NCBI GenBank assembly: GCA_021462855.1
Contig: JAJTXQ010000039.1
Span: forward strand, 62,001-126,000
Source: Dehalococcoidia bacterium
GTDB taxonomy: Bacteria; Chloroflexota; Dehalococcoidia; DSTF01; JACRBR01
Direction: 5' to 3'
Length of the DNA stretch: 64,000 nucleotides
In this document: one piece after another, positions 1 to 64,000 of the stretch
How the letters are laid out: the number at the start of each line of letters is the position of its first letter
Numbering within the stretch: the first letter of the stretch is position 1
The notes under the pieces: model-generated
Database searches by the model: none
What the model was told of the DNA's origin: nothing
The model's input: the letters and a program-made list of their open reading frames with translations, nothing else
Position numbers and translations under genes: made by a program

Positions 1-2
1 TG

Positions 3-563
3 CTGCTCACGAAGGGCGTCGCGATCGAAGGCACGGCGCTGGTCGCCACCGACGCAGCGCCGGCGCTGCGCGCGCGCGGTGTGCCGCACGATGTCATCGA
101 GCGGGCCGCCCGCATGCTCCACGACCCGGGCATCAGCGTGGTCAACGACGCGAGGGCGGCGTGCGCCGCCGCGCCCCCGCGGCTGCTCCATGACCCGACC
201 GAAGGCGGCGTCGCCACCGCGCTGCAGGAGATGGCGACGCTCGCCGGCGCGACGATCCGCGTCGATCCTGCGGCGATCCGCGTGTACGACGAGACGCGTA
301 TCATCTGCGGCGCTCTCGCGATCGACCCGCTCGGACTGCTTGCCTCGGGTGCGCTGCTGGCGATCGTCGCTGCCGGCCATGCCGCCGCGGTGATCGATGC
401 GCTGCGCCACATTGCGGTAGATTGCCGGGTCATTGGCGCCGTCGAATCCGGCCCGCCGAGGGTTATAATGGGCGCCAGGGATTCAGAGGAGCCGTTCCCC
501 CCCTTCGCCCGCGACGAGCTCGCGCGCTTCTTCGACGAGGACGCGAGCGCGGCGGACGCCTGA
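3..563 (+). CDS. AIR synthase-related protein, C-terminal part (HypE/PurM-like), 5'-truncated
   Basis: The gene is already open at the window edge; frame 3 runs 186 residues to a TGA at 561-563. The fragment looks like the C-terminal domain of the PurM/HypE/SelD superfamily. It begins with a TKGVAIEGTA stretch, and DPTEGGVATALQE matches the Gly-rich DPT-GG-A loop that HypE-type proteins use to bind nucleotide. HypE makes the cyano ligand of NiFe hydrogenases, but no hydrogenase gene is visible here and the N-terminal ATP-binding half is missing. It could equally be a stand-alone AIR-synthase-like protein. The superfamily is well supported; the exact function is not. The next gene follows after 28 nt. 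Confidence 0.75.
   Translation: MLTKGVAIEGTALVATDAAPALRARGVPHDVIERAARMLHDPGISVVNDARAACAAAPPRLLHDPTEGGVATALQEMATLAGATIRVDPAAIRVYDETRIICGALAIDPLGLLASGALLAIVAAGHAAAVIDALRHIAVDCRVIGAVESGPPRVIMGARDSEEPFPPFARDELARFFDEDASAADA
464..469 (+). promoter_or_regulatory. Candidate -10 box for the MoxR/VWA operon
   Basis: A perfect TATAAT lies inside the 3' end of the preceding gene, 122 nt upstream of the ATPase start at 592. No good -35 hexamer lies 16-18 nt before it, so this is only a candidate internal promoter. Confidence 0.35.
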
Positions 564-591
564 TCGAGCAAGATTCCGGAAGGACGAGTGC

Positions 592-1995
592 ATGACGTCG
601 GAAGCGCGAGCCCGCACACTAGGCGAACTCAAGGCATCGGGCTACAAGCCTTCGACCGTGAAGGAGGAGATGCGGCGCAACCTCATCAGGCGCATCCGCG
701 CGGGTGAGCCGCTCTTCCCCGGCATCTACGGGTACGAGGAGTCTGTCGTCCCGCAACTCGAAAACGCGATCCTGTCCGGGCAGGACATCATCTTCCTCGG
801 CGAGCGCGGGCAGGCTAAGTCGCGCATGATCCGCTCGCTCACCGGCCTGCTCGACGATGCGCTGCCGATCATCGCAGGCAGCGAGTTGAACGAAAGCCCG
901 TTCGAGCCGATCACCAACGCATCGGCCCGGCGCGTTGCCGAGGAGGGCGACAACCTGGCGATCGAATGGGTCAGCCGCGACCGCCGTTACGGCGAGAAGC
1001 TCGCGACGCCGGACATCACGATCGCCGACCTGATCGGCGAAGTCGACCCGATCAAAGTCGCCGAGGGCCGCTACCTGTCGGATGAGCTCACGATCCATTA
1101 CGGGCTCATCCCGCGCACCAACCGCGGCATCTTCTGCATCAACGAGCTGCCGGACCTTGCGGAGCGCATCCAGGTCGGATTGCTCAACATCATGGAGGAA
1201 CGCGACGTGCAGATCCGCGGTTACCGCGTCCGCATGCCGCTCGATGTGCTGGTCGTCGCATCGGCCAACCCGGAGGACTACACGAACCGCGGCCGCATCA
1301 TCACGCCGCTCAAGGACCGCTACGGCGCCCAGATCCGCACGCACTACCCGCGCAGCGTCGAGCACGAGATCGACATCATGGAGCAGGAGAGCTCCGCCTT
1401 CGACGACGCGGACTACAAGGTCAGCGTGCCGCAGTACATGAAGGAGATCGTGGCCGAGATCACGCGGCTCGCGCGACGCAGCCCGGATGTCAACCAGCGC
1501 TCCGGCGTCTCGGTGCGCGCGTCGATCGCCGACTATGAGAGCCTGCTGGCGAATGCCATGCGCCGCAGCATCCGCATCGGCGAGAACGATGTCGTGCCGC
1601 GCATCAGCGACCTGCCGTACGTCATCCCGACGATCACCGGCAAGGTGGAGTTCGAGACGGTGGAGGACGGCAAGGAAGAGCAGATCATCGAGAAGCTCAT
1701 CCACCAGGCGGTCGTCGCCGTCTTCAACCGCCACTTCAACGTCGTTGACCTCGAAGACATCGTGACGAAGTTCAAGGCCGGCCAGTCCGTCGAGGTGGGT
1801 GACCAGATGTCGTCCAACGCCTACGTCTCGCTGATGAAGGCGGTCGATGGCCTGCCGCGCGCCGTCGCCACGCTCGACACCGGCGAGAACCCCGCCCTCG
1901 TCGCGAGCGCGATCGAGTTCATCCTTGAAGGGCTGCACCTGAACAAGCGCCTCAACAAGGATCGCGTCAGCGGCCGGACGCAGTACCGTGGATAG
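592..1995 (+). CDS. MoxR/ChlI-like AAA+ ATPase
   Basis: 467-residue AAA+ protein of the magnesium-chelatase-subunit-I/MoxR clade. It probably acts as a chaperone-like motor for the VWA protein encoded next. The P-loop is GERGQAKS (residues 70-77). The Walker B segment is FCINELPDL (181-189), with Asn where most AAA+ proteins have Asp; as I recall, this NE form is normal for this subfamily rather than a defect. Sensor 1 is VVASANPED (221-229), followed by the conserved TNRGRIITPLKDR segment. The ATG at 592 has an AGGA-type ribosome site in the preceding 15 nt. No chelatase D/H partners or tetrapyrrole genes are nearby, so a role in chlorophyll or cobalamin synthesis is not supported. Confidence 0.85.
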   Translation: MTSEARARTLGELKASGYKPSTVKEEMRRNLIRRIRAGEPLFPGIYGYEESVVPQLENAILSGQDIIFLGERGQAKSRMIRSLTGLLDDALPIIAGSELNESPFEPITNASARRVAEEGDNLAIEWVSRDRRYGEKLATPDITIADLIGEVDPIKVAEGRYLSDELTIHYGLIPRTNRGIFCINELPDLAERIQVGLLNIMEERDVQIRGYRVRMPLDVLVVASANPEDYTNRGRIITPLKDRYGAQIRTHYPRSVEHEIDIMEQESSAFDDADYKVSVPQYMKEIVAEITRLARRSPDVNQRSGVSVRASIADYESLLANAMRRSIRIGENDVVPRISDLPYVIPTITGKVEFETVEDGKEEQIIEKLIHQAVVAVFNRHFNVVDLEDIVTKFKAGQSVEVGDQMSSNAYVSLMKAVDGLPRAVATLDTGENPALVASAIEFILEGLHLNKRLNKDRVSGRTQYRG

Positions 1996-2074
1996 CCGCA
2001 GCCGGGCATAGCCGGCCCGGCCGGCGCCACGCCGCGTGGCGCGGCGCCGTCACCTGGAGCAAGGGAACAACGCG

Positions 2075-4315
2075 ATGGTCGCCTTTCGATACAGCGAATG
2101 GGACGGCAGCCAGGAGATCCCGCCGCTCGCCGCCGACGAGGTGCTCGAGGCGCTGACCGACGACCTCATGAACTTCGGCGACCTGCAGCATGCGATGCGC
2201 AACCTGCTCCAGCGCGGCATGCGCGGCAACATGGGCAACCGGCTGCAGGGCCTGCGCGACCTGCTGCAACAACTCCGGCAACAGCGGCGCAACACGCTCG
2301 ACCGCTACAACCTCTCGTCGGTCATGGACGACATCCGCCAACGGCTCGACGAGATCCTGCAGATGGAGCGCGACACGATCGACCGCCGCCTCGATGAGGC
2401 GACCGGCGGCCGGCAGCCAGAGCAACCTCGCGACGGGCAGGACGGCGGCCAGGCGCAAGCGGGCGCGGACGACGCTGCAGACGCGCCTGACGGCGGCGAG
2501 CGCCGCGCGCAACGCCAGCGGGGCTCGCAGCAGAGCGGCGGCCAGACGCAGCCGGGCGCGCAGGGCCAGCCGGGGTCGCGCCAGAGCGGCGGACCGCAGG
2601 ACGGCGGACAGCAGGCAAGCGAGCAGGGCGCGGAGCAGACGGGCGGCGAGCGCGACCAGTTCGCCGAGATGCTGAAGAACATCGCCAACCGCAAGAAGGG
2701 CTTCCTCGACAACCTGCCGCAGGATCCGCCGGGCGCCGTGAAAGAGCTGCAGAACTACGAGTTCATGGACCCGGAGGCGCAGCACAAGTTCACCGAGCTC
2801 ATGGACATGCTGAAGAAGGCCGTCACCGACACCTTCTTCAAGGACCTGCACGACCAGATCGCCAACATGTCGCCCGAGGACATGGCGCGCATGAAGCAGA
2901 TGGTGAAAGACCTGAACCAGATGCTCAGCGACCGCCTCGCCGGCAACGAGCCCGACTTCGACGGCTTTATGCAGAAGTACGGCGCCCTCTTCGGCCCCAA
3001 CCCGCCGCAGTCGCTCGACGAGCTCATCGAGCAGATGCAGTCGCAGATTGCACAGATGCAGAACTTGCTCGACAGCATGCCGGGCGACATGCGCCAGCAG
3101 TTGCAGGAGCTGCTGCAGGACAAGATCGGTGACCCCGACCTGCAGGCCGAGCTCTCGGAGCTGCAGTCCAACCTCGAATTCCTCATGCCGATGCGCGATT
3201 TGCGCAACCAGTACCCGTTCCGCGGCGACGAGGAACTCGACCTCAACCAGGCCATGCAGCTCATGGACCGCATGCAGTCGATGGACGAGCTCGAACGGCA
3301 GCTGGAGCGCACGCAGTACGGCGGCGACATCGACGAGATCGACCAGGACAAGCTCCGCGAGCTGCTCGGCGACGAGGCGTCAGAGACGCTCGACCAGCTC
3401 AAGCAGTTCCTCGAGATCCTCGAGGATGCCGGGTACATCCAGCGCAAGGGCAACACCTGGGAGCTGACGCCACGCGGCACGCGCAAGATCGGCCAGAAGG
3501 CGCTCGGCGAGATCTACGCGCAGCTGAAGAAAGACTCATTCGGCAAGCACGCCCTCCGCGACAACGGCCAGGGCGGCGAACGCGCCGACGACACCAAGAA
3601 GTACGAGTTCGGCGACCCGTTCCACCTGGCGCTCGACAAGACGATCATGAATTCGCTGCAGCGCGAAGGCGCGTCGGTGCCGGTCCGCCTCGACAAGGAC
3701 GACTTCGAGGTCTACCGCTCGGAGCTGCTGACGCAGACCGCGACGGTGATGATGGTCGACCTGTCGTGGTCGATGGCGCTGCGCGGCTCATTCCAGGCAG
3801 CGAAGAAGGTCGCGCTCGCGCTCAACAACCTCATCCGCAGCCAGTTCACGCGCGACAGCCTGTACATCATCGGCTTCTCGGCCTACGCGCGGGAGTTGAA
3901 GGCCGAACAACTGCCGTACGTGCGCTGGGACGAGTCGGTGCTCGGCACGAACATGCACCACGCGCTGATGCTCGCGCAGAACCTGCTGTCGAAGCACAAG
4001 AGCGGCACGCGCCAGATCATCATGATCAGCGACGGCGAGCCGACGGCCCACCTCGAGCGCGGCCGCTCCTACTTCGCCTACCCGCCGAGCCCGATCACGA
4101 TCCGCGAGACGCTCAAGGAAGTGAAGCGCGCCACGCAGAAGGGCATCGTCATCAACACCTTCATGCTCGACCGCAACTACTACCTGAAGGAGTTCGTCAA
4201 CCAGGTCGCAAAGATCAACAAGGGCCGCGTCTTCTACACGACGCCCGACAAACTCGGCCAGTACATCCTTGTCGACTACGTGCAGAACAAGCGCAAGAAC
4301 GTCAGCGGACAGTAG
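2075..4315 (+). CDS. VWA domain protein with coiled-coil and Gln/Gly-rich linker (MoxR partner)
   Basis: 746 residues from the ATG at 2075, which has GGAGC-AAGGG just upstream; an in-frame GTG at 2036 lacks such a site. Residues about 20-110 are helical. Residues about 110-195 are low-complexity and rich in Gln, Gly and Arg. A long helical, Met/Gln-rich middle region follows, and the C-terminal third is a von Willebrand A domain. Its MIDAS is intact: DLSWS begins at residue 562, and SDGEP lies near residue 652. Pairing a MoxR-type ATPase with a VWA protein is a known two-component arrangement in which the ATPase remodels a target held by the metal-binding VWA domain. The target is unknown. 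No signal peptide or membrane segment is seen. Confidence 0.85.
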   Translation: MVAFRYSEWDGSQEIPPLAADEVLEALTDDLMNFGDLQHAMRNLLQRGMRGNMGNRLQGLRDLLQQLRQQRRNTLDRYNLSSVMDDIRQRLDEILQMERDTIDRRLDEATGGRQPEQPRDGQDGGQAQAGADDAADAPDGGERRAQRQRGSQQSGGQTQPGAQGQPGSRQSGGPQDGGQQASEQGAEQTGGERDQFAEMLKNIANRKKGFLDNLPQDPPGAVKELQNYEFMDPEAQHKFTELMDMLKKAVTDTFFKDLHDQIANMSPEDMARMKQMVKDLNQMLSDRLAGNEPDFDGFMQKYGALFGPNPPQSLDELIEQMQSQIAQMQNLLDSMPGDMRQQLQELLQDKIGDPDLQAELSELQSNLEFLMPMRDLRNQYPFRGDEELDLNQAMQLMDRMQSMDELERQLERTQYGGDIDEIDQDKLRELLGDEASETLDQLKQFLEILEDAGYIQRKGNTWELTPRGTRKIGQKALGEIYAQLKKDSFGKHALRDNGQGGERADDTKKYEFGDPFHLALDKTIMNSLQREGASVPVRLDKDDFEVYRSELLTQTATVMMVDLSWSMALRGSFQAAKKVALALNNLIRSQFTRDSLYIIGFSAYARELKAEQLPYVRWDESVLGTNMHHALMLAQNLLSKHKSGTRQIIMISDGEPTAHLERGRSYFAYPPSPITIRETLKEVKRATQKGIVINTFMLDRNYYLKEFVNQVAKINKGRVFYTTPDKLGQYILVDYVQNKRKNVSGQ

Positions 4316-4319
4316 CCGC

Positions 4320-4793
4320 GTGTCGCAGGAGTCGCAGCATGCCGCCGCCGCAGACGCGATCCGCGTCGCCACCGGGGATGACCTTCCGGCGCTGCTCGAC
4401 CTGCTGAACCAACTCCACGACGTGCCGGAGACGCTTGGAGACCAGCACCGCGCCGCGTTCGCAGCCGTTACCGCTGACCCGCGGCAGCGCCTCTTCGTCG
4501 TCGAACGGGAGGGCCGCCTGCTGGCCAGCGCGGCGCTCGTCGTCGTCCCGAACGTCACGCACGGCGGCCGCCCGTACGCCATCGTGGAAAGCGTGGTGGT
4601 CGATGAAGCCGCGCGCGGCAGCGGCGTGGGAACGAGGTTGATGCGTCACATCATCGCTCGCGCGCGCGACGACGGCTGCTACAAGATCGCACTCACCAGC
4701 CGGAAGCACCGCGTGGACGCCCACCGGTTCTACGCGCGCCTGGGATTCGAGGCGACGAGCGAAGGGTTTCGCCACACGCTCGTCGGGGACTGA
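4320..4793 (+). CDS. GNAT family N-acetyltransferase
   Basis: About 157 residues from a GTG at 4320, four bases after the VWA stop. An upstream in-frame ATG at 4269 would overlap the VWA gene by 47 nt, and the extra residues do not look like GNAT sequence. The fold is covered end to end: beta strands around LLASAALVVVP, then VESVVVDEAARGSGVGTRL, which holds the R/Q-x-x-G-x-G/A acetyl-CoA loop, then HRVDAHRFYARLGFEA, the usual GNAT C-terminal signature. The substrate cannot be told. It is convergent with a second GNAT gene, with only 3 nt between the stop codons. Confidence 0.8.
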   Translation: MSQESQHAAAADAIRVATGDDLPALLDLLNQLHDVPETLGDQHRAAFAAVTADPRQRLFVVEREGRLLASAALVVVPNVTHGGRPYAIVESVVVDEAARGSGVGTRLMRHIIARARDDGCYKIALTSRKHRVDAHRFYARLGFEATSEGFRHTLVGD

Positions 4794-4796
4794 ACG

Positions 4797-5555
4797 CTAC
4801 AGCCGCTTGCGCATCACGGCGTGATGCTTGCTGTCGCGCACGTGCTCGAATCCCGCCGCCTCGTACATCTTGCGAGATCCGTGGTACGCGCCGGCGTCGC
4901 TCTTCGGGTCGCGCGGCGGGAACGACTCGACCGACGTGCAGCCGCGCTCGCGCAGCGCATCGCACCCCGCATCGAGCAACCGCGAGGCGAGCCCCTGCCC
5001 GCGGTACTGCGGCGCGATGACGAAGCAGACGATCGCGCCGGGCCGCTCTGGGTCCACGGTCTCGAACCCCGGCGTCCGGTCGAGCAGCGGCAGGCCGCTC
5101 CGCGGCTGCGCGTTGCACCACCCGGCGATGCGACCGCCGGCGTACGCCAGCACGCCACCCGCGCGGCCGCTGATGATGCTCTCGCGCTTCTCCGCGCGGT
5201 TATCCGCGGCGGTGCGATCCTCGAACGCGAGCGGCTCGATGTCGATCTCATACGACAGGCAGTAACAGCCGGCCCATGCCGGGTTGTCGCGGAACGCGTC
5301 CGTGTCGAAGTACTCCAGGTACTCGTCGGCGAGCGACGGCTGGAGCGCCCGGAACGCGACGTCATCGGGCAGGGGCCGGCGTTCGCCGTCCCAACCTCCG
5401 GTGCGACGCACGCGGTCGACCAGTTCGGCACGCCGGTCGTCCGAGAGCTGGACCTGCGGGTGCTCCGCTCCGGTGTGACGGATGTACGCCTCGGCCAGCG
5501 ATGACGCGTCCCCGGCCTCGACCCGCGCGCCGCAGAGGCAGTTCAGCGTGCGCAC
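4797..5555 (-). CDS. GNAT family N-acetyltransferase with N-terminal Cys-x-Cys (DUF1059-like) segment
   Basis: 252 residues from a GTG at 5555, 4 nt after the stop of the upstream acyltransferase gene, so the two are probably co-transcribed. The first 35 residues (starting VRTLNCLCGARVEA and ending TGAEHPQ) resemble the small DUF1059 domain. The acetyltransferase domain starts near residue 65, with the acetyl-CoA loop PQYRGQGLASRLLD and a C-terminal KMYEAAGFEHVRD signature. A larger reading frame extends upstream to 5600 but overlaps the previous gene, and the Cys-x-Cys segment fits the GTG start. The substrate is unknown. The DUF1059 similarity is judged by eye. Confidence 0.75.
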   Translation of the reverse strand: MRTLNCLCGARVEAGDASSLAEAYIRHTGAEHPQVQLSDDRRAELVDRVRRTGGWDGERRPLPDDVAFRALQPSLADEYLEYFDTDAFRDNPAWAGCYCLSYEIDIEPLAFEDRTAADNRAEKRESIISGRAGGVLAYAGGRIAGWCNAQPRSGLPLLDRTPGFETVDPERPGAIVCFVIAPQYRGQGLASRLLDAGCDALRERGCTSVESFPPRDPKSDAGAYHGSRKMYEAAGFEHVRDSKHHAVMRKRL

Positions 5556-5559
5556 GACG

Positions 5560-6591
5560 CTACGAGCCGCCGCCACCGCCGGCCGGGCTGGCGGCCACAT
5601 CGGCCTCGCCGAGCGCCTGCCGGCCGAGCGCGCCCCGCGGCGCCTGGCCGGCGAGTGCGCGCATGGCGTTCTCGAGCATCTCCGTGCCGTCGGCGACCGA
5701 GGTCACGTCGTTCAGCCACACCGGTGGGCCGATGCGCGCGCGCACGTGGCCGGGGCGCGGCGTCCGCTGGCCTTTTGGCATGACCTCGCGCAGGCCCTCG
5801 ATCCACAGCGGAATGACCGGCACCTTCGCCTGCATCGCCATGATCGTCGGGCCCGCCTTGAACTTCTGCACCTGGCCCGTCTTCGAACGCCCGCCCTCCG
5901 GGTAGATGAGGATCGACCAGCCACGCTTGAACAGCGACAGCGGGTATTCGAGCTGCTTCACGCCGCCGCCGCGATGCACCGGGAATGTGCCCATGAACAG
6001 CGAGTACCACCACGTGCGTTTGCGGCGGCTCGCGTAGAATTTGTCCGCTGCGGCGGCGATCACGATCTTCCCCCGGATCCGTTCCGGCAACGCCGAAAGC
6101 ACGACGGGCGTGTCGAAGTGCGAACTGTGATTCGCGATGACGATCGCCGCGCCGCGGAATTCCTTGAGGTTCTCCCGCCCCTCGACCTCGAGCGGCTTGC
6201 AGTACCGCCGCACGTGCCGCGTGATGGCGAAGTAGCGCCCGGCGCGGCGCGCGGCACGCGCCCAGAGGTCCGTCTGCCAGCGATGCGGCTCCGTGCGATA
6301 CGGCTGCATCTTGACCAGCTGCGTGAACCGGTCGAGCGAGAACATCGGGTACGTCCGCTGCCTGATCGTGCCCAGCGTCGACACCTCGGCGACGATGCTG
6401 GCGAGCGCCTCGTTGCTCGGCGCCTCGATGAATGTCACGAAATCGTACTCGCCGATCGTCGCGAACTGCTTCGTGATGCGCGCGCCGAGCCGCTGTACCT
6501 GGCGGTCGACCTCCTGCAGGCGCGCCGGATTGTCGCTGAGGCGCTTGCTCCCTTCGGCCGTGAGCTTGGTGAAGACGACGTATCCCTGCAT
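5560..6591 (-). CDS. GYD domain fused to PlsC-type 1-acylglycerol-3-phosphate acyltransferase
   Basis: 343 residues. Residues 1-95 form a GYD-type ferredoxin-like domain (GEYDFVTFIEAPS at 47-59, with ERLQEV-like and RFTQLVK segments). Residues about 130-315 form a PlsC acyltransferase: the catalytic HX4D motif is NHSSHFD (154-160), the glycerol-phosphate-binding motif is PEGGRS (231-236), and a VPVIPLWIEG strand follows. PlsC enzymes acylate lysophosphatidate to phosphatidate at the membrane. Fusion to a GYD domain is unusual, and the gene immediately upstream on the same strand encodes a stand-alone GYD protein of matching length. The C-terminus ends in a Gly-rich tail. The GYD part may be regulatory or used for oligomerisation; that is inference. 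Confidence 0.85.
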   Translation of the reverse strand: MQGYVVFTKLTAEGSKRLSDNPARLQEVDRQVQRLGARITKQFATIGEYDFVTFIEAPSNEALASIVAEVSTLGTIRQRTYPMFSLDRFTQLVKMQPYRTEPHRWQTDLWARAARRAGRYFAITRHVRRYCKPLEVEGRENLKEFRGAAIVIANHSSHFDTPVVLSALPERIRGKIVIAAAADKFYASRRKRTWWYSLFMGTFPVHRGGGVKQLEYPLSLFKRGWSILIYPEGGRSKTGQVQKFKAGPTIMAMQAKVPVIPLWIEGLREVMPKGQRTPRPGHVRARIGPPVWLNDVTSVADGTEMLENAMRALAGQAPRGALGRQALGEADVAASPAGGGGGS

Positions 6592-6598
6592 CGGTCGG

Positions 6599-6889
6599 CT
6601 AGCGGCTCTTCAGCATCTGCGTGAACTGGTCGATCGGCATCGCCGGAAGCGTCGTCAGCGTCCCCGTCCCGCGCGAGCCGAGCTCGACGGAGATCCGCGC
6701 GATCGTCTCGTTGTCCGGCGCGTCGAGGATGTTGATGAAGTCGTAGCCGCCAAGCACGGCGAACTGCTGCGTAACGCGCGCGCCCATGGCCTCGATCTCG
6801 CGGTTCACCTCCTGCAGGCGTTCCGGGCGCTCCTTGAGCGTCTTGCGCCCCTCGTCGGTCAGGGTGCTGAGCATGATGTACGTGGCCAT
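6599..6889 (-). CDS. GYD domain-containing protein
   Basis: 96 residues, the usual length of a single GYD-family protein. The diagnostic segment GGYDFINILDAPDNETIAR sits mid-protein, and RPERLQEVNREIEAMGARV and IDQFTQMLKSR flank it. All three align with the N-terminal domain of the acyltransferase fusion 7 nt downstream, so the pair looks like a tandem duplication, one copy of which became fused. The ATG at 6889 has an AGGAGG site, and a TACGAT -10-like box lies some 25 nt upstream. The biochemical role of GYD proteins is not established. Confidence 0.8.
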   Translation of the reverse strand: MATYIMLSTLTDEGRKTLKERPERLQEVNREIEAMGARVTQQFAVLGGYDFINILDAPDNETIARISVELGSRGTGTLTTLPAMPIDQFTQMLKSR

Positions 6890-7006
6890 GTTCGCCTCCT
6901 CGCGTGATTGAGAAGGCTATCGTACTCCGTCCGGCCCGCCCCGAACAGATGCCAAGTCAACGTGACCGGCGTATCAGGCCACGTCCGCGAAGCGATCGAA
7001 GGGTCG

Positions 7007-8356
7007 CTAGACGATGGCCACGAACGTCCGCACCAGCTCCGGATCGAGCTGCGTGCCGCCGGCGCCGAGCAGGATCTGCTTCGCATCGCTCGCCGGCAGC
7101 GCGGCGCGGTGCGCCCGCGCCGAGGTCAGCGCCGCATAGACGTCGGCCACGGACAACAGCCGCGATTCGAGCGGGATCTCGTCGCCGGTGAGCATGTCCG
7201 GGTACCCCTTGCCGTCAGGGCGCTCGTGGTGGCGCGCGATCCAGAGCGCGATCTCCTCGAACCCCTGGAGCGAGCCGAGGATCGTCTCGGAGTAGTGCGG
7301 GTGCTGCCGCATCAGCTGCATTTCGGTCACCGAGAGGATGTCAGGCTTCGACATCACCCGCGCCGGCACGCCCAGCAGGCCGATGTTGTGCAGCAGCGCC
7401 GCGATCCGCACCATCTCGACGTGCCCCGCATCGAGGCCCACGCTCTCGGCGAGACGGACGGCGTGCTCCGCGGTCCGCCGCGAGTGCGCGGCGGTGAAGC
7501 CGCCTTTCGCGTCAGCGATGTCGGCAAACACCTCGGCGAATCGCATGATGCGCTTGCGGCTCTTGCGGGTGTCGATCGCGCCCTTCATCGCGCCGAGCGT
7601 CTCGGCGAGGTCATCCGAGTAGAGCCCGAGCCAGAACGCGTCGCGCCGCGTCGCGCCGAGCATCGCGCGCACCACCATCGGATCAAGCGTGGTCTCGTTG
7701 TGCTGCTCGAACGCGGATTCGAACCGCCGGCGCGCCGCAAGCGAACTCGGCTGCTCCGCGATGATGCCCTCGGCGAGGTCGGCCGCAGCGAGGACGCGCG
7801 CCTCGATCGGCGTGGCGTCACCTTCGACTCCGTCGGGGAAGCCCAGACCGTCCCAGCGCTCGTGGTGCCCGAGCACCGCTTCCGCGACCTCCTCGGGCAG
7901 GTCCAGCGAGCGGATGGTCATCGCGCCTTCAACGCAGTGCATGTGGACGGCGTCGAGCATCGACTGCACGTCGGCGAACGGCAGCTCGCCGCGCAGCTGA
8001 TCCGGAGACCGCAACGGCGACGGGCCGAAGATCGCTTCTTCATCGATGCCGGCCGTGCGGCAGATGTCAGCGGCGGCGGCCGTCACGCCGATGTCGTGCA
8101 GCAGCGCTCCGAAGTACACGCCGGCGCGCTGCGCCGGTTCGAGGTCGAGCGCATCGGCGAGCGTGGTCGCGATGTAGCAGACGCGCTGCGCGTGCCCGAC
8201 CGGCTTGCCTTCGGCGAGGTCGAGGCCCTGGCTGAACGCGATGGCGAGGTCGGCTGCGGTGAGCGCGTGGACCCGTTCCGGTCGCCGCGTCAGGGGCGCG
8301 GCGAGGTCGTCGAGGCTCAGCACGGGGCGGCGCGGGGGGGTGAGTTCGCTGACCAC
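7007..8356 (-). CDS. Tandem HD / HD-GYP-like phosphohydrolase
   Basis: About 449 residues from a GTG at 8356 preceded by GGAG; the open frame extends upstream to 8437 without a better signal. There are two HD modules. The first carries LLHDIG and HHERWDGLGFP. The second carries LLHNIG, with Asn replacing the metal-binding Asp, and a full HHERPDGKGYP signature, followed by SVADVYAALTS. HD-GYP domains hydrolyse cyclic di-GMP, which is the best guess for the C-terminal module, although the HN change could weaken metal binding. No receiver, membrane or DNA-binding domain is attached. It is divergent from the CoA-transferase operon. Confidence 0.8.
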   Translation of the reverse strand: MVSELTPPRRPVLSLDDLAAPLTRRPERVHALTAADLAIAFSQGLDLAEGKPVGHAQRVCYIATTLADALDLEPAQRAGVYFGALLHDIGVTAAAADICRTAGIDEEAIFGPSPLRSPDQLRGELPFADVQSMLDAVHMHCVEGAMTIRSLDLPEEVAEAVLGHHERWDGLGFPDGVEGDATPIEARVLAAADLAEGIIAEQPSSLAARRRFESAFEQHNETTLDPMVVRAMLGATRRDAFWLGLYSDDLAETLGAMKGAIDTRKSRKRIMRFAEVFADIADAKGGFTAAHSRRTAEHAVRLAESVGLDAGHVEMVRIAALLHNIGLLGVPARVMSKPDILSVTEMQLMRQHPHYSETILGSLQGFEEIALWIARHHERPDGKGYPDMLTGDEIPLESRLLSVADVYAALTSARAHRAALPASDAKQILLGAGGTQLDPELVRTFVAIV

Positions 8357-8545
8357 AGGCGCTCCGGTTCGATTCCAGCGTGAGCAGATGCGTCCGAGGT
8401 AAATATCGGCAGGGTTCTCCCGTACATTCAGGTGCAATCCCCCGCTGCCAGATTCGGGCCATCACCCAGACCACAACGGCAAGAAGCGGGAGAAGGGCCA
8501 CGGCCCCGGGCCGCACGGCCATCGCCGGCGGGTGCCGAACGTCCC

Positions 8546-8573
8546 TTGACCGGCCATCGGCCGCTGCTATGAT
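8546..8573 (+). promoter_or_regulatory. Sigma70-type promoter of the CoA-transferase operon
   Basis: TTGACC (8546-8551), a 16-nt spacer and TATGAT (8568-8573), with an extended TG at 8565-8566. It is correctly placed 37 nt upstream of the TTG start at 8610 and is one of the best promoter matches in the window. Confidence 0.7.
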
Positions 8574-8609
8574 TGCGACGCCGCGCATATTCGAATCACG
8601 GGAGCCCGC

Positions 8610-9581
8610 TTGCGCATCCTCGCCGAAGGCGCCGCCGAGTACCTCAAGGTCGACCCCGATGGCTTCCGCGCCTGGGTCCGCGACCACAAGGACCGCACCC
8701 TCACATCCAAACTCATGTCCGCTCGCGACGCCGTCTCCCGCTTCGTCGCCGACGGCGACTACCTCGTCTTTGACTGCAACTATTTCCAGCGCGGCCCCTC
8801 GACGCTGCTCCGCGAGGTCATCCGCCAGAAGCGCCGCGACATCTGGCTGTGCGGCAAGTTCTCGTACGTCGACGTCGGCCTGCTGGTCGGGGCCGGCGTC
8901 GTGTCGAAGCTCGACTGCGGGTTCTTCTGGCCGGGCGCCACGCTTGACAACGCGGCCCGCGACGGCAGAGTCGAGGTGTTCGAGTACAGCAACGTCGTCA
9001 TGACGCTGCGTCTGCAGGCGGGCGCCATGGGGCTCCCGTTCCTGCCGGTGCGGTCGTTCGGCGGCACCGATGGATTCGAGCGCTCCGGCGCCAAGCTCGT
9101 CGAGGATCCGTTTACCGGCCGTCCGATCACGCTCGCGCCCGCGCTCAATCCCGACGTCGCGCTCATCCACGTGCAGCAGTCCGACGTGTACGGCAACGCC
9201 CGTGTCTTCGGCACTGGCATCGCGCACCAGGAATCGGCGCTCGCATCAAAGAAGGTGATCATCTCGGCCGAGGAGATCATTGATACCGCGGAGATCCGGC
9301 GCGACCCGGGCCGCACGAGCATCCCGTACTACGCGGTCGATGCCGTCGTGCACGCGCCGTTCGGCGCCTGGCCGGGCAACTGCGGCGGCTACTACGGCTC
9401 AGACACGCCCGGCGTCATCGAAGCGTTCGGCGCGATCGCGCGCGACGTCGTCCCCGCGTACGCGGACAAGTACATCACGCCGTTTGAGGACGACCAGGCG
9501 ATGTTCAACGCCATCGTCGGCGACGAGCGGCTCGCGAAGCTGCGCGCGGCCGAGACCATCAGTGAGGGCTATCGCGCGTGA
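8610..9581 (+). CDS. CoA-transferase subunit A (glutaconate CoA-transferase/IpdA-like)
   Basis: 323 residues from a TTG at 8610, with GGGAG 5-9 nt upstream. It looks like the alpha subunit of class I CoA-transferases of the glutaconate/IpdA type. The N-terminal segment SARDAVSRFVADGDYLVFD matches, as does the central GGTDGFERSGAKLVEDPFTG region, then ALNPDVALIHVQQSDVYGNA, which is highly typical (house-keeping CoA-transferases read P-D-V-A-ih-v-q-x-aD-x-x-Gn). The beta subunit is encoded at 10146 in the same operon. In actinobacteria IpdAB opens the last steroid ring; whether this pair does that or handles another dicarboxylate cannot be told. Confidence 0.85.
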   Translation: MRILAEGAAEYLKVDPDGFRAWVRDHKDRTLTSKLMSARDAVSRFVADGDYLVFDCNYFQRGPSTLLREVIRQKRRDIWLCGKFSYVDVGLLVGAGVVSKLDCGFFWPGATLDNAARDGRVEVFEYSNVVMTLRLQAGAMGLPFLPVRSFGGTDGFERSGAKLVEDPFTGRPITLAPALNPDVALIHVQQSDVYGNARVFGTGIAHQESALASKKVIISAEEIIDTAEIRRDPGRTSIPYYAVDAVVHAPFGAWPGNCGGYYGSDTPGVIEAFGAIARDVVPAYADKYITPFEDDQAMFNAIVGDERLAKLRAAETISEGYRA

Positions 9582-9612
9582 CGCCGGCGCGCGCCGGGCG
9601 GGGGAACGGCAC

Positions 9613-10149
9613 ATGACCACCATGGCGCAACCGACGAAGGTCGAGCTGCTGCACGAGCTGCGCACGACGCGCGACGACGTCATCTCGCACGTCGCGGCGA
9701 TGGACGACACTGCGCTGGCCGGCGGACGCTACGAGCACGGCTGGGACGCCCGCGAGATCCTCGCGCACATCGCTTCGATCGAGTGGACATACCCGCGCCT
9801 GATCGACCTCGCGGCGCAGCCGGATGAAGCGCAGCCGGATGAGGCGCAGCCGGCCGCCAACGGCAACGGCTCGCCGGCCATCCCGGCCGCAACGGCGCCG
9901 GCGGTCAGCGACTACAACGGCCGCCAGGTCGCGAAACGCGCTGCCGCGTCCAGGAGCGACCTGCTCGACGAGTTCCGCAAGAACCGGAACGCGCTCATCG
10001 CCGCGGTCGAGGCGACGCCCGACGACATGTTCGACCGCCACGTGCGCTCCTTCGGCGGTGTCGAGGGCCCCCTCGGGGCGGTGATCCGCCTCGTCGCCAT
10101 CGACCACGTCCGCGCACACCTCAACGACATGATCGGAGGCGGAGCATGA
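9613..10149 (+). CDS. DinB-like / mycothiol-type maleylpyruvate isomerase N-terminal family protein
   Basis: 178 residues from an ATG at 9613 preceded by GGGGAA. The four-helix DinB fold is suggested by VELLHELRTTRDDVISHVA, the WDAREILAHIASIEW segment and a late VAIDHVRAHLNDM; the histidines at these points are the usual metal ligands. The middle carries a short direct repeat, QPDEA three times (9826-9855), then an Ala/Pro/Asn-rich linker. It sits between the two CoA-transferase subunits and overlaps the start of the second by ATGA, so it is translationally coupled. DinB proteins are often thiol-dependent transferases; the reaction here is unknown. Confidence 0.7.
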   Translation: MTTMAQPTKVELLHELRTTRDDVISHVAAMDDTALAGGRYEHGWDAREILAHIASIEWTYPRLIDLAAQPDEAQPDEAQPAANGNGSPAIPAATAPAVSDYNGRQVAKRAAASRSDLLDEFRKNRNALIAAVEATPDDMFDRHVRSFGGVEGPLGAVIRLVAIDHVRAHLNDMIGGGA

Positions 10150-11015
10150 CCATCGACCTCGGCCTGCGTCCCGGCACGGGCGCGCGCGCCGCATCGTTCA
10201 ACGAGCGCGAGGCGCAGATCTGCACCGTCGCCCGCATGGTCGAGGACGGCAAGACGTACTGGGTGGCCGGCGGCGGCAGCCCGATGTACGCCGTGTTGAT
10301 GGCCATCCGCCTGTACGCGCCCGGTGCGCAATACATCACCGAGGACGGCGTGATCGCGCCCGAGCCGATGCTGCCGTTCGAGCCGGTGATGACGATGGTC
10401 AGCTCGCGGGCCGGGTACCGCGCCCTCGCCTGGGGCACCATGAACACGGCCGGGAACCACGCCCAGCTCGGGCTCATGGACTACGGCATCCTCAACACGT
10501 TGCAGGTCGACCAGTACGGCAACATCAACTCGACGCGGACCGGAAAAGGGGAGGCGGCGCGCCGCTTCGGCGGGCCCGGCGGCGCCGACTCAATCGCCGC
10601 CCTCTGCTGGCGCACGGTCCTCATGACCGACCAGGAGAAGCGGAAGTTCGTCGAACGCGTCGACTTCATCTCGTCGCCCGGCTTCCTCGATGGCAGCGAG
10701 GGCGCGCGCGAGCGAGCGGGCCTCCCGTCGGGCACCGGGCCATTCCGCGTCGTCACGCCATGCGCCATGTACGACTACACCGAAAGTCGCCGCCTCCGCC
10801 TCGTCGCCATCGCGCCGTGGGTGACGGCCGAGCAGGTGCTCGCCGAGTGCGAATTCACGCCCGTCGTCGCCGACCAGCTCGGCACGCTCGACGGGCCGAC
10901 CGAGGATGAGCTCAACCTGCTGCGCACCGAACTCGACCCGCGCGGCCAGAACACCGCCGAGCGCAGCGCCTGGATCATCTACGACGGCGAGAAGTACGAG
11001 CGCGCCGCCGGGTAA
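10146..11015 (+). CDS. CoA-transferase subunit B (glutaconate CoA-transferase/IpdB-like)
   Basis: 289 residues; the start overlaps the DinB stop as ATGA. It matches the beta subunit of the same CoA-transferase class: ARMVEDGKTYWVAGGGSPMYA near the N-terminus, then the region containing LMDYGILNTLQVDQYGNINS, followed by FGGPGGADSIAALCW. The C-terminal TPCAMYDYTESRRLRLVAIAPWVT region is also typical. No catalytic Glu in an obvious EN/ESG motif stands out by eye, as in IpdB-type proteins. It should form a heteromer with the subunit encoded at 8610. The unlinked DUF362 gene follows after 140 nt. Confidence 0.85.
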   Translation: MTIDLGLRPGTGARAASFNEREAQICTVARMVEDGKTYWVAGGGSPMYAVLMAIRLYAPGAQYITEDGVIAPEPMLPFEPVMTMVSSRAGYRALAWGTMNTAGNHAQLGLMDYGILNTLQVDQYGNINSTRTGKGEAARRFGGPGGADSIAALCWRTVLMTDQEKRKFVERVDFISSPGFLDGSEGARERAGLPSGTGPFRVVTPCAMYDYTESRRLRLVAIAPWVTAEQVLAECEFTPVVADQLGTLDGPTEDELNLLRTELDPRGQNTAERSAWIIYDGEKYERAAG

Positions 11016-11155
11016 CAGCAGCATCCCACCCGCGCCATCGTTATGTCGCGCACAACCGGCCGGGCGTAGCTTCTGCTATCCTTTCCGTGACGATCCGCCG
11101 ATAAGTCAACTGGACGCTGCGCAAACCGGCGCCGCCCGTTCACGGAGGTTCTTCG

Positions 11156-12289
11156 ATGTCTACGCGAGCGAAGGTTGCCGTCCTTTTCACCAAGCCGGAG
11201 ACGGCGCTCGCGGACTACGAGCGTCTCATGCACCTCGCCGATGTCAAGCAGGCACTTGACCCGTCCGCCACGACGATCCTCAAGGACAACATCTCGTGGC
11301 ACTTCCCGTTCCCTTCGGCCAACACCACCCCGTGGCAGCTCGAGGGTACGGTCGTCGGCCTGCGGAACGCCGGGTACAACGACCTGGTGTGCGTCCAGAA
11401 CAAGACCGTCGTCACCGACGCCTTCAAGGGCGAAGACCTCAACAAGTACGTGCCGGTCTTCCGCCACCACGGCATCCCGGTGAAGTTCAACTTCCGCGAC
11501 GAGGACATGCGCTGGGAGGTCTACACCCCGAAACGCAAGATGCTCGTGCTCGACAAGATCTTCCCGGGCGGCATCAAGATCCCCGACTACTTCCACGGCA
11601 AGAACATCGTCCACCTGCCGACGGTGAAGTGCCACATCTACACCACCACGACCGGCGCGATGAAGAACGCGTTCGGCGGCCTCCTCAACACGAACCGCCA
11701 CTACACCCACAGCCACATCCACGAGACGCTGGTCGACCTGCTGGCGATCCAGAAGGAGATCCACCCCGGCATCTTCGCGCTGATGGACGGCACGTCGGCG
11801 GGGAACGGCCCGGGCCCGCGCATCATGGAACCCGTGCAGAAGAACGTCATCCTTGCGTCGGCAGACCAGGTGGCGATCGACGCCGTCGCGGCGAAGATGA
11901 TGGGCTTCGACCCGATGAGCATGCAGTACATCGCCACCGCGCACAGCGAGGGCCTCGGCGTCGGCGACCCGGCGGAGATCGAGGTCGTCGGCGATGACGT
12001 CTCTGGCGAGTCGTGGGGGTTCAAGGTTGGCGCCACGCTGCACAGCTTCATGGGGTATCTGGCGTGGTTCGGCCCGACGAAGGTGCTGCAGAAGGCGATC
12101 TTCCACACCCCGATCGTCCACGCCACGAACCTCTTCTCCGAGGCGTTCCACGACTACTACCACTGGCCGATGAAGGAAAAGAAGATCTACGAGCGCTGGC
12201 TCAGGGAGTCACCCTGGGGCAACCTCTTCCAGAAGTACATCGACGAGGGCGCGCAGGCGCCGTCCACCGCGCCGGTCGCCACCGCCTGA
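11156..12289 (+). CDS. DUF362 domain-containing protein
   Basis: 377 residues; ATG at 11156 with a GGAGG site 9 nt upstream. It matches the DUF362 family: KVAVLFTKPET at the start, then LKDNISWHFPFPSANTTPW, HLPTVKCHIYTTTTGAMKN, and the glycine-rich LMDGTSAGNGPGPR segment followed by DQVAIDAVAAKMMGFDP. Some DUF362 proteins carry ferredoxin Cys clusters, but none is seen here, so this is the cluster-less form. It has no signal peptide. The function of the family is not established. A strong bidirectional terminator hairpin separates it from the convergent PFK gene. Confidence 0.85.
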   Translation: MSTRAKVAVLFTKPETALADYERLMHLADVKQALDPSATTILKDNISWHFPFPSANTTPWQLEGTVVGLRNAGYNDLVCVQNKTVVTDAFKGEDLNKYVPVFRHHGIPVKFNFRDEDMRWEVYTPKRKMLVLDKIFPGGIKIPDYFHGKNIVHLPTVKCHIYTTTTGAMKNAFGGLLNTNRHYTHSHIHETLVDLLAIQKEIHPGIFALMDGTSAGNGPGPRIMEPVQKNVILASADQVAIDAVAAKMMGFDPMSMQYIATAHSEGLGVGDPAEIEVVGDDVSGESWGFKVGATLHSFMGYLAWFGPTKVLQKAIFHTPIVHATNLFSEAFHDYYHWPMKEKKIYERWLRESPWGNLFQKYIDEGAQAPSTAPVATA

Positions 12290-12314
12290 CGCGCCGCGCT
12301 CCGCGCATGACGCC

Positions 12315-12342
12315 AACGGCCGGAGTGATCGCTCCGGCCGTT
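12315..12342. terminator. Bidirectional intrinsic terminator between DUF362 and pfk
   Basis: A perfect 11-bp stem (AACGGCCGGAG, 12315-12325, with CTCCGGCCGTT, 12332-12342) and a 6-nt loop. The T/A ends make it usable from both converging genes, although the U tract is short. Confidence 0.7.
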
Positions 12343-12364
12343 TCGTGTCCGGCGTGCGGCGCGG

Positions 12365-13426
12365 TCAGCGCATGAGCGACGGGTCGCTCTCCTCCGCCAG
12401 GTTGAACTGCCGCACGAGACGGAAGTAGCGCCGGTCGACCGTCCGGTTACGTCCGACGACCTCGGAGAACGGCACCGGCACGATCTCGAGCCCACGCAGC
12501 GCCGTGATGACACCCGTGTGGCCCTCGTGCAGGTAGTCGACGGCGGTTGCGCCCATCTGCGTCGCGAGCACCCGGTCGAACATCGAAGGCGAGCCGCCGC
12601 GCTGCACGTGGCCGAGCACCGTCGGGCGCGCCTCGACCTTGAGCTGCTGCTCGATCGCCACGGCCAGCCGCGTGCCGACGCCGCGCGTCGACAGCTGCGC
12701 GTGGCCGAACTGGTCGACGGCCCCGCCGGCATCGCCGAATTCCAGCCCGTCGACGTGCGCGCCCTCGGCGACGACGATGATGCTGAACCGGCGCGACTCC
12801 ATGCGCTTCTGCACGTGCCGCAGCACCGCATCGACCGATGTCGGGTGCTCGGGGATGATGATCAGGTCCGCGCCGCCGCCCACGCCGCCGGCAACGGCGA
12901 GCCACCCGGCGTCCCGCCCCATCACCTCCAGCACCATCACACGACGATGCGATTCGGCCGTCGTGTGCAGGCGGTCGAGCGCGTCTCCCACGACCTCGAC
13001 TGCCGAGTCGAAGCCGATGCAGTAGTCGGTGTGCGGCACATCATTGTCGATCGTCTTCGGCACGCCGACGACGGCGAACCCGCGTTCCGACAGCTTCGCC
13101 GAGACGCTGAGCGTATCGTCGCCGCCGATCGTGATCAGCCCCTCGATGGCGCGCACGCGCAGGTTCGCCTCGACCTGGCGCATTTCGTCGTCGCTCCGCG
13201 CCGGATTGGTGCGCGATGAGCCGAGGATCGTGCCGCCGAGATGCAGGATGCCCCCCACGACCTCCGACGTCAGTACCTGTGCGCTCCCTTCGCCGAGCAG
13301 GCCCGCCCAGCCCTCGCGGAACCCGTGCACTTCGTCGTGCAGCATCCACGCGCGGTACGCGATGGCGCGGATCGCCGCGTTAAGGCCCGGGCAGTCGCCG
13401 CCGCCGGTCAGCACGCCGATTCTCAT
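12365..13426 (-). CDS. 6-phosphofructokinase, PPi-dependent type
   Basis: 353 residues covering the whole PFKA fold: LTGGGDCPGLNAAIR at the N-terminus, then GGDDTL at 101-106 and PKTIDNDV at 123-130, and HVQRGGSPSMFDR near the C-terminus. In this family Gly104 and Gly124 mark ATP enzymes, whereas Asp104 with Lys124 marks pyrophosphate-dependent enzymes. Here position 104 is Asp and 124 is Lys, so PPi use is predicted. The reaction phosphorylates fructose 6-phosphate and would be reversible with PPi, serving both glycolysis and gluconeogenesis. An AGGAGG site and a TATGAT box precede the ATG. No other glycolytic gene is adjacent; a class I aldolase lies 17 kb away. Confidence 0.9.
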   Translation of the reverse strand: MRIGVLTGGGDCPGLNAAIRAIAYRAWMLHDEVHGFREGWAGLLGEGSAQVLTSEVVGGILHLGGTILGSSRTNPARSDDEMRQVEANLRVRAIEGLITIGGDDTLSVSAKLSERGFAVVGVPKTIDNDVPHTDYCIGFDSAVEVVGDALDRLHTTAESHRRVMVLEVMGRDAGWLAVAGGVGGGADLIIIPEHPTSVDAVLRHVQKRMESRRFSIIVVAEGAHVDGLEFGDAGGAVDQFGHAQLSTRGVGTRLAVAIEQQLKVEARPTVLGHVQRGGSPSMFDRVLATQMGATAVDYLHEGHTGVITALRGLEIVPVPFSEVVGRNRTVDRRYFRLVRQFNLAEESDPSLMR

Positions 13427-13443
13427 GTCGTACCTCCTGCACC

Positions 13444-13449
13444 ATCATA
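13444..13449 (-). promoter_or_regulatory. -10 box for the phosphofructokinase gene
   Basis: On the minus strand TATGAT lies 17 nt before the ATG at 13426, with AGGAGG between them. No clear -35 was found. Confidence 0.4.
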
Positions 13450-13502
13450 CGGAGTGGCGACGGGTGACACGCGCGTCCCGGATTACGCGGGCATCACAGC
13501 CG

Positions 13503-14333
13503 CTACGCAATCCCGACGTAGAGCAACCTGCCGCCGATGCACAGCAGCGCGGCCGCCAGCAGCCGCGAAATCGTCGAACCGTGGAAGCGGTGCGACACCC
13601 GCGCCCCGAGTTGCGCGCCGGGCGCGGCGCCGGCCGCCAGCAGCAGCGCGCGCAGGAGATTCGCTCCGTGCATGTCGCCGTTCGCGATGTGGATGGCGCT
13701 CGCCTCGCCGGCCATGAACATCAGCACCAGCTGCGAGGTCGCGGTCGCGACGTGCACCGGGAAGCGCAACAGGTCGATCATCACCGGCACGTGGAACACG
13801 CCGCCGCCAATGCCGAGCAGGCTCGACAGGAAGCCGATCACCGCCGCCGCGGCCAGGCCGTAGAGGATGTTGTACGAATAGCGATACTCCTGCCCTTCCT
13901 CCGCGCCCGGAATCGTCCGCCGCACGATGAACCGGCCGCGCAGCGGCTGACGCACGACGGCGCTCCTGCCGGCGGAGATCATCAGCCACAACGCCACCGC
14001 GACCAGCGCGATGCCGAACGCGGCCTCGAACACGTGACGCGGCACGCTGTGCACCGCATAGGCGCCGCCCACCGCGCCCGGCACCGAAGCGGCGGCGAAC
14101 GCGAGTCCCGACCGATAGTCAATCCGGCGCAGGCGCGCGTACGCTGCCGACCCCGACAACGCGTTGAAAAACACCACCGCGAGCGAGATCGACGTGATGC
14201 TCGCCGGATCCTCGTCGGCGTAGATGATGAGCAGCGCCGGCATAAGCACGAACCCGCCGCCCGTGCCGACGAGCGTGCCGTACATGCCCACGGCGGCGCC
14301 GAGCGGGATCAGCAGCAGTTCAAGCCACGACAA
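13503..14333 (-). CDS. TauE/SafE family (sulfite exporter-like) membrane permease
   Basis: About 276 residues from a TTG at 14333, chosen because GGAGGAGA lies 9 nt upstream; the open frame continues upstream but into sequence opposite another gene. It is an eight-helix type membrane protein with two internal repeats. The first starts with LLLIPLGAAVGMYGTLVGTGGGF and the second with GFLSSLLGIGGGVFHVPVMI; the paired GxGGG signatures are diagnostic for TauE/SafE. Family members export or import organosulfonates or other small anions. The substrate is unknown. It shares an intergenic region with the divergent sugar dehydrogenase gene. Confidence 0.85.
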   Translation of the reverse strand: MSWLELLLIPLGAAVGMYGTLVGTGGGFVLMPALLIIYADEDPASITSISLAVVFFNALSGSAAYARLRRIDYRSGLAFAAASVPGAVGGAYAVHSVPRHVFEAAFGIALVAVALWLMISAGRSAVVRQPLRGRFIVRRTIPGAEEGQEYRYSYNILYGLAAAAVIGFLSSLLGIGGGVFHVPVMIDLLRFPVHVATATSQLVLMFMAGEASAIHIANGDMHGANLLRALLLAAGAAPGAQLGARVSHRFHGSTISRLLAAALLCIGGRLLYVGIA

Positions 14334-14454
14334 CCGGCCATCTCCTCCCGGCCCATCGTACGTCCCGCGATTGCGGCCGAGAATGGCAACCGACGCGATG
14401 GGAGTTCCGGCGGCGCACGGCGCATACGCAGCGCGGCACGTACACTGGTGAAAG

Positions 14455-15750
14455 ATGAGCCGCCCATTCCCCGTCCACGCGATCGTCGCGCTGCTCGTCG
14501 CAGCGGCCGCGTTGCCGTTCACCGCCTGCGGCGACGGCGACGACGCGGCGCCCGCAGCAACGCCGGGCACGGCAGCGCCACGCACGGCGACGCCCGCAGG
14601 CACGGCGCCTGCGCCGACACCGACGGGCGGGGCGCCATCGCCGGCGGCAACGCCCGCGGTCAGGGCGACCCCGCCGCCCGCCGCACCGGCGACGCCACCC
14701 GTCGCCGGGGCGTACGCGGCCGTGCCCGCGTTCACGCAGTTCAACTTCGAGCGGATGGTCGGCCTGTTCCCGGTGCCGGGCTCGGGCGACGCGGTGGCGT
14801 TGACCCAGGGCGGCGTCGCCTACATCGCGTCGCTCGCCGGCGCGGCGGCCCCGCCCCGCGTCTACCTTGACCTGCGCGACAAGCTCATCGACAACCCCGG
14901 GAACGAGGAGGGGTTGCTCGGCCTGGCGTTCGCGCCGGACTACGCCAGCAGCGGGCGCGTCTTCGTGTACTACTCGGCCGGTGAGCCGCGCCGCAGCGTG
15001 ATCGCGCGGTACGACGCATCGAGCGGCGTCGCCGACCCGGCGTCGGCGCAGGTCGTGCTCGAAGTGCCGCAGCCGTTCGCCAACCACAATGGCGGCGCGC
15101 TCGTGTTCGGCCCCGACGGCTACCTCTACATCGCGCTCGGCGACGGCGGCGCGGGCGGCGATCCCCAAGGCAACGGCCAGAACACGGGCGCGCTGCTCGG
15201 AAAGATCCTGCGCATCGATGTCTCCGGCGACACGTACAGCGTCCCCGCAGATAACCCGTTCGCCACGGGCGGCGGCCGCGGCGAGATCTGGGCGTACGGG
15301 CTCCGCAACCCGTGGCGCTTCACGTTCGACCGCGAGACCGGCGAGCTGTGGGCGGGGGACGTCGGCCAGAACCGCTGGGAGGAGGTCGACCGCATCGTCC
15401 GCGGCGGCAACTACGGCTGGAATGTCATGGAAGGGCGCGAATGCTACGGCAACGCGGCATGTGACGCTGCTGCATTCATCGCGCCGCGCGCCGTGTACGG
15501 CCGGGACGAGGGGTGCTCCGTCACCGGAGGCTACGTCTATCGCGGCGCCGCGATGCCGGAGCTGCGCGGATGGTACGTCTACGGCGACTTCTGCTCCGGC
15601 AAGGTCTGGGCCGTGAACACGCGCGATGAGAGCGATGCGGTGCTGCTGGCCGCCAGCGGCAAGCCGATCTCGTCGTTCGCCGAGGCCGATGACGGCGAGC
15701 TGTACCTCGTCACGTTCGAGCGCGCGATCTTCCGGCTCTCGCGCCCGTAG
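14455..15750 (+). CDS. PQQ-type sugar dehydrogenase (glucose/sorbosone dehydrogenase family) lipoprotein
   Basis: 431 residues. The N-terminus is a lipoprotein signal ending in PFTAC with lipidation at Cys25, followed by an Ala/Pro/Thr-rich linker to about residue 85. The rest is a six-bladed beta-propeller of the soluble quinoprotein glucose dehydrogenase / GSDH family: NEEGLLGLAFAPDYASSGR, the HNGGALVFGPDGYLYIALGDGG signature (split here at residues about 203-224), LLGKILRID, YGLRNPWRFTFD, and EEVDRIVRGGNYGW. These enzymes oxidise aldoses outside the membrane using PQQ; no PQQ synthesis genes are in the window. A TACACT box lies 8 nt before the ATG, so the mRNA may have almost no leader. 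Confidence 0.85.
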   Translation: MSRPFPVHAIVALLVAAAALPFTACGDGDDAAPAATPGTAAPRTATPAGTAPAPTPTGGAPSPAATPAVRATPPPAAPATPPVAGAYAAVPAFTQFNFERMVGLFPVPGSGDAVALTQGGVAYIASLAGAAAPPRVYLDLRDKLIDNPGNEEGLLGLAFAPDYASSGRVFVYYSAGEPRRSVIARYDASSGVADPASAQVVLEVPQPFANHNGGALVFGPDGYLYIALGDGGAGGDPQGNGQNTGALLGKILRIDVSGDTYSVPADNPFATGGGRGEIWAYGLRNPWRFTFDRETGELWAGDVGQNRWEEVDRIVRGGNYGWNVMEGRECYGNAACDAAAFIAPRAVYGRDEGCSVTGGYVYRGAAMPELRGWYVYGDFCSGKVWAVNTRDESDAVLLAASGKPISSFAEADDGELYLVTFERAIFRLSRP

Positions 15751-15752
15751 CG

Positions 15753-16943
15753 CTACGCCTTCGCGCAGTCGCCGGCGATGCTCCCGATCGCCGTCACACG
15801 CCGCGCCGACGCGATGGGGTCGGTGAAGCCGTTCGTGCAGTATCCAACGGAGATGCCCGTCACCGGGTCGCCCCACGCCACCTGCCCGCCGGCGCCCCCG
15901 TGGCCGAACGCGCCCGGCGAGCACGTGCGCCCGAACCCGCGCACGAACGCGTAGCCATCGTCGCCCGCGACGACGACGGCGAGCGCGCGGTTCGTATTGA
16001 CGATGAGCCGCGGGTCAAACAGCTGCAGCGTCTGGTCGATGTGGTGCGGACGGGCGCGGACCTTCGTCGCGAACTCGATCGTCTCCGCTTTCATGATGCG
16101 CTTCCCGGTCGCCGTTTCACCGCGGTTGACCAGCGGCTGGTAGAACAGCGCCATCGTCGCGGCCGATGCGACGCCGCCGCCGCCCGGCACGCCCGCCGCG
16201 CGCACCGCCGGCTCGTTGAAGCGCAGGATCGCCTCGGGCGTCACCTCGCCCCACCCGCCCGGCGGCTCGACGGGCGGCGTGACGTGTACGACGTCGGCGA
16301 CCCGGTGCTGCTGCTCCGGCGGGCAGCCGACGTACAGCTCGTCGAGCCCCATCGGCCCGGTGATGCGATCCCGGATGTACGTCTTGTAATCACACCCGGC
16401 GCGGCGCTGGATGATCTCGGCGAGCACCCAGTGCATCGATGTCGCGTGATACTCGTAGCGGCTGTCCACGGGCCAGTTGAGCTGCCACTCCGAGAACGCG
16501 CGGAGCAGCTCTTCGCGGTCGCCCCACTTGTCGGGCGCGAACGGCGCGTACGGAAACCCGCCCGCATGCAGCATCAGCGTCTCGACGTCGATCGCGTCCT
16601 TACCATGCGTGCCGAATTCGGGGATGATGTCCGCCACCCGTTCATCCAGCAGCAGCAGGCCGTCCTCGAACAGCGTCCAGATGGCGGCGGCGACGACTGC
16701 CTTGGTGGACGAGAACACGTGGTACATCGTCTCGTCGGTCGCCGGGCGCTCCGCGCCGCCCTGCACGGCGGCACCGAAGGTCCGCATCGCGGCGAGCCTG
16801 CCGTGCCGCGCGACGGCGACCTGCGCGCTCGGCAGCGTGCCGTCCTCAACATCGCGCCTGGCGCGCGCGAACAGCGCCTCCAGCCGCTCGCTGTCGATGC
16901 CAAGATCCTCCGGCCGTGCCGCCATGTGCGTCTCGTTGATCAT
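15753..16943 (-). CDS. Serine hydrolase, beta-lactamase / class C-like family
   Basis: 396 residues from the ATG at 16943, which has AAGGAG 6 nt upstream; the frame extends to 16991 without a comparable site. The beta-lactamase fold is shown by MYHVFSSTKAVVAAAIW, giving the catalytic SxxK as STK. The middle YxN element is weakly conserved (YEYHATSMHWVLAEII), and HGGAGGQVAWGDP near the C-terminus fills the KTG position. No signal peptide is present, so it is probably cytoplasmic. Such proteins are usually esterases or peptidases rather than antibiotic hydrolases. It is convergent with the sugar dehydrogenase gene, with 2 nt between the stops. Confidence 0.85.
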   Translation of the reverse strand: MINETHMAARPEDLGIDSERLEALFARARRDVEDGTLPSAQVAVARHGRLAAMRTFGAAVQGGAERPATDETMYHVFSSTKAVVAAAIWTLFEDGLLLLDERVADIIPEFGTHGKDAIDVETLMLHAGGFPYAPFAPDKWGDREELLRAFSEWQLNWPVDSRYEYHATSMHWVLAEIIQRRAGCDYKTYIRDRITGPMGLDELYVGCPPEQQHRVADVVHVTPPVEPPGGWGEVTPEAILRFNEPAVRAAGVPGGGGVASAATMALFYQPLVNRGETATGKRIMKAETIEFATKVRARPHHIDQTLQLFDPRLIVNTNRALAVVVAGDDGYAFVRGFGRTCSPGAFGHGGAGGQVAWGDPVTGISVGYCTNGFTDPIASARRVTAIGSIAGDCAKA

Positions 16944-16998
16944 CGCCTGCTCCTTGCTCGACATCGAAGGTACGGCGTTGGCGCGCCGCATTGAAGGG

Positions 16999-17769
16999 CT
17001 ATATGGCCAGCTGTGCGAACAGCACGGCGGCGACGATCAGCCCATACCCGATCACGACGACCCGCAGCCATTGCCGCCCGAGCCGCCGCGCTACGCCGAC
17101 GCCCAGGTAGCCGCCCGCCACCGCGCCGGCGGCCATGACCGCGGCGGGCGCCCAGCGCACCGGCCCGAACGCCGCGAACCACAGCACGGCGACGGCGTTG
17201 ATCAGCAGCGACTGCATGCCTTTGAGCGCGTTCGACCGCTGGATGTCGTCCGGCAACAGGATCTGCAGGAACGCGAGCGTGAGGATGCCCAGGCCGGCGC
17301 CGAAGTACGCGCCGTACACCGCCAGCAGGAACGTCGCGACGAACAGCGGCGGCGGCACGTGGTCGCCGCCGCGCGACCCGAGCCGGTGCCGTTCCGCGAA
17401 CGACGACAGCCGATCCTGGATGGCCATCAGCGCACACGCGAAGACGATCAGGAACGGCACGACGACATCGAACGCCGACTCCGGCGTCGACAGCAGCACG
17501 ATCGACCCCGCGATCGCGCCGAGCACGCTCGGCAGCGCGAGCGCGGCGAGGCGCCGCCGCTGCGTCGAAAGCTCGGCGCGGTAGCCAAGCGACCCGCCGA
17601 CGTATCCCGGCCACAGGGCGACGGTGTTCGTCACGTTCGCGGTCTTCGACGAGTAGCCGGCCGCGATCAGCGCCGGAAAGCTGATCAGCGAGCCGCCGCC
17701 GGCCACCGCGTTGATGGCCCCCGCGACGAACGCCGCCGCGAGCAGGCCGGCGGCCTCGAACACATCCAT
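16999..17769 (-). CDS. TauE/SafE family permease, second copy
   Basis: 256 residues from the ATG at 17769. Eight hydrophobic segments; the first repeat begins LLAAAFVAGAINAVAGGGSL and continues into TNTVALWPGYVGGSLGYR, which is characteristic of the YfcA branch. The second begins YGAYFGAGLGILTLAFL. It differs in sequence from the copies at 13503 and 56827, so it is not a recent duplicate. It lies 55 nt downstream of the serine hydrolase start on the same strand and is divergent from the CNBD gene. The transported anion cannot be inferred. Confidence 0.85.
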   Translation of the reverse strand: MDVFEAAGLLAAAFVAGAINAVAGGGSLISFPALIAAGYSSKTANVTNTVALWPGYVGGSLGYRAELSTQRRRLAALALPSVLGAIAGSIVLLSTPESAFDVVVPFLIVFACALMAIQDRLSSFAERHRLGSRGGDHVPPPLFVATFLLAVYGAYFGAGLGILTLAFLQILLPDDIQRSNALKGMQSLLINAVAVLWFAAFGPVRWAPAAVMAAGAVAGGYLGVGVARRLGRQWLRVVVIGYGLIVAAVLFAQLAI

Positions 17770-17854
17770 GCCGCATAAGATGCCCGCTCGCCGCGGCTGG
17801 CGCCATCGCTGGGCCACGGCGGCCGCCCCTTGACGCCTTTGGTACCATCGCCGC

Positions 17855-18226
17855 ATGACCGTCACGAAGATCCGGGAAGCCGAGCGCTTCCACCACGAAC
17901 AGGCGACCGCGAAGTTCAGCGCGTCCGACGTCATCTTCCAGGAAGGGATGCCCGGCGACTTCGCGTATGTCGTGCAGAGCGGCACCGTCGACCTGTTCAT
18001 CGGTGGCCGGCTCGTCGAGAGCGTGGGGCCGGACGGCCTGATCGGCGAGCTGGCCCTGATCGACCAGGAGCCGCGCAGCGCCGACGCGATCGCGCGCACC
18101 GACTGCGCGCTCGTCCCGATCGACCAGAAGCGATTCAACGAACTCGTGCAGGAAACGCCCGGATTCGCCGTCGATGTCCTGCGCATCCTCGCCCAGCGCA
18201 TCCGCGCGACGCAGTCCGCAGGCTGA
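17855..18226 (+). CDS. Cyclic nucleotide-binding domain protein (stand-alone CNBD)
   Basis: 123 residues, almost entirely one CRP-type cyclic-nucleotide-binding fold: FSASDVIFQEGMPGDFAYVV, then the phosphate-binding cassette region LIGELALIDQEPRSADAIA and a C-terminal helix. No DNA-binding helix-turn-helix and no membrane segment follow. The cassette has GELAL but an E-P-R-S-A rather than a typical R-T/S-A context, so ligand binding is plausible but unproven. TACCAT lies 6 nt upstream of the ATG, suggesting a leaderless transcript; no Shine-Dalgarno is present. Confidence 0.8.
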   Translation: MTVTKIREAERFHHEQATAKFSASDVIFQEGMPGDFAYVVQSGTVDLFIGGRLVESVGPDGLIGELALIDQEPRSADAIARTDCALVPIDQKRFNELVQETPGFAVDVLRILAQRIRATQSAG

Positions 18227-18324
18227 CGCCCGCCTGCCCCGTACCGCGGATTCCGCCGGTCCGAGGCGGACGCGGAGGTTCGGCTCGCCCGCAACGAGCG
18301 GAAGAAGCATGCCGGCGTTCGCGA

Positions 18325-18330
18325 TATGAT
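18325..18330 (+). promoter_or_regulatory. -10 box for the acyl-CoA dehydrogenase gene
   Basis: TATGAT 37 nt before the chosen start at 18368. It contains the alternative ATG codons, so it helps to decide the start. Confidence 0.4.
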
Positions 18331-18367
18331 GCGCCCGAGCGCGGGGCCGGCCGCGCCGAGGACATCG

Positions 18368-20200
18368 ATGGCAGACCCGGGACCAACTCAGCACCAGGGG
18401 CTCGACTTCCGCGCGATCGACGATGTCATCGGGCTGAACTGGTACGACGCTGACCCGAACCTGCGCCAGCTCGTCGAACGCCTCGCCGCGCCGGAGGACC
18501 GCGCGTTCGCCGAAGAGCACCTGCGCCACATGGGCGGCGTCATCGGCGGGCCCGTCGCCGCCCGCGCCGAGATCACGGACAAGCACCCGCCGCGCCTCGA
18601 GCAGTACGACCGCTGGGGCGAAGAGGTGAACGAGGTCGTGCACCACCAGAGCGCGCTCGACACCAAGCGCGACCTCTGGAACGCGGGGTTCTTGGGCCTG
18701 CGCTGGACCGATGAAGTCCGCAGGACGCGCGCCGGCCACCTGCCGCCGGTCGTCAACACCGGCTTCCTGTACTTCCTCAACCAGGCGGAGACCGGCATGG
18801 CCTGCGGTATCGGCATGACGGCAAGCGCGGCAGGCATCGTCAACAGGCACGCGCCGCCCGAGGTCCGCGACCGCTTCCTCCCGCACCTGACCGCCATGGA
18901 CTACGCCGAGGCTTGGGACGGCGCGATGTTCCTGACGGAGATCCGTGGCGGCAGCGACCTGGCCGCGAGCGAGTGCGCCGCCGTGAAGACACCGGACGGC
19001 TGGCGCATCAACGGCAGCAAGTGGTTCTGCTCGAACCTCGACGCCGAGGCGATCCTCGCGCTGGCGCGCACGGAGGACGGCCCGGCGGGGTTGGCCGGGC
19101 TCCTCATGTTCCTCATCCCGCAGCGGCGCGCCGACGGCTCGCGCAACGGGATCCACGTGCGGCGGCTGAAGGACAAGCTGGGCACCCGGGCCGTGCCGAC
19201 GGGCGAGGTCGACTTCGTCGACGCCGAGGCGTACCTCATGGGCAACGAGCCCGGCGCAGCGACGCCCGAGCGCGGCGACACGCCGCGCGAGAAGCGCGGC
19301 GTCAACCGCATGATGGAGATGGTGCAGTCCTCGCGTTTCGGCGTGGCGGTGATGGGCCTCGGCATCATGCGCCGCAGCTTCCTCGAGGCGGCCGTGTACG
19401 CGCACCACCGCACGGCGTTTGGCGAACTGCTCGTCGAGTTTCCGCTCGTGCGCGAGACGCTCGTCGACATGGCGGTCGAGGTCGAAGCCGGCTGCGCGCT
19501 CACGTTCGAGGCGGCGGAAGCGGGCGCGCGCAAGGACCCGCTGTCACGGCGGCTGTACCGGATCCTCGTCCCGCTGGCGAAGTACCGCTGCGCGCGCCGC
19601 GGGCTCGACCTCGCGATCCAGTCGGTCGAGATCCATGGCGGCAACGGCTATATCGAAAACTGGCCGGCGGCGCGCCAGCTCCGCGATGCGATGTGCCACC
19701 CGATCTGGGAGGGCACCGAGAACATCATCTGCCTCGACGTGCTGCGCTCCATGCGCAAGGAACACGCCGAAGAGGCGCTGTTCGCCCGCATCGACCTCGC
19801 GCTCGGGGGCTCGGAGCATCCGGCGGTCGTCGAGACAGCCACCGCAGTCGGCCGCGGCGTCGACGACCTGCGCGAGGCGATCGCGTACCTCGACCAGGCG
19901 CCGGAGCAGGTACGGCTGCTGAACGCGCGCCGCCTCACCGACTACATGGCCGACGTTACGCAGGCGGCGCTGCTTGTCGAGGAAGCGGCGTGGGAGCTCG
20001 AGCACAAGGGGTCCGCCCGCAAGGCGATCGTCGCGCGATACTTCGCTTCACGGCGGCTGGAGGAGCACCCGATCCGCGGGATTACTTCGGGCGAGCGGAC
20101 GCCGCTCGACTTTTTCGAGCCGATTGTGCGCTATCAGCCGGTCTCGCCTTCGGTGTTACCGGCGGCAGCGTTGCGAGCATCCGCTTCGAAACCGCGCTGA
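18368..20200 (+). CDS. Acyl-CoA dehydrogenase, long form
   Basis: 610 residues from the ATG at 18368. Earlier ATGs at 18326 and 18329 fall inside a TATGAT promoter box (18325-18330), which argues for the later start. The size matches the roughly 600-residue FadE-like group rather than the 380-residue short form. Recognisable parts are FLTEIRGGSDLAASE (FAD/substrate-binding), the VQSSRFGVAVMGLG helix, the IHGGNGYIENWPAARQLRD segment and IWEGTENI, around the expected catalytic Glu region. A C-terminal helical extension follows. It should oxidise an acyl-CoA to the enoyl-CoA with FAD. Its last 119 nt overlap the convergent DUF2277 gene. Confidence 0.9.
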   Translation: MADPGPTQHQGLDFRAIDDVIGLNWYDADPNLRQLVERLAAPEDRAFAEEHLRHMGGVIGGPVAARAEITDKHPPRLEQYDRWGEEVNEVVHHQSALDTKRDLWNAGFLGLRWTDEVRRTRAGHLPPVVNTGFLYFLNQAETGMACGIGMTASAAGIVNRHAPPEVRDRFLPHLTAMDYAEAWDGAMFLTEIRGGSDLAASECAAVKTPDGWRINGSKWFCSNLDAEAILALARTEDGPAGLAGLLMFLIPQRRADGSRNGIHVRRLKDKLGTRAVPTGEVDFVDAEAYLMGNEPGAATPERGDTPREKRGVNRMMEMVQSSRFGVAVMGLGIMRRSFLEAAVYAHHRTAFGELLVEFPLVRETLVDMAVEVEAGCALTFEAAEAGARKDPLSRRLYRILVPLAKYRCARRGLDLAIQSVEIHGGNGYIENWPAARQLRDAMCHPIWEGTENIICLDVLRSMRKEHAEEALFARIDLALGGSEHPAVVETATAVGRGVDDLREAIAYLDQAPEQVRLLNARRLTDYMADVTQAALLVEEAAWELEHKGSARKAIVARYFASRRLEEHPIRGITSGERTPLDFFEPIVRYQPVSPSVLPAAALRASASKPR

Positions 20201-20351
20201 TCTCCTTCACGGCCGCCTCGAACGCCTCGGCGTTCGCCCGCGACGGCTGGCGGAAGCCGGACAGCTTGCGCACGAACTGGAGCGCCGCCGCCTCGATGTC
20301 GGCGTCGCTCGCCTGCTCGGCGCCGCGCAACGTTTTGATGCTCCGGCACAT
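20082..20351 (-). CDS. DUF2277 domain protein
   Basis: 89 residues from the ATG at 20351, 2 nt after the stop of the MarR gene. The opening MCRSIKTLRGAEQASD, then AALQFVRKLSGFRQPSRAN and FEAAVKEISAVSKRML, match the small DUF2277 family closely. The C-terminal 20 residues are Ala/Arg/Lys-rich. No function is known. It is likely co-transcribed with the MarR regulator. The last 119 nt lie opposite the end of the acyl-CoA dehydrogenase gene. Confidence 0.8.
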   Translation of the reverse strand: MCRSIKTLRGAEQASDADIEAAALQFVRKLSGFRQPSRANAEAFEAAVKEISAVSKRMLATLPPVTPKARPADSAQSARKSRAASARPK

Positions 20352-20353
20352 CC

Positions 20354-20818
20354 CTACGCGCCTCTGAACGCGCTCTCGTTCGCTTCGATGACGCGCTTGA
20401 GCGCGGCGGCGATGACGCGCGCCTCGTCGTCGGAGATGTGCTCCGCGAAGTGCTCTTCGACGCCGCGAAGGTGCACCGGCGCGGCGCGCTTCAACGCGGC
20501 GCGCCCCTGCGGCGTGATCGCCGCCACGGTGCCGCGCCGGTCCTCCACGCACGCCTCGCGCCGCACCAGGCCGCCCCGTTCCATGCGGTCGAACAGGCGC
20601 GTGAGGCCGCTCTTGCTCAGGAGCACCAATCGGGCCAGCTCTTGCATGCGAAGGCGTCCGCCGTGCCCCTGCAGCTGGTGCAGCACGTCGTACCACGTCA
20701 GCGGGAGGCTCCGCTGCGACTGTAGCTCCTCCTCCAGGACGTCGGTGACGGTGGCGTGCGCCTCGAGCAGAGCGCGCCATGCGGCCATGCGCCGTGCGGT
20801 GGGTTCCAAGTTGCTCAT
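20354..20818 (-). CDS. MarR family transcriptional regulator
   Basis: 154 residues from the ATG at 20818. The winged helix-turn-helix is clear: LTWYDVLHQLQGHGGRLRMQ, split here as the first helices, then ELARLVLLSKSGLTRLFDR (recognition helix) and GGLVRREACVEDRRGTVAAI (wing with the D-x-R signature). MarR proteins usually repress adjacent genes and respond to small aromatic or acyl ligands. The adjacent acyl-CoA dehydrogenase is a possible target, but no operator was identified. Confidence 0.9.
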   Translation of the reverse strand: MSNLEPTARRMAAWRALLEAHATVTDVLEEELQSQRSLPLTWYDVLHQLQGHGGRLRMQELARLVLLSKSGLTRLFDRMERGGLVRREACVEDRRGTVAAITPQGRAALKRAAPVHLRGVEEHFAEHISDDEARVIAAALKRVIEANESAFRGA

Positions 20819-21061
20819 GCACCAATGGTAACGCGGCGCACACCACGACTTCAATCAACGCCCGATCTCGCCATTGCGCGCGCAACCAAGAGAAGCACAT
20901 CCGTGACGTTGATAGATGAAACTGCAATCCGTGTCACGCTCTGCGCCGTCTCGCCGGCGAGCGATTCGGCCCGCAGCGGCACGCCAACAACGCGACGACG
21001 CCTTCCCGCGGCAGCGGTGCGGGCGCGGTTCGCGGGCGACTTTCCGGCAGCGCACGGCCGG

Positions 21062-21095
21062 AAAACGCACCGAGCCCGCGCGGGCGGGCTCGGTG
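21062..21095 (-). terminator. Intrinsic terminator after the tRNA pair
   Basis: On the minus strand ACCGAGCCCGC pairs with GCGGGCTCGGT around a CCGC loop and is followed by GCGTTTT. It lies just downstream of tRNA-Glu, so it probably ends the gltX-tRNA transcript. Confidence 0.75.
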
Positions 21096-21105
21096 TGTGT
21101 TTCAT

Positions 21106-21182
21106 TGGTAGCGCATGCGGGATTCGAACCCGCGATCTCCGCCTTGAGAGGGCGGTGTCCTGGGCCGCTAGACGAATGCGCC
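21106..21182 (-). tRNA. tRNA-Glu (anticodon CTC)
   Basis: A cloverleaf fits on the minus strand. The acceptor GGCGCAT pairs with ATGCGCT (one G-T). The D arm contains GTCTAGCGGCC, the anticodon stem CCGCC/GGCGG encloses the loop CTCTCAA with anticodon CTC, and the T arm is GCGGG-TTCGAAT-CCCGC. The discriminator is A and the CCA end is encoded (21106-21108). It lies 3 nt downstream of tRNA-Gln. Confidence 0.95.
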
Positions 21183-21185
21183 TCG

Positions 21186-21259
21186 TGGCTGGGGATGGAG
21201 GATTCGAACCCCCACATACGGATCCAGAATCCGCTGTCCTACCATTAGACGAATCCCCA
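21186..21259 (-). tRNA. tRNA-Gln (anticodon CTG)
   Basis: A cloverleaf fits on the minus strand. The acceptor is TGGGGAT/ATCCCCA, the D arm contains GTCTAATGGTAGGAC, and the anticodon stem GCGGA/TCCGT encloses the loop TTCTGGA with anticodon CTG. The T arm contains GGTTCGAATCC, the discriminator is G, and CCA is encoded (21186-21188). It begins 42 nt after the gltX stop on the same strand. Confidence 0.95.
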
Positions 21260-21301
21260 AATCGCCCTGAATCCTAGCACGGGCGTTCCAGCCCCGACAA
21301 C

Positions 21302-22768
21302 TTAGAGCGCCCGCGCGGCCGCTTCGATCCGCGCGAGGCAGCGCTCGCGCCCGAGGATCTCCATGCTTTCGAACAGCGGCGGCGTGACCCTGCGGCCGGT
21401 CACCGCGACGCGGACCAGCGAGAAGAGGTCGCCCGCCTTCACGCCGACCTCGTCGGCGAGCGCGCGCATCGTTGTTTCGATCGGCGCGTGCTCCCACGCC
21501 GCGACCTCCGCGAGCGACGCACGGACGCGCGCGAGCGCGGCGCCGGCGTCGGCCGCGCGGTGCGCCCATGCCTTGCCGAGCAACTCGTCGCGGTTGTGGT
21601 GCACCGCTTCGGCGAAGAAGAAGTCGCTGTACTCCGCGACCTCGGCGAGGAGCTTCACCCGCTCGCGGATCAGCGGCACCGTGCGCCGCACGATGCCGCG
21701 GTCGACGGGCCGGGGCACGCGCGGCGGCAGGTCGGCGTCGAGGCGGGCGGCGAACAGCTCGCACAGCAGGGCTTCGTCCATGTCGCGGATGTACACGCCA
21801 TTCATCCACGTGAGCTTGTCGATGTTGAAGACGGCCGGGCTCTTCACCACGCGCTCCAGCGTGAAGTGCGCGATGAACTCCTCGCGCGAGATGATCTCGG
21901 TCTTGTCGTCGAGGGACCACCCGAGCAGGCCGAGGAAGTTGAACAGCGCGTCGGGGAGAAAGCCCTGCTCCAGGTACTCGAACACGCTCGTGGCGCCGTG
22001 GCGCTTGCTGAGCTTCGAACCGTCCGGACCGAGGATCAGCGGCAGGTGCGCGATCACCGGCGGCTCGATGCCGAGCGCGCGGTACATCAGCAGGTGCCGC
22101 GGCGCTGACGGGATCCACTCGTCGCCGCGCAGCACGTGGGTGATGCGCATCGCCTCGTCGTCGACCATGTAGGCCAGGTGATACGTGGGAAACCCGTCGG
22201 ACTTGAGGATGACGAAGTCGTCGAGCAGCGCGACGTCGAACGTGGTGTCGCCATGGATCGCGTCATGCAGCGTTACCTGGCCGTCGAGCGGCGTGCGGAA
22301 TCGCACCACCGGGCCGCGGCCCTCGGCCTCGGCCTCGCGCCTCGACTCGGCGCGGCCAGCTTCGTCGCGGCAACGCCGGTCGTACTTGGGCGGCTGCTTG
22401 AGCCGCTGCTGCTCCGCGCGCACCGCGTCGAGCCGCGCGGACGAGCACCAGCACTCGTACGCATCGCCCTGCTCGACGAGTCGCGCCGCCGCGGCGCGGT
22501 ACAAATCCTGGCGCTCCGACTGTACGTACGGACCGTATGGGCCGCCGATCCCCGGTCCCTCGTCCGGCTCCAGGCCGAGCGCGGCGAGGCTGCGCTGGAT
22601 GCCGTCGACGGCCTCCGGCGAGTACCGCGCGCGGTCCGTGTCTTCCAGTCGCAGGATGAACTGGCCGCCGTGCTTCCGCGCGAGCAGGTAGTCGAACAGC
22701 GCCGTGCGGATGTTGCCGATGTGCGGCACACCCGTCGGGCTGGGCGCGTAGCGGGTACGTACGGTCAT
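21302..22768 (-). CDS. gltX: Glutamate--tRNA ligase
   Basis: 488 residues from the ATG at 22768, where the sequence begins MTVRTRYAPSPTGVPHIGN. The class I signatures are HIGN (16-19) and KLSKRHGATS. The length and LGLLGWSLDDKTE and FNIDKLTWMNG segments are standard for bacterial GluRS. The reading frame continues upstream to 23227 but is not homologous there. The tRNA-Gln and tRNA-Glu genes follow on the same strand within 200 nt, so the enzyme and both possible substrates may share one transcript. Whether it is discriminating, or charges tRNA-Gln for later amidation, cannot be read reliably here. TACGCT lies 6 nt before the ATG, a possible -10 for a leaderless mRNA. Confidence 0.95.
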   Translation of the reverse strand: MTVRTRYAPSPTGVPHIGNIRTALFDYLLARKHGGQFILRLEDTDRARYSPEAVDGIQRSLAALGLEPDEGPGIGGPYGPYVQSERQDLYRAAAARLVEQGDAYECWCSSARLDAVRAEQQRLKQPPKYDRRCRDEAGRAESRREAEAEGRGPVVRFRTPLDGQVTLHDAIHGDTTFDVALLDDFVILKSDGFPTYHLAYMVDDEAMRITHVLRGDEWIPSAPRHLLMYRALGIEPPVIAHLPLILGPDGSKLSKRHGATSVFEYLEQGFLPDALFNFLGLLGWSLDDKTEIISREEFIAHFTLERVVKSPAVFNIDKLTWMNGVYIRDMDEALLCELFAARLDADLPPRVPRPVDRGIVRRTVPLIRERVKLLAEVAEYSDFFFAEAVHHNRDELLGKAWAHRAADAGAALARVRASLAEVAAWEHAPIETTMRALADEVGVKAGDLFSLVRVAVTGRRVTPPLFESMEILGRERCLARIEAAARAL

Positions 22769-22882
22769 GGGCGTAGCGTAGCGGGCGCCGCGCGCAGCCG
22801 CGATCCATCGATACTCGTGCGTCGCGCCTGGGGGCCATATGATCGCGGCATCCGCCATTCCAGACCGAAGGGAGCTGTCAAC

Positions 22883-23071
22883 ATGCCCATCGTCCGTGTC
22901 GAGATGTTCTCCGGCCGTACGCATGCCCAGAAGCAGGAGTTGGCTCGCGCCATCACCGAGGCGGTCGCCAACATCGCCCACACCACACCCGATGCCACGA
23001 TCGTCATCTTCGACGACGTCGAGCGCGAGAACTGGGCGCAGGGCGGCAAGCTGGCCTCCGACGACGAGTGA
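22883..23071 (+). CDS. 4-oxalocrotonate tautomerase family protein
   Basis: 62 residues, the typical size of a tautomerase-superfamily monomer. The ATG at 22883 is preceded by GAAGGGAG. Pro2, which becomes the catalytic N-terminal proline after Met removal, is present (MPIVRVEMFSGR), and the ELARAITEAVANI helix and ATIVIFDDVERENWAQGG strand follow, as in 4-OT proteins. An arginine at position 12 could bind substrate. No catechol-cleavage genes are adjacent, so the substrate is unknown. It is divergent from gltX. Confidence 0.85.
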   Translation: MPIVRVEMFSGRTHAQKQELARAITEAVANIAHTTPDATIVIFDDVERENWAQGGKLASDDE

Positions 23072-23246
23072 GGCGCGGCCAGCGTAGGGGCTCTGCCGAT
23101 AGGGAAACGCGCCCGTCCCGCTGATACTGAGATCGCGACGCCGCGTTCCCGCCGCCACGCGACCATCGCGGGTGTCCGCCCGGGCGGCAGAGCGGCGCTG
23201 CAATGCCGAGCCGTACTTCACAAACACCGGGCGGGCAGTGCTGCTC

Positions 23247-23255
23247 TGATATACT
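23247..23255 (+). promoter_or_regulatory. Extended -10 promoter element for ftsH
   Basis: TG-A-TATACT, an extended -10 element, lies 52 nt upstream of the ftsH ATG. No consensus -35 is needed for this class, and none is evident. Confidence 0.5.
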
Positions 23256-23307
23256 GGGCGGAACCCCCACGTTGTCGCTCTTGCCGGGGGACAAAGGCTA
23301 GGTTTGC

Positions 23308-25293
23308 ATGAGTTCGCGATGGTTGCGCAATAGCTTCATTTACCTGCTGATCCTCATCGCGGTGATCGCGATCGTTTTCTCGTTCTTCCGGGGCGGCGAC
23401 AGCACCAAGAACCTCAGCTTCAGCGAAGTGGTGGCCGCCGGCCGCGAGGGGCGCCTCGAGAGCATCGAGGTGTCCGGGCAAACCCTGAACGTCAACCTCA
23501 AGAACGACCCGCAGAAGTACAAGTCCCGCGTCGGCAAGAGTACCGACGTGGAGCAGGTGCTCGGCGAAAACGGCGTGACCATCGGCGGAGACACGGACAA
23601 GTCCGTCGACATCAAGTACAAGAGCGCGCCGGCATTCGGGAACTGGATCAACCTGCTGATCAACTTCCTGCCGATCATCGTCTTCGGCGCCATCCTCATC
23701 TTCATGATGCGGCAGGCGCAGGGCTCGAACAGCCAGGCGATGAACTTCGGCAAGAGCCGGGCGCGCATGTTCACCGGTAACAAGCCCACCGTCACGTTTG
23801 CCGATGTCGCGGGCGTCGACGAGGCGAAGGAAGAGCTCCAGGAAGTCGTCGAGTTCCTGAAGTACCCGGAGAAGTTCGCATCGCTGGGCGCGCGCATCCC
23901 GCGCGGCGTGCTGCTGGTCGGCCCGCCCGGCACGGGCAAGACGCTGCTCTCCCGCGCCGTCGCGGGCGAGGCGGGCGTCCCGTTCTTCTCGATTAGCGGC
24001 TCCGAGTTCGTCGAGATGTTCGTCGGCGTCGGCGCCAGCCGCGTCCGCGACCTGTTCGACCAGGCGAAGCGCAACTCGCCCTGCATCGTCTTCGTGGACG
24101 AGATCGACGCCGTCGGGCGCCAGCGCGGCGCCGGCCTCGGCGGCTCGCACGACGAGCGCGAACAGACGCTGAACCAGATCCTCGTCGAAATGGACGGGTT
24201 CGACACGAACACGAACGTCATCGTCATCGCGGCCACGAACCGCCCGGACATCCTCGACCCGGCGCTCTTGCGGCCCGGCCGCTTCGACCGCCAGGTGATC
24301 CTCGACCGGCCCGACAGCCGCGGCCGGCAGATGATCCTCGACGTGCACACGAAGGGGAAGCCGTTCGAGAAAGACGTCGAGCTCGGCATCCTGGCGAAGC
24401 AGACACCGGGCTTCTCCGGCGCCGACCTCGCGAACCTTGTGAACGAAGCGGCGATCCTCGCGGCGCGCCGGAACAAGAAGAAGATCGGCATGAACGAGTT
24501 CAACGAGGCCGTTGACCGCGTCATCGCCGGCCCGGAGCGCAAGAGCCGCGTGATCACGCCGAAGGAGAAGGAGATCATCGCCTACCACGAGGCGGGGCAC
24601 GCGCTGGTCGGCCACCTGCTCCCCAACGCCGATGTGCCGTACAAGGTGAGCATCGTCTCGCGCGGCATGGCCGGCGGCTTCACCCGCTACCTCCCCGAAG
24701 AGGACCGCCACCTGATGTCGCGGTCGAACTTCAAGGACATGCTGGCGGCGAGCCTGGGCGGCCTGGTGGCCGAGGAAATCCACCTCGGTGGCGAAAGCAC
24801 CACGGGCCCGTCCGATGACCTGAACAAGGCCACGCACATCGCCCGCAACATGGTTACGCAGTGGGGCATGAGCGAGCGGCTGGGTCCCCGGACGTTCGGC
24901 AACAAGCAGGAACTCGTGTTCCTCGGCCGGGAGATCGGCGAGCAGCGCAACTACAGCGAGAAGGTCGCCGAGGAGATCGACGAGGAGGTCCGCCGCCTCA
25001 TCGACCACGCCTACCAGACGGCGCGCACGCTCCTCACGGACAACCGCGAGCGTCTCGACAAACTCGTGCAGGTCCTGCTCGAGGAAGAGACGATCGAGGG
25101 TGACGACCTGCGCCGCGTGCTCGAGGGCATCGACCGCGAGCCGCCCGCGCCGGAGTCCCCGTCGGCGCCGCTCAGCGCCGACGAGCCGGAGATCAAGGAA
25201 CAGCCCGGCCCGACGCCCAAGCTCGGACCGCCTGGCCTTGCGTGGGGCAGCAGCCAGTCGAACATCTCCCTGGACTCCGACGGTGATTCCTGA
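23308..25293 (+). CDS. ftsH: ATP-dependent zinc metalloprotease FtsH
   Basis: 661 residues of standard FtsH architecture. Membrane helix 1 is at about 10-25 ([18 protein letters not shown]), and a periplasm-side domain to about 110 and membrane helix 2 ([19 protein letters not shown]) follow. The AAA domain has Walker A GPPGTGKT at 205-212, Walker [12 protein letters not shown], and the second-region-of-homology arginines (RPGRFDRQV). The zinc-protease motif HEAGH is at 427-431. It degrades membrane and regulatory proteins as a hexamer at the cytoplasmic membrane. The C-terminal 40 residues are Pro/Ser-rich. A strong terminator follows. Confidence 0.97.
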
Positions 25294-25318
25294 CCGGCAC
25301 CCATAGCGCACGCACACG

Positions 25319-25345
25319 AAGGGGGCTCCAAGTGGAGCCCCCTTT
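25319..25345. terminator. Bidirectional intrinsic terminator between ftsH and the archaellin gene
   Basis: AAGGGGGCTCC (25319-25329) pairs with GGAGCCCCCTTT (25334-25345) around AAGT, with A and T ends on both sides. It serves the two converging genes. Confidence 0.85.
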
Positions 25346-25363
25346 CGCGCGGTATGCGGCGTG

Positions 25364-25966
25364 TCAGTTGAGCGAGATCACCGCCGACAACGCGGCCGGC
25401 GTCGTCCGCTGGATCACGAGGAACGAGCCCGTCGGCGGCTTGATCTCGACGCTGAACGTCGTGTTCGGGCCGACCGTGACGCCAGCCGCGCCGAAGTCGA
25501 TCGTCACGCGCAGGAGTTCGCCCGGCTCGAGCAGCGAGTTGGCATTGCCGACGAGCGGCGCGACGGTGAAGGCAAGGTCGGTCACCACGGTCGTCGCGTC
25601 GATGTAGGTCATGACGGTGCTGTTACTCGTCGCCGCCGGGTCGAGGTTGACGTTATCGCCGCCCGCCGCCAGCGCCAGGTCGAATTCGATCGAGTCGACC
25701 GTCGCAAGCCCGGCGGAGCGCGCGACGACGCCGCTCTGGATCGTCATGGTGTTGCGCGTCTTCGCGAGGCCCGCGTGCACCGCCTCCTTGCTGCGCTCCG
25801 AGCTGAACAGCCCCGTCGACAGCACGACGAAGGCGAACACCGCCGCGACCACGACGAACGCGATGAGGATGATCGCCGTCTCGAGGCCCGTGATGCCCGC
25901 GTCATCGCGCAGCCGGCGTATGGCGCGCGCGAGACCGCTCGCCCGGACCCTGTGCATCGTCCGCAC
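25364..25966 (-). CDS. Archaellin-type (archaeal flagellin FlaB-like) type IV filament subunit
   Basis: 200 residues; a GTG start at 25966 has GAGGGG 6 nt upstream, and an ATG 9 nt later is the alternative. The N-terminus is a class III-type signal: a basic leader (RRLRDDAG) ending in Gly24, then GITGLETAIILIAFVVVAAV and a continuous hydrophobic helix ending VFAFVVLSTGLFSSERSKEA. This GLETAI-LIAFVVVAAVFAFVVLS core is the hallmark of archaellins rather than of bacterial pilins, which carry GFTLIE. Residues about 75-200 are a beta-rich, Asn/Thr/Val-rich domain, as in archaellin heads. No motor, peptidase or other archaellum gene is in the window, so it is solitary here. Its family is well supported; its role is not. 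Confidence 0.85.
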   Translation of the reverse strand: MRTMHRVRASGLARAIRRLRDDAGITGLETAIILIAFVVVAAVFAFVVLSTGLFSSERSKEAVHAGLAKTRNTMTIQSGVVARSAGLATVDSIEFDLALAAGGDNVNLDPAATSNSTVMTYIDATTVVTDLAFTVAPLVGNANSLLEPGELLRVTIDFGAAGVTVGPNTTFSVEIKPPTGSFLVIQRTTPAALSAVISLN

Positions 25967-26126
25967 CAGGCACCCCTCGGGCGCGCCGCCGCCCCACGCT
26001 CCGCGCGCGGGCGCTCCCCGGCGGGCAACGCCATCCGCAGAAATGAATCGGCCGCCATCGGCCGGACTGTTGGGCGGCGGCGCACGGGCATCGGATACAC
26101 TCCGGGCGGACGCGCCGCGTGCGCGT

Positions 26127-26156
26127 TTGACACAATCGAATCTGCGCCGATAGAAT
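26127..26156 (+). promoter_or_regulatory. Promoter of the rplU-rpmA-rpmE operon
   Basis: Perfect -35 TTGACA (26127-26132), an 18-nt spacer, and TAGAAT (26151-26156). It is the closest match to the sigma70 consensus in the window and lies 51 nt before the rplU start. Confidence 0.8.
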
Positions 26157-26165
26157 CAGTGGCTT

Positions 26166-26183
26166 GCCTGCCGCGCGGCAGGC
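26166..26183 (+). promoter_or_regulatory. Hairpin at the 5' end of the rplU leader
   Basis: GCCTGCC-GCGC-GGCAGGC, a perfect 7-bp stem that would begin within a few nucleotides of the predicted transcript start. It could stabilise the mRNA or take part in autogenous control by L21; there is no U tract for termination. Confidence 0.4.
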
Positions 26184-26207
26184 GTTTGCATGTCTGGAGG
26201 ACGAGCC

Positions 26208-26645
26208 GTGTACGCCGTCGTACGCAGCGGTGGGAAGCAGTACCGCGTCGAGGAAGGCCGTTCGGTGAAGCTCGAGCGCCTCGCCGGCGAGCCCGGTGAC
26301 AGCATCGAGATCGGCGACGTGCTGCTGATCGGCGATGGCGAGAACATCACCGTCGGCGCGCCGACGGTCGCCGGCGCCCGCGTCGTCGGCACGATCGCCG
26401 AGCAGGGCCGCGCGAAGAAGGTCGTCGTGTTCCGCTACAAGGCGAAGACGCGTCAGCGCAAGAAGACGGGCCATCGCCAGCCGTTCACGCGCGTCGTTGT
26501 GAGCGACATCCTCGCCGCCGGCCAGGAGCCCAGGCCGAAGGCAGCGGCGACGGGGGGCGGCGAGGCCGCGGCGACGGCCACCGACGAACCCCAGGCGGCG
26601 CCCGCAGCCGAGAAGCCGAAGCGCACCCGCAAGAAGGCAGAGTAA
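26208..26645 (+). CDS. rplU: 50S ribosomal protein L21
   Basis: 145 residues from a GTG at 26208 with GGAGG 8 nt upstream; the protein then opens [14 protein letters not shown], as L21 does. The core ends near residue 105 with the [14 protein letters not shown] segment, where L21 proteins bind 23S rRNA. The last 40 residues are an Ala/Glu/Lys-rich tail absent from the short E. coli protein but common in high-GC bacteria. L27 follows after 5 nt. Confidence 0.96.
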
Positions 26646-26650
26646 CCAAC

Positions 26651-26935
26651 ATGGCACACAAGAAAGGCGTCGGCAGCTCCAAGAACGGGCGCGACAGCAA
26701 CTCCCAGCGCCTCGGCGTGAAGCGCGCCGACGGCGAACTGGTGCTGCCTGGCACGATCATCCTTCGCCAGCGCGGCACGCGCGTACACGCTGGCGTGAAC
26801 GTCGGCGTCGGCCGCGACCACACGCTCTACGCGCTCGCCGAGGGCATCGTGCGGTTCGCGCCGTACGCGAAGGGCCGGCGCAAGAAGGCCAGCGTCATCC
26901 CTGCCGCCGCCGCGAGCCAGGACAGCGGGTCATGA
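26651..26935 (+). CDS. rpmA: 50S ribosomal protein L27
   Basis: 94 residues starting [20 protein letters not shown], the conserved L27 N-terminus that reaches the peptidyl-transferase centre. There is no N-terminal cleavable extension of the Firmicutes type. The [21 protein letters not shown] segment (residues about 37-57) is also diagnostic. It is immediately downstream of rplU, the usual order, and its stop overlaps the rpmE start by 4 nt. Confidence 0.97.
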
Positions 26936-27159
26936 AACAGAAGATCCACCCCGATTACGTCGAAGCGCGCGTGCACTGCGCATGCGGCAACAGCTTCCAG
27001 ACCCGATCGACGAAGCCTGACCTGCACGTCGAGATCTGCAGCAACTGCCACCCGTTCTTCACGGGCCAGCAGCGCATCGTCGACACCGCTGGCCGCGTCG
27101 AGCGCTTCGCCAAGCGCCTCGAGAAGTCGAACGCCGCCAAGGCCAAGCGCGTCAAGTAA
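26932..27159 (+). CDS. rpmE: 50S ribosomal protein L31, zinc-binding form
   Basis: 75 residues starting [20 protein letters not shown]. It carries the zinc-type cysteines (C-A-C in the first 20 residues and [10 protein letters not shown] near residue 38), so this is the Cys-containing L31 rather than the zinc-free paralogue. The C-terminus is Lys/Arg-rich. It is translationally coupled to rpmA through an ATGA overlap. Confidence 0.96.
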
Positions 27160-27185
27160 CGGCAACGCCGCCACCGCAGCATCAC

Positions 27186-27210
27186 ACGACGCGGGACGCA
27201 CCCGCGTCGT
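27186..27210 (+). terminator. Stem-loop downstream of rpmE
   Basis: ACGACGCGGG (27186-27195) pairs perfectly with CCCGCGTCGT (27201-27210) around a 5-nt loop, followed by TCTGCTT. The stem is good but the U tract is poor, so it is a probable terminator. Confidence 0.55.
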
Positions 27211-27244
27211 TCTGCTTCCGCCGCCCGCGTGCTATCACTGGTCG

Positions 27245-28822
27245 ATGCCCGACTTGCTCATTCACAACGCGCGCATCTGGACCGGCGACGCCGGCGCGCC
27301 GCGCGCGAACAGCGCCCTCGTGCGGGACGGCCGCTTTGCGTTCGTCGGCGACGAGCGTGCCATTACGCCGCCGGCCGGCGCGGAGCGGGTCGATGCGCGC
27401 GGCCGGATGCTCATCCCCGGCCTCACCGATGGGCACGCGCACCTGCTCGGCGCCGGCTTTCCGCTGCACGGCGTCGACCTCAAGGGCGCGCAGTCACTGG
27501 ATGCAGTCGCGCAGGCCGTCCGCGAACGGGCGGCGGCGACGGCGCCCGGTACGTGGATCCGCGGGACCGGCTGGGACCAGAACCTGTGGCCGGGCGCGGG
27601 ATTCCCGCACCGTGCCACCCTCGACGCGGTCGCGCCCGGACATCCGGTGATCCTCACGCAAACGTCGGGGCACTGCGTGTGGGTGAACAGCGCCGCGCTG
27701 CGCCTTGCCGGTATCGACGACAGCACCCCGGCGCCGTTTGGCGGCGCGATCGACCGCGATGCGGCGGGAGCGGCGACCGGCATCCTTCGCGACGCCGCGT
27801 CGCGCCTGGTCGAGGGCATCATCCCGCACCCGACGCGCGATGAGCGCATCGCCGCGCTGAGCGCCGCGATCGCCCGCGCGCACGCGCTCGGCATCACCGG
27901 CACGCACGCCATGAACGTCGGCCGGGGCGAGTACCAGGCGATGCTCGCGCTCGCCGACAGCGGGCGGCTGGCGTACCGCATCCGCGCGTTCATGACCGCC
28001 GAGCGGCTCGACGAGTGGATCGAACGCGGCATGCGCACCGGCGACGGCGGCGACATGATGCGCATCGGCGGCGTGAAGTTCTTCACCGACGGCGCGCTCG
28101 GTTCGCTCACGGCGTGGATGATCGAGCCGTACGAGGGCCGCGACGACATCGGCCTGCCGATGCAACCGCCGGAGGAGCTCGAATCTTCGGTCCGCCGCTG
28201 TATCGAGCACGGCCTCGCCCCGGCGATCCACGCCATCGGCGACCGCGCGAACCGCGCCGCACTCGACATCCTCGACCGCGCCCGTGGCCTCGCGCCGGAG
28301 ATTCCGCGGCGCATCGAGCACGCCCAGCTGCTGACGGCGGACGACATCCCGCGCTTCGCCGCGCTCGGCGTGACGGCATCGATGCAGCCGATCCACGCGA
28401 CGCAGGACATGGCGAAGGTCGACCGGGAGTGGGGCGACCGCGCCGCGTTCGCCTACGCCATCGCGTCGCTCGCGCGCACGGGCGCGAACATCGCGTTCGG
28501 GTCCGACGCGCCCGTGGAGGATATGAACCCGCTCGCCGGCATCCACGCTGCCGTCACGCGGCGCCGGGCGGACGGCGAGCCGCCCGGCGGCTGGCGCCCG
28601 GCGGAACGCGTGTCCGCGACAGCGGCGCTCACCGCGTACACCGCCGGATGCGCGCGCGCGGTCCGCGAGGACGACCGGTTCGGCCGCATCGCGCCGGGCT
28701 ATCACGCCGACTTCACGCTGCTGTCGGACGACCTCGAGCGCATCGACGCGATGGAGATCGCCGGCATGCGCGCCGAGATGACCTACGTCGGCGGGCAGCG
28801 GGTCTTCGCGCGCGGGGAGTGA
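27245..28822 (+). CDS. Amidohydrolase family protein (YtcJ-like)
   Basis: 525 residues, typical for the long YtcJ-like amidohydrolases. The N-terminal beta-sandwich strand LLIHNARIWTGD is followed by GLTDGHAHLLG with the metal-binding His64 and His66. Further features are the GTWIRGTGWDQNLW segment, GGVKFFTDGALGS, HAIGDRANRAALDILD, RRIEHAQLL and the late FGSDAPVEDMNPL, which supplies the catalytic Asp. These enzymes hydrolyse N-acyl or imide bonds; the substrate is unknown. TATCAC sits 6 nt before the ATG and no ribosome site is visible, suggesting a leaderless message. Confidence 0.9.
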   Translation: MPDLLIHNARIWTGDAGAPRANSALVRDGRFAFVGDERAITPPAGAERVDARGRMLIPGLTDGHAHLLGAGFPLHGVDLKGAQSLDAVAQAVRERAAATAPGTWIRGTGWDQNLWPGAGFPHRATLDAVAPGHPVILTQTSGHCVWVNSAALRLAGIDDSTPAPFGGAIDRDAAGAATGILRDAASRLVEGIIPHPTRDERIAALSAAIARAHALGITGTHAMNVGRGEYQAMLALADSGRLAYRIRAFMTAERLDEWIERGMRTGDGGDMMRIGGVKFFTDGALGSLTAWMIEPYEGRDDIGLPMQPPEELESSVRRCIEHGLAPAIHAIGDRANRAALDILDRARGLAPEIPRRIEHAQLLTADDIPRFAALGVTASMQPIHATQDMAKVDREWGDRAAFAYAIASLARTGANIAFGSDAPVEDMNPLAGIHAAVTRRRADGEPPGGWRPAERVSATAALTAYTAGCARAVREDDRFGRIAPGYHADFTLLSDDLERIDAMEIAGMRAEMTYVGGQRVFARGE

Positions 28823-28911
28823 CCTTTGCGACAGCGCCATGCGGGGCGGCGGCTCCGCGCCGGTTGCGAGGCGGGCGGCGCGCCCGCTACGATGCAGTCC
28901 GAGGAGATCCG

Positions 28912-29063
28912 ATGACCGACTAGCATCCGGGCGGTTCGACAGGCGCGCCATCGTCGCAGGCGATGGCATCGCGCCGTGCGCCCTGGCATGCCAGGTCCCA
29001 TTCACAGCACGAACGAACATCGCCCGGCCACGGAACGAGCATCCGTGGCCGCATTGCGTTTTT
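28912..29063 (+). promoter_or_regulatory. Structured leader of the ABC-F gene: minimal ORF plus hairpins, possible attenuator
   Basis: A four-codon ORF (ATG ACC GAC TAG, 28912-28923) with GAGGAG 5 nt upstream is followed by three hairpins. These are an extended one at 28942-28976 (CCATCG/CGATGG core), a palindrome at 28982-28995, and CGGCCACGG/CCGTGGCCG at 29025-29051 followed 8 nt later by TTTTT (29059-29063). The last resembles an intrinsic terminator placed just before the ribosome site of the ABC-F gene. Leader-peptide attenuation is known for antibiotic-resistance ABC-F genes; its use here is inference. Confidence 0.35.
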
Positions 29064-29075
29064 CAGGAGCACACG

Positions 29076-30686
29076 ATGTTGCAGGTCAGCGGTCTCGGCA
29101 AGCGGTTCGGCGGCCGCCAGGTCATCGAGGAAGCGTCATTCGTCGTGAACGACGGCGAACGGCTCGGCGTCGTGGGGGCTAACGGCAGCGGCAAGACGAC
29201 CCTGCTGCGCATGGTCGCCGGCGAACTCGCGCCCGACGCCGGCGCCGTGGCGATGACGCCGGCGACGCGCATCGGCTACGCCCGGCAGGGGTTCGCCGGC
29301 TGCGCCAACGAGCGCGCAGAAGTCGTGTTCCCGTCGCTCTTCACCCTCGTCGGCGCATCGCGCCGCATCGAGGAGCTGGCGGGCGAGCTGGCGCACCCGC
29401 GCGACGAGGCGTCGTACGACGCCGCAGCCGCCGCGTATGAGCGCGCAGTAGCGGCCGCCGAGCAGGATGATGGCGCCGTGCTCGCCGCCTGGCGCGCGTC
29501 CGGCCTCCGCGACGTCGCACCGGGCGAACGCGCCGGCGCGCTCAGTGGTGGCGAGCAGACGAAACTCGCCCTGCTCGACGCGCTCGCCATCCGCCCGTCG
29601 CTCCTGTTGCTCGACGAGCCGACGAACAATCTCGACCTCCCGGCGCTCGCGTGGCTCGACGGCGTGCTGGCGGCATTTCGCGGACCCGTCGTGCTGGTGT
29701 CACACGACCGCGCGCTTCTCGACGACCACGCGACGGCGATCCTCGAAGTCGACGCGCGCAGCGCCCGCGCCACGACCTGTCCCGGCAACTACAGCGCGTA
29801 CGCTGCCGAGAAGGCGCGCCGCCACGAAGAGCAGTGGGCCGCATACCGGCAGCAACAGCAACGCGAGCGGCGCGTCGAGCGGGAGGTCCGCGCGATCAAG
29901 GACGCGGCGATGCGGCGACACAGCCTGACGCAAAACGACTTCTACCGGCGGAAAGCGAAGATCCTGGCGCGCCGCGCCGTGGTGCTCGAGCGCCGCCTCC
30001 GCCGGGAGGTCGCGGGCGAGCGCCGCGTCGAGAAGCCGCACGGCCGCGAATACCGCGTGAAGGCGGAGTTCGCGTCGGCCGGACGATCCGGCGACCGCAT
30101 GCTCGACGCCGGCCCGCTGGACGTGGTGGCAGGCGGGCGCACGCTCGTCCACGACGCGACCTTCTCACTCGCATGGGGCGAGCGTGTGGTGCTCGTCGGG
30201 CCGAACGGCAGCGGCAAGACATCGCTGCTGCGCGCGGTCGTGGCGGGCAACGCCGGCGCCGTGCACACGAGTCCATCGACCCGCGTCGGCTACCTGGAAC
30301 AGGCCGAGGCCGATGCCGGCGACACCACGCTCACCGGCACGCCGCTCTCCGTCATGCGAGCGGCCGCGCCGCTGTCGGAGACGGAGGCGCGGCGTTTCCT
30401 GCACCGTTTCCTGTTCTCCGGCGATGACGTGCACACGCCCGTGCAGCGGCTGAGCTACGGCGAGCGGCGCCGCCTCGCGCTGGCACGGCTCGTCGCCGCC
30501 GGCGCGAACTTGCTGCTGCTCGACGAGCCGACGAACCACCTCGACATCCCCTCGCGCGAGGCGCTCGAGGCGGCGCTCGACGCGTACGATGGCGCGATGC
30601 TCGTCGTCACGCACGACCGCCGTTTCATCGAGCGCTTCGCCCAGCGGCTGTTCGAGATCGAGGACGGGCAGTTGCGTGAGATATAG
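29076..30686 (+). CDS. ABC-F family ATP-binding protein (two ABC domains)
   Basis: 536 residues from the ATG at 29076 with AGGAG 8 nt upstream. There are two ABC ATPase domains and no membrane domain. Domain 1 has Walker A GANGSGKT (34-41), signature LSGGEQTKLAL and Walker B LLLLDEPTNNLD. An Arg/Glu/Lys-rich inter-domain linker (about 240-330) corresponds to the P-site tRNA interaction motif region. Domain 2 has GPNGSGKT, signature LSYGERRRLAL and LLLLDEPTNHLD. ABC-F proteins bind the ribosomal E site as translation factors or antibiotic-protection proteins. Which of these applies cannot be told. The leader upstream may be an attenuator. Confidence 0.93.
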   Translation: MLQVSGLGKRFGGRQVIEEASFVVNDGERLGVVGANGSGKTTLLRMVAGELAPDAGAVAMTPATRIGYARQGFAGCANERAEVVFPSLFTLVGASRRIEELAGELAHPRDEASYDAAAAAYERAVAAAEQDDGAVLAAWRASGLRDVAPGERAGALSGGEQTKLALLDALAIRPSLLLLDEPTNNLDLPALAWLDGVLAAFRGPVVLVSHDRALLDDHATAILEVDARSARATTCPGNYSAYAAEKARRHEEQWAAYRQQQQRERRVEREVRAIKDAAMRRHSLTQNDFYRRKAKILARRAVVLERRLRREVAGERRVEKPHGREYRVKAEFASAGRSGDRMLDAGPLDVVAGGRTLVHDATFSLAWGERVVLVGPNGSGKTSLLRAVVAGNAGAVHTSPSTRVGYLEQAEADAGDTTLTGTPLSVMRAAAPLSETEARRFLHRFLFSGDDVHTPVQRLSYGERRRLALARLVAAGANLLLLDEPTNHLDIPSREALEAALDAYDGAMLVVTHDRRFIERFAQRLFEIEDGQLREI

Positions 30687-30717
30687 CGACGCCGCCGGTG
30701 ATCGCGCGGCGGCGTCG
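30687..30717. terminator. Stem-loop between the ABC-F and aldolase genes
   Basis: CGACGCCGCC pairs with GGCGGCGTCG (10 bp) in the 53-nt gap between convergent genes. There is no U tract, so terminator function is only probable. Confidence 0.4.
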
Positions 30718-30739
30718 TCGGCGCTCTCCCGGTTACGCG

Positions 30740-31687
30740 CTAGATCGTGAACTCATCCTTGCCCTGATAGACCGCCATCGCGTCGTCGACGCTGCGGCCG
30801 CCGTACGTGATCGCGCTGATCGCGTTGGTCATGCGGATGGCCTCGGGAAGCGACTTCTGGTGGATGTTGCGCCCCGTCGCGCTGCCGTGCGCGCCCGCGA
30901 CGAAGATCTGGTCGTGCAGCGTCTGCAGGAACTTCCGTACATCGGTGCTCGATCCGCCGGCGGTGATCACGCGCGTGCGGCCGGCGGCTGCGACCGCTTC
31001 ACGGAACGACTCGGCGGGCGTGCCCTCCTTGGGCTTCGGGTAGTTCACCTTCACGAAGTCCGCGCCGAGCGTCGCGGCGAGTCCCGTAGCGCCGGCGATG
31101 AGGTGCGGGTCCTGCTCTTCCGGCACCGCGGCGCCGCGCGGGTACACCCACAACACCGCCAGCAGGCCGTTGCGGTGCGCCCTGAGGCAGGCCTGCGCGG
31201 CCTCCGCCATCTGCTCCGACTCGAACTCGCTGCCCAGGTACACCGTGTACCCCACGCCGACGATCTGGAGCCCCGCCTCGCGCAGCAACAGCGCATCGTC
31301 GACGCTCACCCACCCGATGCTGCGCGGGTCGCGCTGCTTCGTCTTGATCAGGTGCGACTTCGAGTTCAGCTTCACGAGGTACGGCACCGTCGCGTAGTCG
31401 CGGCCGTACCGCGCGATCAGGCCGAACTGCGTCGCATAGCAGCCGATGACGCCGTCCCGGGCGATGCGGAAGAGGTGCTCCGGGTCATGGTCATCGGCGT
31501 GGATCTCCTCGCCGCTGCTAAGGACGCCGTAGAAGTCGTCGTTGAGGTGCTCGACCTTCTGGTCGCCGGCGAAGAGCATCAGGTTGCCGGTGCCCTTCGT
31601 CATCGTGTGAAAATTCTGCTCGTACACCGCCTGCTGAGCCGACGGTACGTCGGCCGGGACGCTGACCTTGGTGAGGAGCTGGGTCAT
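30740..31687 (-). CDS. Class I fructose-bisphosphate aldolase, FbaB/DhnA type
   Basis: 315 residues of the archaeal-type class I aldolase (DhnA/FbaB) family: LMLFAGDQKVEHLNDDF near the N-terminus, where the family has an active-site Asp, then the Schiff-base lysine in ADFVKVNYPKP and the phosphate-binding RVITAGGSS. It should interconvert fructose 1,6-bisphosphate with triose phosphates, without metal. The related LsrF/transaldolase-like enzymes cannot be fully excluded. With the PPi-type PFK at 12365 it completes two adjacent steps of glycolysis/gluconeogenesis within the window, although the genes are not linked. The ATG at 31687 follows a GGAGG-type site (AGGAGGGTATCC). Confidence 0.85.
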   Translation of the reverse strand: MTQLLTKVSVPADVPSAQQAVYEQNFHTMTKGTGNLMLFAGDQKVEHLNDDFYGVLSSGEEIHADDHDPEHLFRIARDGVIGCYATQFGLIARYGRDYATVPYLVKLNSKSHLIKTKQRDPRSIGWVSVDDALLLREAGLQIVGVGYTVYLGSEFESEQMAEAAQACLRAHRNGLLAVLWVYPRGAAVPEEQDPHLIAGATGLAATLGADFVKVNYPKPKEGTPAESFREAVAAAGRTRVITAGGSSTDVRKFLQTLHDQIFVAGAHGSATGRNIHQKSLPEAIRMTNAISAITYGGRSVDDAMAVYQGKDEFTI

Positions 31688-31884
31688 GGATACCCTCCTG
31701 AGACCCCCGCTGGCGCGAGGCTGCTAGACATCGGGCGAGTCACCATCAAGCATAATCCAACCCCGCGCTGAGTTCATCAAGCACCAAACGGAGGAGCGTC
31801 CGCGGCCAAATGGCGCGGACGTGACACCCCGGGCCGGCGCTTCCACGTGGCGCGGTAGCGCGGTCGTTCGGTAGGCTCGAAGCA

Positions 31885-32772
31885 ATGGCGCGAGCGGCGG
31901 CGAGCATGAGCTACGGCGGCCAGGCCGTCGTCGAAGGTGTGATGATCCGCGGGCCGCGGCACATGGCCATCGCCGCCCGCGCGCCCGATGGCAGCATCCG
32001 CACCTACGAGCAGCCGCTGTCCGGCGTGTTGACGGGGCGCGTCCGCCTTGTGCCCGTCATCCGCGGCGCCATCGTGCTGTACGAGACGCTGGCGCTCGGG
32101 CTGCGCGCGCTCTCCTGGTCCTCGCGCGTCGCCGCCGGCGAGCATCCTCAGCAGCTGTCGCGCGCGCAACTCGTCGTCACGCTGCTGTTCACGGCATCGT
32201 TCGCCGGCGCGATCTTCTTCGTCGCACCGGTGCTCGCGACCGGCTGGATCAGCGAGGTCGCGGGTGGCAGCGAGTACATCGAGGTCACGATCGAGGGCGT
32301 GATGCGCCTGGCGATGCTCGTCGGCTACATCTGGCTGATCGGCAAGTCGCCGGAGATCCGGCGCGTCTTCGCTTACCATGGCGCCGAGCACCGCGCGATC
32401 CACGCGTACGAGCACCAGCTGCCGCTGACGCCTGACAACATCCGCCGGTTCCCGAACGCACACCCGCGCTGCGGCACGGCGTTCCTGTTGACGGTGATGG
32501 TAGTCTCGCTCGTCGTGTTCATTGCGCTCGGGACGCCGCCCATCTGGGTGCGGGTCGTCGAGCGCGTCCTGCTCGTGCCCGCGATCGCCTCGTTCGCGTA
32601 CGAGGTGCTGCGGTTCGGGCAGCGGCACGAGGGATCGCGCATCGTCCGTTGGCTCTACCGCCCGAACATCTGGCTGCAGTCGCTGACCACCGCGACCCGG
32701 ACGACGGCCAGATCGAGATCGCCGCGCACGCGCTGCGGCGCGCCATCGCGCTCGAATTGTCCGAGCCGGTGA
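31885..32772 (+). CDS. DUF1385 membrane protein, C-terminus altered by an apparent frameshift
   Basis: 295 residues as read. The family core is clear: MSYGGQAVVEGVMIRGPRH, four hydrophobic segments, then the metal-type motif YHGAEHRAIHAYEH and the HPRCGTAFLLTVMVVSL segment. After WLQSLTTAT the reading frame turns into Arg/Ser/Thr-rich sequence ending at 32772. Reading the next frame from about 32692 instead gives PDDGQIEIAAHALRRAIALE and a stop at 32807, which is how this family normally ends. One C appears to be missing at 32687-32692. No Shine-Dalgarno is present; TAGGCT lies 7 nt before the ATG. Its function is unknown, possibly a membrane metal-dependent enzyme. Confidence 0.85.
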   Translation: MARAAASMSYGGQAVVEGVMIRGPRHMAIAARAPDGSIRTYEQPLSGVLTGRVRLVPVIRGAIVLYETLALGLRALSWSSRVAAGEHPQQLSRAQLVVTLLFTASFAGAIFFVAPVLATGWISEVAGGSEYIEVTIEGVMRLAMLVGYIWLIGKSPEIRRVFAYHGAEHRAIHAYEHQLPLTPDNIRRFPNAHPRCGTAFLLTVMVVSLVVFIALGTPPIWVRVVERVLLVPAIASFAYEVLRFGQRHEGSRIVRWLYRPNIWLQSLTTATRTTARSRSPRTRCGAPSRSNCPSR

Positions 32773-32807
32773 CGCAGGTTGAGCTCGCGGAGGGACCGCT
32801 GGCCTGA
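32692..32807 (+). other. Displaced true C-terminus of the DUF1385 gene
   Basis: In the frame offset from the main reading frame, this stretch encodes PDDGQIEIAAHALRRAI and then a Glu/Leu/Val-rich tail to TGA at 32805-32807. Adding one base within the ACCACC run at 32686-32691 would join it to the upstream frame as LTTRDPDDGQIE. It is either a sequencing or assembly error in a short C run or a genuine single-base deletion. Confidence 0.75.
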
Positions 32808-32898
32808 CCGCCGGGAGCATGCGCCCCGTCGATAGCCGGCCTTCCGCGCTCGCTATACTGGATCCGGCCGCCGGAGCATCCCCACCGAGGAATGGTTC

Positions 32899-33756
32899 AT
32901 GCAGGTGATCAGGGCGAAGGAACTCGGCTTTTGCATGGGTGTCCGCCGCGCGGTGGACATGATGGAGGCCGCCGCCGGCGACCTCGGCCCGGTGACGAGC
33001 CTGGGCTCGATCGTCCACAATCCGCAGGTCGTGGGGCGGCTGCGCGACCGAGGCGTCGAGGTCATCGCAACGCTCGACGCGGTCGATACGCGCCCGGTGG
33101 CGATCACCGCCCACGGCGTCGGCCCGCAGGTGCTGCAGGAACTCGAAGCACGCGGCTCGACCGTCGTCGACACCACGTGCCCGATCGTCACGCGCGCCCA
33201 GCAGTGGGCGAAGAAGCTGACCGACGAGGGATTCGGCGTCATCGTCTTTGGCGACCCGGAGCACAAGGAGGTGCGCGGCATCCTCGGCTGGGCCCGTGGC
33301 AAGGTGATCACCATGCGCAGCGAGGACGACCTCGAGGCGCCGCTGCCCGAGTGGATGCCGTCGCGGATCGGCGTGCTGTCGCAGACGACCGAGACAGAAG
33401 GCCATTTCGCGCGGTTCGTCGAACGGCTGCTGCGCGTGCACATGGACCGCATCAGCGAGCTGCGCGTGATCAACACGCTCTGCAACGCCACCACGAGCCA
33501 GCAGGCCGCCACGCAAGACCTCGCGCGCGAGGTCGACCTGATGATCGTCGTGGGCGGCCGCGAGAGCGCCAACACGCGCCATCTCGCCGAGGTCGCGCGG
33601 GAGCTCGGCGTCGAGACGTACCACGTCGAGTCCGCGGGCGAGATCGAGGCGCCGTGGCTCGCCGGGCGCGAGAAGGTCGGCGTCGCCGCCGGCGCATCGA
33701 CGCCCGACGCCGTCATCGACGAGGTGGTGGCGCGCCTCCACGCGCTCGCGCCATGA
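32899..33756 (+). CDS. ispH: 4-hydroxy-3-methylbut-2-enyl diphosphate reductase
   Basis: 285 residues of the LytB/IspH fold. The three iron-sulfur cysteines are in place: GFCMGVRRAV (Cys12), the TCPIVTRAQQWAKK segment and NTLCNATTSQQAA. The GSIVHNPQVV and AHGVGP histidines and the SQTTETEGHF segment are also conserved. It catalyses the last step of the MEP pathway, giving IPP and DMAPP. TATACT lies at 32854-32859, 39 nt before the ATG. Its stop overlaps the next start as ATGA, so it is coupled to the DUF512 gene. Confidence 0.96.
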   Translation: MQVIRAKELGFCMGVRRAVDMMEAAAGDLGPVTSLGSIVHNPQVVGRLRDRGVEVIATLDAVDTRPVAITAHGVGPQVLQELEARGSTVVDTTCPIVTRAQQWAKKLTDEGFGVIVFGDPEHKEVRGILGWARGKVITMRSEDDLEAPLPEWMPSRIGVLSQTTETEGHFARFVERLLRVHMDRISELRVINTLCNATTSQQAATQDLAREVDLMIVVGGRESANTRHLAEVARELGVETYHVESAGEIEAPWLAGREKVGVAAGASTPDAVIDEVVARLHALAP

Positions 33757-35189
33757 CCGAAGCACGCCGCACGCCCAGCACCCGCCGCGCGAACGAAGGC
33801 GGCGTCATCTACCGCGTCCGCGAGGGCAGCCTCGCCGATGAGATCGGCCTGCGGCCCGGCGACCGCATCACGGCCATCGGCGGCCGCGTCCTCCGCGACG
33901 CCGTCGACTTCCAGTTCCACGCCGCGGACGCGCTGATCGATGTCGAGGTCGTGCGCGATGGCGAGGCGGAACGCATCGAGGTCGAAAAGCACCCGGACGA
34001 GGACTTCGGCATCGAGTTCCAGGACGCGGCATTCGACGGCATCCGCACCTGCAACAACGCATGCTTCTTCTGTTTCTTGAAGGGCAACCCGAAGGGCCTG
34101 CGCCGGACGCTGTACGTCAAGGACGACGACTATCGCCTGAGCTTCTTCCACGGCAACTTCGTCACGCTGACGAACCTCACCGACGATGACTGGGCGCGTC
34201 TCGAGGAACAGCGGCTGTCACCGCTCAACGTGTCGGTGCATGCCACCGAGCCAGAGCTGCGCCGCTACCTCCTCGGCAACCGCTCCGCACCCGACGTCTG
34301 CGAGCAGCTGCGCCGCCTCGGCTCGCTGGGCATCGAGGCGAACACGCAGGTGGTGCTGTGCCCGGGCGTCAACGACGGCGCGGCGCTCGACCGCACCATC
34401 GGCGACCTGGCCGCGCTCTATCCGACGGTGACGAGCATCTCCATCGTCCCCGTCGGCGCGACGATGTTCGCCGAGGAGCGCATCGAGCGCGGCACGCACG
34501 CCGCCGAGGTCGGCGAGGTGACGCCCGACCACGCCGCAGCCGTCATGGCGCAGGTCGCGCCGTATCAGAAGCGCTTCCGGCGCGATCTCGGCCGCTCGCT
34601 CGTGCACCTGGCCGACGAGTACTATCTGCTCGCCGGCATGGAGCCGCCGCCCGCGGCGCATTACGACGGGTTCGCGCAGTTCGAGAACGGCATCGGCATG
34701 GCGCGGTCGTTGATCGAGGACTGGAAGCGCGCGCGGCGTCGCGCTACCCGCCGAAACGGCGTCGCGGGGCGCCTCACGCTCGTCTCGGCGACGCTCATCG
34801 CGCCGGTGCTCCGGCGGATCGGCGACGAGTTCGGTGAACTCACCGGGATCGACGTCGCGGTGCGGACCATCGAGAACCGCTACTTCGGCCCGCGGGTGAA
34901 CGTGTCCGGCCTGCTCACCGCGACCGACATCGGGGAGCAACTGGGAGGCGGCGGCCTCGGCGATCTCGTCGTCATGCCGCGCTACGCGCTCGATTACACC
35001 GGCGGCCGTTTCCTCGATGACGGCACGCCGGGCGAGTTGCAGGCGGCGCTCGGTGTGCCCGTAGCCTTCGCCTCGACCTTCGGCGAAGTCTTGCAAATCG
35101 CCGGCGAACCGCTAGAATCGCAACTGGCCGCCATCGGGCCAAACGCGAGGACGAACGGCAAAGCGTGGGTCGAATGGACCGGCGCCTGA
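33753..35189 (+). CDS. DUF512 family PDZ / radical SAM-type protein
   Basis: 478 residues. An N-terminal PDZ-like segment (about 18-80, starting VIYRVREGSLADEIGLRPGD) is followed by a cluster CNNACFFC with cysteines 100, 104 and 107, then FLKGNPKGLRRTLYVKDDDY and LSFFHGNFVTLTNLTDDDW, as in the DUF512 (YVTM/HemN-like) family. The C-terminal DUF512 domain starts near 300 and ends with LVVMPRYALDYTGGRFLDD. The CX3CX2C motif suggests a radical SAM [4Fe-4S] enzyme. No reaction is known. It is coupled to ispH by ATGA; in clostridia this family often precedes der. Confidence 0.9.
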   Translation: MTEARRTPSTRRANEGGVIYRVREGSLADEIGLRPGDRITAIGGRVLRDAVDFQFHAADALIDVEVVRDGEAERIEVEKHPDEDFGIEFQDAAFDGIRTCNNACFFCFLKGNPKGLRRTLYVKDDDYRLSFFHGNFVTLTNLTDDDWARLEEQRLSPLNVSVHATEPELRRYLLGNRSAPDVCEQLRRLGSLGIEANTQVVLCPGVNDGAALDRTIGDLAALYPTVTSISIVPVGATMFAEERIERGTHAAEVGEVTPDHAAAVMAQVAPYQKRFRRDLGRSLVHLADEYYLLAGMEPPPAAHYDGFAQFENGIGMARSLIEDWKRARRRATRRNGVAGRLTLVSATLIAPVLRRIGDEFGELTGIDVAVRTIENRYFGPRVNVSGLLTATDIGEQLGGGGLGDLVVMPRYALDYTGGRFLDDGTPGELQAALGVPVAFASTFGEVLQIAGEPLESQLAAIGPNARTNGKAWVEWTGA

Positions 35190-35230
35190 ACGAAAGGAGG
35201 AGTGGGAGAAGGGGATCTTAATCACAAGAA

Positions 35231-35385
35231 CGATAGCGCCAGGCCCGCGCATCGCGCGGGTGACGAGGCAGGGGCTCATCGAATCACTCGGCGGATGGCC
35301 TCTCGGCCGCACGGTCGTCATGGACGGAGCAAAACGGGCAGCGCGAGCGCCCGACAAAGGCCGCCCAGCGTGCATCCCCTCTCAC
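35231..35385 (+). ncRNA. glmS ribozyme-riboswitch (self-cleaving, GlcN6P-dependent)
   Basis: The 370-nt leader of glmS contains the glmS ribozyme core in order. The cleavage site is ATA|GCGCC, with cutting predicted between 35235 and 35236. A P2 hairpin follows (GCCCGCGC/GCGCGGGT), then TGACGAGG with the catalytic G. The pseudoknot and cofactor region carries TCATCGAA and CTCGGCGGATG followed by GCCTCTCGGCCG, and the 3' domain contains a GGGC...GCCC hairpin and GACAAAGG. On binding glucosamine 6-phosphate the RNA cuts itself and the downstream mRNA is degraded, lowering GlmS. The 5' end is precise; the 3' end is approximate. 35386-35559 holds nothing else recognisable. Confidence 0.88.
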
Positions 35386-35559
35386 GCGCCCGACAGCAGA
35401 CCGCCCGCTCGCCCCGGCGAGCCCTGCGCGATCGCGCGTACGCGCGCGGCGCGCCGACGAAAGGATTCGACGTGAGAGACGCTGCCAACGCCTGTCCAGC
35501 GCCGCGGCGCAGTTCCCCAACGCCCGCAGGAGCAACGTTGCCGCGGGAGGTGTGCTGAC

Positions 35560-37401
35560 ATGTGCGGCATCATCGGCTACGCAGGCGACCGGGACGCCGC
35601 GCCGCTGCTCCTCGACGGGCTGCAACGGCTCGAGTATCGCGGGTACGACAGCGCCGGCATCGCCGTCGTGGAGGATGGCACGATTCACGTCACCAAGGGC
35701 GCGGGCAAGCTCACCGCGCTTCGCAGCGGGCTCGAGGGCGCGTATCCCGCGGGCCACGTCGGCATCGGCCACACGCGCTGGGCCACGCACGGCAAGCCGA
35801 CGGACGACAACGCGCACCCCCACCTCGACTGCCACGGCGATGTCGTGGTGATCCACAACGGCATCGTCGAGAACTACCTCGCGCTCCGGGCGGAGCTCCG
35901 CGAACGCGGCCACAACCTGCGGTCCGAGACCGACACCGAGGTGCTGCCCCACCTCGTCGAGTCGTACTTGGACGAGGGCAGTCCGCTGCTCGAAGCGCTG
36001 CGCCGCACGCTCGCGCGCATCGAAGGCGCGCACGCCATCGTGGTGATGTCGAGCCGCGAGCCCGGCACGATCGTCGCCGCGCGCGCCGGTAACGCCGGCG
36101 GCGTCGTCATCGGTTACGGCAAGGGAGAGATGTTCGTCGCCAGCGACCTCCCGGCGCTCCTCCCCGAGACGCAGCGCGTCGCCTTCCTGGCCGATGGCGA
36201 GATCGCGGTGGTGCGAGCTGGCGGCGCCGAGTACGTCAGCTTCGACGGCGCGCCCGTCGCAAAGGAACCGCAGGTCGTGCCGTTCGACCAGCAGTCGGCG
36301 GCCAAAGGCGAGCACAAGCACTTCATGCTCAAGGAGATCATGGAGCAGCCGGAGTGCATCATGGATACGTTCCGCGGCCGCGCGAACTTCGACCCGGCCA
36401 ACGTCGATCTCGAAGACCTGGCGATCAGCGACGCCGTGCTCCGCTCGATCTCGCGCGTGATGCTGATCGGCATGGGCACGAGCATGCACGCCGCGATGGT
36501 CGGCCGCGCGTACTTCGAGCGCATCGCCGGGCTGCCGGCGGAAGTCGACAACTCGTCGGAGTTCCGCTACCGCGACGCGCTCGTCGGCCCCGAGACGCTC
36601 GTCGTGTCGGTCGCGCAGTCCGGCGAGACCGTCGACACGCTCGAAGCCATGGCCGACGCCAGACAGCGCGGCGCGCCGCAGATCACTATCTGTAACGTGC
36701 CGGGCGCGCAGTCGACTCGCCTCGCCGGCGGTTTCGTCCTGACCCGCTGCGGCCCGGAGGTCGCCGTCGCAAGCACGAAGACGCTGACGGCGTCGATGAC
36801 AGCGTTGTACATGCTCTCGCTGCGGATCGGTCGCGCCCGCGGTACCGTGGGCGACGCGCAAATGGCCGAGTGCATCGGCGAGCTCGCGCACATTCCGGGG
36901 CTGATGGGCCGCGTGCTGACACTGAACGCGCGCATCGAGCACATCGCCCACCGCCTGTTCCGGTACGAGGACTTCCTGTTCCTGGGCCGCGGCTTCCAGT
37001 ATCCGATGGCGATGGAGGGCGCGCTCAAGCTGAAGGAGGTCAGCTACATCCACGCCGAGGGCTACCCCGCCGGCGAGATGAAGCATGGCCCGATCGCGCT
37101 CATCGACCGTAACATGCCGGTCGTCGCGCTCGCCGTCGACGACGGCACGCGCGACAAGATGCTGTCGAACATCGAGCAGGTGCGCGCGCGCGACGGCATC
37201 GTCATCGGCGTGCTGACCGAGGGCGACGAGGAAGTGGCAGCGAGGTGCGACCAGGCGCTGTTCCTGCCGCGCACGACGCCGCTGCTCTATCCGCTGCTCA
37301 GCGCCATCCCGATGCAGCTGCTCTCGTACCACATCGCCGTCCGCCGCGGGTGCGATGTCGATCAGCCGCGCAACCTGGCGAAGACGGTGACGGTGGAGTA
37401 A
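35560..37401 (+). CDS. glmS: Glutamine--fructose-6-phosphate aminotransferase (isomerizing)
   Basis: 613 residues. The mature N-terminal nucleophile is Cys2 (MCGIIGYAGDRDAAP). The glutaminase domain spans 1-240 with GIGHTRWATHGKPTDDNAHP, followed by two SIS domains (MGTSMHAAMVGR and SQSGETVDTLEA-type phosphate loops) and the conserved end NLAKTVTVE. It makes glucosamine 6-phosphate, the first committed precursor of peptidoglycan and other amino sugars. The leader carries a glmS ribozyme for feedback control by the product. AGG-type ribosome-site bases lie 10 nt before the ATG. No glmM or glmU is nearby. Confidence 0.97.
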   Translation: MCGIIGYAGDRDAAPLLLDGLQRLEYRGYDSAGIAVVEDGTIHVTKGAGKLTALRSGLEGAYPAGHVGIGHTRWATHGKPTDDNAHPHLDCHGDVVVIHNGIVENYLALRAELRERGHNLRSETDTEVLPHLVESYLDEGSPLLEALRRTLARIEGAHAIVVMSSREPGTIVAARAGNAGGVVIGYGKGEMFVASDLPALLPETQRVAFLADGEIAVVRAGGAEYVSFDGAPVAKEPQVVPFDQQSAAKGEHKHFMLKEIMEQPECIMDTFRGRANFDPANVDLEDLAISDAVLRSISRVMLIGMGTSMHAAMVGRAYFERIAGLPAEVDNSSEFRYRDALVGPETLVVSVAQSGETVDTLEAMADARQRGAPQITICNVPGAQSTRLAGGFVLTRCGPEVAVASTKTLTASMTALYMLSLRIGRARGTVGDAQMAECIGELAHIPGLMGRVLTLNARIEHIAHRLFRYEDFLFLGRGFQYPMAMEGALKLKEVSYIHAEGYPAGEMKHGPIALIDRNMPVVALAVDDGTRDKMLSNIEQVRARDGIVIGVLTEGDEEVAARCDQALFLPRTTPLLYPLLSAIPMQLLSYHIAVRRGCDVDQPRNLAKTVTVE

Positions 37402-37588
37402 CGCCACGGCGGTGCGACAATGACGCCAGTCCCGCCACAGGTCGAGCGCGCGCCAACGCGGGTGCGGCGCAGCACCGTCCTCGCGCGTCTCGCCCGGTAC
37501 GGGCCGCCGGCGCGTCGCTGCTCGTAGCCGGCGTGCGTCCCTGAGGCCAGCGGTCACGGGCGCCCGTTGAATCGCCGCGCGCCGCCTG

Positions 37589-37609
37589 TTAGTGTGTGAG
37601 TGACACTAA
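37589..37609 (+). promoter_or_regulatory. Inverted repeat upstream of nadB, putative operator
   Basis: TTAGTGT (37589-37595), a 7-nt spacer and ACACTAA (37603-37609), a perfect 7-bp inverted repeat ending 21 nt before the nadB ATG. The position and symmetry suit a dimeric repressor of NAD synthesis, but I cannot assign NrtR, NiaR or another family. The rest of 37402-37630 shows no gene or terminator. Confidence 0.45.
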
Positions 37610-37630
37610 GTCCGCAGCGACAGGCCGCGC

Positions 37631-39160
37631 ATGACACAGCGCTTCGACTACATCATCGTGGGCTCCGGGATCGCCGGGCTGTACGCCGCCCTGCTCGCCC
37701 GCCAGCACGGCTCGGTCTGCGTGCTGACGAAGGGCTCGATCGACGAGTGCAACACGAAGTACGCGCAGGGCGGCATCGCCGCCGCCGTTGGCGCCGATGA
37801 CGATCCCGGGCTGCACCTGCGCGACACGATCGCCGCCGGCGCGGGCCTGGTCGACGAAGAAGCCGCGCGCATCCTCGTCGAGGCCGCCGCCGACCGCATC
37901 CACGACCTCGTGACGTTCGGCGTGCCGTTCGACAGCACCGACGGCGCGGTCGCGCTCGGACGCGAGGCGGCGCACAGCCGCAACCGCATCCTGCACGCCG
38001 GCGGCGATTCCACCGGCGCGCACATCGAGCTCTCGCTCAGCGGCGTCGCGCGGCTCTCGCGCATCACGATCAAGGAGTTCGTGCAGGTCGAGGAGGTCGT
38101 CGTCGAGCACGGGCGCGCCACGGGACTGCTCGCGCTCGACTCGCGCACCAACACGACCGAACGGTTCGATGCAGGCGCGGTCGTGCTGGCGACGGGTGGG
38201 GTCGGCCAGCTGTTCCGCGTCAGCACCAACCCGGACGTGGCCACCGGCGACGGCATCGCCGTGGCGTACCGCGCCGGCGCCGAGGTGCGCGACATGGAGT
38301 TCATCCAGTTCCACCCGACCGCGCTGCGCCTGCCAGGCGTGCCGATCTTCCTGATCTCCGAAGCGGTGCGCGGCGAGGGCGGCGTGCTGACGAACGCCGC
38401 CGGCGAGCGCTTCATGCCCGGTTACCACGAGCTGGCCGAGCTCGCGCCGCGCGACGTTGTCGCCCGGGCGATCGTCGCCGAGATGCAGCGGACCGGCGCC
38501 GACCGCGTGTACCTCGACATCTCGCACTTGCCGGCCGCGCGCATCACCGCGCGGTTCCCGCAGATCTACCGGTACTGCCTGGACCACGGCGTCGACATCA
38601 CGCGAGCGCCTGTGCCCGTCTCGCCCGCGGCGCATTACATGATGGGCGGCGTACGCACGAACACCTGGGGAGAGACGACGGTCAGGCGGCTGTACGCCTG
38701 CGGCGAGGTGGCCTGCACCGGCGTGCACGGCGCCAACCGCCTCGCGAGCAACTCGCTGCTCGAGACCGTCGTATTCGCCAAGCGCATCGTCGAGCGGACC
38801 ATCGCCTCGCCCGACGGCTGCGCGGAGCCATGCGCCGACACCGTGGATCTGCGCACGCCCGAGAGCGGACAGGCGCCGCCGGACCGCGCGTCGCTCCAGT
38901 CGCTGATGTGGGATAAGGTGGGCATCGTGCGCGATGGCAGCGGCCTGGCGGCGGCGGCGGCCGCGCTCGGCGCGTGGCAGCGCGCACAACCGCGACCGCA
39001 CGACCGGCCGTCGCACGAGCTGGCGAACCTCCTCGTCGCCGGCCGGCTGATGGCCGAGGCGGCGCTCATACGGGAAGAGAGCCGCGGCGCCCACTACCGC
39101 ACCGACTTCGCCGAGACACGCGAGGAGTGGCGGCGCCACATCACGTTCCGAAAGGCGTGA
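37631..39160 (+). CDS. nadB: L-aspartate oxidase
   Basis: 509 residues. The FAD-binding Rossmann motif is DYIIVGSGIAGLYAALLA near the N-terminus; then KGSIDECNTKYAQGGIAAAVG, the RIHDLVTFGVPFD segment, the HPTAL region, REALRG-like SEAVRGEGGVLTN and the AAHYMMGGVRTNTWGETTV segment follow, all as in NadB. It oxidises aspartate to iminoaspartate for quinolinate synthesis. nadA, whose product would use the iminoaspartate, is not in the window. nadC follows after 2 nt. No strong ribosome site precedes the ATG; a palindrome lies just upstream. Confidence 0.94.
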   Translation: MTQRFDYIIVGSGIAGLYAALLARQHGSVCVLTKGSIDECNTKYAQGGIAAAVGADDDPGLHLRDTIAAGAGLVDEEAARILVEAAADRIHDLVTFGVPFDSTDGAVALGREAAHSRNRILHAGGDSTGAHIELSLSGVARLSRITIKEFVQVEEVVVEHGRATGLLALDSRTNTTERFDAGAVVLATGGVGQLFRVSTNPDVATGDGIAVAYRAGAEVRDMEFIQFHPTALRLPGVPIFLISEAVRGEGGVLTNAAGERFMPGYHELAELAPRDVVARAIVAEMQRTGADRVYLDISHLPAARITARFPQIYRYCLDHGVDITRAPVPVSPAAHYMMGGVRTNTWGETTVRRLYACGEVACTGVHGANRLASNSLLETVVFAKRIVERTIASPDGCAEPCADTVDLRTPESGQAPPDRASLQSLMWDKVGIVRDGSGLAAAAAALGAWQRAQPRPHDRPSHELANLLVAGRLMAEAALIREESRGAHYRTDFAETREEWRRHITFRKA

Positions 39161-39162
39161 CC

Positions 39163-40034
<872 letters not shown>

Positions 40035-40035
<1 letters not shown>

Positions 40036-40583
40036 TGCCCGCGCCGGTAGTGATCATCAGCGGGCCGTCCGGCGCCGGCAAGAGCAGCATCGCCCGCGCG
40101 CTCTGCGAGCGATACGACCGCACCGTGCACATCGAGACCGACGCCTGGTTCGCGGCGATCCAGATGGGCCGCATCAACCCGATGCGCCCCGAGTCAGCTC
40201 GGCAGAACATCATGGTCTCGCGCGCCGCCGCCCGTGCCGCGTCCGCCTACGCCGAAGAGCTGTTCACCGTCTTCATCGACGGCGTGATCGGGCCGCACCT
40301 CCTGCCGGTGTATGTCGAAGAACTGGCGCCGCGCGGCGTGCCGGTGCACTTCGCGCTCCTCATGCCGCCGCTCGCCGTCACGCTCGAGCGCGTCGCGCCG
40401 CGCCACTCGCGCCGGCGCATGGATGAGCCGGGGCATCGCGACCTGTACGCACAGTTCGAGCATTATGGCAACTTCGCCGGGCGCACCCTCGACACGGGCG
40501 GCCTCACGCCCGACCAGGCCGCCGATGCCCTGATGGACCTCTGCGGCCAGGGCGCCTGTCTCGTCACGCCGCCCGCGCGTTGA
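40035..40583 (+). CDS. P-loop kinase (AAA / chloramphenicol phosphotransferase-like)
   Basis: 182 residues from the ATG at 40035, overlapping the nadC stop. Walker A is ISGPSGAGKSSIARALC near residue 8-24; a DAWF segment follows a helix, and FIDGVIGP is the Walker B position. This is the pattern of small kinases such as chloramphenicol 3-O-phosphotransferase and zeta-toxin-like proteins. The substrate is unknown. Placement in the nadBC operon raises, but does not show, a link to pyridine nucleotide metabolism. It is convergent with dtd, with 3 nt between the stops. Confidence 0.75.
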
Positions 40584-40586
40584 TGC

Positions 40587-41051
40587 TCAGCCGCGCCGCG
40601 GCCGGTCGAGGTCGGCGCTGTCTACGACGATCGTCACCGGGCCGTCGTTCACCAGCTCCACGTCCATCTTCGCGCCGAACGCGCCCGTCTCGACCGGTAC
40701 GCCCGCCTCGCGTAGCGCCGCGACAAACACATCCACGAGCGGCGCCGCCCTGTCCGTGGCCGCCGCGCCCGTGAACGAGGGCCGCCGCCCGCGCCGCACA
40801 TCGGCGAGCAACGTGAATTGCGATACGACGAGCGCGGCGCCGCCCGCCTCGGCGAGCGTGCGGTCGAACTTGCCTTCGTCGTCGGGAAAGATGCGCAGAT
40901 CCGCGCACTTGCGCGCCATGCGGCGCGCCTCGGCCTCATCGTCGCCGGCGGCAATGCCAGCGAGCACGAGCATGCCCGGGCCGATCTCGCCGACCGTTGC
41001 GCCACCCGCACGCACTGCCGCGCGGCTCACGCGCTGGATGACTACGCGCAC
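40587..41051 (-). CDS. dtd: D-aminoacyl-tRNA deacylase
   Basis: 154 residues of the DTD family. The cross-subunit active-site motifs are both intact: [17 protein letters not shown] near residue 78 and the C-terminal [11 protein letters not shown] with its Gly-Pro element. It removes D-amino acids (and Gly from mischarged tRNA-Ala) at the ribosome. fmdB lies 3 nt upstream on the same strand, so the two are likely one transcript. Confidence 0.95.
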
Positions 41052-41054
41052 GCG

Positions 41055-41366
41055 TCAGGAGGCGGCGGCGCTTTCCGTCGCGGTGTCGGTCGATGTGCCT
41101 GCGGACGAGCTGGATTCGGCCGTTCCGGCGGTTCCCGTCGTCTCGGCGGCCTCGGCGGGCGCGGACGTGCCGTTGCCGCCGCCGCCCGACGAGCCGCGGT
41201 TATCGGTCTTGTAGAAGCCGCTGCCTTTGAACACGACCGGCGGCGCGAACAGCAGGCGAGAAGCGACCGCCTTGCACGTCGGGCACTTCTGCTTCGCAGG
41301 GGCGTCGAAGCCCTCGCGCTTCTCGTACTGGTGTCCGTTCTCGCAACGGTATTCGTATGTGGGCAA
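41055..41366 (-). CDS. FmdB-type zinc ribbon protein
   Basis: 103 residues. The first 60 are the FmdB/CxxC_CXXC_SSSS zinc ribbon: MPTYEYRCENGHQYEKREGF, then KCPTCKAVASRLLFAPP, and FKGSGFYKTD. Only three cysteines plus the first CEN pattern are present (Cys8, then CPTC). The C-terminal 40 residues are Ser/Ala/Gly/Thr-rich and probably disordered. Its role is unknown; it may be regulatory. It precedes dtd in a two-gene operon. Confidence 0.85.
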   Translation of the reverse strand: MPTYEYRCENGHQYEKREGFDAPAKQKCPTCKAVASRLLFAPPVVFKGSGFYKTDNRGSSGGGGNGTSAPAEAAETTGTAGTAESSSSAGTSTDTATESAAAS

Positions 41367-41425
41367 GGGGCTCCTCCGGCTCGATGTCCCGAAAAGTTTA
41401 GCGATTCGGTCAGGAATCGGGCAAC

Positions 41426-42190
41426 CTAGAACTCCGGCCGGTTCGGATTGCCCGCCTGCGTCCCGATGTACAGGTCGTCGTAGTACACGTGGGCGCGCGT
41501 CTCACCCTGGGCAGGCGTCTTGTCGTCGTACCGCACCTCGAAGAACACCTCCAGCGACTCGAAGGCCGCTGGTACGCGGCCGAGCACCGTCTGGAACGCG
41601 TCTCTGACGGGAAACGAGAAGTACGTCCACTCCCGCAGCTTCGGCTGGTCGCGGTTGAGGAAGCTGAACCGGGCGTTCGAGAGCAGGAATGGCTCCCGGT
41701 CAATGCCGCCGAGCGGCACGCGGATCTCGTGGAATTCGAACTCGTCCTCGAAATCCGCGCCCTTCACCGACAGCACCATCTGCAAGTACTGGAAGGTCGC
41801 CGTCGGCTGCCACTCGTCGACGTAGTAGTAGCCCGAGAGGAACTCCGGGATCTCCTGCGTGGCGAGGATCTGCGTCGCTCCGGTGATGCGCGTGCGCTCC
41901 AGCGATGCGTTGTCGCGGAGCCACAGCTCGAGCGCGCGCGAGCCCGTGCGCGCGAACCCGTCGCTGACGCCGAACGCGTGCCACTCCGGCTGCTGGCGAT
42001 ACGACCAGCCGGTCCCGCCCTCTTCGAACCCCGGGTTCGTGACGATGTTCGACATCTCCGGCGTCGGCGTGGCGAGCGGCGGCAGGTCCTCGAAGAGCCC
42101 GCAGCCGGCGAGCATCGCCGCAAGCGCAAGCGCGCACGCGCCAAGCGCGAGCCGCGACGAGTGGGTGATCCAGCGGGCCGGCTCGCGCAT
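41426..42190 (-). CDS. Putative lipoprotein with carbohydrate-binding-like beta domain
   Basis: 254 residues from the ATG at 42190. The signal peptide ends in AAMLAGC (lipobox LAGC). After it, NIVTNPGFEEGGTGWSYRQQ and GSRALELWLRD resemble the jelly-roll CBM4/CBM9-like modules, which typically begin NPGFE-G-W. A second beta-rich stretch ends TRAHVYYDDLYIGTQ, also typical of such modules. It should be anchored outside the membrane. No catalytic domain is present. The function is unknown; glycan binding is a guess from fold-like sequence. It is divergent from the TlpA-like gene. Confidence 0.75.
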   Translation of the reverse strand: MREPARWITHSSRLALGACALALAAMLAGCGLFEDLPPLATPTPEMSNIVTNPGFEEGGTGWSYRQQPEWHAFGVSDGFARTGSRALELWLRDNASLERTRITGATQILATQEIPEFLSGYYYVDEWQPTATFQYLQMVLSVKGADFEDEFEFHEIRVPLGGIDREPFLLSNARFSFLNRDQPKLREWTYFSFPVRDAFQTVLGRVPAAFESLEVFFEVRYDDKTPAQGETRAHVYYDDLYIGTQAGNPNRPEF

Positions 42191-42262
42191 CGCCTGTTCG
42201 TACCATCGCGCCGGATCGGGGTCAAGCGCGCCTGCGGCCGCCGCGCCGTATAGTGAAGGGAG

Positions 42263-42895
42263 ATGCAATCTACGCCCCGCTCGTCGTACCTCGAACGTCC
42301 ACTCGTGCGCGCGGCGATCGCCGCCGCGCTCCTCGCGGCGCTCGCGGCGCTGTACTTCGCCGTGCGCGACAGCGACGGCGACGGTTCCGGGGCCACGCTC
42401 GAAGGCCAGCCGACCCGTGTCGGCGGATTGCCGACGTCCGAAACCGGCATCGGGCCGCTCGACAGCCGCCGGCCGCTGAAGGGCGAGCCCGCTCCCGACT
42501 TCGCACTGCGCGACCTCGGCGGCAATGTCGTGAAGCTGAGCGATCTGCGCGGTAAGGTCGTCTGGCTCAACTTCTGGGCGACGTGGTGCGCGCCCTGCAA
42601 GAAGGAGCTTCCCGACATCCAGAAGCTGTACGACGAGATGCGCGAGGATGGCCTCGTAGTCCTCGCCATCAACAAGGAGGAGAGCGCGGAGGATGCGGGC
42701 TCCTTCATGCGGTCCCGAGACCTGTCGCTGCCGGTGCTGCTCGACTCCGACGGCGCGGTGTACGGCCAATACCGGCTGCAGGGGCTGCCCGACAGCTTCT
42801 TCATCGACCGCGAGGGCAACATCGCCGCGATTTACTTCGGCTTCCTGAACGAGAAGAAGATGCGCGAACGCCTCGCCGAAGCGGGCCTGCCCTAA
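42263..42895 (+). CDS. TlpA/ResA-like thiol-disulfide oxidoreductase
   Basis: 210 residues. One N-terminal membrane helix (about 15-31) is followed by an Asp/Gly-rich linker and a thioredoxin-like domain from about 73. The active site is WATWCAPCKKELP (WCAPC), with the cis-Pro region in LPDSFFIDREGNI. Such proteins reduce disulfides outside the membrane, for example in cytochrome c maturation; no ccm/ccs genes are in the window. TATAGT and GAAGGGAG lie just before the ATG. The stop overlaps the convergent amidohydrolase stop by 4 nt. Confidence 0.92.
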   Translation: MQSTPRSSYLERPLVRAAIAAALLAALAALYFAVRDSDGDGSGATLEGQPTRVGGLPTSETGIGPLDSRRPLKGEPAPDFALRDLGGNVVKLSDLRGKVVWLNFWATWCAPCKKELPDIQKLYDEMREDGLVVLAINKEESAEDAGSFMRSRDLSLPVLLDSDGAVYGQYRLQGLPDSFFIDREGNIAAIYFGFLNEKKMRERLAEAGLP

Positions 42896-44115
42896 CCGAG
42901 CGCGTCCTTCGCCACTTGGCCCTGCCTGACGACGAGGCGCACGTTGCGCGCGTCGGCCAGACAGGCGATGTCGGCGACCGGGTCGCCCTCGATGACGATG
43001 GCGTCGGCGTCGTGGCCCTCGACAAGCGTGCCGGTGCGATGTTCCAGGCGGAATAGCTCGGCGTTCGTCCGCGTCGCGCTCACGATCGCCTCCATCGGCG
43101 ACGTGTGCCGCGCCTTCTCGACGATCTCCGACGCCCGGCGTGTCTGCCGCGGGCCGAGCAAGTCGGATCCGGACGCGATGCGGACGCCCGCTGCCCGCGC
43201 CGTCGCAACGCTTCGCGCGACTTCGCCGCGCACGAGGTCGAGCTTCGCGCGCGAGTACTCCGGCACAGCCGATGACCGTGCGAGGATCTCGAGGATCACG
43301 AGCGTCGGCACGAGGTACGCCCCCTGTTCTGCCATCCGCGCGGCCGTCGTCGCGTCGAGGATGCTACCGTGCTCGATCGAGCGCACGCCGGCATCGAGCG
43401 CGTTGCTGATGGCGCCGCTCGTGTGGCAGTGGGCCATCACGTAGCGTCCGAAGCCGTGAGCTTCTTCCACCGCGGCCGCCATCTCGGCCACGCTGAACTG
43501 CAGGCTCTCGAGCGGGTCGTTGGGCGACATCACCCCGCCCGATGCCATCAGCTTCACCTGCGTCGCGCCCCGCCGGAGCTGGATGCGCGCAGCCCGGCGC
43601 ACGGCGTCGGCGCCGTCGCAGATCTCCGTGTGCGCGACCAGTCCCGGGATCGACGGCGGCGCGGCGTCGTCGAACCGGTAGCGCTGGTCGCCGTGCCCGC
43701 CCGTGATCGACAGGAACGAACCCGACGCCAGGATCCGCGGACCGGGGATCTCACCGGAATCGACGGCCTGCGCGTATGCCACATCGAGTCCGCCGGCATC
43801 GCGCACGGTCGTGAACCCCTCCTCCAGCGCCAGCCGGATGTTCTCGACGACCTTGAGTGCATACGAGAGGTGCGTCTGCGGCGGGTCGTTCGCGCCGGCC
43901 GCCACGAGTCCGAAGTGCACGTGAGCATCCATCAGCCCCGGCATCAGTGTGCGGCCGGCGCAGTCGATGCGGCGGGCGCCGGCGGGTGCTGCGATCTCGC
44001 CCGCTCCGGCGATGCGCGCGATTCGTCCCTCCTCGGTGAGCATCGCCGCGCGCGGCCGTGGCTCGGCGCCGGTCCCATCGAGGAGTGTGGCGTTGTCGAG
44101 CAGCAGTGCAGTCAT
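42892..44115 (-). CDS. Amidohydrolase family protein (imidazolonepropionase/prolidase-like)
   Basis: 407 residues. The N-terminal strand LLDNATLLDGTGAEPRP leads to LMPGLMDAHVHFGL with the HxH metal site. The bridging lysine region is TQVKLMASGGVMSP, and YVMAHCHTSGAI, GVRSIEHGS and RIASGSDLLGP supply the further His and Asp ligands. This is the pattern of the Xaa-Pro dipeptidase/imidazolonepropionase-like group. The ATG has a GAGG site. A membrane protein and an enolase-superfamily enzyme are encoded just upstream on the same strand, so an operon for a catabolic pathway is possible. Confidence 0.9.
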   Translation of the reverse strand: MTALLLDNATLLDGTGAEPRPRAAMLTEEGRIARIAGAGEIAAPAGARRIDCAGRTLMPGLMDAHVHFGLVAAGANDPPQTHLSYALKVVENIRLALEEGFTTVRDAGGLDVAYAQAVDSGEIPGPRILASGSFLSITGGHGDQRYRFDDAAPPSIPGLVAHTEICDGADAVRRAARIQLRRGATQVKLMASGGVMSPNDPLESLQFSVAEMAAAVEEAHGFGRYVMAHCHTSGAISNALDAGVRSIEHGSILDATTAARMAEQGAYLVPTLVILEILARSSAVPEYSRAKLDLVRGEVARSVATARAAGVRIASGSDLLGPRQTRRASEIVEKARHTSPMEAIVSATRTNAELFRLEHRTGTLVEGHDADAIVIEGDPVADIACLADARNVRLVVRQGQVAKDALG

Positions 44116-44132
44116 GGTCGTCCTCCGTGCGG

Positions 44133-44564
44133 CTACGGCGTCGGCGCCGGCGTGTCGCGCAACTCCTGCGTGTGGTAGAAGCCGTTGACGTCGAATGACA
44201 CGCGAAACTCGGCGTCGGACAGATCGTGGTACGGGAACAGCTTCTCGGCGATCACGCGTCCGTCGATGCTCGTCGCAACGACGTGCAGCACCGGGCCGGG
44301 CGTCGCGCCGGCGGCCGCGGTGGTCGGCAGCGACTCGCGCTTCACGACGAACGTCGCCTGGTGGTCCGCGAGCAGCGTGTGCGACTGTCCGTCATCTAGC
44401 GCCACCACGGCGGTCTGCGCCGATTTGTTCGTGATGACGAGCCCGCGCTGCGTGCCCGCGCTCCCGCTCAGTTGCGCCCACAGCACCACGCTCAGCACGA
44501 CGACCGTGATGACGACGAGCGCGCCGAGCAAAACCCACGCACGCCGCGGCATGTCGCGCGGCAT
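44133..44564 (-). CDS. Hypothetical membrane-anchored protein
   Basis: 143 residues that I do not recognise. An N-terminal membrane helix (about 9-30, AWVLLGALVVITVVVLSVVL) is followed by a beta-rich extracytoplasmic domain of about 105 residues without cysteines. Conserved-looking pieces are GLVITNKSAQTAVVALDDGQ and FRVSFDVNGFYHTQEL. It lies 3 nt after the MR-family gene and 17 nt before the amidohydrolase, both on the same strand, so it is probably co-transcribed. Confidence 0.7.
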   Translation of the reverse strand: MPRDMPRRAWVLLGALVVITVVVLSVVLWAQLSGSAGTQRGLVITNKSAQTAVVALDDGQSHTLLADHQATFVVKRESLPTTAAAGATPGPVLHVVATSIDGRVIAEKLFPYHDLSDAEFRVSFDVNGFYHTQELRDTPAPTP

Positions 44565-44567
44565 CGC

Positions 44568-45683
44568 CTATTTCTGCTCCAGCGACTTCAGCCGGTCCTC
44601 GTCCAGCGTCACGCCGATGCCCGGCGCGTCGGGCACGTGCAGATAGCCGTCGCGATCGATCATCAGCGGCTCAGTGAGCATGAAGTCGCGGTACTCCGGC
44701 ACCCAGTTCGGCGGGGCGTACGGGAACTCGATGAACGGGCAGTTGGACGCCGCCGCCGCGACATGAAGGTTCGCCGCCAGGCCGATGCCGTTCGTCCACG
44801 TGTGCGGCGCAAAGAGCAGGTTCGCCGCCTCCGCCATGCCCGCGACCTTGCGCGCCACCGTGATGCCGCCGGCGAACGTGCAGTCCGGTTGGTACACGTC
44901 GAGGCTGCGCTTCTCGTGGTACACCTCGAACTCGTGCAAGCCGGTGTTCAGCTCGCCGCCGGCGATGCGTACGGTCGTGTTGGCGCGCAGCTCGGCGAGG
45001 CCCTCGTAGTCGTAGGCGTACAGCGGCTCCTCGAGCCAGAACACGTCGTAGTGCTCCAGCTCGCGGGCGACGGTGCGCGCCGTCTTGCGGTCCCACGGGT
45101 GCAGGCGCGGGTCCGGCGGGATGTACCAGCCCCAGTTCCCGTCGACCATGATCTTCATCGTGTCGCCGATGGCCTTGCGCACGGCGTCCAGCACCTTCAG
45201 GTCGACGCGCCAGTCCGGGTTGTGGAAGCGCAGCTTCACCGCCTTGAAGCCGAGATCGCGGATCTTGAGCACGTCCTCGACGCGCTGCTCCGGGCTGTGG
45301 ATCTCGCCCGTCGAGCAGTACGCGAGCAGCTTGTCGTGCCTGCCGCCGAGCAGCTGCGCCAGCGGCACGCCCGCCTTCTTCGCGGCGATGTCCCACAGCG
45401 CGTTCTCGACCGGCCACGGGCGGCCCATGAAGTGCGCGACGCCGCGCAGCAGGTGCCAGTGCTCCTCGATCGCCAGCGGATCCTTGCCGACGAAGAACGC
45501 CCCCGCGGTGTTCATCGCCGTCATCAGGCCGCCGGCGCCGATGCCCGTGATCCCCTCGTCCGTGTGGATCTCGACGACCATCACGTCCTGGTGCGTCTCG
45601 GGGAACGGCCGCCACGTCGGGTGGAAGGGCTGCTTCGTCTGGTCGAAGACAAACCTGCGCATCTTGACTTCGGTGATCTTCAC
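44568..45683 (-). CDS. Mandelate racemase/muconate lactonizing enzyme family (enolase superfamily)
   Basis: 371 residues from a GTG at 45683 with GAGGAGG 5 nt upstream; the longer frame to 45854 lacks such a site. The capping domain precedes a (beta/alpha)7 barrel with the three metal ligands in IMVDGNWGW (Asp), FWLEEPLYAYD (Glu) and RIAGGELNTG (Glu). A catalytic His is likely in LLFAPHTWTNG, and KAVKLRFHNP fills the KxK position with Lys-x-Arg. These features suggest an acid-sugar dehydratase or racemase, but the substrate is unassigned. It leads a three-gene minus-strand cluster. Confidence 0.88.
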   Translation of the reverse strand: MKITEVKMRRFVFDQTKQPFHPTWRPFPETHQDVMVVEIHTDEGITGIGAGGLMTAMNTAGAFFVGKDPLAIEEHWHLLRGVAHFMGRPWPVENALWDIAAKKAGVPLAQLLGGRHDKLLAYCSTGEIHSPEQRVEDVLKIRDLGFKAVKLRFHNPDWRVDLKVLDAVRKAIGDTMKIMVDGNWGWYIPPDPRLHPWDRKTARTVARELEHYDVFWLEEPLYAYDYEGLAELRANTTVRIAGGELNTGLHEFEVYHEKRSLDVYQPDCTFAGGITVARKVAGMAEAANLLFAPHTWTNGIGLAANLHVAAAASNCPFIEFPYAPPNWVPEYRDFMLTEPLMIDRDGYLHVPDAPGIGVTLDEDRLKSLEQK

Positions 45684-45798
45684 GCGCGCCTCCTCGCTGC
45701 CATGCGAGAGCTTACCCCACGTCACCGACACGATCGAACGCGGACACGGCGCCGCGCGATACGCTGGAGCGGACCTGTTGATCGTCTCTGGAGGTTGC

Positions 45799-46458
45799 AT
45801 GAGCAGGGAGCCCGGAGCTGCGGCGGGAGACCAGTTCCACGGACGCGAGCCCACGAGTCACGAACGGATGACGGGGTTACCGTGGGACGCCTCGTACCGC
45901 GACGGCCCCGCTCCGTGGGACACCGGCGAGCCGCAACCAGCGTTCGTCCGGCTGGCATCGGCGGGCGCGTTCACGGGGACGGTGCTCGACGCCGGGTGCG
46001 GCACCGGGGAGAACGCGCTGTTCGTCGCTTCACGCGGGTTGGCGGTCCTGGGCGTCGACGTTGCCGAGACGGCGCTGGCGATCGCCCGGGAAAAGGCAAC
46101 GGAACGGGGCATCGCGGCGGAGTTCATGGCGGCCGACGCGCTCCGCCTCGGTCGGCTCGGGCGCCGCTTCGACACGGTGCTGGATTGCGGGCTGTTCCAC
46201 ACGTTCCAGGCCGGCGAGCGGTCAAGATACGTCGAGAGCCTCGGGTCAGTAACGGTGGGCGGAGGGACCCTGTACGTGCTGTGCTTCAGCGACGAGGGCT
46301 CGGACTGCGGCCCGCACCCGTTGACGCGGGAAGCGCTGGAAGCGGCGTTCGCCCCCGGCAGCGGCTGGCGGCTCGTCTCCGTCGCCGCGGACCGGGTGGA
46401 GACGCGATACCACGAAGGCGGCGCACCGGCGTGGCTGGCAACGGCGCAGCGCACGTAG
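45799..46458 (+). CDS. SAM-dependent methyltransferase (class I)
   Basis: 219 residues from the ATG at 45799 with GGAGG 4 nt upstream. The Rossmann-type SAM site is TVLDAGCGTGENALFVASRG (motif I), then VLGVDVAETALAIA (motif II acidic residue), FMAADALRL (motif III) and FDTVLDCGLFHTF (motif IV). It resembles the thiopurine/tellurite-resistance-like methyltransferases that begin PWDASYRDGPAPWD. The substrate is unknown. It is divergent from the MR-family gene. Confidence 0.88.
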   Translation: MSREPGAAAGDQFHGREPTSHERMTGLPWDASYRDGPAPWDTGEPQPAFVRLASAGAFTGTVLDAGCGTGENALFVASRGLAVLGVDVAETALAIAREKATERGIAAEFMAADALRLGRLGRRFDTVLDCGLFHTFQAGERSRYVESLGSVTVGGGTLYVLCFSDEGSDCGPHPLTREALEAAFAPGSGWRLVSVAADRVETRYHEGGAPAWLATAQRT

Positions 46459-46514
46459 GCCGCCCTTGCAGCCGCCCGCGGCTTGACGCACGCCTACGAC
46501 GAAGCTTATGCGGC

Positions 46515-46548
46515 GTTTAACAGTCGTTTAACAAGCCCGCCCTAGAAT
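46515..46548 (+). promoter_or_regulatory. Two 11-bp direct repeats and a -10 box upstream of a candidate small RNA
   Basis: GTTTAACA occurs at 46515-46522 and again at 46526-46533, exactly 11 bp apart, then TAGAAT at 46543-46548. Direct repeats with one-helical-turn spacing just before a -10 and without a good -35 are typical of activation by OmpR/PhoB-family response regulators. The TTTAAC core resembles the Pho boxes described in some phyla. The assignment is inference. Confidence 0.5.
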
Positions 46549-46553
46549 GCGGG

Positions 46554-46716
46554 TGTAGGGTAAAACCAGCGTGCAGCCTGACCTCCTGCACGTGGGACTT
46601 CCGGGGGCCGGGGCGCTCACAACTGTAAGGCCACAGAACCAGCGCCCTGGCCCGCCTTCCGAAGCCCGACCGAGCACCAACCCCTGTAGATTTCGCGAGG
46701 ACCCCGCCCCTCGCGA
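46554..46716 (+). ncRNA. Candidate structured small RNA of unknown family
   Basis: The 300-nt gap between the methyltransferase and hydrolase genes has no coding frame but folds well. One hairpin is CGTGCAG/CTGCACG (46570-46592). A long arm has GGGACTTC (46594-46601) with GAAGCCC (46661-46667) and GGCCGGGGCGCT (46606-46617) with AGCGCCCTGGCC (46641-46652, one mismatch), topped by CTGT/ACAG. GGTGT (46552-46556) can close with GCACC (46674-46678). A strong terminator ends it. It is not RNase P, tmRNA or SRP RNA by signature; 6S RNA or a novel sRNA remain possible. The downstream gene has its own -10, so a riboswitch is less likely. Confidence 0.55.
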
Positions 46717-46730
46717 TTTCTTTTGTTTTT
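46693..46730 (+). terminator. Strong intrinsic terminator ending the candidate sRNA
   Basis: TCGCGAGG (46693-46700) pairs with CCTCGCGA (46709-46716), followed by TTTCTTTTGTTTTT. It is the clearest Rho-independent terminator in the window, and no protein gene ends within 230 nt upstream. Confidence 0.9.
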
Positions 46731-46761
46731 CCGGCCGGCCTCCGGCACATAGAATCGCGCC

Positions 46762-47553
46762 ATGCCCTACGCGCCGGTCAACGGCATCGACCTGTACTAC
46801 GAGACGCACGGCCGCGGCGCCGCCGTCGTGCTGGCGCACGGCGCCGGCGGCAACCACCTGAGCTGGTGGCAGCAGGTGCCGGCGTTCGCGGAGCGCTTCC
46901 GCGTCGTCACGTTCGACCACCGTGCGTTCGGGCGCTCGCGCGACGGCGAGGGCGAAGCGATGCTTGGCCGGCGGATGTTCCACGAGGACCTGCGCGCCCT
47001 CCTGGACGTGCTCGGGATTGATCGCGCGGCGGTCGTCGCGCAGTCGATGGGTGGACGCACGGCGGTCGGGGTCGCGCTGCGCAACCCGGGGCGGTGCACG
47101 GCGATGGTCCTCGCCGGCACGACGGGCGGCGCCCTCAACGACGAGGTGCGTGCGCTGCAGGAGGACCACCGCGACAGCGCGGCCGGCCGCCTGACGCTGA
47201 TGCAGCGTGCGGTGTCACCCGCGCTGCGCGAGCGAGCGGCGGACCTCGACTTCCTGTATCGCTCGATAGCGCGGCTCAATCCGCCGCGGCCGCGCGACTT
47301 CCTGGCGCCGATCCCGGGCTACACCGGCAGCTCCGCGGGACGGCTCGCCGAAGCGGACTTCCCCGTGCTGTTCCTCGTCGGCGAGCACGACGCGATCACC
47401 CCGCCGCCGGTCGTCGAGGCGTGCCATCGCGCGGTGCCGGGGTCACGGTTCGCGCAGATCGGCGGCGCCGGGCATTCGGCGTACTTCGAGCGGCCGCGTG
47501 CGTTCAACGAAGCTGTGCTCGCCTTCCTCGGCGAGGCGTACGGCGCCGGCTAG
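46762..47553 (+). CDS. Alpha/beta hydrolase
   Basis: 263 residues covering the whole fold. The oxyanion loop is [16 protein letters not shown]. The nucleophile elbow is [11 protein letters not shown], where Ala replaces the first Gly of GxSxG. The acid is in [14 protein letters not shown] and the catalytic His in [12 protein letters not shown]. The substrate is unknown; esters or C-C bonds are possible. TAGAAT lies exactly 6 nt before the ATG and there is no ribosome site, so a leaderless transcript is likely. The stop overlaps the convergent FKBP stop at a CTAG. Confidence 0.9.
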
Positions 47554-47897
47554 CGCACGCCGAGCAGCTCGACGTCGAAGATGAGCTCCGCGTTCGGCGG
47601 GATCACGGGCGGCGCGCCGCGCGACCCGTAACCCAGGTCCGGCGGGATGATCAGCTGCCGCTTGCCGCCAACACGCATCGACATCACGCCTTCGTCCCAG
47701 CCGCGGATCACCTGCCCGACGCCGATCGTGAACTCGAACGGTTCGCCGCGGTCAACCGAGCTGTCGAACTTCTTTCCGTCGGTGAGCCGGCCGGTGTAGT
47801 GCACGCTCACGCGCTTGCCCTTCGACGGCGCCTCACCGCCGCCGACGACTTCATCGATGTACTGCAGCCCGCTGCCCGTCGTGGTCTTGTCCGTCAC
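47550..47897 (-). CDS. FKBP-type peptidyl-prolyl isomerase, cytoplasmic
   Basis: 115 residues, a single FKBP domain without a signal peptide. [18 protein letters not shown], then [34 protein letters not shown] and the end [12 protein letters not shown] are all canonical. The GTG start at 47897 follows GAGG. It is a close relative of the lipoprotein FKBP 14 nt upstream on the same strand; the two share long identical stretches in the domain and are evidently a tandem duplication with different destinations. Confidence 0.94.
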
Positions 47898-47911
47898 GTG
47901 GTGCCTCGTTC

Positions 47912-48475
47912 CTACTGCACGCCCAGCAATTCAACATCGAAGATCAGCGCGGCCGCCGGCGGGATCGCCGGCGGGCGGCCCGATGCGCCGTACGCCAGCT
48001 CGAACGGGATGATCAGGCGGCGCTTGCCGCCGACCTTCATGCCCGCAACGCCCTCCTCCCACCCGGCGATCACGCGGCGCGCGCCGATGGTGAAGGCGAA
48101 CGGCTCGCCGCGGTCCCGTGAGCTGTGGAACTTGCTGCCATCGGTGAGCCAGCCGGTGTAGTGCACGGTCGCCGTGCTGCCTTCCTTGGCCTCATCGCCC
48201 GTGCCGGCGACCTCATCGATGTACCGCAGGCCGCTGTCAGTGGTCGTGATGTCGCCCGTGAGTGCCGGGATGCCCGGCGCGTTCCCGTCGCTCTCCGCAG
48301 CGGACGGCAGCGCGCTCGTCGCAGCGGCGGTTGGCTGCGTGGCTGGTTGCGTCGCCTGGCCGGCCGGCGTGCTCTGCGATGCGCGCGTCGGCGTCGCGCC
48401 GCCGTTGTCGTCGTCATCGCCGCAAGCGGTGAAGATGAGTGCGGCCGCCAGCGCGCCCGCGATCAGCAGTCTCAT
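47912..48475 (-). CDS. FKBP-type peptidyl-prolyl isomerase lipoprotein
   Basis: 187 residues from the ATG at 48475 (a TTG at 48481 is an alternative; AGGAGG lies upstream of both). The signal ends in LIFTAC, giving a lipidated Cys, then Asp-rich and Ala/Thr/Gln/Pro-rich linkers to about residue 80. The FKBP domain follows, with [32 protein letters not shown] and [17 protein letters not shown]. It should assist folding of exported proteins at the outer face of the membrane. The cytoplasmic paralogue is 14 nt downstream. Confidence 0.92.
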
Positions 48476-48561
48476 GCGCAAGATCCTCCTCCGGTCATCG
48501 AAGACGCGTCATTCTGCGTCCCGCCAGAGGCGGACGCAAACCGGACGCGGTGACGGCGTGG

Positions 48562-48937
48562 TGCCAGCGGGCCTGTAAGCCGAATTCTGTTTCCGCCCTG
48601 GGGCGGACGGTGACCATCTGTCTGGGCTGCGAGTTGCCCCGCAGCTCGAGCGGCTGACCCGGGACGCTCGGACGGGCCGTCCTTAGTCCGCCGAAGCGGA
48701 CGCGGTCCCCTATGTAGCCTTGCTCCGGGTGGGGTTTGCCCGGCCGCCGCGTCTCCACGGCGCCGGTGCGCTCTTACCGCACCATTTCACCCTTACCACG
48801 CTTGCGCGAGGCGGTATGTCTCTGTGGCACTTTCCGTCGCTTCGCAGCGCCCTGCCGTTAGCAGGCACCCTGCCCTTCGGAGTTCGGACTTTCCTCTCAC
48901 GGCTCGCGCCGCAAGCGGCCACCCGGCCCGCTGGCAT
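48562..48937 (-). ncRNA. rnpB: RNase P RNA, bacterial type A
   Basis: About 375 nt on the minus strand with the universal core: GAGGAAAGTCC (P4 5' side) near 48887-48897, ACAGAGACATACCGC, GGTAAGGGTGAAATGGTG, ATAGGGGACC near 48705, and CAGAATTCGGCTTACAGG (48572-48589) forming the 3' side of P4. The ends pair as P1 (GCCAGCGGGCC with GGCCCGCTGGC). It is the catalytic RNA of RNase P, which trims tRNA 5' ends. TATACT lies just upstream. The rnhC gene precedes it on the same strand. Confidence 0.96.
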
Positions 48938-48941
48938 CCGC

Positions 48942-48947
48942 AGTATA
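48942..48947 (-). promoter_or_regulatory. -10 box of rnpB
   Basis: TATACT on the minus strand ends 5 nt before the predicted RNase P RNA 5' end, so transcription would begin at or very near the P1 helix. Confidence 0.55.
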
Positions 48948-48962
48948 CGAGATTGCCGGCGG

Positions 48963-49901
48963 TCAGATGACGCGCTGCGTCGTGCGGAAGTGCCGCTTCG
49001 CCACGCGCGTTAGCATCTCCGCGCCACGCGACGCGACGAGCGCGCGCGCGACGGCCTCCACCTGGGCAGACGCGCCCTTCGGCAGGCGCATGCCGGCGTC
49101 GCGACCCAGCGCATCGAGCCGGCGCAAGAACTCCGCCCGCGCCAGGATCGATGCAGCGGCCACCGCCGGGTCGCGCTCGGCCCGCGGCATCTGCACGAGC
49201 CGCACGTCGCGGCCGCGCTTGAACAGCGCATCGCGGATCAGCGCCTCGTCGCCGAACTGGTCGGCGACTGCGGCCGTCGCGCCGGGGGCGCGCGCGAGGA
49301 CCTCCTCGATCGCCCGCGCGTGCGCCCAGGCGAGCAGCCGGTTGACGCTGCGGAGCTTCGCGTACAGCTCGTTGTAGCGCGGCGGCAGGATCGTCACGAC
49401 CTCGTTCGGGAAGGCGCCGCGCAGTTCGTCCGCAAGCGCCGTCGCCCGCCGGTCTGTGAGCGACTTGCTGTCCTGCGCGCCGAGCGCTTCGGCGACGCGC
49501 CAGTTGTCAGCGGTCAGCGCCACGGCCGCAACGACGAGCGGTCCGAAGTAGTCGCCCTTGCCGCTCTCGTCGCTGCCCCCCCAGCAGGCGGCGTCCGGCA
49601 CGACGGGCCCGACCGCGCCGGCGGCCCTGGGCGCCTTCACGAAAGAGGGCGTGCCCTCCAGCAGCGCCGCGATCGCCTCGGCATCCGGCGCGTCCGGCTG
49701 GTCGAAGACCGCCTTGCACCCGCCGCCCTTCGACGGATAGACGTTCAGCCCCAGCGCTCCCGAAGGGAGCGTGAGCACGATGCGGGTGCCGTTCTGGAGT
49801 GGCCGCGTGTCGGCGACGCCGCCGGCGTCGCGCGCGTACGCCGCCATGGCCGCGAGCGCCGCGGCGGCGTCGCGCGCGATGGTGATGCTCTTGGCTGGCA
49901 T
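48963..49901 (-). CDS. rnhC: Ribonuclease HIII
   Basis: 312 residues, the length of RNase HIII. An N-terminal TBP-like substrate-binding domain (about 1-95) precedes GSDESGKGDYFGPLVVAAV, with Asp111 and Glu112 of the metal site. QDSKSLTDRR, then an acidic VADQFGDEAL and ASILARAEFLRRL follow, as in this family. It cuts the RNA of RNA-DNA hybrids. Having HIII in a high-GC bacterium is notable because many use HI or HII. Its start overlaps the recombinase stop as TGATG. Confidence 0.95.
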   Translation of the reverse strand: MPAKSITIARDAAAALAAMAAYARDAGGVADTRPLQNGTRIVLTLPSGALGLNVYPSKGGGCKAVFDQPDAPDAEAIAALLEGTPSFVKAPRAAGAVGPVVPDAACWGGSDESGKGDYFGPLVVAAVALTADNWRVAEALGAQDSKSLTDRRATALADELRGAFPNEVVTILPPRYNELYAKLRSVNRLLAWAHARAIEEVLARAPGATAAVADQFGDEALIRDALFKRGRDVRLVQMPRAERDPAVAAASILARAEFLRRLDALGRDAGMRLPKGASAQVEAVARALVASRGAEMLTRVAKRHFRTTQRVI

Positions 49902-51301
49902 CAGGAGCGGAGCGTCAGGTCGACCGCGTCATCAGTGACGGTGATGCGCAGCAGCGCCTCCCGGAGCGCGGACTGCCGTTCGGCGAACGTCATCGCATCC
50001 CACCGCTCGACCAGGCCCTTTGCGTCGCGCTCGCGCGCGGCGACGCGCTCGGCGGCGCCGGCATGGTCGCCGATCCGCGTTTCAACGACCTCCAGCGCGT
50101 CCTCGACGGCGAGGCGGTCCGCCGCGGCGCTCGTCATGAGCTTGCGCAGGTTGTCGCGCGCCAACCGGCCCTTGGCCGCCGACTCCACGTAGCGCTCGAT
50201 GCGCCGGTCGATCGATCGCATGCGCCCGCGCAGCCGGTCACGCTCCCGCTCGTAATCCGCGAGTGCGTCTCCTTCGTCGCGCGGCTGGCGGAAGGCTTCG
50301 CCGCTCGCGAGCGCGGCGCCGAGCAGCCGCTGCACCTCTTTTTCGAGGTCCGCCGCGCGGCGCGTATGGTAGCTGCAGACGCTTTGGTTCGTGCGCGACT
50401 CGCACTGGTAGTAGCGGTACGAGTTCTCGACGCGCTCACCGTCCTTGCGCTTCCAGCTCTGCTTGCGGCTGACGCCGATCAGCCGGTTGCCGCAGTAGCC
50501 GCACTGCGCGACCCCCGACAGGAGGAACTGCGACGTGACGCGCGGGTTGTAGCTCGTCCGGCGCGCGTTGAGGCGGTCCTGCACGACGCGGAAGTCGTCG
50601 GCCGACACGAGCGGCGGATGGCTGCCCGGCACGCGGACGCCGAATCGCGAGTATGTCCCCAGGTACACGCGGTTCCGCAGGATGTCGCGGATGCTCACCA
50701 TGCTCCAGTTGCCGCCACGGCGCGTCTTGAGTCCCTCCTCGTTGAGCCGCCGCGCGATCAGACGGATGCCCAGGCCCTCGTTGAGGTACAGGCGGAAGAT
50801 GTAGCGCACGACGACCGCCTCCTCGGGGATCAGCTCCAGCCGGCGGCGCGCGCCGACCTTGTAGCCGTACGGCGGCCGTCCGAGCACTTCACCCTTCACC
50901 GCCTTGCGACGCATCGCCGCGCGCACCCGCTCGCTAAGGCGGTTGCCGTCCTGGGCGTTCCACAGCGCGACGATGTCGGCTGCTACGTCGGCGCCGCCGG
51001 ACATCGGCCGCACCTCCGCGCCGAGCCCTTCGAGCTGGAAGTACCGCCGCGCTGCGACCGCGAGATCGCCGCCGAGCGAATCGATCCCGGGCACGACGAC
51101 GAGGTACTCGCTGCCCGCGCGCCGGACGTAGGCGATGAGCTCACGGAATCCCGAACCGTGCCCGTTGCTCGCCGACGTATCGGCGAACGTCATGTCCGGT
51201 TCGAGCCCCTCGCGCCGGCAGTAGTCCAGGAACGCGCGGTTTTGCTGGGCGAGCGTTTGCTCGCTGCCCGTGGATTCGCGGAAATACCCGATAGCCCTCA
51301 T
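49901..51301 (-). CDS. Serine recombinase family protein with degraded catalytic arginines
   Basis: 466 residues with the layout of a large serine recombinase. The resolvase-like domain runs to about 140, the Recombinase domain (PPYGYKVGARRRLELIPEE and YLNEGLGIRLIARRLNEEG) to about 250, then a zinc ribbon (QCGYCGNRL with a later C-x9-C) and a coiled coil. Ser10 (YFRES) is retained. However, the DRLxR element is IDSLGG (73-78), so both active-site arginines are missing, and the R45 position is also not Arg. Catalysis therefore looks lost. It sits in an operon with the zinc-ribbon protein and rnhC, not beside any att site or mobile DNA. Confidence 0.88.
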   Translation of the reverse strand: MRAIGYFRESTGSEQTLAQQNRAFLDYCRREGLEPDMTFADTSASNGHGSGFRELIAYVRRAGSEYLVVVPGIDSLGGDLAVAARRYFQLEGLGAEVRPMSGGADVAADIVALWNAQDGNRLSERVRAAMRRKAVKGEVLGRPPYGYKVGARRRLELIPEEAVVVRYIFRLYLNEGLGIRLIARRLNEEGLKTRRGGNWSMVSIRDILRNRVYLGTYSRFGVRVPGSHPPLVSADDFRVVQDRLNARRTSYNPRVTSQFLLSGVAQCGYCGNRLIGVSRKQSWKRKDGERVENSYRYYQCESRTNQSVCSYHTRRAADLEKEVQRLLGAALASGEAFRQPRDEGDALADYERERDRLRGRMRSIDRRIERYVESAAKGRLARDNLRKLMTSAAADRLAVEDALEVVETRIGDHAGAAERVAARERDAKGLVERWDAMTFAERQSALREALLRITVTDDAVDLTLRS

Positions 51302-51305
51302 CCGC

Positions 51306-52019
51306 TTACGCGAAGAGGATGCGCTCGCAGTTGGGACACTGCACGAGCGTGCTCCCCGCCCTCGCCCTGTTCACGATGTTCGTCGGCAGCGATATGCGGC
51401 AGCCGAGACAGAGGTTCCGGTCGAGTTTCGCGACGCCCCGTCCCTGGTGGGCGCGCCTGATGTGATCGTACACCCGCAGCACATCAGCATCGACATCCTG
51501 CGCCTGCGAATTTCTCTGCTCTTCGAGTTCTGCAATCTCGGCATCGAGCCGGCCGGCGCGGCTCGCGAGTTCCTTCTGCTCTTCGCGCCATGCGCGCTCG
51601 AGCGCGTCCGCCCCGGCCGCGGCGGCCTTGGCCTCCGCGGCGGCGTCCTCCGCGGCGCCGAGCGCTTCGAGGTCGCGGTCCTCGGTCGATGACAGCTGGC
51701 GCTTCAACTGGTCGACGTCCGCCTGCAGGTCGGCGAGCTCCTTGGGGTTCTTGATGCGGCCGCTGTAGAGCTTCTCCTCCGCCTGGGCGATCTTGCCCTT
51801 GATCTCATCGGCCTGCAGTTCGACGTCCTTCTGCGCTCCTTCCGAACTGCGCAGCGCGCGCGCCCGCTCCTCGGCCGCGGCGCGCGCGGCGACGACCTCC
51901 TCCGACTCGCCGATGCGCGAGCGGGCTTCGTCGCGCGAGGCGCGGCGCGTGTCGAGCGCGGAATCGATCTCCTGGAGCCGCAAGAGCCCAGCAAAGCGTG
52001 TCATGTGTGCGAGGTTCAC
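51306..52019 (-). CDS. Coiled-coil protein with C4 zinc ribbon (DUF164/zf-RING_7 family)
   Basis: 237 residues from a GTG at 52019 (ATG at 52004 is an alternative). Residues 10-175 are a long Ala/Glu-rich antiparallel coiled coil, and the C-terminal ribbon is LCLGCRISLPTNIVNRAR and VQCPNCERILF (two CxxC pairs). This family is thought to bind RNA or act in nucleic-acid housekeeping. In Mycobacterium a member (Rv2229c) adjoins an RNase H gene; here rnhC lies one gene away. It heads the operon with the recombinase and rnhC. Confidence 0.9.
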   Translation of the reverse strand: MNLAHMTRFAGLLRLQEIDSALDTRRASRDEARSRIGESEEVVAARAAAEERARALRSSEGAQKDVELQADEIKGKIAQAEEKLYSGRIKNPKELADLQADVDQLKRQLSSTEDRDLEALGAAEDAAAEAKAAAAGADALERAWREEQKELASRAGRLDAEIAELEEQRNSQAQDVDADVLRVYDHIRRAHQGRGVAKLDRNLCLGCRISLPTNIVNRARAGSTLVQCPNCERILFA

Positions 52020-52196
52020 TGTACGACAGCGGCGCGCCAGCGCCGGGCGTGTGTCTGCGTGATGCGCCGCGCGTGCGAGCGAGGAGGCGTGCGCCTGCCG
52101 ATTATAGGCGATCGATCCCGTGCGCGGCGATACCCTCGTTGCGAGCGTGAAGAACGCTCGCTACGCTGCATCATTCCCCCTGCCCGGAGGGCCCCC

Positions 52197-52709
52197 ATGC
52201 AGTTCAACGTTTCGGAGCTCCTGAAGGAGCACGTAGGCGCCACGCGCGAGTTCGACATCGACGACGACGTCACGATCGATGGCAAGCCCCGTCATCTCAC
52301 TGGCCATGCCCGCTTCGACCGCACGAACGACGGCATCCTCGTCCGCGCGGACGTGCGTGGCGCCGTTGCCGCGGAGTGCGCCCGTTGCCTGCGCCCGCTC
52401 GAGTTGCCCGTCGAGATCACGTTCGAGGAGGAGTTCATCCCGACCGTGGACATCGTCAGCGGCGGCCACGTCGATGCTCCCGAGGGCGAAGAGGAGAACT
52501 ATCGCATCAGCGCGCGCCACATGCTCGACCTCATGCAGCCAGTCGCCGAATACTGGTCGATCGCCCAGCCGATGGCGCCCGTCTGCCGCGACGACTGCCC
52601 CGGGCTCTGCCCGATCTGCGGCGGTGACCTGAACGACGCCGGCCACGCGTGTACCCGCGAGGCGGGCGACGACCGCTGGGCGAAGCTGCGCAACCTGGAA
52701 CTCGGCTGA
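52197..52709 (+). CDS. DUF177 (YceD-like) protein
   Basis: 170 residues from the ATG at 52197, which has GGAGG 7 nt upstream. It is the family normally encoded immediately upstream of rpmF. MQFNVSELLKEHVG and the CARCLRPLELPVEITFEEEF segment are typical, and the C-terminal CRDDCPGLCPICGGDLN is a zinc-ribbon-like CxxxCxxxCxxC. YceD is linked to ribosome assembly and 23S rRNA accumulation. The L32 gene follows after 70 nt, with its own -10. Confidence 0.9.
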   Translation: MQFNVSELLKEHVGATREFDIDDDVTIDGKPRHLTGHARFDRTNDGILVRADVRGAVAAECARCLRPLELPVEITFEEEFIPTVDIVSGGHVDAPEGEEENYRISARHMLDLMQPVAEYWSIAQPMAPVCRDDCPGLCPICGGDLNDAGHACTREAGDDRWAKLRNLELG

Positions 52710-52738
52710 CGGCGCCGTTCGTGCCGGGACCAGCCGTC

Positions 52739-52747
52739 TGCTAGACT
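52739..52747 (+). promoter_or_regulatory. Extended -10 element before rpmF
   Basis: TG-C-TAGACT lies 32 nt upstream of the rpmF start and may drive rpmF-fabD-fabG-nusB-acpP separately from the DUF177 gene. Confidence 0.45.
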
Positions 52748-52779
52748 TGCGCGGAACATCACGAAGGGAGCTGTCTCCG

Positions 52780-52974
52780 TTGCCACCGCTACCAAAGAGA
52801 AAGTACCCGAAGGCGCGCCAGGGCAAGCGGCGCAGCCATCTCGCGCTCAAGCCGACGGCGCTCACGCGCTGCCCGCAGTGCCGCGCGCCGCGCCTGCCGC
52901 ACGTCGCCTGCAAGACGTGCGGCTTCTACCGCCGCGCCGACGCTGTCGACGTCCGCTCCAAGACCGCCGAGTAG
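52780..52974 (+). CDS. rpmF: 50S ribosomal protein L32
   Basis: 64 residues from a TTG at 52780, giving the canonical opening M-PPLPKRKYPKARQGKRRSH; GGGAG lies 10 nt upstream. The zinc-type cysteines are present as CPQC and CKTC around residues 30 and 47. The order DUF177-rpmF-fab genes is the classic one linking ribosome and lipid synthesis. fabD begins 33 nt downstream. Confidence 0.95.
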   Translation: MPPLPKRKYPKARQGKRRSHLALKPTALTRCPQCRAPRLPHVACKTCGFYRRADAVDVRSKTAE

Positions 52975-53007
52975 CCTTGCGTCCACCGGTCCATCCCGCC
53001 GTCCGCC

Positions 53008-53922
53008 GTGGCCGAAGCTAACGTCGCCTGGGTCTTCCCGGGCCAGGGCGCGCAGGAGGCCGGCATGGGCCGCGACGTCTACGAGGCGCACGCTCCGGCG
53101 CGCGCGCTTTTCGACCGCGCCGACGCCGTCCTCGGGCGCGCCCTGACGCGGCTCTGCTTCGAAGGCCCGGCGGACGAATTGAGCCGCACTGCCAACGCCC
53201 AGCCCGCGATCTACGTCACGAGCCTCGCGCTGCTCGCGGCGGCACAGGATGCTGGCGCCATCGCCGGCGACCCGGCTTGCGTGGCCGGGCACAGTCTCGG
53301 CGAGTACACGGCGCTCGCCGCCGCCGGCGCGCTGGCGTTCGAGGACGGGCTGCGGCTCGTCGAGACGCGTGGCCGGCTGACGCAGGCCGCCGCCGACGCA
53401 CGGCCCGGCGGCATGGCGGCCGTGCTCGGCCTGGACGAAGACGCCGCGGCCGCCGTCGCCCGCGAAACAGGCGCCGAGATCTGCAACGTCAACGCGCCCG
53501 GGCAGATCGTGCTCGGCGGCGCGAGCGACGCTGTCGAGCGGGCGTGCGCGCTCGCGCTCGAACGCGGCGCGCGCCGAGCCGTGCCGCTCGACGTGACGGG
53601 CGCGTTCCACACGTCGCTCATGCAGCCGGCCGTCGCCGAGTTCGACGCCGCCGTCGCTGCCGCGCGTCTCGCTGCGCCGCGCGTACCCATCATCACGAAT
53701 CGCGACGCCGCGCCGCTCACCGACGCGGCCGGGATCGCCGGCGAGCTTGTGCACCAGTTAACGCACCCCGTCCGGTGGGTGCAGTGCGTCGAGTGGATGG
53801 CGGCGAACGGGATCGAGCAGGTGGTGGAGGTCGGGCCCGGGCGCGTGCTCACGGGGCTCATCAAGCGTATCGCGCCGGGGCTGGCGCTACGGAACGTGAA
53901 CGGAGTGGCGTCGCTCGCATGA
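53008..53922 (+). CDS. fabD: Malonyl CoA-acyl carrier protein transacylase
   Basis: 304 residues from a GTG at 53008. [19 protein letters not shown] and the active-site elbow [11 protein letters not shown] (Ser96) mark the acyltransferase, with the substrate Arg region in [10 protein letters not shown] and the second catalytic His in [12 protein letters not shown]. It charges ACP with malonate for fatty-acid elongation. plsX and fabH, usual neighbours in this cluster, are missing. The stop overlaps the fabG start as ATGA. Confidence 0.96.
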
Positions 53923-54671
53923 ACCAGTTGTTCAATCTCGAAGGCAAGGTCGCGCTCGTCACCGGGGGCTCGCGTGGCATCGGGCGGGCGATCGCGCTGG
54001 CGCTCGGCGCCCACGGCGCGCAGGTCGTCGTGAACTACGCCACGAACGCCGAGGCTGCCGCCCGCACGGCGGCGGAGATCGGCGACGGTCGCGCGGTCAC
54101 GGTCGCCGGCGATGTGTCGCAGCCCGGCGCGGGCGCCGCGCTCGTCGATGCCACGATCGCCGCGTTCGGCCGCATCGACATCCTCGTCAACAACGCCGGG
54201 GTCACGCGCGACGACCTCATCCTCCGCATGTCGGAGGAGGAGTGGGATACGGTCATCGACACGAACCTCAAGGGCACGTTCGCGGTGACAAAGGCCGCGG
54301 TGCGGCCGATGGTCCGCCAGCGCTTCGGGCGCATCATCACGGTGAGCAGCGTCGCCGGCATGGTCGGAAATGCGGGTCAAACGAACTACTCCGCCGCCAA
54401 GGCGGGAGTGATAGGCTTTACCAAGGCGATCGCGAAGGAAGTGGCGTCGCGGAACATCACTGCCAACGTCATCGCGCCGGGATTCGTCGATACCGAGATG
54501 ACCGCCGGCCTGACCGACGCGCAACGCCAGGAGATCATGCGCATGGTGGCCCTTGGCCGCACCGGCAAGCCGGAAGACATCGCTCCCGCGGCGGTATTCC
54601 TGGCGTCCGACGAAGCGGCATACGTGACCGGGCACGTGCTCACCGTCGACGGCGGATTGGTGATGCAGTAG
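53919..54671 (+). CDS. fabG: 3-oxoacyl-[acyl-carrier-protein] reductase
   Basis: 250 residues, an SDR enzyme. The NADPH loop is [18 protein letters not shown] holds the structural Asn, and the catalytic Ser-Tyr-Lys are in [20 protein letters not shown]. The C-terminal GHVLTVDGG is typical. The start overlaps fabD as ATGA, and nusB begins directly after its stop codon. Confidence 0.96.
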
Positions 54672-55097
54672 ATGGGGGCGAATCCGCGCCGCAAGTCCCG
54701 CGTCATCGCCCTGCAGGCGCTGTACGAGGGCGACGTCTCGCACCACGACCCGCGTGCCGCGCTCGAGCGCCTCGCCGCGGACGAGGAGCTCACGGCCGAC
54801 CAGCGCGCCTTCGCCGCTGCGCTGGTCGAGGGCGTGCTGGACCAGCGCGAGGCGCTCGATGACGTGATCCGGCAGGCCGCGCCGCAGTGGCCCGTCGAAC
54901 AGCTGAGCGCGATCGACCGGAACATCCTTCGTCTTGCGATACGGGAGATACTGCTCAATAATGGGGCGCCCATTCGGGCGGCGATCAACGAGGCCGTTGA
55001 ACTCGCAAAGAACTACGGGAGCGACAGTTCCGCGAAGTTCGTGAACGGCGTACTCGGGTCGGTGAGCGTATCGCTGGCCAACCACGCAGGAAGCTGA
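54672..55097 (+). CDS. nusB: Transcription antitermination protein NusB
   Basis: 141 residues, all-helical, with RRKSRVIALQALYEGDVS at the start and LSAIDRNILRLAIREIL, then INEAVELAKNYGSDSSAKFVNG near the end; all three are NusB signatures. It works with NusE (S10) in rRNA antitermination. It begins immediately after the fabG stop and 30 nt before acpP, an unusual position inside a fatty-acid synthesis cluster. Confidence 0.95.
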   Translation: MGANPRRKSRVIALQALYEGDVSHHDPRAALERLAADEELTADQRAFAAALVEGVLDQREALDDVIRQAAPQWPVEQLSAIDRNILRLAIREILLNNGAPIRAAINEAVELAKNYGSDSSAKFVNGVLGSVSVSLANHAGS

Positions 55098-55127
55098 CCG
55101 CGAGAGCGGACGAGAGGGAGACAGCAC

Positions 55128-55388
55128 GTGGCCACTGTGTTCGAACGGGTGCGAAAGATCATCGTGGACCAGCTTGGAGTCGAGGAAGACCAGGTCGTGC
55201 CCAGCGCGTCGTTCGTCGATGACCTCAACGCCGACTCACTCGATCTTGTCGAGCTGATCATGTCGATGGAAGAGGAGTTCTCGAAGGGCGGCAGGACGCT
55301 CGAGATCTCCGACGAGGACGCCGAGAAGATCGCCACGGTGCAGGACGCCGTGGACTACCTGAAGGACCTCGGCATCGAAGACGAATAG
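55128..55388 (+). CDS. acpP: Acyl carrier protein
   Basis: 86 residues from a GTG at 55128 preceded by GAGGGAG. The phosphopantetheine site is [14 protein letters not shown] with Ser37 in the DSL motif, and the protein is strongly acidic. It is the shuttle of type II fatty-acid synthesis. It is slightly longer than E. coli ACP owing to a short C-terminal extension. A perfect terminator hairpin follows. Confidence 0.97.
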
Positions 55389-55414
55389 CCCGCGCCGCGA
55401 GAAGCGAAGACCAG

Positions 55415-55437
55415 CGCCGCCCGATCGGGCGGCGTTT
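55415..55437 (+). terminator. Intrinsic terminator after acpP
   Basis: CGCCGCCC pairs with GGGCGGCG around GATC, then TTT; it ends the rpmF-acpP transcript. Confidence 0.75.
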
Positions 55438-55481
55438 ACGTTGTCCTCGGGGCGCGGCGGGCGACGGGGTACAATTCCCGC

Positions 55482-55919
55482 ATGAACCTGTTCGGCGTCG
55501 GCCCGCTCGAGATGATCGTCGTCATCGTCGTGGCGCTGATATTCGTTGGCCCGGAGCGCCTGCCGCGCCTCGCTGCGGACGTCGCCCGCACCATCCGCGA
55601 GTTGCGCAAGTACACCAACAGCCTCGCCAGCGAGTTCAACGAGGTCATCGCCGACCTGGAGAAGGAGACCGCTACCGAGCGCTCCCAATGGAAGGACATC
55701 GGCCGCGGGCTCGGAGAAGCTACCCAATCCGTGACCAACGAGCTGCGCGCCGCCCGCGAGGACGCTGAGCGGCCCGCGCAGCCGCAACCGGCCGCCACGT
55801 CCGCGCCGAACGGCAACGCCGCGGCCGCGCCCGCAGCGGCGCCCGGTGAGCCAGCGCCGTCCGCCGCTCCCGGACCGGAGCCCGCTGCACCGGCCGGCGC
55901 GCAGGAAGACGCGCCGTGA
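55482..55919 (+). CDS. tatB: Sec-independent protein translocase TatB/TatA-type subunit
   Basis: 145 residues. A short N-terminal membrane helix with the conserved Glu (NLFGVGPLEMIVVIVVALIF), then the FVGPERLPRLAAD hinge and an amphipathic helix, are TatB-like; the Ala/Pro-rich tail is probably disordered. The partner TatC overlaps by 4 nt. Whether it acts as TatA, TatB or both is uncertain because no second subunit gene is in the window. TACAAT lies 6 nt before the ATG, so the transcript is likely leaderless. Confidence 0.88.
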   Translation: MNLFGVGPLEMIVVIVVALIFVGPERLPRLAADVARTIRELRKYTNSLASEFNEVIADLEKETATERSQWKDIGRGLGEATQSVTNELRAAREDAERPAQPQPAATSAPNGNAAAAPAAAPGEPAPSAAPGPEPAAPAGAQEDAP

Positions 55920-56698
55920 GCGCTGGCGTGCAGCCCATGGACGCCCGCGTTGAGCCCGAAGGCAAGGTGCTCACGATCCTGGAGCACCTGAAGGAGCTCC
56001 GATACCGCGTGATCGTCAGCGCGCTGGCGCTGATCATCGGCGTCGGCGTGTCGGTCTGGCCGCTCACCGCGTACGCCATCGACTTCCTCGTCCAGCCCGG
56101 AAAGGACGAGGTGCAGGACTTCAAACTGCACCAGTTTCAGTTGATGGACTACTGGAGCACGTACTTCCGCGTCTCCCTGCTGCTCGGCATCGCCATCGCC
56201 ATGCCGGTGATCATGTACCAGGTGCTCGCCTTCGTGGCGCCCGGCCTGACGCGCGCCGAGCGGCGCTGGCTCTTCCCAATCGTCATCGGCGCGGCGTTCA
56301 TGTTCGTGCTGGGCATGGCGTTCGCGTATTACGTCGAGTTGCCCCCCGCGCTGCGGTTCCTGCTCAACCCGAACACCGACAGCGTCGAGCCGACGATTGG
56401 CGTGCGGACGTACATCGACACGGTGACGCGGCTCCTGTTGCTCACCGGGCTGGTGTTCGAGCTGCCGTTCGTGATCATGGGGCTCGCAAAGATCGGCGTC
56501 GTCACCTCGCGCAAGCTCGTCGGATGGTGGCGGTACGCGATCCTCGCGGCCGTCACGGCGGCAGCGATCGTGACGCCGTCCATCGACCCGGTGACGCAGA
56601 CGATCGTCGCCGTGCCGATCCTCGCCCTGTACTTCCTCGGCGCCCTGCTCGCGCGCATGGTCGAAGGCAGCAGCTTCATCGCCAGCCGGCGGGCGTAG
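55916..56698 (+). CDS. tatC: Sec-independent protein translocase TatC
   Basis: 260 residues with six membrane helices. ILEHLKELRYRVIVSAL is the N-terminal Tat-signal recognition region, and FRVSLLLGIAIAMPVIMYQVL and FAYYVELPPALRFLL follow, as in TatC. It forms the receptor for twin-arginine signal peptides. The GTG start overlaps the tatB stop as GTGA. Confidence 0.95.
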   Translation: MSAGVQPMDARVEPEGKVLTILEHLKELRYRVIVSALALIIGVGVSVWPLTAYAIDFLVQPGKDEVQDFKLHQFQLMDYWSTYFRVSLLLGIAIAMPVIMYQVLAFVAPGLTRAERRWLFPIVIGAAFMFVLGMAFAYYVELPPALRFLLNPNTDSVEPTIGVRTYIDTVTRLLLLTGLVFELPFVIMGLAKIGVVTSRKLVGWWRYAILAAVTAAAIVTPSIDPVTQTIVAVPILALYFLGALLARMVEGSSFIASRRA

Positions 56699-56826
56699 GC
56701 GGCGCGCTTCTGCACGGTCGCTGAGGCGGCCAACCTCAGCTCGGCGTTATGTCGCGCAGTTTCCGATCAACTGATCGATCTGATGCCCCCTATCCCCGGC
56801 TCGCCTGTGGTATCATCGCCCCAACG

Positions 56827-57651
56827 GTGGCGAGGGTTCGAGATGCCGGGCCGCGAAGATTCAGCTACCTCCTCACGGGGAGCGTAGCCGGCGCGTTCAG
56901 CGGCCTGACGGGCGTAGGTGGCGGCTCCATCATGGTGCCGCTGCTGACCGGGCAATTGCGGCTCGGCCAGCACCGCGCTCACGGCACCTCCCTCGCCATC
57001 ATCATGTTCGTCGCCCTCGCCGGCGTCGCCGGATACTGGCGAGCGGGGAACATCGACTGGCGCCTCGCGCTGGCGCTCATCCCCGGCGCCCTCGTCGGGG
57101 TCTACGCCGGCGCGAGGGCGATGCTGAAGGTGCCCGCGCCGCAGCTGCGGATGCTGTTCGGGGCGTTCCTCTTCTTCGTCGCGTTTCGCCAGCTGGCGTG
57201 GGAGTTCGAGGCGGGAGCGCCGCACGGCGGCGTATCGGGCCTCGCGATGAATGCGGCGTTCGGGCTCGCCGGCGGGTTGCTCGCCGGGGTGCTCGGCGTC
57301 GGAGGTGGCGCGATCTTCGTGCCGGCGATCGTCATCTTTGGGCTCGCCGGCGCTCAAGACGCGGAGGATCCGCAGAAAGTGGCGCAGGGAGTGTCGCTCG
57401 TCGTCATCGTCGCCACCGCGTTCGCGGGCGTGCTCACGCACGCGCGCCAGGACACGATCGACGCCGGCACGGTGCGCTGGGTGGCGCCTGCCGCGATGGC
57501 CGCTGCGCTTGCGGCTTCGCTCGTCGCCAACCGCCTCGACCCCGTCCTGCTCAAGCGGATCTATGGCGTCACCGCGCTCGGACTCGGGTTCGAGTCGACC
57601 GTGACCGGCTGGCGGGCGATGCGGCGCGCCGCGGACGCGCACCACACGTAG
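56827..57651 (+). CDS. TauE/SafE family permease, third copy
   Basis: About 274 residues from a GTG at 56827; the longer frame to 56749 spans a TATCAT box (56811-56816) that would be the promoter. Two internal repeats begin VAGAFSGLTGVGGGSIMVPLL and AGGLLAGVLGVGGGAIFVPA, giving the paired GVGGG signatures. Eight hydrophobic segments. The substrate is unknown. It is followed after 23 nt by the UDG gene on the same strand. Confidence 0.82.
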   Translation: MARVRDAGPRRFSYLLTGSVAGAFSGLTGVGGGSIMVPLLTGQLRLGQHRAHGTSLAIIMFVALAGVAGYWRAGNIDWRLALALIPGALVGVYAGARAMLKVPAPQLRMLFGAFLFFVAFRQLAWEFEAGAPHGGVSGLAMNAAFGLAGGLLAGVLGVGGGAIFVPAIVIFGLAGAQDAEDPQKVAQGVSLVVIVATAFAGVLTHARQDTIDAGTVRWVAPAAMAAALAASLVANRLDPVLLKRIYGVTALGLGFESTVTGWRAMRRAADAHHT

Positions 57652-57674
57652 CGAGCGGAAGGGACGTCCCGGCG

Positions 57675-58379
57675 ATGAGCATGGAAGCCACCGACAAGCG
57701 ACGCGACCTGGCGATGGTCGCCAAGCGCGTCGCCGCGTGCACGGATTGCCAGCTCGCGCGCGGGCGCACGAACGCCGTCCCCGGCGAAGGCAATGCCGAG
57801 GCCGACATCGTGTTCATTGGCGAAGGGCCCGGGTTCTACGAGGACCAGCAGGGCCGTCCATTCGTCGGCGCGTCGGGCAAGTTCCTCGACGAGCTGCTGG
57901 CATCGATCGGGCTCGACCGCAAGCGGGTGTACATCGCCAACGTCGTGAAGTGCCGGCCGCCGCAGAACCGCGACCCGCAGCCCGACGAGATCGCCGCCTG
58001 CCGAAAACACCTCGATGATCAACTGGGCGTCATCGAGCCGAAGGTCATTGTGACGCTCGGCCGCCACTCGATGCAGCGCTACTTCCCGGGAGAGGCGATC
58101 TCGCGCGTCCATGGCCAGCCGCGCCGAAAGGACGGCGTGATCGTCGTGCCGATGTACCATCCGGCGGCGGCGCTCCACCAGGGCAACCTCCGCCGCGTCA
58201 TCGAGGCCGACTTCCGGCGCCTGCCCGACTTCCTCGCCCGCGTGCTGGAGGCGCGCAAGGCGGCGCCGGCTGCCGGCGAACCGCCCATTCCCGCGCACCT
58301 TCGCGCCGAGGCGAACACGCCGCCGGCCACGCCGCCACCGCCGGCCGAACCCGAGTCGCAGCAAATGCGGCTACTCTAG
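57675..58379 (+). CDS. Uracil-DNA glycosylase, family 4 (iron-sulfur type)
   Basis: 234 residues. The [4Fe-4S] cysteines are Cys22, Cys25, Cys93 and Cys109, with the usual CX2C...CX15C spacing. Motif A is GEGPGFYEDQQGRPFVG (49-65) and the motif B region is MYHPAAALHQG. It excises uracil from DNA after cytosine deamination. The last 45 residues are Pro/Ala-rich. RNase J begins 6 nt after its stop, so co-transcription is likely. Confidence 0.94.
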   Translation: MSMEATDKRRDLAMVAKRVAACTDCQLARGRTNAVPGEGNAEADIVFIGEGPGFYEDQQGRPFVGASGKFLDELLASIGLDRKRVYIANVVKCRPPQNRDPQPDEIAACRKHLDDQLGVIEPKVIVTLGRHSMQRYFPGEAISRVHGQPRRKDGVIVVPMYHPAAALHQGNLRRVIEADFRRLPDFLARVLEARKAAPAAGEPPIPAHLRAEANTPPATPPPPAEPESQQMRLL

Positions 58380-58385
58380 GAGCGT

Positions 58386-60038
58386 ATGAACCAGCAGCGA
58401 CTCCGCGTCATCCCCCTCGGCGGCCTCGGCGAGATCGGCAAGAACATGATGCTCTTCGAGTATGGCGAGGACATCATCGCCGTCGACTGCGGGCTCATGT
58501 TCCCGGCCGAAGACATGCTCGGCGTCGACCTGGTGATCCCCGACGTGTCCTACATCATCGACAACCGCAAGAACCTGCGGGCGATCTTCATCACCCACGG
58601 TCACGAGGACCACACGGGCGCGCTTCCGTACATCTTGCGCCAGATCAACGTCCCGGTGTACGCGACACCGCTCGCTCACGGCCTGATCAGCGTGAAGCTC
58701 AAGGAATCGCGCCTGCTGCAGAGCACCGACCTGCGTGAATTCAGGCTCGGCGAGAAGGCGGAGGAAGGCCCATTCCCCGTCGAGCCGTTCCAGGTGGCGC
58801 ACAGCATCCCCGACTCGGTCGGCTACGCGATCCGCACGCCCGTCGGCACGTGCATCCACACCGGCGACTTCAAGCTCGACCACACGCCCGTCATGGGGCA
58901 GGCGACCGACCTCTCGCGGCTGGCGCAGCTCGGCGAGGAGGGCGTGCTGCTGCTGCTCGGCGACTCGACGTACGCCGAAGTGCCCGGCTACACGCCGAGC
59001 GAGCAGATCGTCGGCGATTCGATCTTCCGGCTGATGGCGAAGGCCGACGGCCGCGTGATCGTCGCGACGTTCGCCTCGCTGATCGCGCGGGTGCAGCAGG
59101 TGGTCGACGCCGCCGAGGAGACGGGGCGCCGCGTATTCGTCACCGGCCGCAGCATGATCGACAACGTGAACATGGCGATCGAGCGCGGCTACCTGCGCGT
59201 GCCCGAGGGCATGCTTGTCAGCGTGCGCGAACTCCCGAACGTCCCGCACGAGAAGCTGGCGATCATCACGACGGGCAGCCAGGGTGAGCCAACATCAGCG
59301 CTTACCCGCATGGCCAACCAGGACCATCAGCATGTAAAGATCATCGAGGGCGACACGGTGATCCTCAGCGCGTCCGCCGTGCCCGGCAACGAGGCGCTGG
59401 TGCACCGCACGGTCGACAACCTGTTCAAGCTCGGCGCCAACGTCCTCTACAACCGCATCGCCGACGTGCACGTGCGCGGCCACGCCGCGCAGGAAGAGCT
59501 GAAGGTGATCCAGACGCTCGTCAAGCCGAAGTTCTTCGTGCCGGTGCACGGCGAATACCGGCACATGATGCTGCACGCGCGGCTCGCCGAGTCGCTGAAC
59601 CAGGGCACCGAGACGTTCATCCTCACCGATGGCGACGTGCTCGAACTGACGGCGGACAGCGCCGACTTCGGCGACCGCATCGAGGCCGACTACGTGTACG
59701 TCGACGGCCTCGGCGTCGGCGACATCGACCACGTGGTGCTGCGCGACCGCAAGCATCTCGCGAGCGATGGCATGGTCGTCGTCATCCTCGCGATGGACAA
59801 GCAGACGGGGCGCGTCGCCGGCCGGCCGGAAGTGGTCTCGCGCGGCTTCGTCGACATGGACGAGAGCGACGACCTCATCGAGCGCACCCGCGAGCAGGTG
59901 CTCCGCTCGCTCGAGGGCGCGGACCACATCGTCGAGTGGGGCGCCGTGCACACGCAGGTGAAGGAAGCCGTCGCCAAGTTCCTCTACGACGAGACACGCC
60001 GCCGGCCGATGGTCCTGCCCGTGGCGATGGAGGTGTAG
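58386..60038 (+). CDS. rnj: Ribonuclease J
   Basis: 550 residues with the metallo-beta-lactamase/beta-CASP architecture: LRVIPLGGLGEIGKNMMLFEY, the zinc motif FITHGHEDHTGALP, HTGDFKLDHTP, VFVTGRSMIDN, TTGSQGEPTSAL and the KPKFFVPVHGEYRHMMLHA region. It is a 5'-3' exonuclease and endonuclease in mRNA decay and may degrade glmS mRNA after ribozyme cleavage, as RNase J1 does in Bacillus; that link is inference. ftsK starts directly after its stop codon. Confidence 0.96.
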   Translation: MNQQRLRVIPLGGLGEIGKNMMLFEYGEDIIAVDCGLMFPAEDMLGVDLVIPDVSYIIDNRKNLRAIFITHGHEDHTGALPYILRQINVPVYATPLAHGLISVKLKESRLLQSTDLREFRLGEKAEEGPFPVEPFQVAHSIPDSVGYAIRTPVGTCIHTGDFKLDHTPVMGQATDLSRLAQLGEEGVLLLLGDSTYAEVPGYTPSEQIVGDSIFRLMAKADGRVIVATFASLIARVQQVVDAAEETGRRVFVTGRSMIDNVNMAIERGYLRVPEGMLVSVRELPNVPHEKLAIITTGSQGEPTSALTRMANQDHQHVKIIEGDTVILSASAVPGNEALVHRTVDNLFKLGANVLYNRIADVHVRGHAAQEELKVIQTLVKPKFFVPVHGEYRHMMLHARLAESLNQGTETFILTDGDVLELTADSADFGDRIEADYVYVDGLGVGDIDHVVLRDRKHLASDGMVVVILAMDKQTGRVAGRPEVVSRGFVDMDESDDLIERTREQVLRSLEGADHIVEWGAVHTQVKEAVAKFLYDETRRRPMVLPVAMEV

Positions 60039-62429
60039 GTGGCCGCACGAACGCGCGCGAAACCCGCGGCGAAGCGGGCGCCCGTCAGGGCCGTCGGAAA
60101 GCGGCGGGGCGGCAAGTCGGCATGGGCGACCGTGCACGACCTCGTCATCCGGCGCGAAAGCATCGGCGTGCTGCTGTGGGTCGTGGCGCTGCTCGCGGTG
60201 CCATGGCTCGTGCCGTTCACGGCGGGCCTCGCCGACGCCCGCAACGGGTTCGTCGAGACATTCGGCCTGTTGATCTTCGCATGGATCGCGCTCCTGGCCT
60301 GTGCGGGCTGGCTCGTCATCCGCGGCGAGCAGGCGCTGCTCTGGTCGCACTGGAAACCGTACGCCGTCGGCTTCGCCTGCGGCGCGTTCGCCGCGGGACT
60401 CCTCGGGCTGTTCACGCCCGCGTGGCACCTCGGCGATGTCGGGGTCAGCGAGCACTCGCTCGGCGGCGAGCTTGGCTACTGGCTGACGCACAGCGTGCCG
60501 GGCGTGCTCGTGTGGCTCGCGACCGGCGTCGCGGCGTTCGTCCTCGCCTGGCCGCAGGGCGCGGCGGCCGTCGCCCAGAACGCGCCGGAGTATCTGCGCG
60601 CCGCGTGGAGCTGGCACATCCCGACGCGGATCGCGCGGACAGCCCGCGGCGCATTCGACCTGATCTTCCCCACCAAGCCGGCGCCGCGCGGCTCGGTGCA
60701 GGTGCCGATCGATTCGATGATGTGGGCGCGCACATCGGGCGTCACCGTCGATGCTGACGAGGAGGACGACCTGGAGCCCGCGCCGGAGCCGGTGCAGGCG
60801 GAGATGTTCCCCGAGGAAGGCGACGATGATGACGAGCCGTCCGAAGCCGTCACCGTCGATGCGAGTGGCCGGCGCTCGCGCGGCGGCTGGCAGCTGCCTT
60901 CGATGGACCTCCTCGCCGACACGGCGCCCGTCGAGGCGACGACGATCGACAAGGACCAGCGCGCCGCGCTGATCGAGGAAACGCTCGCCAGCTTTGGCGT
61001 CGACGCCCGGGTCGTGCAGATCAACGAGGGGCCGACCGTCACGCAGTTCGGCATCGAACCGGGCTGGGAGATCAAGACCAAGACGTTCGTCGAGAAGGAC
61101 GCCGAAGGCAAGCCGGTGCTCGACAAGAACGGCCAGCCGCGCACGCGCACCGAGGAGGTGTCGCGCACCCGCGTCCGCGTGCAGCAGATCACGACGCTCG
61201 CCAACGACCTGGCGCTGGCGCTCGCGGCGCCGTCGATCCGCATCGAGGCGCCGGTGCCGGGCAAGCCCGTGCTCGGCATCGAGGTGCCGAACGCGACGAA
61301 GTCCCTCGTGACGCTCCGGAGCGTCGTCGAAAGCACGCAGTTCCAGCGCGCCGCCGGCAAGACCAAGCTGGCGATCGCCCTCGGGCAGAGCGTGTCGGGC
61401 GAGCCGATCGTGGCCGACCTGGCGAAGATGCCGCACCTGCTGATCGCCGGTGCGACGGGCAGCGGCAAATCCGTGTGCATGAACGCGATCATCTCGTGCG
61501 TGCTGATGCACGCCTCGCCCGGCGACGTGCGGTTCGTGATGATCGACCCCAAGCGCGTCGAGCTGTCGGCGTTCGGGCCGATCCCGCATCTCGCGTTCTC
61601 GAACATCGTCGTCGACATGGACAAGGTCGTCGGCACGCTGCAGGCCGTGATCCACGAGATGGAGTCGCGCTACCGCAAGTTCGCGTCGATCGCCGTCCGC
61701 AACATCGATGGCTACAACCGCAGCCCGCGCGCGGCAGATCGCCTGCCGTACTGGATCGTGATCATCGACGAGCTCGCCGACCTGATGATGGCCGCGCCGT
61801 TCGAGGTCGAGCGGCAGATCTGCCGCCTCGCGCAGCTTGCGCGCGCCACCGGCATCCATCTCGTCGTCGCGACGCAGCGACCCTCGGTCGATGTCATCAC
61901 CGGGCTGATCAAGGCGAACTTTCCGACGCGCATCGCGTTCGCCGTGAGCTCCCAGGTCGACTCGCGCACGATCCTCGACATGGCGGGAGCGGAGAAGCTG
62001 CTCGGCCGCGGTGACATGCTGTACATGGCGCCCGACGCGGCGAAGCCGAAGCGCCTGCAGGGTGTCTTCGTCTCCGACGACGAGATCGAGCGGCTCGTCG
62101 ACTTCTGGACGTCAGAGCGGTTCGCCGGCATCGAACGGCCGACGTTCGACCACCTGTACGACGAGGCGAAGGCCGAGCTCGAGCAGGAGGGGGCGACCGA
62201 CGACATGTTCGAGCGCGCGAAGGAGCTGGCGTACGAGCACAACCGCATCAGCACGTCGCTGCTGCAGCGCCGGCTGCGCATCGGCTACCCGCGGGCCGCG
62301 CGGCTGATGGACATGCTCGAGGATGAGGGCATTGTCGGACCGGCAGAAGGCGGCGGCTCGCGCGAGGTGTACGCGCCGGAATCGCGCCCCGCGTACGAAG
62401 CCGAGCCCGAAGAACTGCGCTTCCCCTAA
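60039..62429 (+). CDS. ftsK: DNA translocase FtsK/SpoIIIE
   Basis: 796 residues from a GTG adjacent to the RNase J stop. Four N-terminal membrane helices (about 45-200) are followed by an acidic linker, the FtsK beta/alpha domain, a Walker A GATGSGKS at 471-478, Walker B WIVIIDELADLMM, and the ATQRPSVDVITGLIKANFP segment. A C-terminal winged-helix gamma domain (SLLQRRLRIGYPRAARLMD) reads DNA polarity. It pumps the chromosome terminus through the division septum. A short 88-nt gap follows. Confidence 0.96.
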   Translation: MAARTRAKPAAKRAPVRAVGKRRGGKSAWATVHDLVIRRESIGVLLWVVALLAVPWLVPFTAGLADARNGFVETFGLLIFAWIALLACAGWLVIRGEQALLWSHWKPYAVGFACGAFAAGLLGLFTPAWHLGDVGVSEHSLGGELGYWLTHSVPGVLVWLATGVAAFVLAWPQGAAAVAQNAPEYLRAAWSWHIPTRIARTARGAFDLIFPTKPAPRGSVQVPIDSMMWARTSGVTVDADEEDDLEPAPEPVQAEMFPEEGDDDDEPSEAVTVDASGRRSRGGWQLPSMDLLADTAPVEATTIDKDQRAALIEETLASFGVDARVVQINEGPTVTQFGIEPGWEIKTKTFVEKDAEGKPVLDKNGQPRTRTEEVSRTRVRVQQITTLANDLALALAAPSIRIEAPVPGKPVLGIEVPNATKSLVTLRSVVESTQFQRAAGKTKLAIALGQSVSGEPIVADLAKMPHLLIAGATGSGKSVCMNAIISCVLMHASPGDVRFVMIDPKRVELSAFGPIPHLAFSNIVVDMDKVVGTLQAVIHEMESRYRKFASIAVRNIDGYNRSPRAADRLPYWIVIIDELADLMMAAPFEVERQICRLAQLARATGIHLVVATQRPSVDVITGLIKANFPTRIAFAVSSQVDSRTILDMAGAEKLLGRGDMLYMAPDAAKPKRLQGVFVSDDEIERLVDFWTSERFAGIERPTFDHLYDEAKAELEQEGATDDMFERAKELAYEHNRISTSLLQRRLRIGYPRAARLMDMLEDEGIVGPAEGGGSREVYAPESRPAYEAEPEELRFP

Positions 62430-62517
62430 CTCCCACCGGTTCGCTTAGCATTCCGGCGCGCCGCATGTGCGGGTAGACTGCGCGCCACATCCACCTGCAC
62501 TTCCCGAGGAGAAACGC

Positions 62518-63423
62518 ATGGCCGATTCGCGTATCGAAGTCGTGCTGCTCGGCACCGGCGCTCCACTCCCCAATCCAGACCGCTGTGGCGCCGGTAACGT
62601 CATCATCGCTGGCGAGTCGCGTGTGCTCGTGGACTGCGGATGGGGTTCGGCGCGGCGGCTGTTCGCCGGCGGCATCCTCCCCGCGACGATCGATGTCGCG
62701 TGCTTCACGCACATGCACTCCGACCACATCACCGACATGGCGGACTTCATCATCATGCGCTGGACCGGCGGCGCGAAGCGGCCACTCACGGTCTACGGCC
62801 CGGAAGGCACACGCGAGACGATGGACGGATTCATGGCGGCGCTCGCGCACGACATCCGCTACCGGAAGGCGCACCACGGCGCGCTGCTCTCCGACGACGG
62901 CATCAGGACGATCGTCCACGAGGTGGAGGCGACGCCCGGCCCGGCGCCCGTCGCGACGGTCGGCGAGCTGACGATCGAGTCGTTCGAAGTCGACCACTAT
63001 CCCGTCGTGCCGGCGCTCGGCCTCCGGTTCCGCCGCGGAGCGACGAGCGTCGTCCTCTCCGGCGACACGAAACGGTGCGACAGCCTCGTCCGCGCCTCCT
63101 CTGGCGCGGACCTGCTGGTGTGCGAGGCGATGAACATCGGCATGATGCGCGGCGCGATCGAGCGGCTGCGGGCGGTGAACCCGACGACCGCCGGCCTGTT
63201 GCAAGACGCGACGGAATACCACACGCACACCGAGGACGTCGCGGCGATGGCGCGCGACGCCGGCGTCAAGCGCCTGGTGCTCTCGCACCTCATCCCCGCC
63301 GTACCGCCCACGGCGGAGGACGCGAAGGCGGCGTTCACGGCCGGCATGAGCGACATCTTCGACGGACCGATCGAGATCGGACACGACCTGATGCGCATCA
63401 CCGTCGGGCATGAGGAGGCATGA
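62518..63423 (+). CDS. MBL-fold metallo-hydrolase (RNase Z/arylsulfatase-like)
   Basis: 301 residues from the ATG at 62518 with AGGAGA 5 nt upstream; the longer frame to 62467 lacks a site. IEVVLLGTGAPLPNPDRCG, then CFTHMHSDHITDMADFIIM (HxHxDH), VLSGDTKRCDSLVRA and LVLSHLIPA are the usual zinc ligands. It resembles the RNase Z-like/arylsulfatase group, but lacks an obvious exosite arm, so tRNA processing is not assured. The start of the DinB gene overlaps its stop as ATGA. Confidence 0.88.
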   Translation: MADSRIEVVLLGTGAPLPNPDRCGAGNVIIAGESRVLVDCGWGSARRLFAGGILPATIDVACFTHMHSDHITDMADFIIMRWTGGAKRPLTVYGPEGTRETMDGFMAALAHDIRYRKAHHGALLSDDGIRTIVHEVEATPGPAPVATVGELTIESFEVDHYPVVPALGLRFRRGATSVVLSGDTKRCDSLVRASSGADLLVCEAMNIGMMRGAIERLRAVNPTTAGLLQDATEYHTHTEDVAAMARDAGVKRLVLSHLIPAVPPTAEDAKAAFTAGMSDIFDGPIEIGHDLMRITVGHEEA

Positions 63424-63995
63424 TGTCCGGGATGTTCGTCGACTCACTCCGCAACCGCATCCGCGCGATGAACACGCTCTGGGCGCGCTGCGTCGAGGAT
63501 ATGACGCTCGAACAGGTCAACCACCACGAGCGCGCTGGCGTGCTGCCGATCGCCTTCAGCCTGAGCCACTTCATGCGCGCGCAGGACCAGTCGATCAGCG
63601 GCCCGTTCCTGCGCCAGCCGATGGAGTGGGACGCCGGCGGCTGGGCGGCCAGGGTCGGCGTCACGGTCGACCGGCTCGGGCGCGAGGAGACCGTCGAGCA
63701 GATGGAGGCGATCCGCTTTGCTGACCTCGACGCATGGCGGCAGTACCAGGCGCGCGTGATCGAGTGCACGGACAGCGTCCTGGCGACGCTGACGGAGGAC
63801 ATCCTGTCCGAGGTGCTGCTCCCGCAGCTGCCGCCGAACATGCAGCAGATCTTCTGCGCGATCGTCATCGGCCCCGGCGCGCCGCTGCGCAAGCTCGAGG
63901 TGCTGGAGTGCTTCGTGTATCAGCACGGCTTGCGCCACATGGGCGAGATCGAGCACGGGCGCGCGCTCGTCGGCCTGCAGGGCATGACGAGCTGA
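63420..63995 (+). CDS. DinB family protein
   Basis: 191 residues, complete, ending 5 nt before the window edge. An ATG at 63420 overlaps the previous stop; a second ATG at 63423 is equally possible. The four-helix DinB pattern includes LSHFMRAQDQSISGPFLR and the last helix with HGLRHMGEIEHGRAL, supplying candidate metal-binding histidines. The reaction is unknown, but the family often uses a low-molecular-weight thiol. It is coupled to the MBL-fold gene and is unrelated in sequence to the DinB protein at 9613. Confidence 0.72.
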   Translation: MMSGMFVDSLRNRIRAMNTLWARCVEDMTLEQVNHHERAGVLPIAFSLSHFMRAQDQSISGPFLRQPMEWDAGGWAARVGVTVDRLGREETVEQMEAIRFADLDAWRQYQARVIECTDSVLATLTEDILSEVLLPQLPPNMQQIFCAIVIGPGAPLRKLEVLECFVYQHGLRHMGEIEHGRALVGLQGMTS

Positions 63996-64000
63996 CGAGG

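Follow-up and report, generated by a model that had tools for sequence, protein, structure and literature searches.

What role can a bacterium give to a single archaellin gene that stands apart from the other archaellum genes? The question is raised by a 64-kb stretch of DNA from a Dehalococcoidia bacterium (the window), in which an earlier note had placed an archaellin-type gene by itself between ftsH and rplU and had offered two readings, a part of a split archaellum locus or a filament of another kind. The transfer of archaella to bacteria is known, and the question extends to how bacteria control them. Chloroflexota archaellins, functional bacterial archaella and scattered flaB copies have already been published (PMC12488501 and the available part of PMC10444878), in agreement with the note's remark that archaellum-type genes had been reported in this phylum.

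To our reading, the gene most likely belongs to a split archaellum in this Chloroflexota, Dehalococcoidia-like lineage and encodes a filament subunit under regulation of its own, probably within a flagellar-sigma regulon. The window's genome (G000; 3.02 Mb, 76 contigs, 97% complete) was compared with seven others of its family (G001 to G007) and with genomes of its order and class. Every genome in the comparison is a draft assembly, and the named relatives among them are MAGs.

Results

The lone gene and its protein

The gene at 25364-25966 (minus strand), a solitary arlB paralogue of 200 amino acids with a GTG start, encodes a genuine archaellin. Its GC3 of 0.94 matches that of the genome's other genes, and an RBS-like GAGGGG (25973-25978, minus strand) lies 6 nt upstream of the GTG. 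Pfam Arch_flagellin (PF01917) matches residues 24-186 at 89.9 bits (E 3e-25, cut-off 29.5), and the NCBIfam archaellin/type IV pilin N-terminal domain is likewise above its cut-off. The basic 24-residue leader is a predicted class III signal peptide (25895-25966, minus strand) with predicted cleavage after Gly24 and Glu at mature position +5. It is followed by ITGLETAIILIAFVVVAAVFAFVVLSTGLFSSE at the start of a hydrophobic filament-core helix (residues 25-71; 25754-25894, minus strand), which is conserved in the family's paralogues, and then by a beta-rich head. Gly24 and Glu29 are invariant in an alignment of 96 archaellins, as are, entirely or nearly so, most residues of the helix; the L. 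aerophila filament subunit also begins at Ile after its leader (PMC12488501). An AlphaFold2 model built from the 96-sequence alignment (pLDDT 91) has a single long helix at residues 10-71 and a beta-rich head. Foldseek ranked the L. aerophila archaellum first (9i5h; E 3.8e-15, 46% identity) and archaeal archaella after it, so that the top matches to this beta-sandwich head are archaellins, and a sequence search of the PDB also returned 9i5h first (E 7.6e-37). The leader, helix and head pattern described in the earlier note is thus borne out by the Pfam and NCBIfam matches and by the model, and the structural comparison that it had proposed points to known archaella.

The metal-loop region, NANSLLEPGE (residues 141-150; 25517-25546, minus strand), was located by alignment with the L. 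aerophila archaellin, whose metal ligands include Asp127 and Asp121 (PMC12488501). Asn143 of the window protein takes the place of Asp127, a column that holds Asn in five of the six lone-lineage proteins described below as against 6 of 90 other archaellins, and Asp121 maps to a loop that the window protein lacks.

A separate filament, such as an adhesive pilus assembled by type IVa or Tad machines, would have the means in this genome, which carries a PilB/PilC type system and two Tad loci, and the promoter class described below also occurs at Tad genes. It is nevertheless a very improbable reading, as helix and head are those of an archaellin in sequence and fold, with a core nearly identical to that of the array archaellins. 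The Pfam search gave no N_methyl match, although the genome's own PilA-like protein has one, and residue +1 is Ile rather than Phe. It also gave no Flp_Fap match, and the 200-residue protein with its beta head contrasts with a short Tad/Flp pilin. No pilin family exceeded its curated cut-off. A filament of another kind therefore need not be invoked, particularly as the tree places the protein inside the Chloroflexota archaellins.

Flanking elements

On the left, ftsH (23308-25293, plus strand) is convergent with the archaellin gene, and on the right rplU (26190-26645, plus strand) is divergent from it. Between the two convergent genes we read a perfect, terminator-like hairpin, GGGGGCTCC-AAGT-GGAGCCCCC followed by TTT (25321-25345), which was not called by a terminator scan that requires five T. 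A promoter scan found no sigma-70 promoter for the archaellin on the gene's strand. An artefact or contamination is ruled out because G001 and G003 have the same ftsH/arlB/rplU neighbourhood. Codon usage was uninformative with respect to very high expression, the lone gene resembling two of the three array genes.

Archaellum machinery elsewhere in the genome

The claim that the gene stands alone, with no motor, peptidase or accessory gene, held for the 64-kb window, which contains none of the located archaellum genes, and failed for the genome as a whole. Six proteins of G000 match PF01917. The archaellin array is interrupted by the end of contig C26 and the beginning of contig C22, which are the two sides of one assembly gap; the same locus is uninterrupted in G003. 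Past the array the order is a coiled-coil gene at the arlCDE position (no family match; assigned from position and coiled coil), arlG, arlF, arlJ, a small acidic gene and an amidase. ArlF and ArlG have weak top hits below the cut-offs, and the best NCBIfam hit of the C22 ArlJ is to ArlJ at 456 bits, under the cut-off of 570. The interior of contig C14 holds arlH and arlI, whose products score 259 bits (cut-off 194) and, on the archaellum motor equivalog, 631 bits (cut-off 550). One A24 peptidase was found in G000. It is encoded on the contig that includes the window, about 22 kb beyond the last window position, and its sequence contains the TD...GxGD aspartates (TD, GMGD). The genome search suggested earlier for ArlI/ArlJ, ArlH and a preflagellin peptidase thus located all of them outside the window, ArlJ below its cut-off. 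With ArlF, ArlG and the class III peptidase they form an archaellum system in one genome, and the reading of the lone gene as part of a split archaellum locus is upheld by the array, the arlCDE-like gene and this machinery. Despite the complete archaellum gene set, no MCPsignal chemoreceptor was found in G000, so that any swimming driven by the archaellum would proceed without classical chemoreceptors.

Several neighbouring genes deserve mention. A small acidic protein is encoded after arlJ (L008:4192-4689, plus strand) and another after arlI (L020:9447-9869, minus strand); each is conserved in five genomes, has no family match where tested, and shares with the other a similar C-terminal end (V-D/E-x-x-DL...AAAL). 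The post-arlI gene is a possible new archaellum accessory. Divergent to the array lies a LuxR/NarL-type response regulator (L007:7779-8723, minus strand), conserved in G001, G003, G004 and G006, which is a candidate regulator of the array.

A split layout in the family

In five of the eight family genomes, arlH-arlI is linked neither to arlJ nor to the archaellin array. Separate contigs carry arlI and arlJ in G000, G003, G004 and G006, with at least one of the two genes far from its contig's ends, and in G007 arlI is away from the array and adjoins rplU. G002 and G005 have a single locus in which arlH-arlI is divergent beside the array. The six outgroup genomes, from the order and class, in which both genes occur all have arlI next to arlJ. 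Archaellum loci were defined in PMC12488501 by co-localisation, which does not hold in G000, where arlH-arlI is on C14, arlJ on C22 and the lone arlB on C33; the split layout is consequently a variant that such a screen misses, and archaellated members of the family will escape surveys that require a single locus. Unlinked arlH-arlI is new with respect to the literature, which reports single loci.

The slot upstream of rplU holds a lone archaellin in G000, G001 and G003 and, in contrast, arlH-arlI with the small gene in G006 and G007 (L151 and L152 compared with window positions 25964-26190). The difference may reflect a shared ancestral island or repeated insertion.

A conserved lone archaellin lineage

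In a maximum-likelihood tree of 45 archaellins, the window protein groups with one lone archaellin each from G001, G003, G004, G006 and G007 (support 100/99). This lineage nests within the family's archaellins and within Chloroflexota, where the window protein accordingly falls in the tree that the earlier note had called for. Since the lone gene is nested inside the family's own archaellins, its independent transfer from archaea was rejected. The gene adjoins rplU divergently in G000, G001 and G003, and in G004, G006 and G007 it lies beside different genes, common to those three; the lineage is absent from G002 (96% complete). Values of dN/dS for the lineage are 0.04 for G006 and G007, about 0.2 for G004 and G006, about 0.3 for G000 and G003 and, for more distant pairs at which saturation is partial, about 0.3 to 0.5 (overall range 0.04 to 0.47). 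At the level of sequence comparison, these results show a single orthologous lineage under purifying selection in six family genomes.

They also bear on whether the gene is an arlB duplicate without independent function, silent or decaying, that a genome rearrangement produced. In favour of that reading, the ancestral promoter of the window copy no longer has its -35 box, and solitary copies of arlB away from the cluster occur commonly, not all of them conserved (see also the available part of PMC10444878). The intact frame with native codon usage, the retained helix residues, the orthologues in six genomes and the low dN/dS of the pairs G006/G007 and G000/G003 nevertheless render such a relic quite unlikely.

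A second conserved lone archaellin-like lineage occurs in four genomes (L159:7004-7603, L160:7305-7964, L163:12735-13355 and L170:4530-5150). Its core helix is changed (GITGVELAAIAGAIVLV in G006), the three copies tested are above the Pfam cut-off, and it is perhaps a minor subunit. Records titled Acetobacteraceae and PVC group (L036, L105) bear Chloroflexota-like archaellins on contigs that are probably mis-binned.

A predicted flagellar-sigma type promoter

Five of the six lone-lineage genes are preceded, about 155-195 nt upstream of the cleavage-site codon, by TAAA-N15/16-GCCGA, of FliA/WhiG (sigma-28) type; promoters of the flagellar/WhiG class have TAAA at -35 and GCCGATAA at -10 (PMC8325347). 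With a spacer of 13 to 17, the pattern matches 5 of 147 archaellin upstream regions, all five from the lone lineage, where about one is expected across all. Against the full consensus (-35 TAAA, spacer 15-16, -10 GCCGATAA), the five orthologues score 10-11 of 12 as compared with 8 of 12 for the window copy. Orthologue alignment identifies in the latter a degenerate promoter remnant, CAAC-N16-GCCGATTC (26045-26072, minus strand), that has lost its -35 and was missed by both the strict and the broader genome-wide patterns. Because the window copy keeps only GCCGATTC and CAAC at spacing 16, the promoter claim rests on the orthologues, and the function of a FliA/WhiG-type promoter at the lone archaellin is predicted from these upstream sequences.

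Searched genome-wide, the strict form TAAA-N15/16-GCCGAHMA has exactly one match each in G001, G004, G006 and G007, always at the lone archaellin; the G003 site is a variant with a looser -10 (GCCGAAAC) that the strict form misses. The broader pattern TAAR-N15/16-GCCGAYAM gives 18 matches in the eight family genomes as against 9 for a reversed control: eight precede archaellum genes (five the post-arlI small gene, three the lone archaellin), seven Tad/Flp genes, one a GGDEF gene, and two are unassigned. In G004, G006 and G007 the matches are exactly the lone archaellin, the post-arlI gene and Tad cpaB. The post-arlI gene has a sigma-28-type promoter of its own in five genomes, and G000 bears a broader-pattern site there and at a Flp pilin gene. 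In the order's other families the pattern was found before a lone archaellin in G009, before an archaellin next to arlG in G015 and before a LuxR-type regulator adjoining the array in G008; in G009 it also precedes an HD-domain phosphodiesterase-like gene located after a FliA-like sigma gene. Upstream of arlH in G002 and G004 to G007 we observed GCCGATAA or GCCGACAA with an imperfect -35. No FliA/WhiG-type promoter was found at the array archaellins of the family.

The motif could instead be inherited sequence or chance, with the gene driven otherwise, and its absence from the window copy and some order-level matches at unrelated genes (e.g. G010, G014, G015) favour that view. We consider it unlikely, given that the promoter block is conserved at two different chromosomal positions amid upstream sequence that has largely diverged in the orthologue alignment, and that 15 of the 18 broader family matches precede type IV filament genes. 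The probability of finding four of five strict matches at the lone gene is about 1e-17 under uniform placement and independent genomes, although kinship among the genomes makes the true value larger.

A CCTARGG operator common to all archaellins was also considered. The sequence does follow the promoter in the lone lineage, and such an operator is not claimed because 15 of 137 regions contain it, close to the 11.5 expected in shuffles.

Sigma factors and c-di-GMP genes

G000 has two genes for FliA/WhiG-like sigma factors, one of them above the curated cut-off (C35:104809; 194 bits against 189.6). The second (L187:5501-6253) has as neighbours a GGDEF gene and an HD-domain phosphodiesterase-like gene, an arrangement that recalls that of Rubrobacter WhiG and c-di-GMP; the G002 counterpart of the GGDEF gene has the promoter. 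A simple motif scan next to the sigma genes revealed no motif of an RsiG-type c-di-GMP anti-sigma.

Discussion

For a separately regulated subunit of a split archaellum we envisage the following mechanism. The single A24 peptidase found in the genome would remove the leader after Gly24, and the subunit would enter the filament via the ArlJ platform, powered by ArlI/ArlH. As its helix is unchanged, it may copolymerise with or replace array subunits, perhaps as an early, basal or condition-specific component rather than the bulk of the filament. In the family, a FliA/WhiG sigma would switch on the lone archaellin together with the post-arlI small gene and Tad pilus genes; the promoter has decayed in the window's strain, and expression of the lone gene there is accordingly uncertain.

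We lean towards a broader interpretation, in which a bacterial FliA/WhiG sigma governs an archaellum derived from archaea and, within the same regulon, Tad pili and c-di-GMP enzymes. The part that flagellin plays in ordinary FliA regulons would here fall to the lone archaellin, and the array would be under different control. This hints at an archaeal motor wired into a bacterial motility switch. The question of control thereby receives a concrete, testable answer in promoters of the flagellar sigma type, placed before a conserved archaellin and before further archaellum genes and Tad genes.

Comparison with known systems

New here are the unlinked arlH-arlI, the orthologous lone archaellin lineage and the FliA/WhiG-type promoter on that lineage; a literature search for unlinked arlH-arlI, an orthologous lone lineage and FliA/WhiG promoters on archaellum genes found none of them, and the available parts of the bacterial-archaellum papers examined are silent on sigma factors and promoters of the archaellum. 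The L. aerophila archaellum (9i5h; PMC12488501) is the closest known system, with the best sequence and fold match, an arl2-type order in which arlG precedes arlF, and a peptidase outside the locus. It differs in having all genes in one locus, where here arlH-arlI and one archaellin are unlinked, and in its Asp127 ligand. In the SAR202 bacterium 'Ca. Lucifugimonas marina', according to the available part of PMC10444878, an archaellin array is likewise accompanied by extra flaB copies scattered through the genome, but flaGFHIJ are kept in one cluster behind the flaB array; neither an orthologous lineage of lone archaellins nor a split motor or promoter class is described in that part of the paper. 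The WhiG regulon of Rubrobacter radiotolerans (PMC8325347) similarly has TAAA/GCCGATAA promoters before type IV pilus genes and c-di-GMP enzymes; its targets are bacterial type IV pili and it involves the RsiG anti-sigma, whereas the targets here are archaellum genes of archaeal origin.
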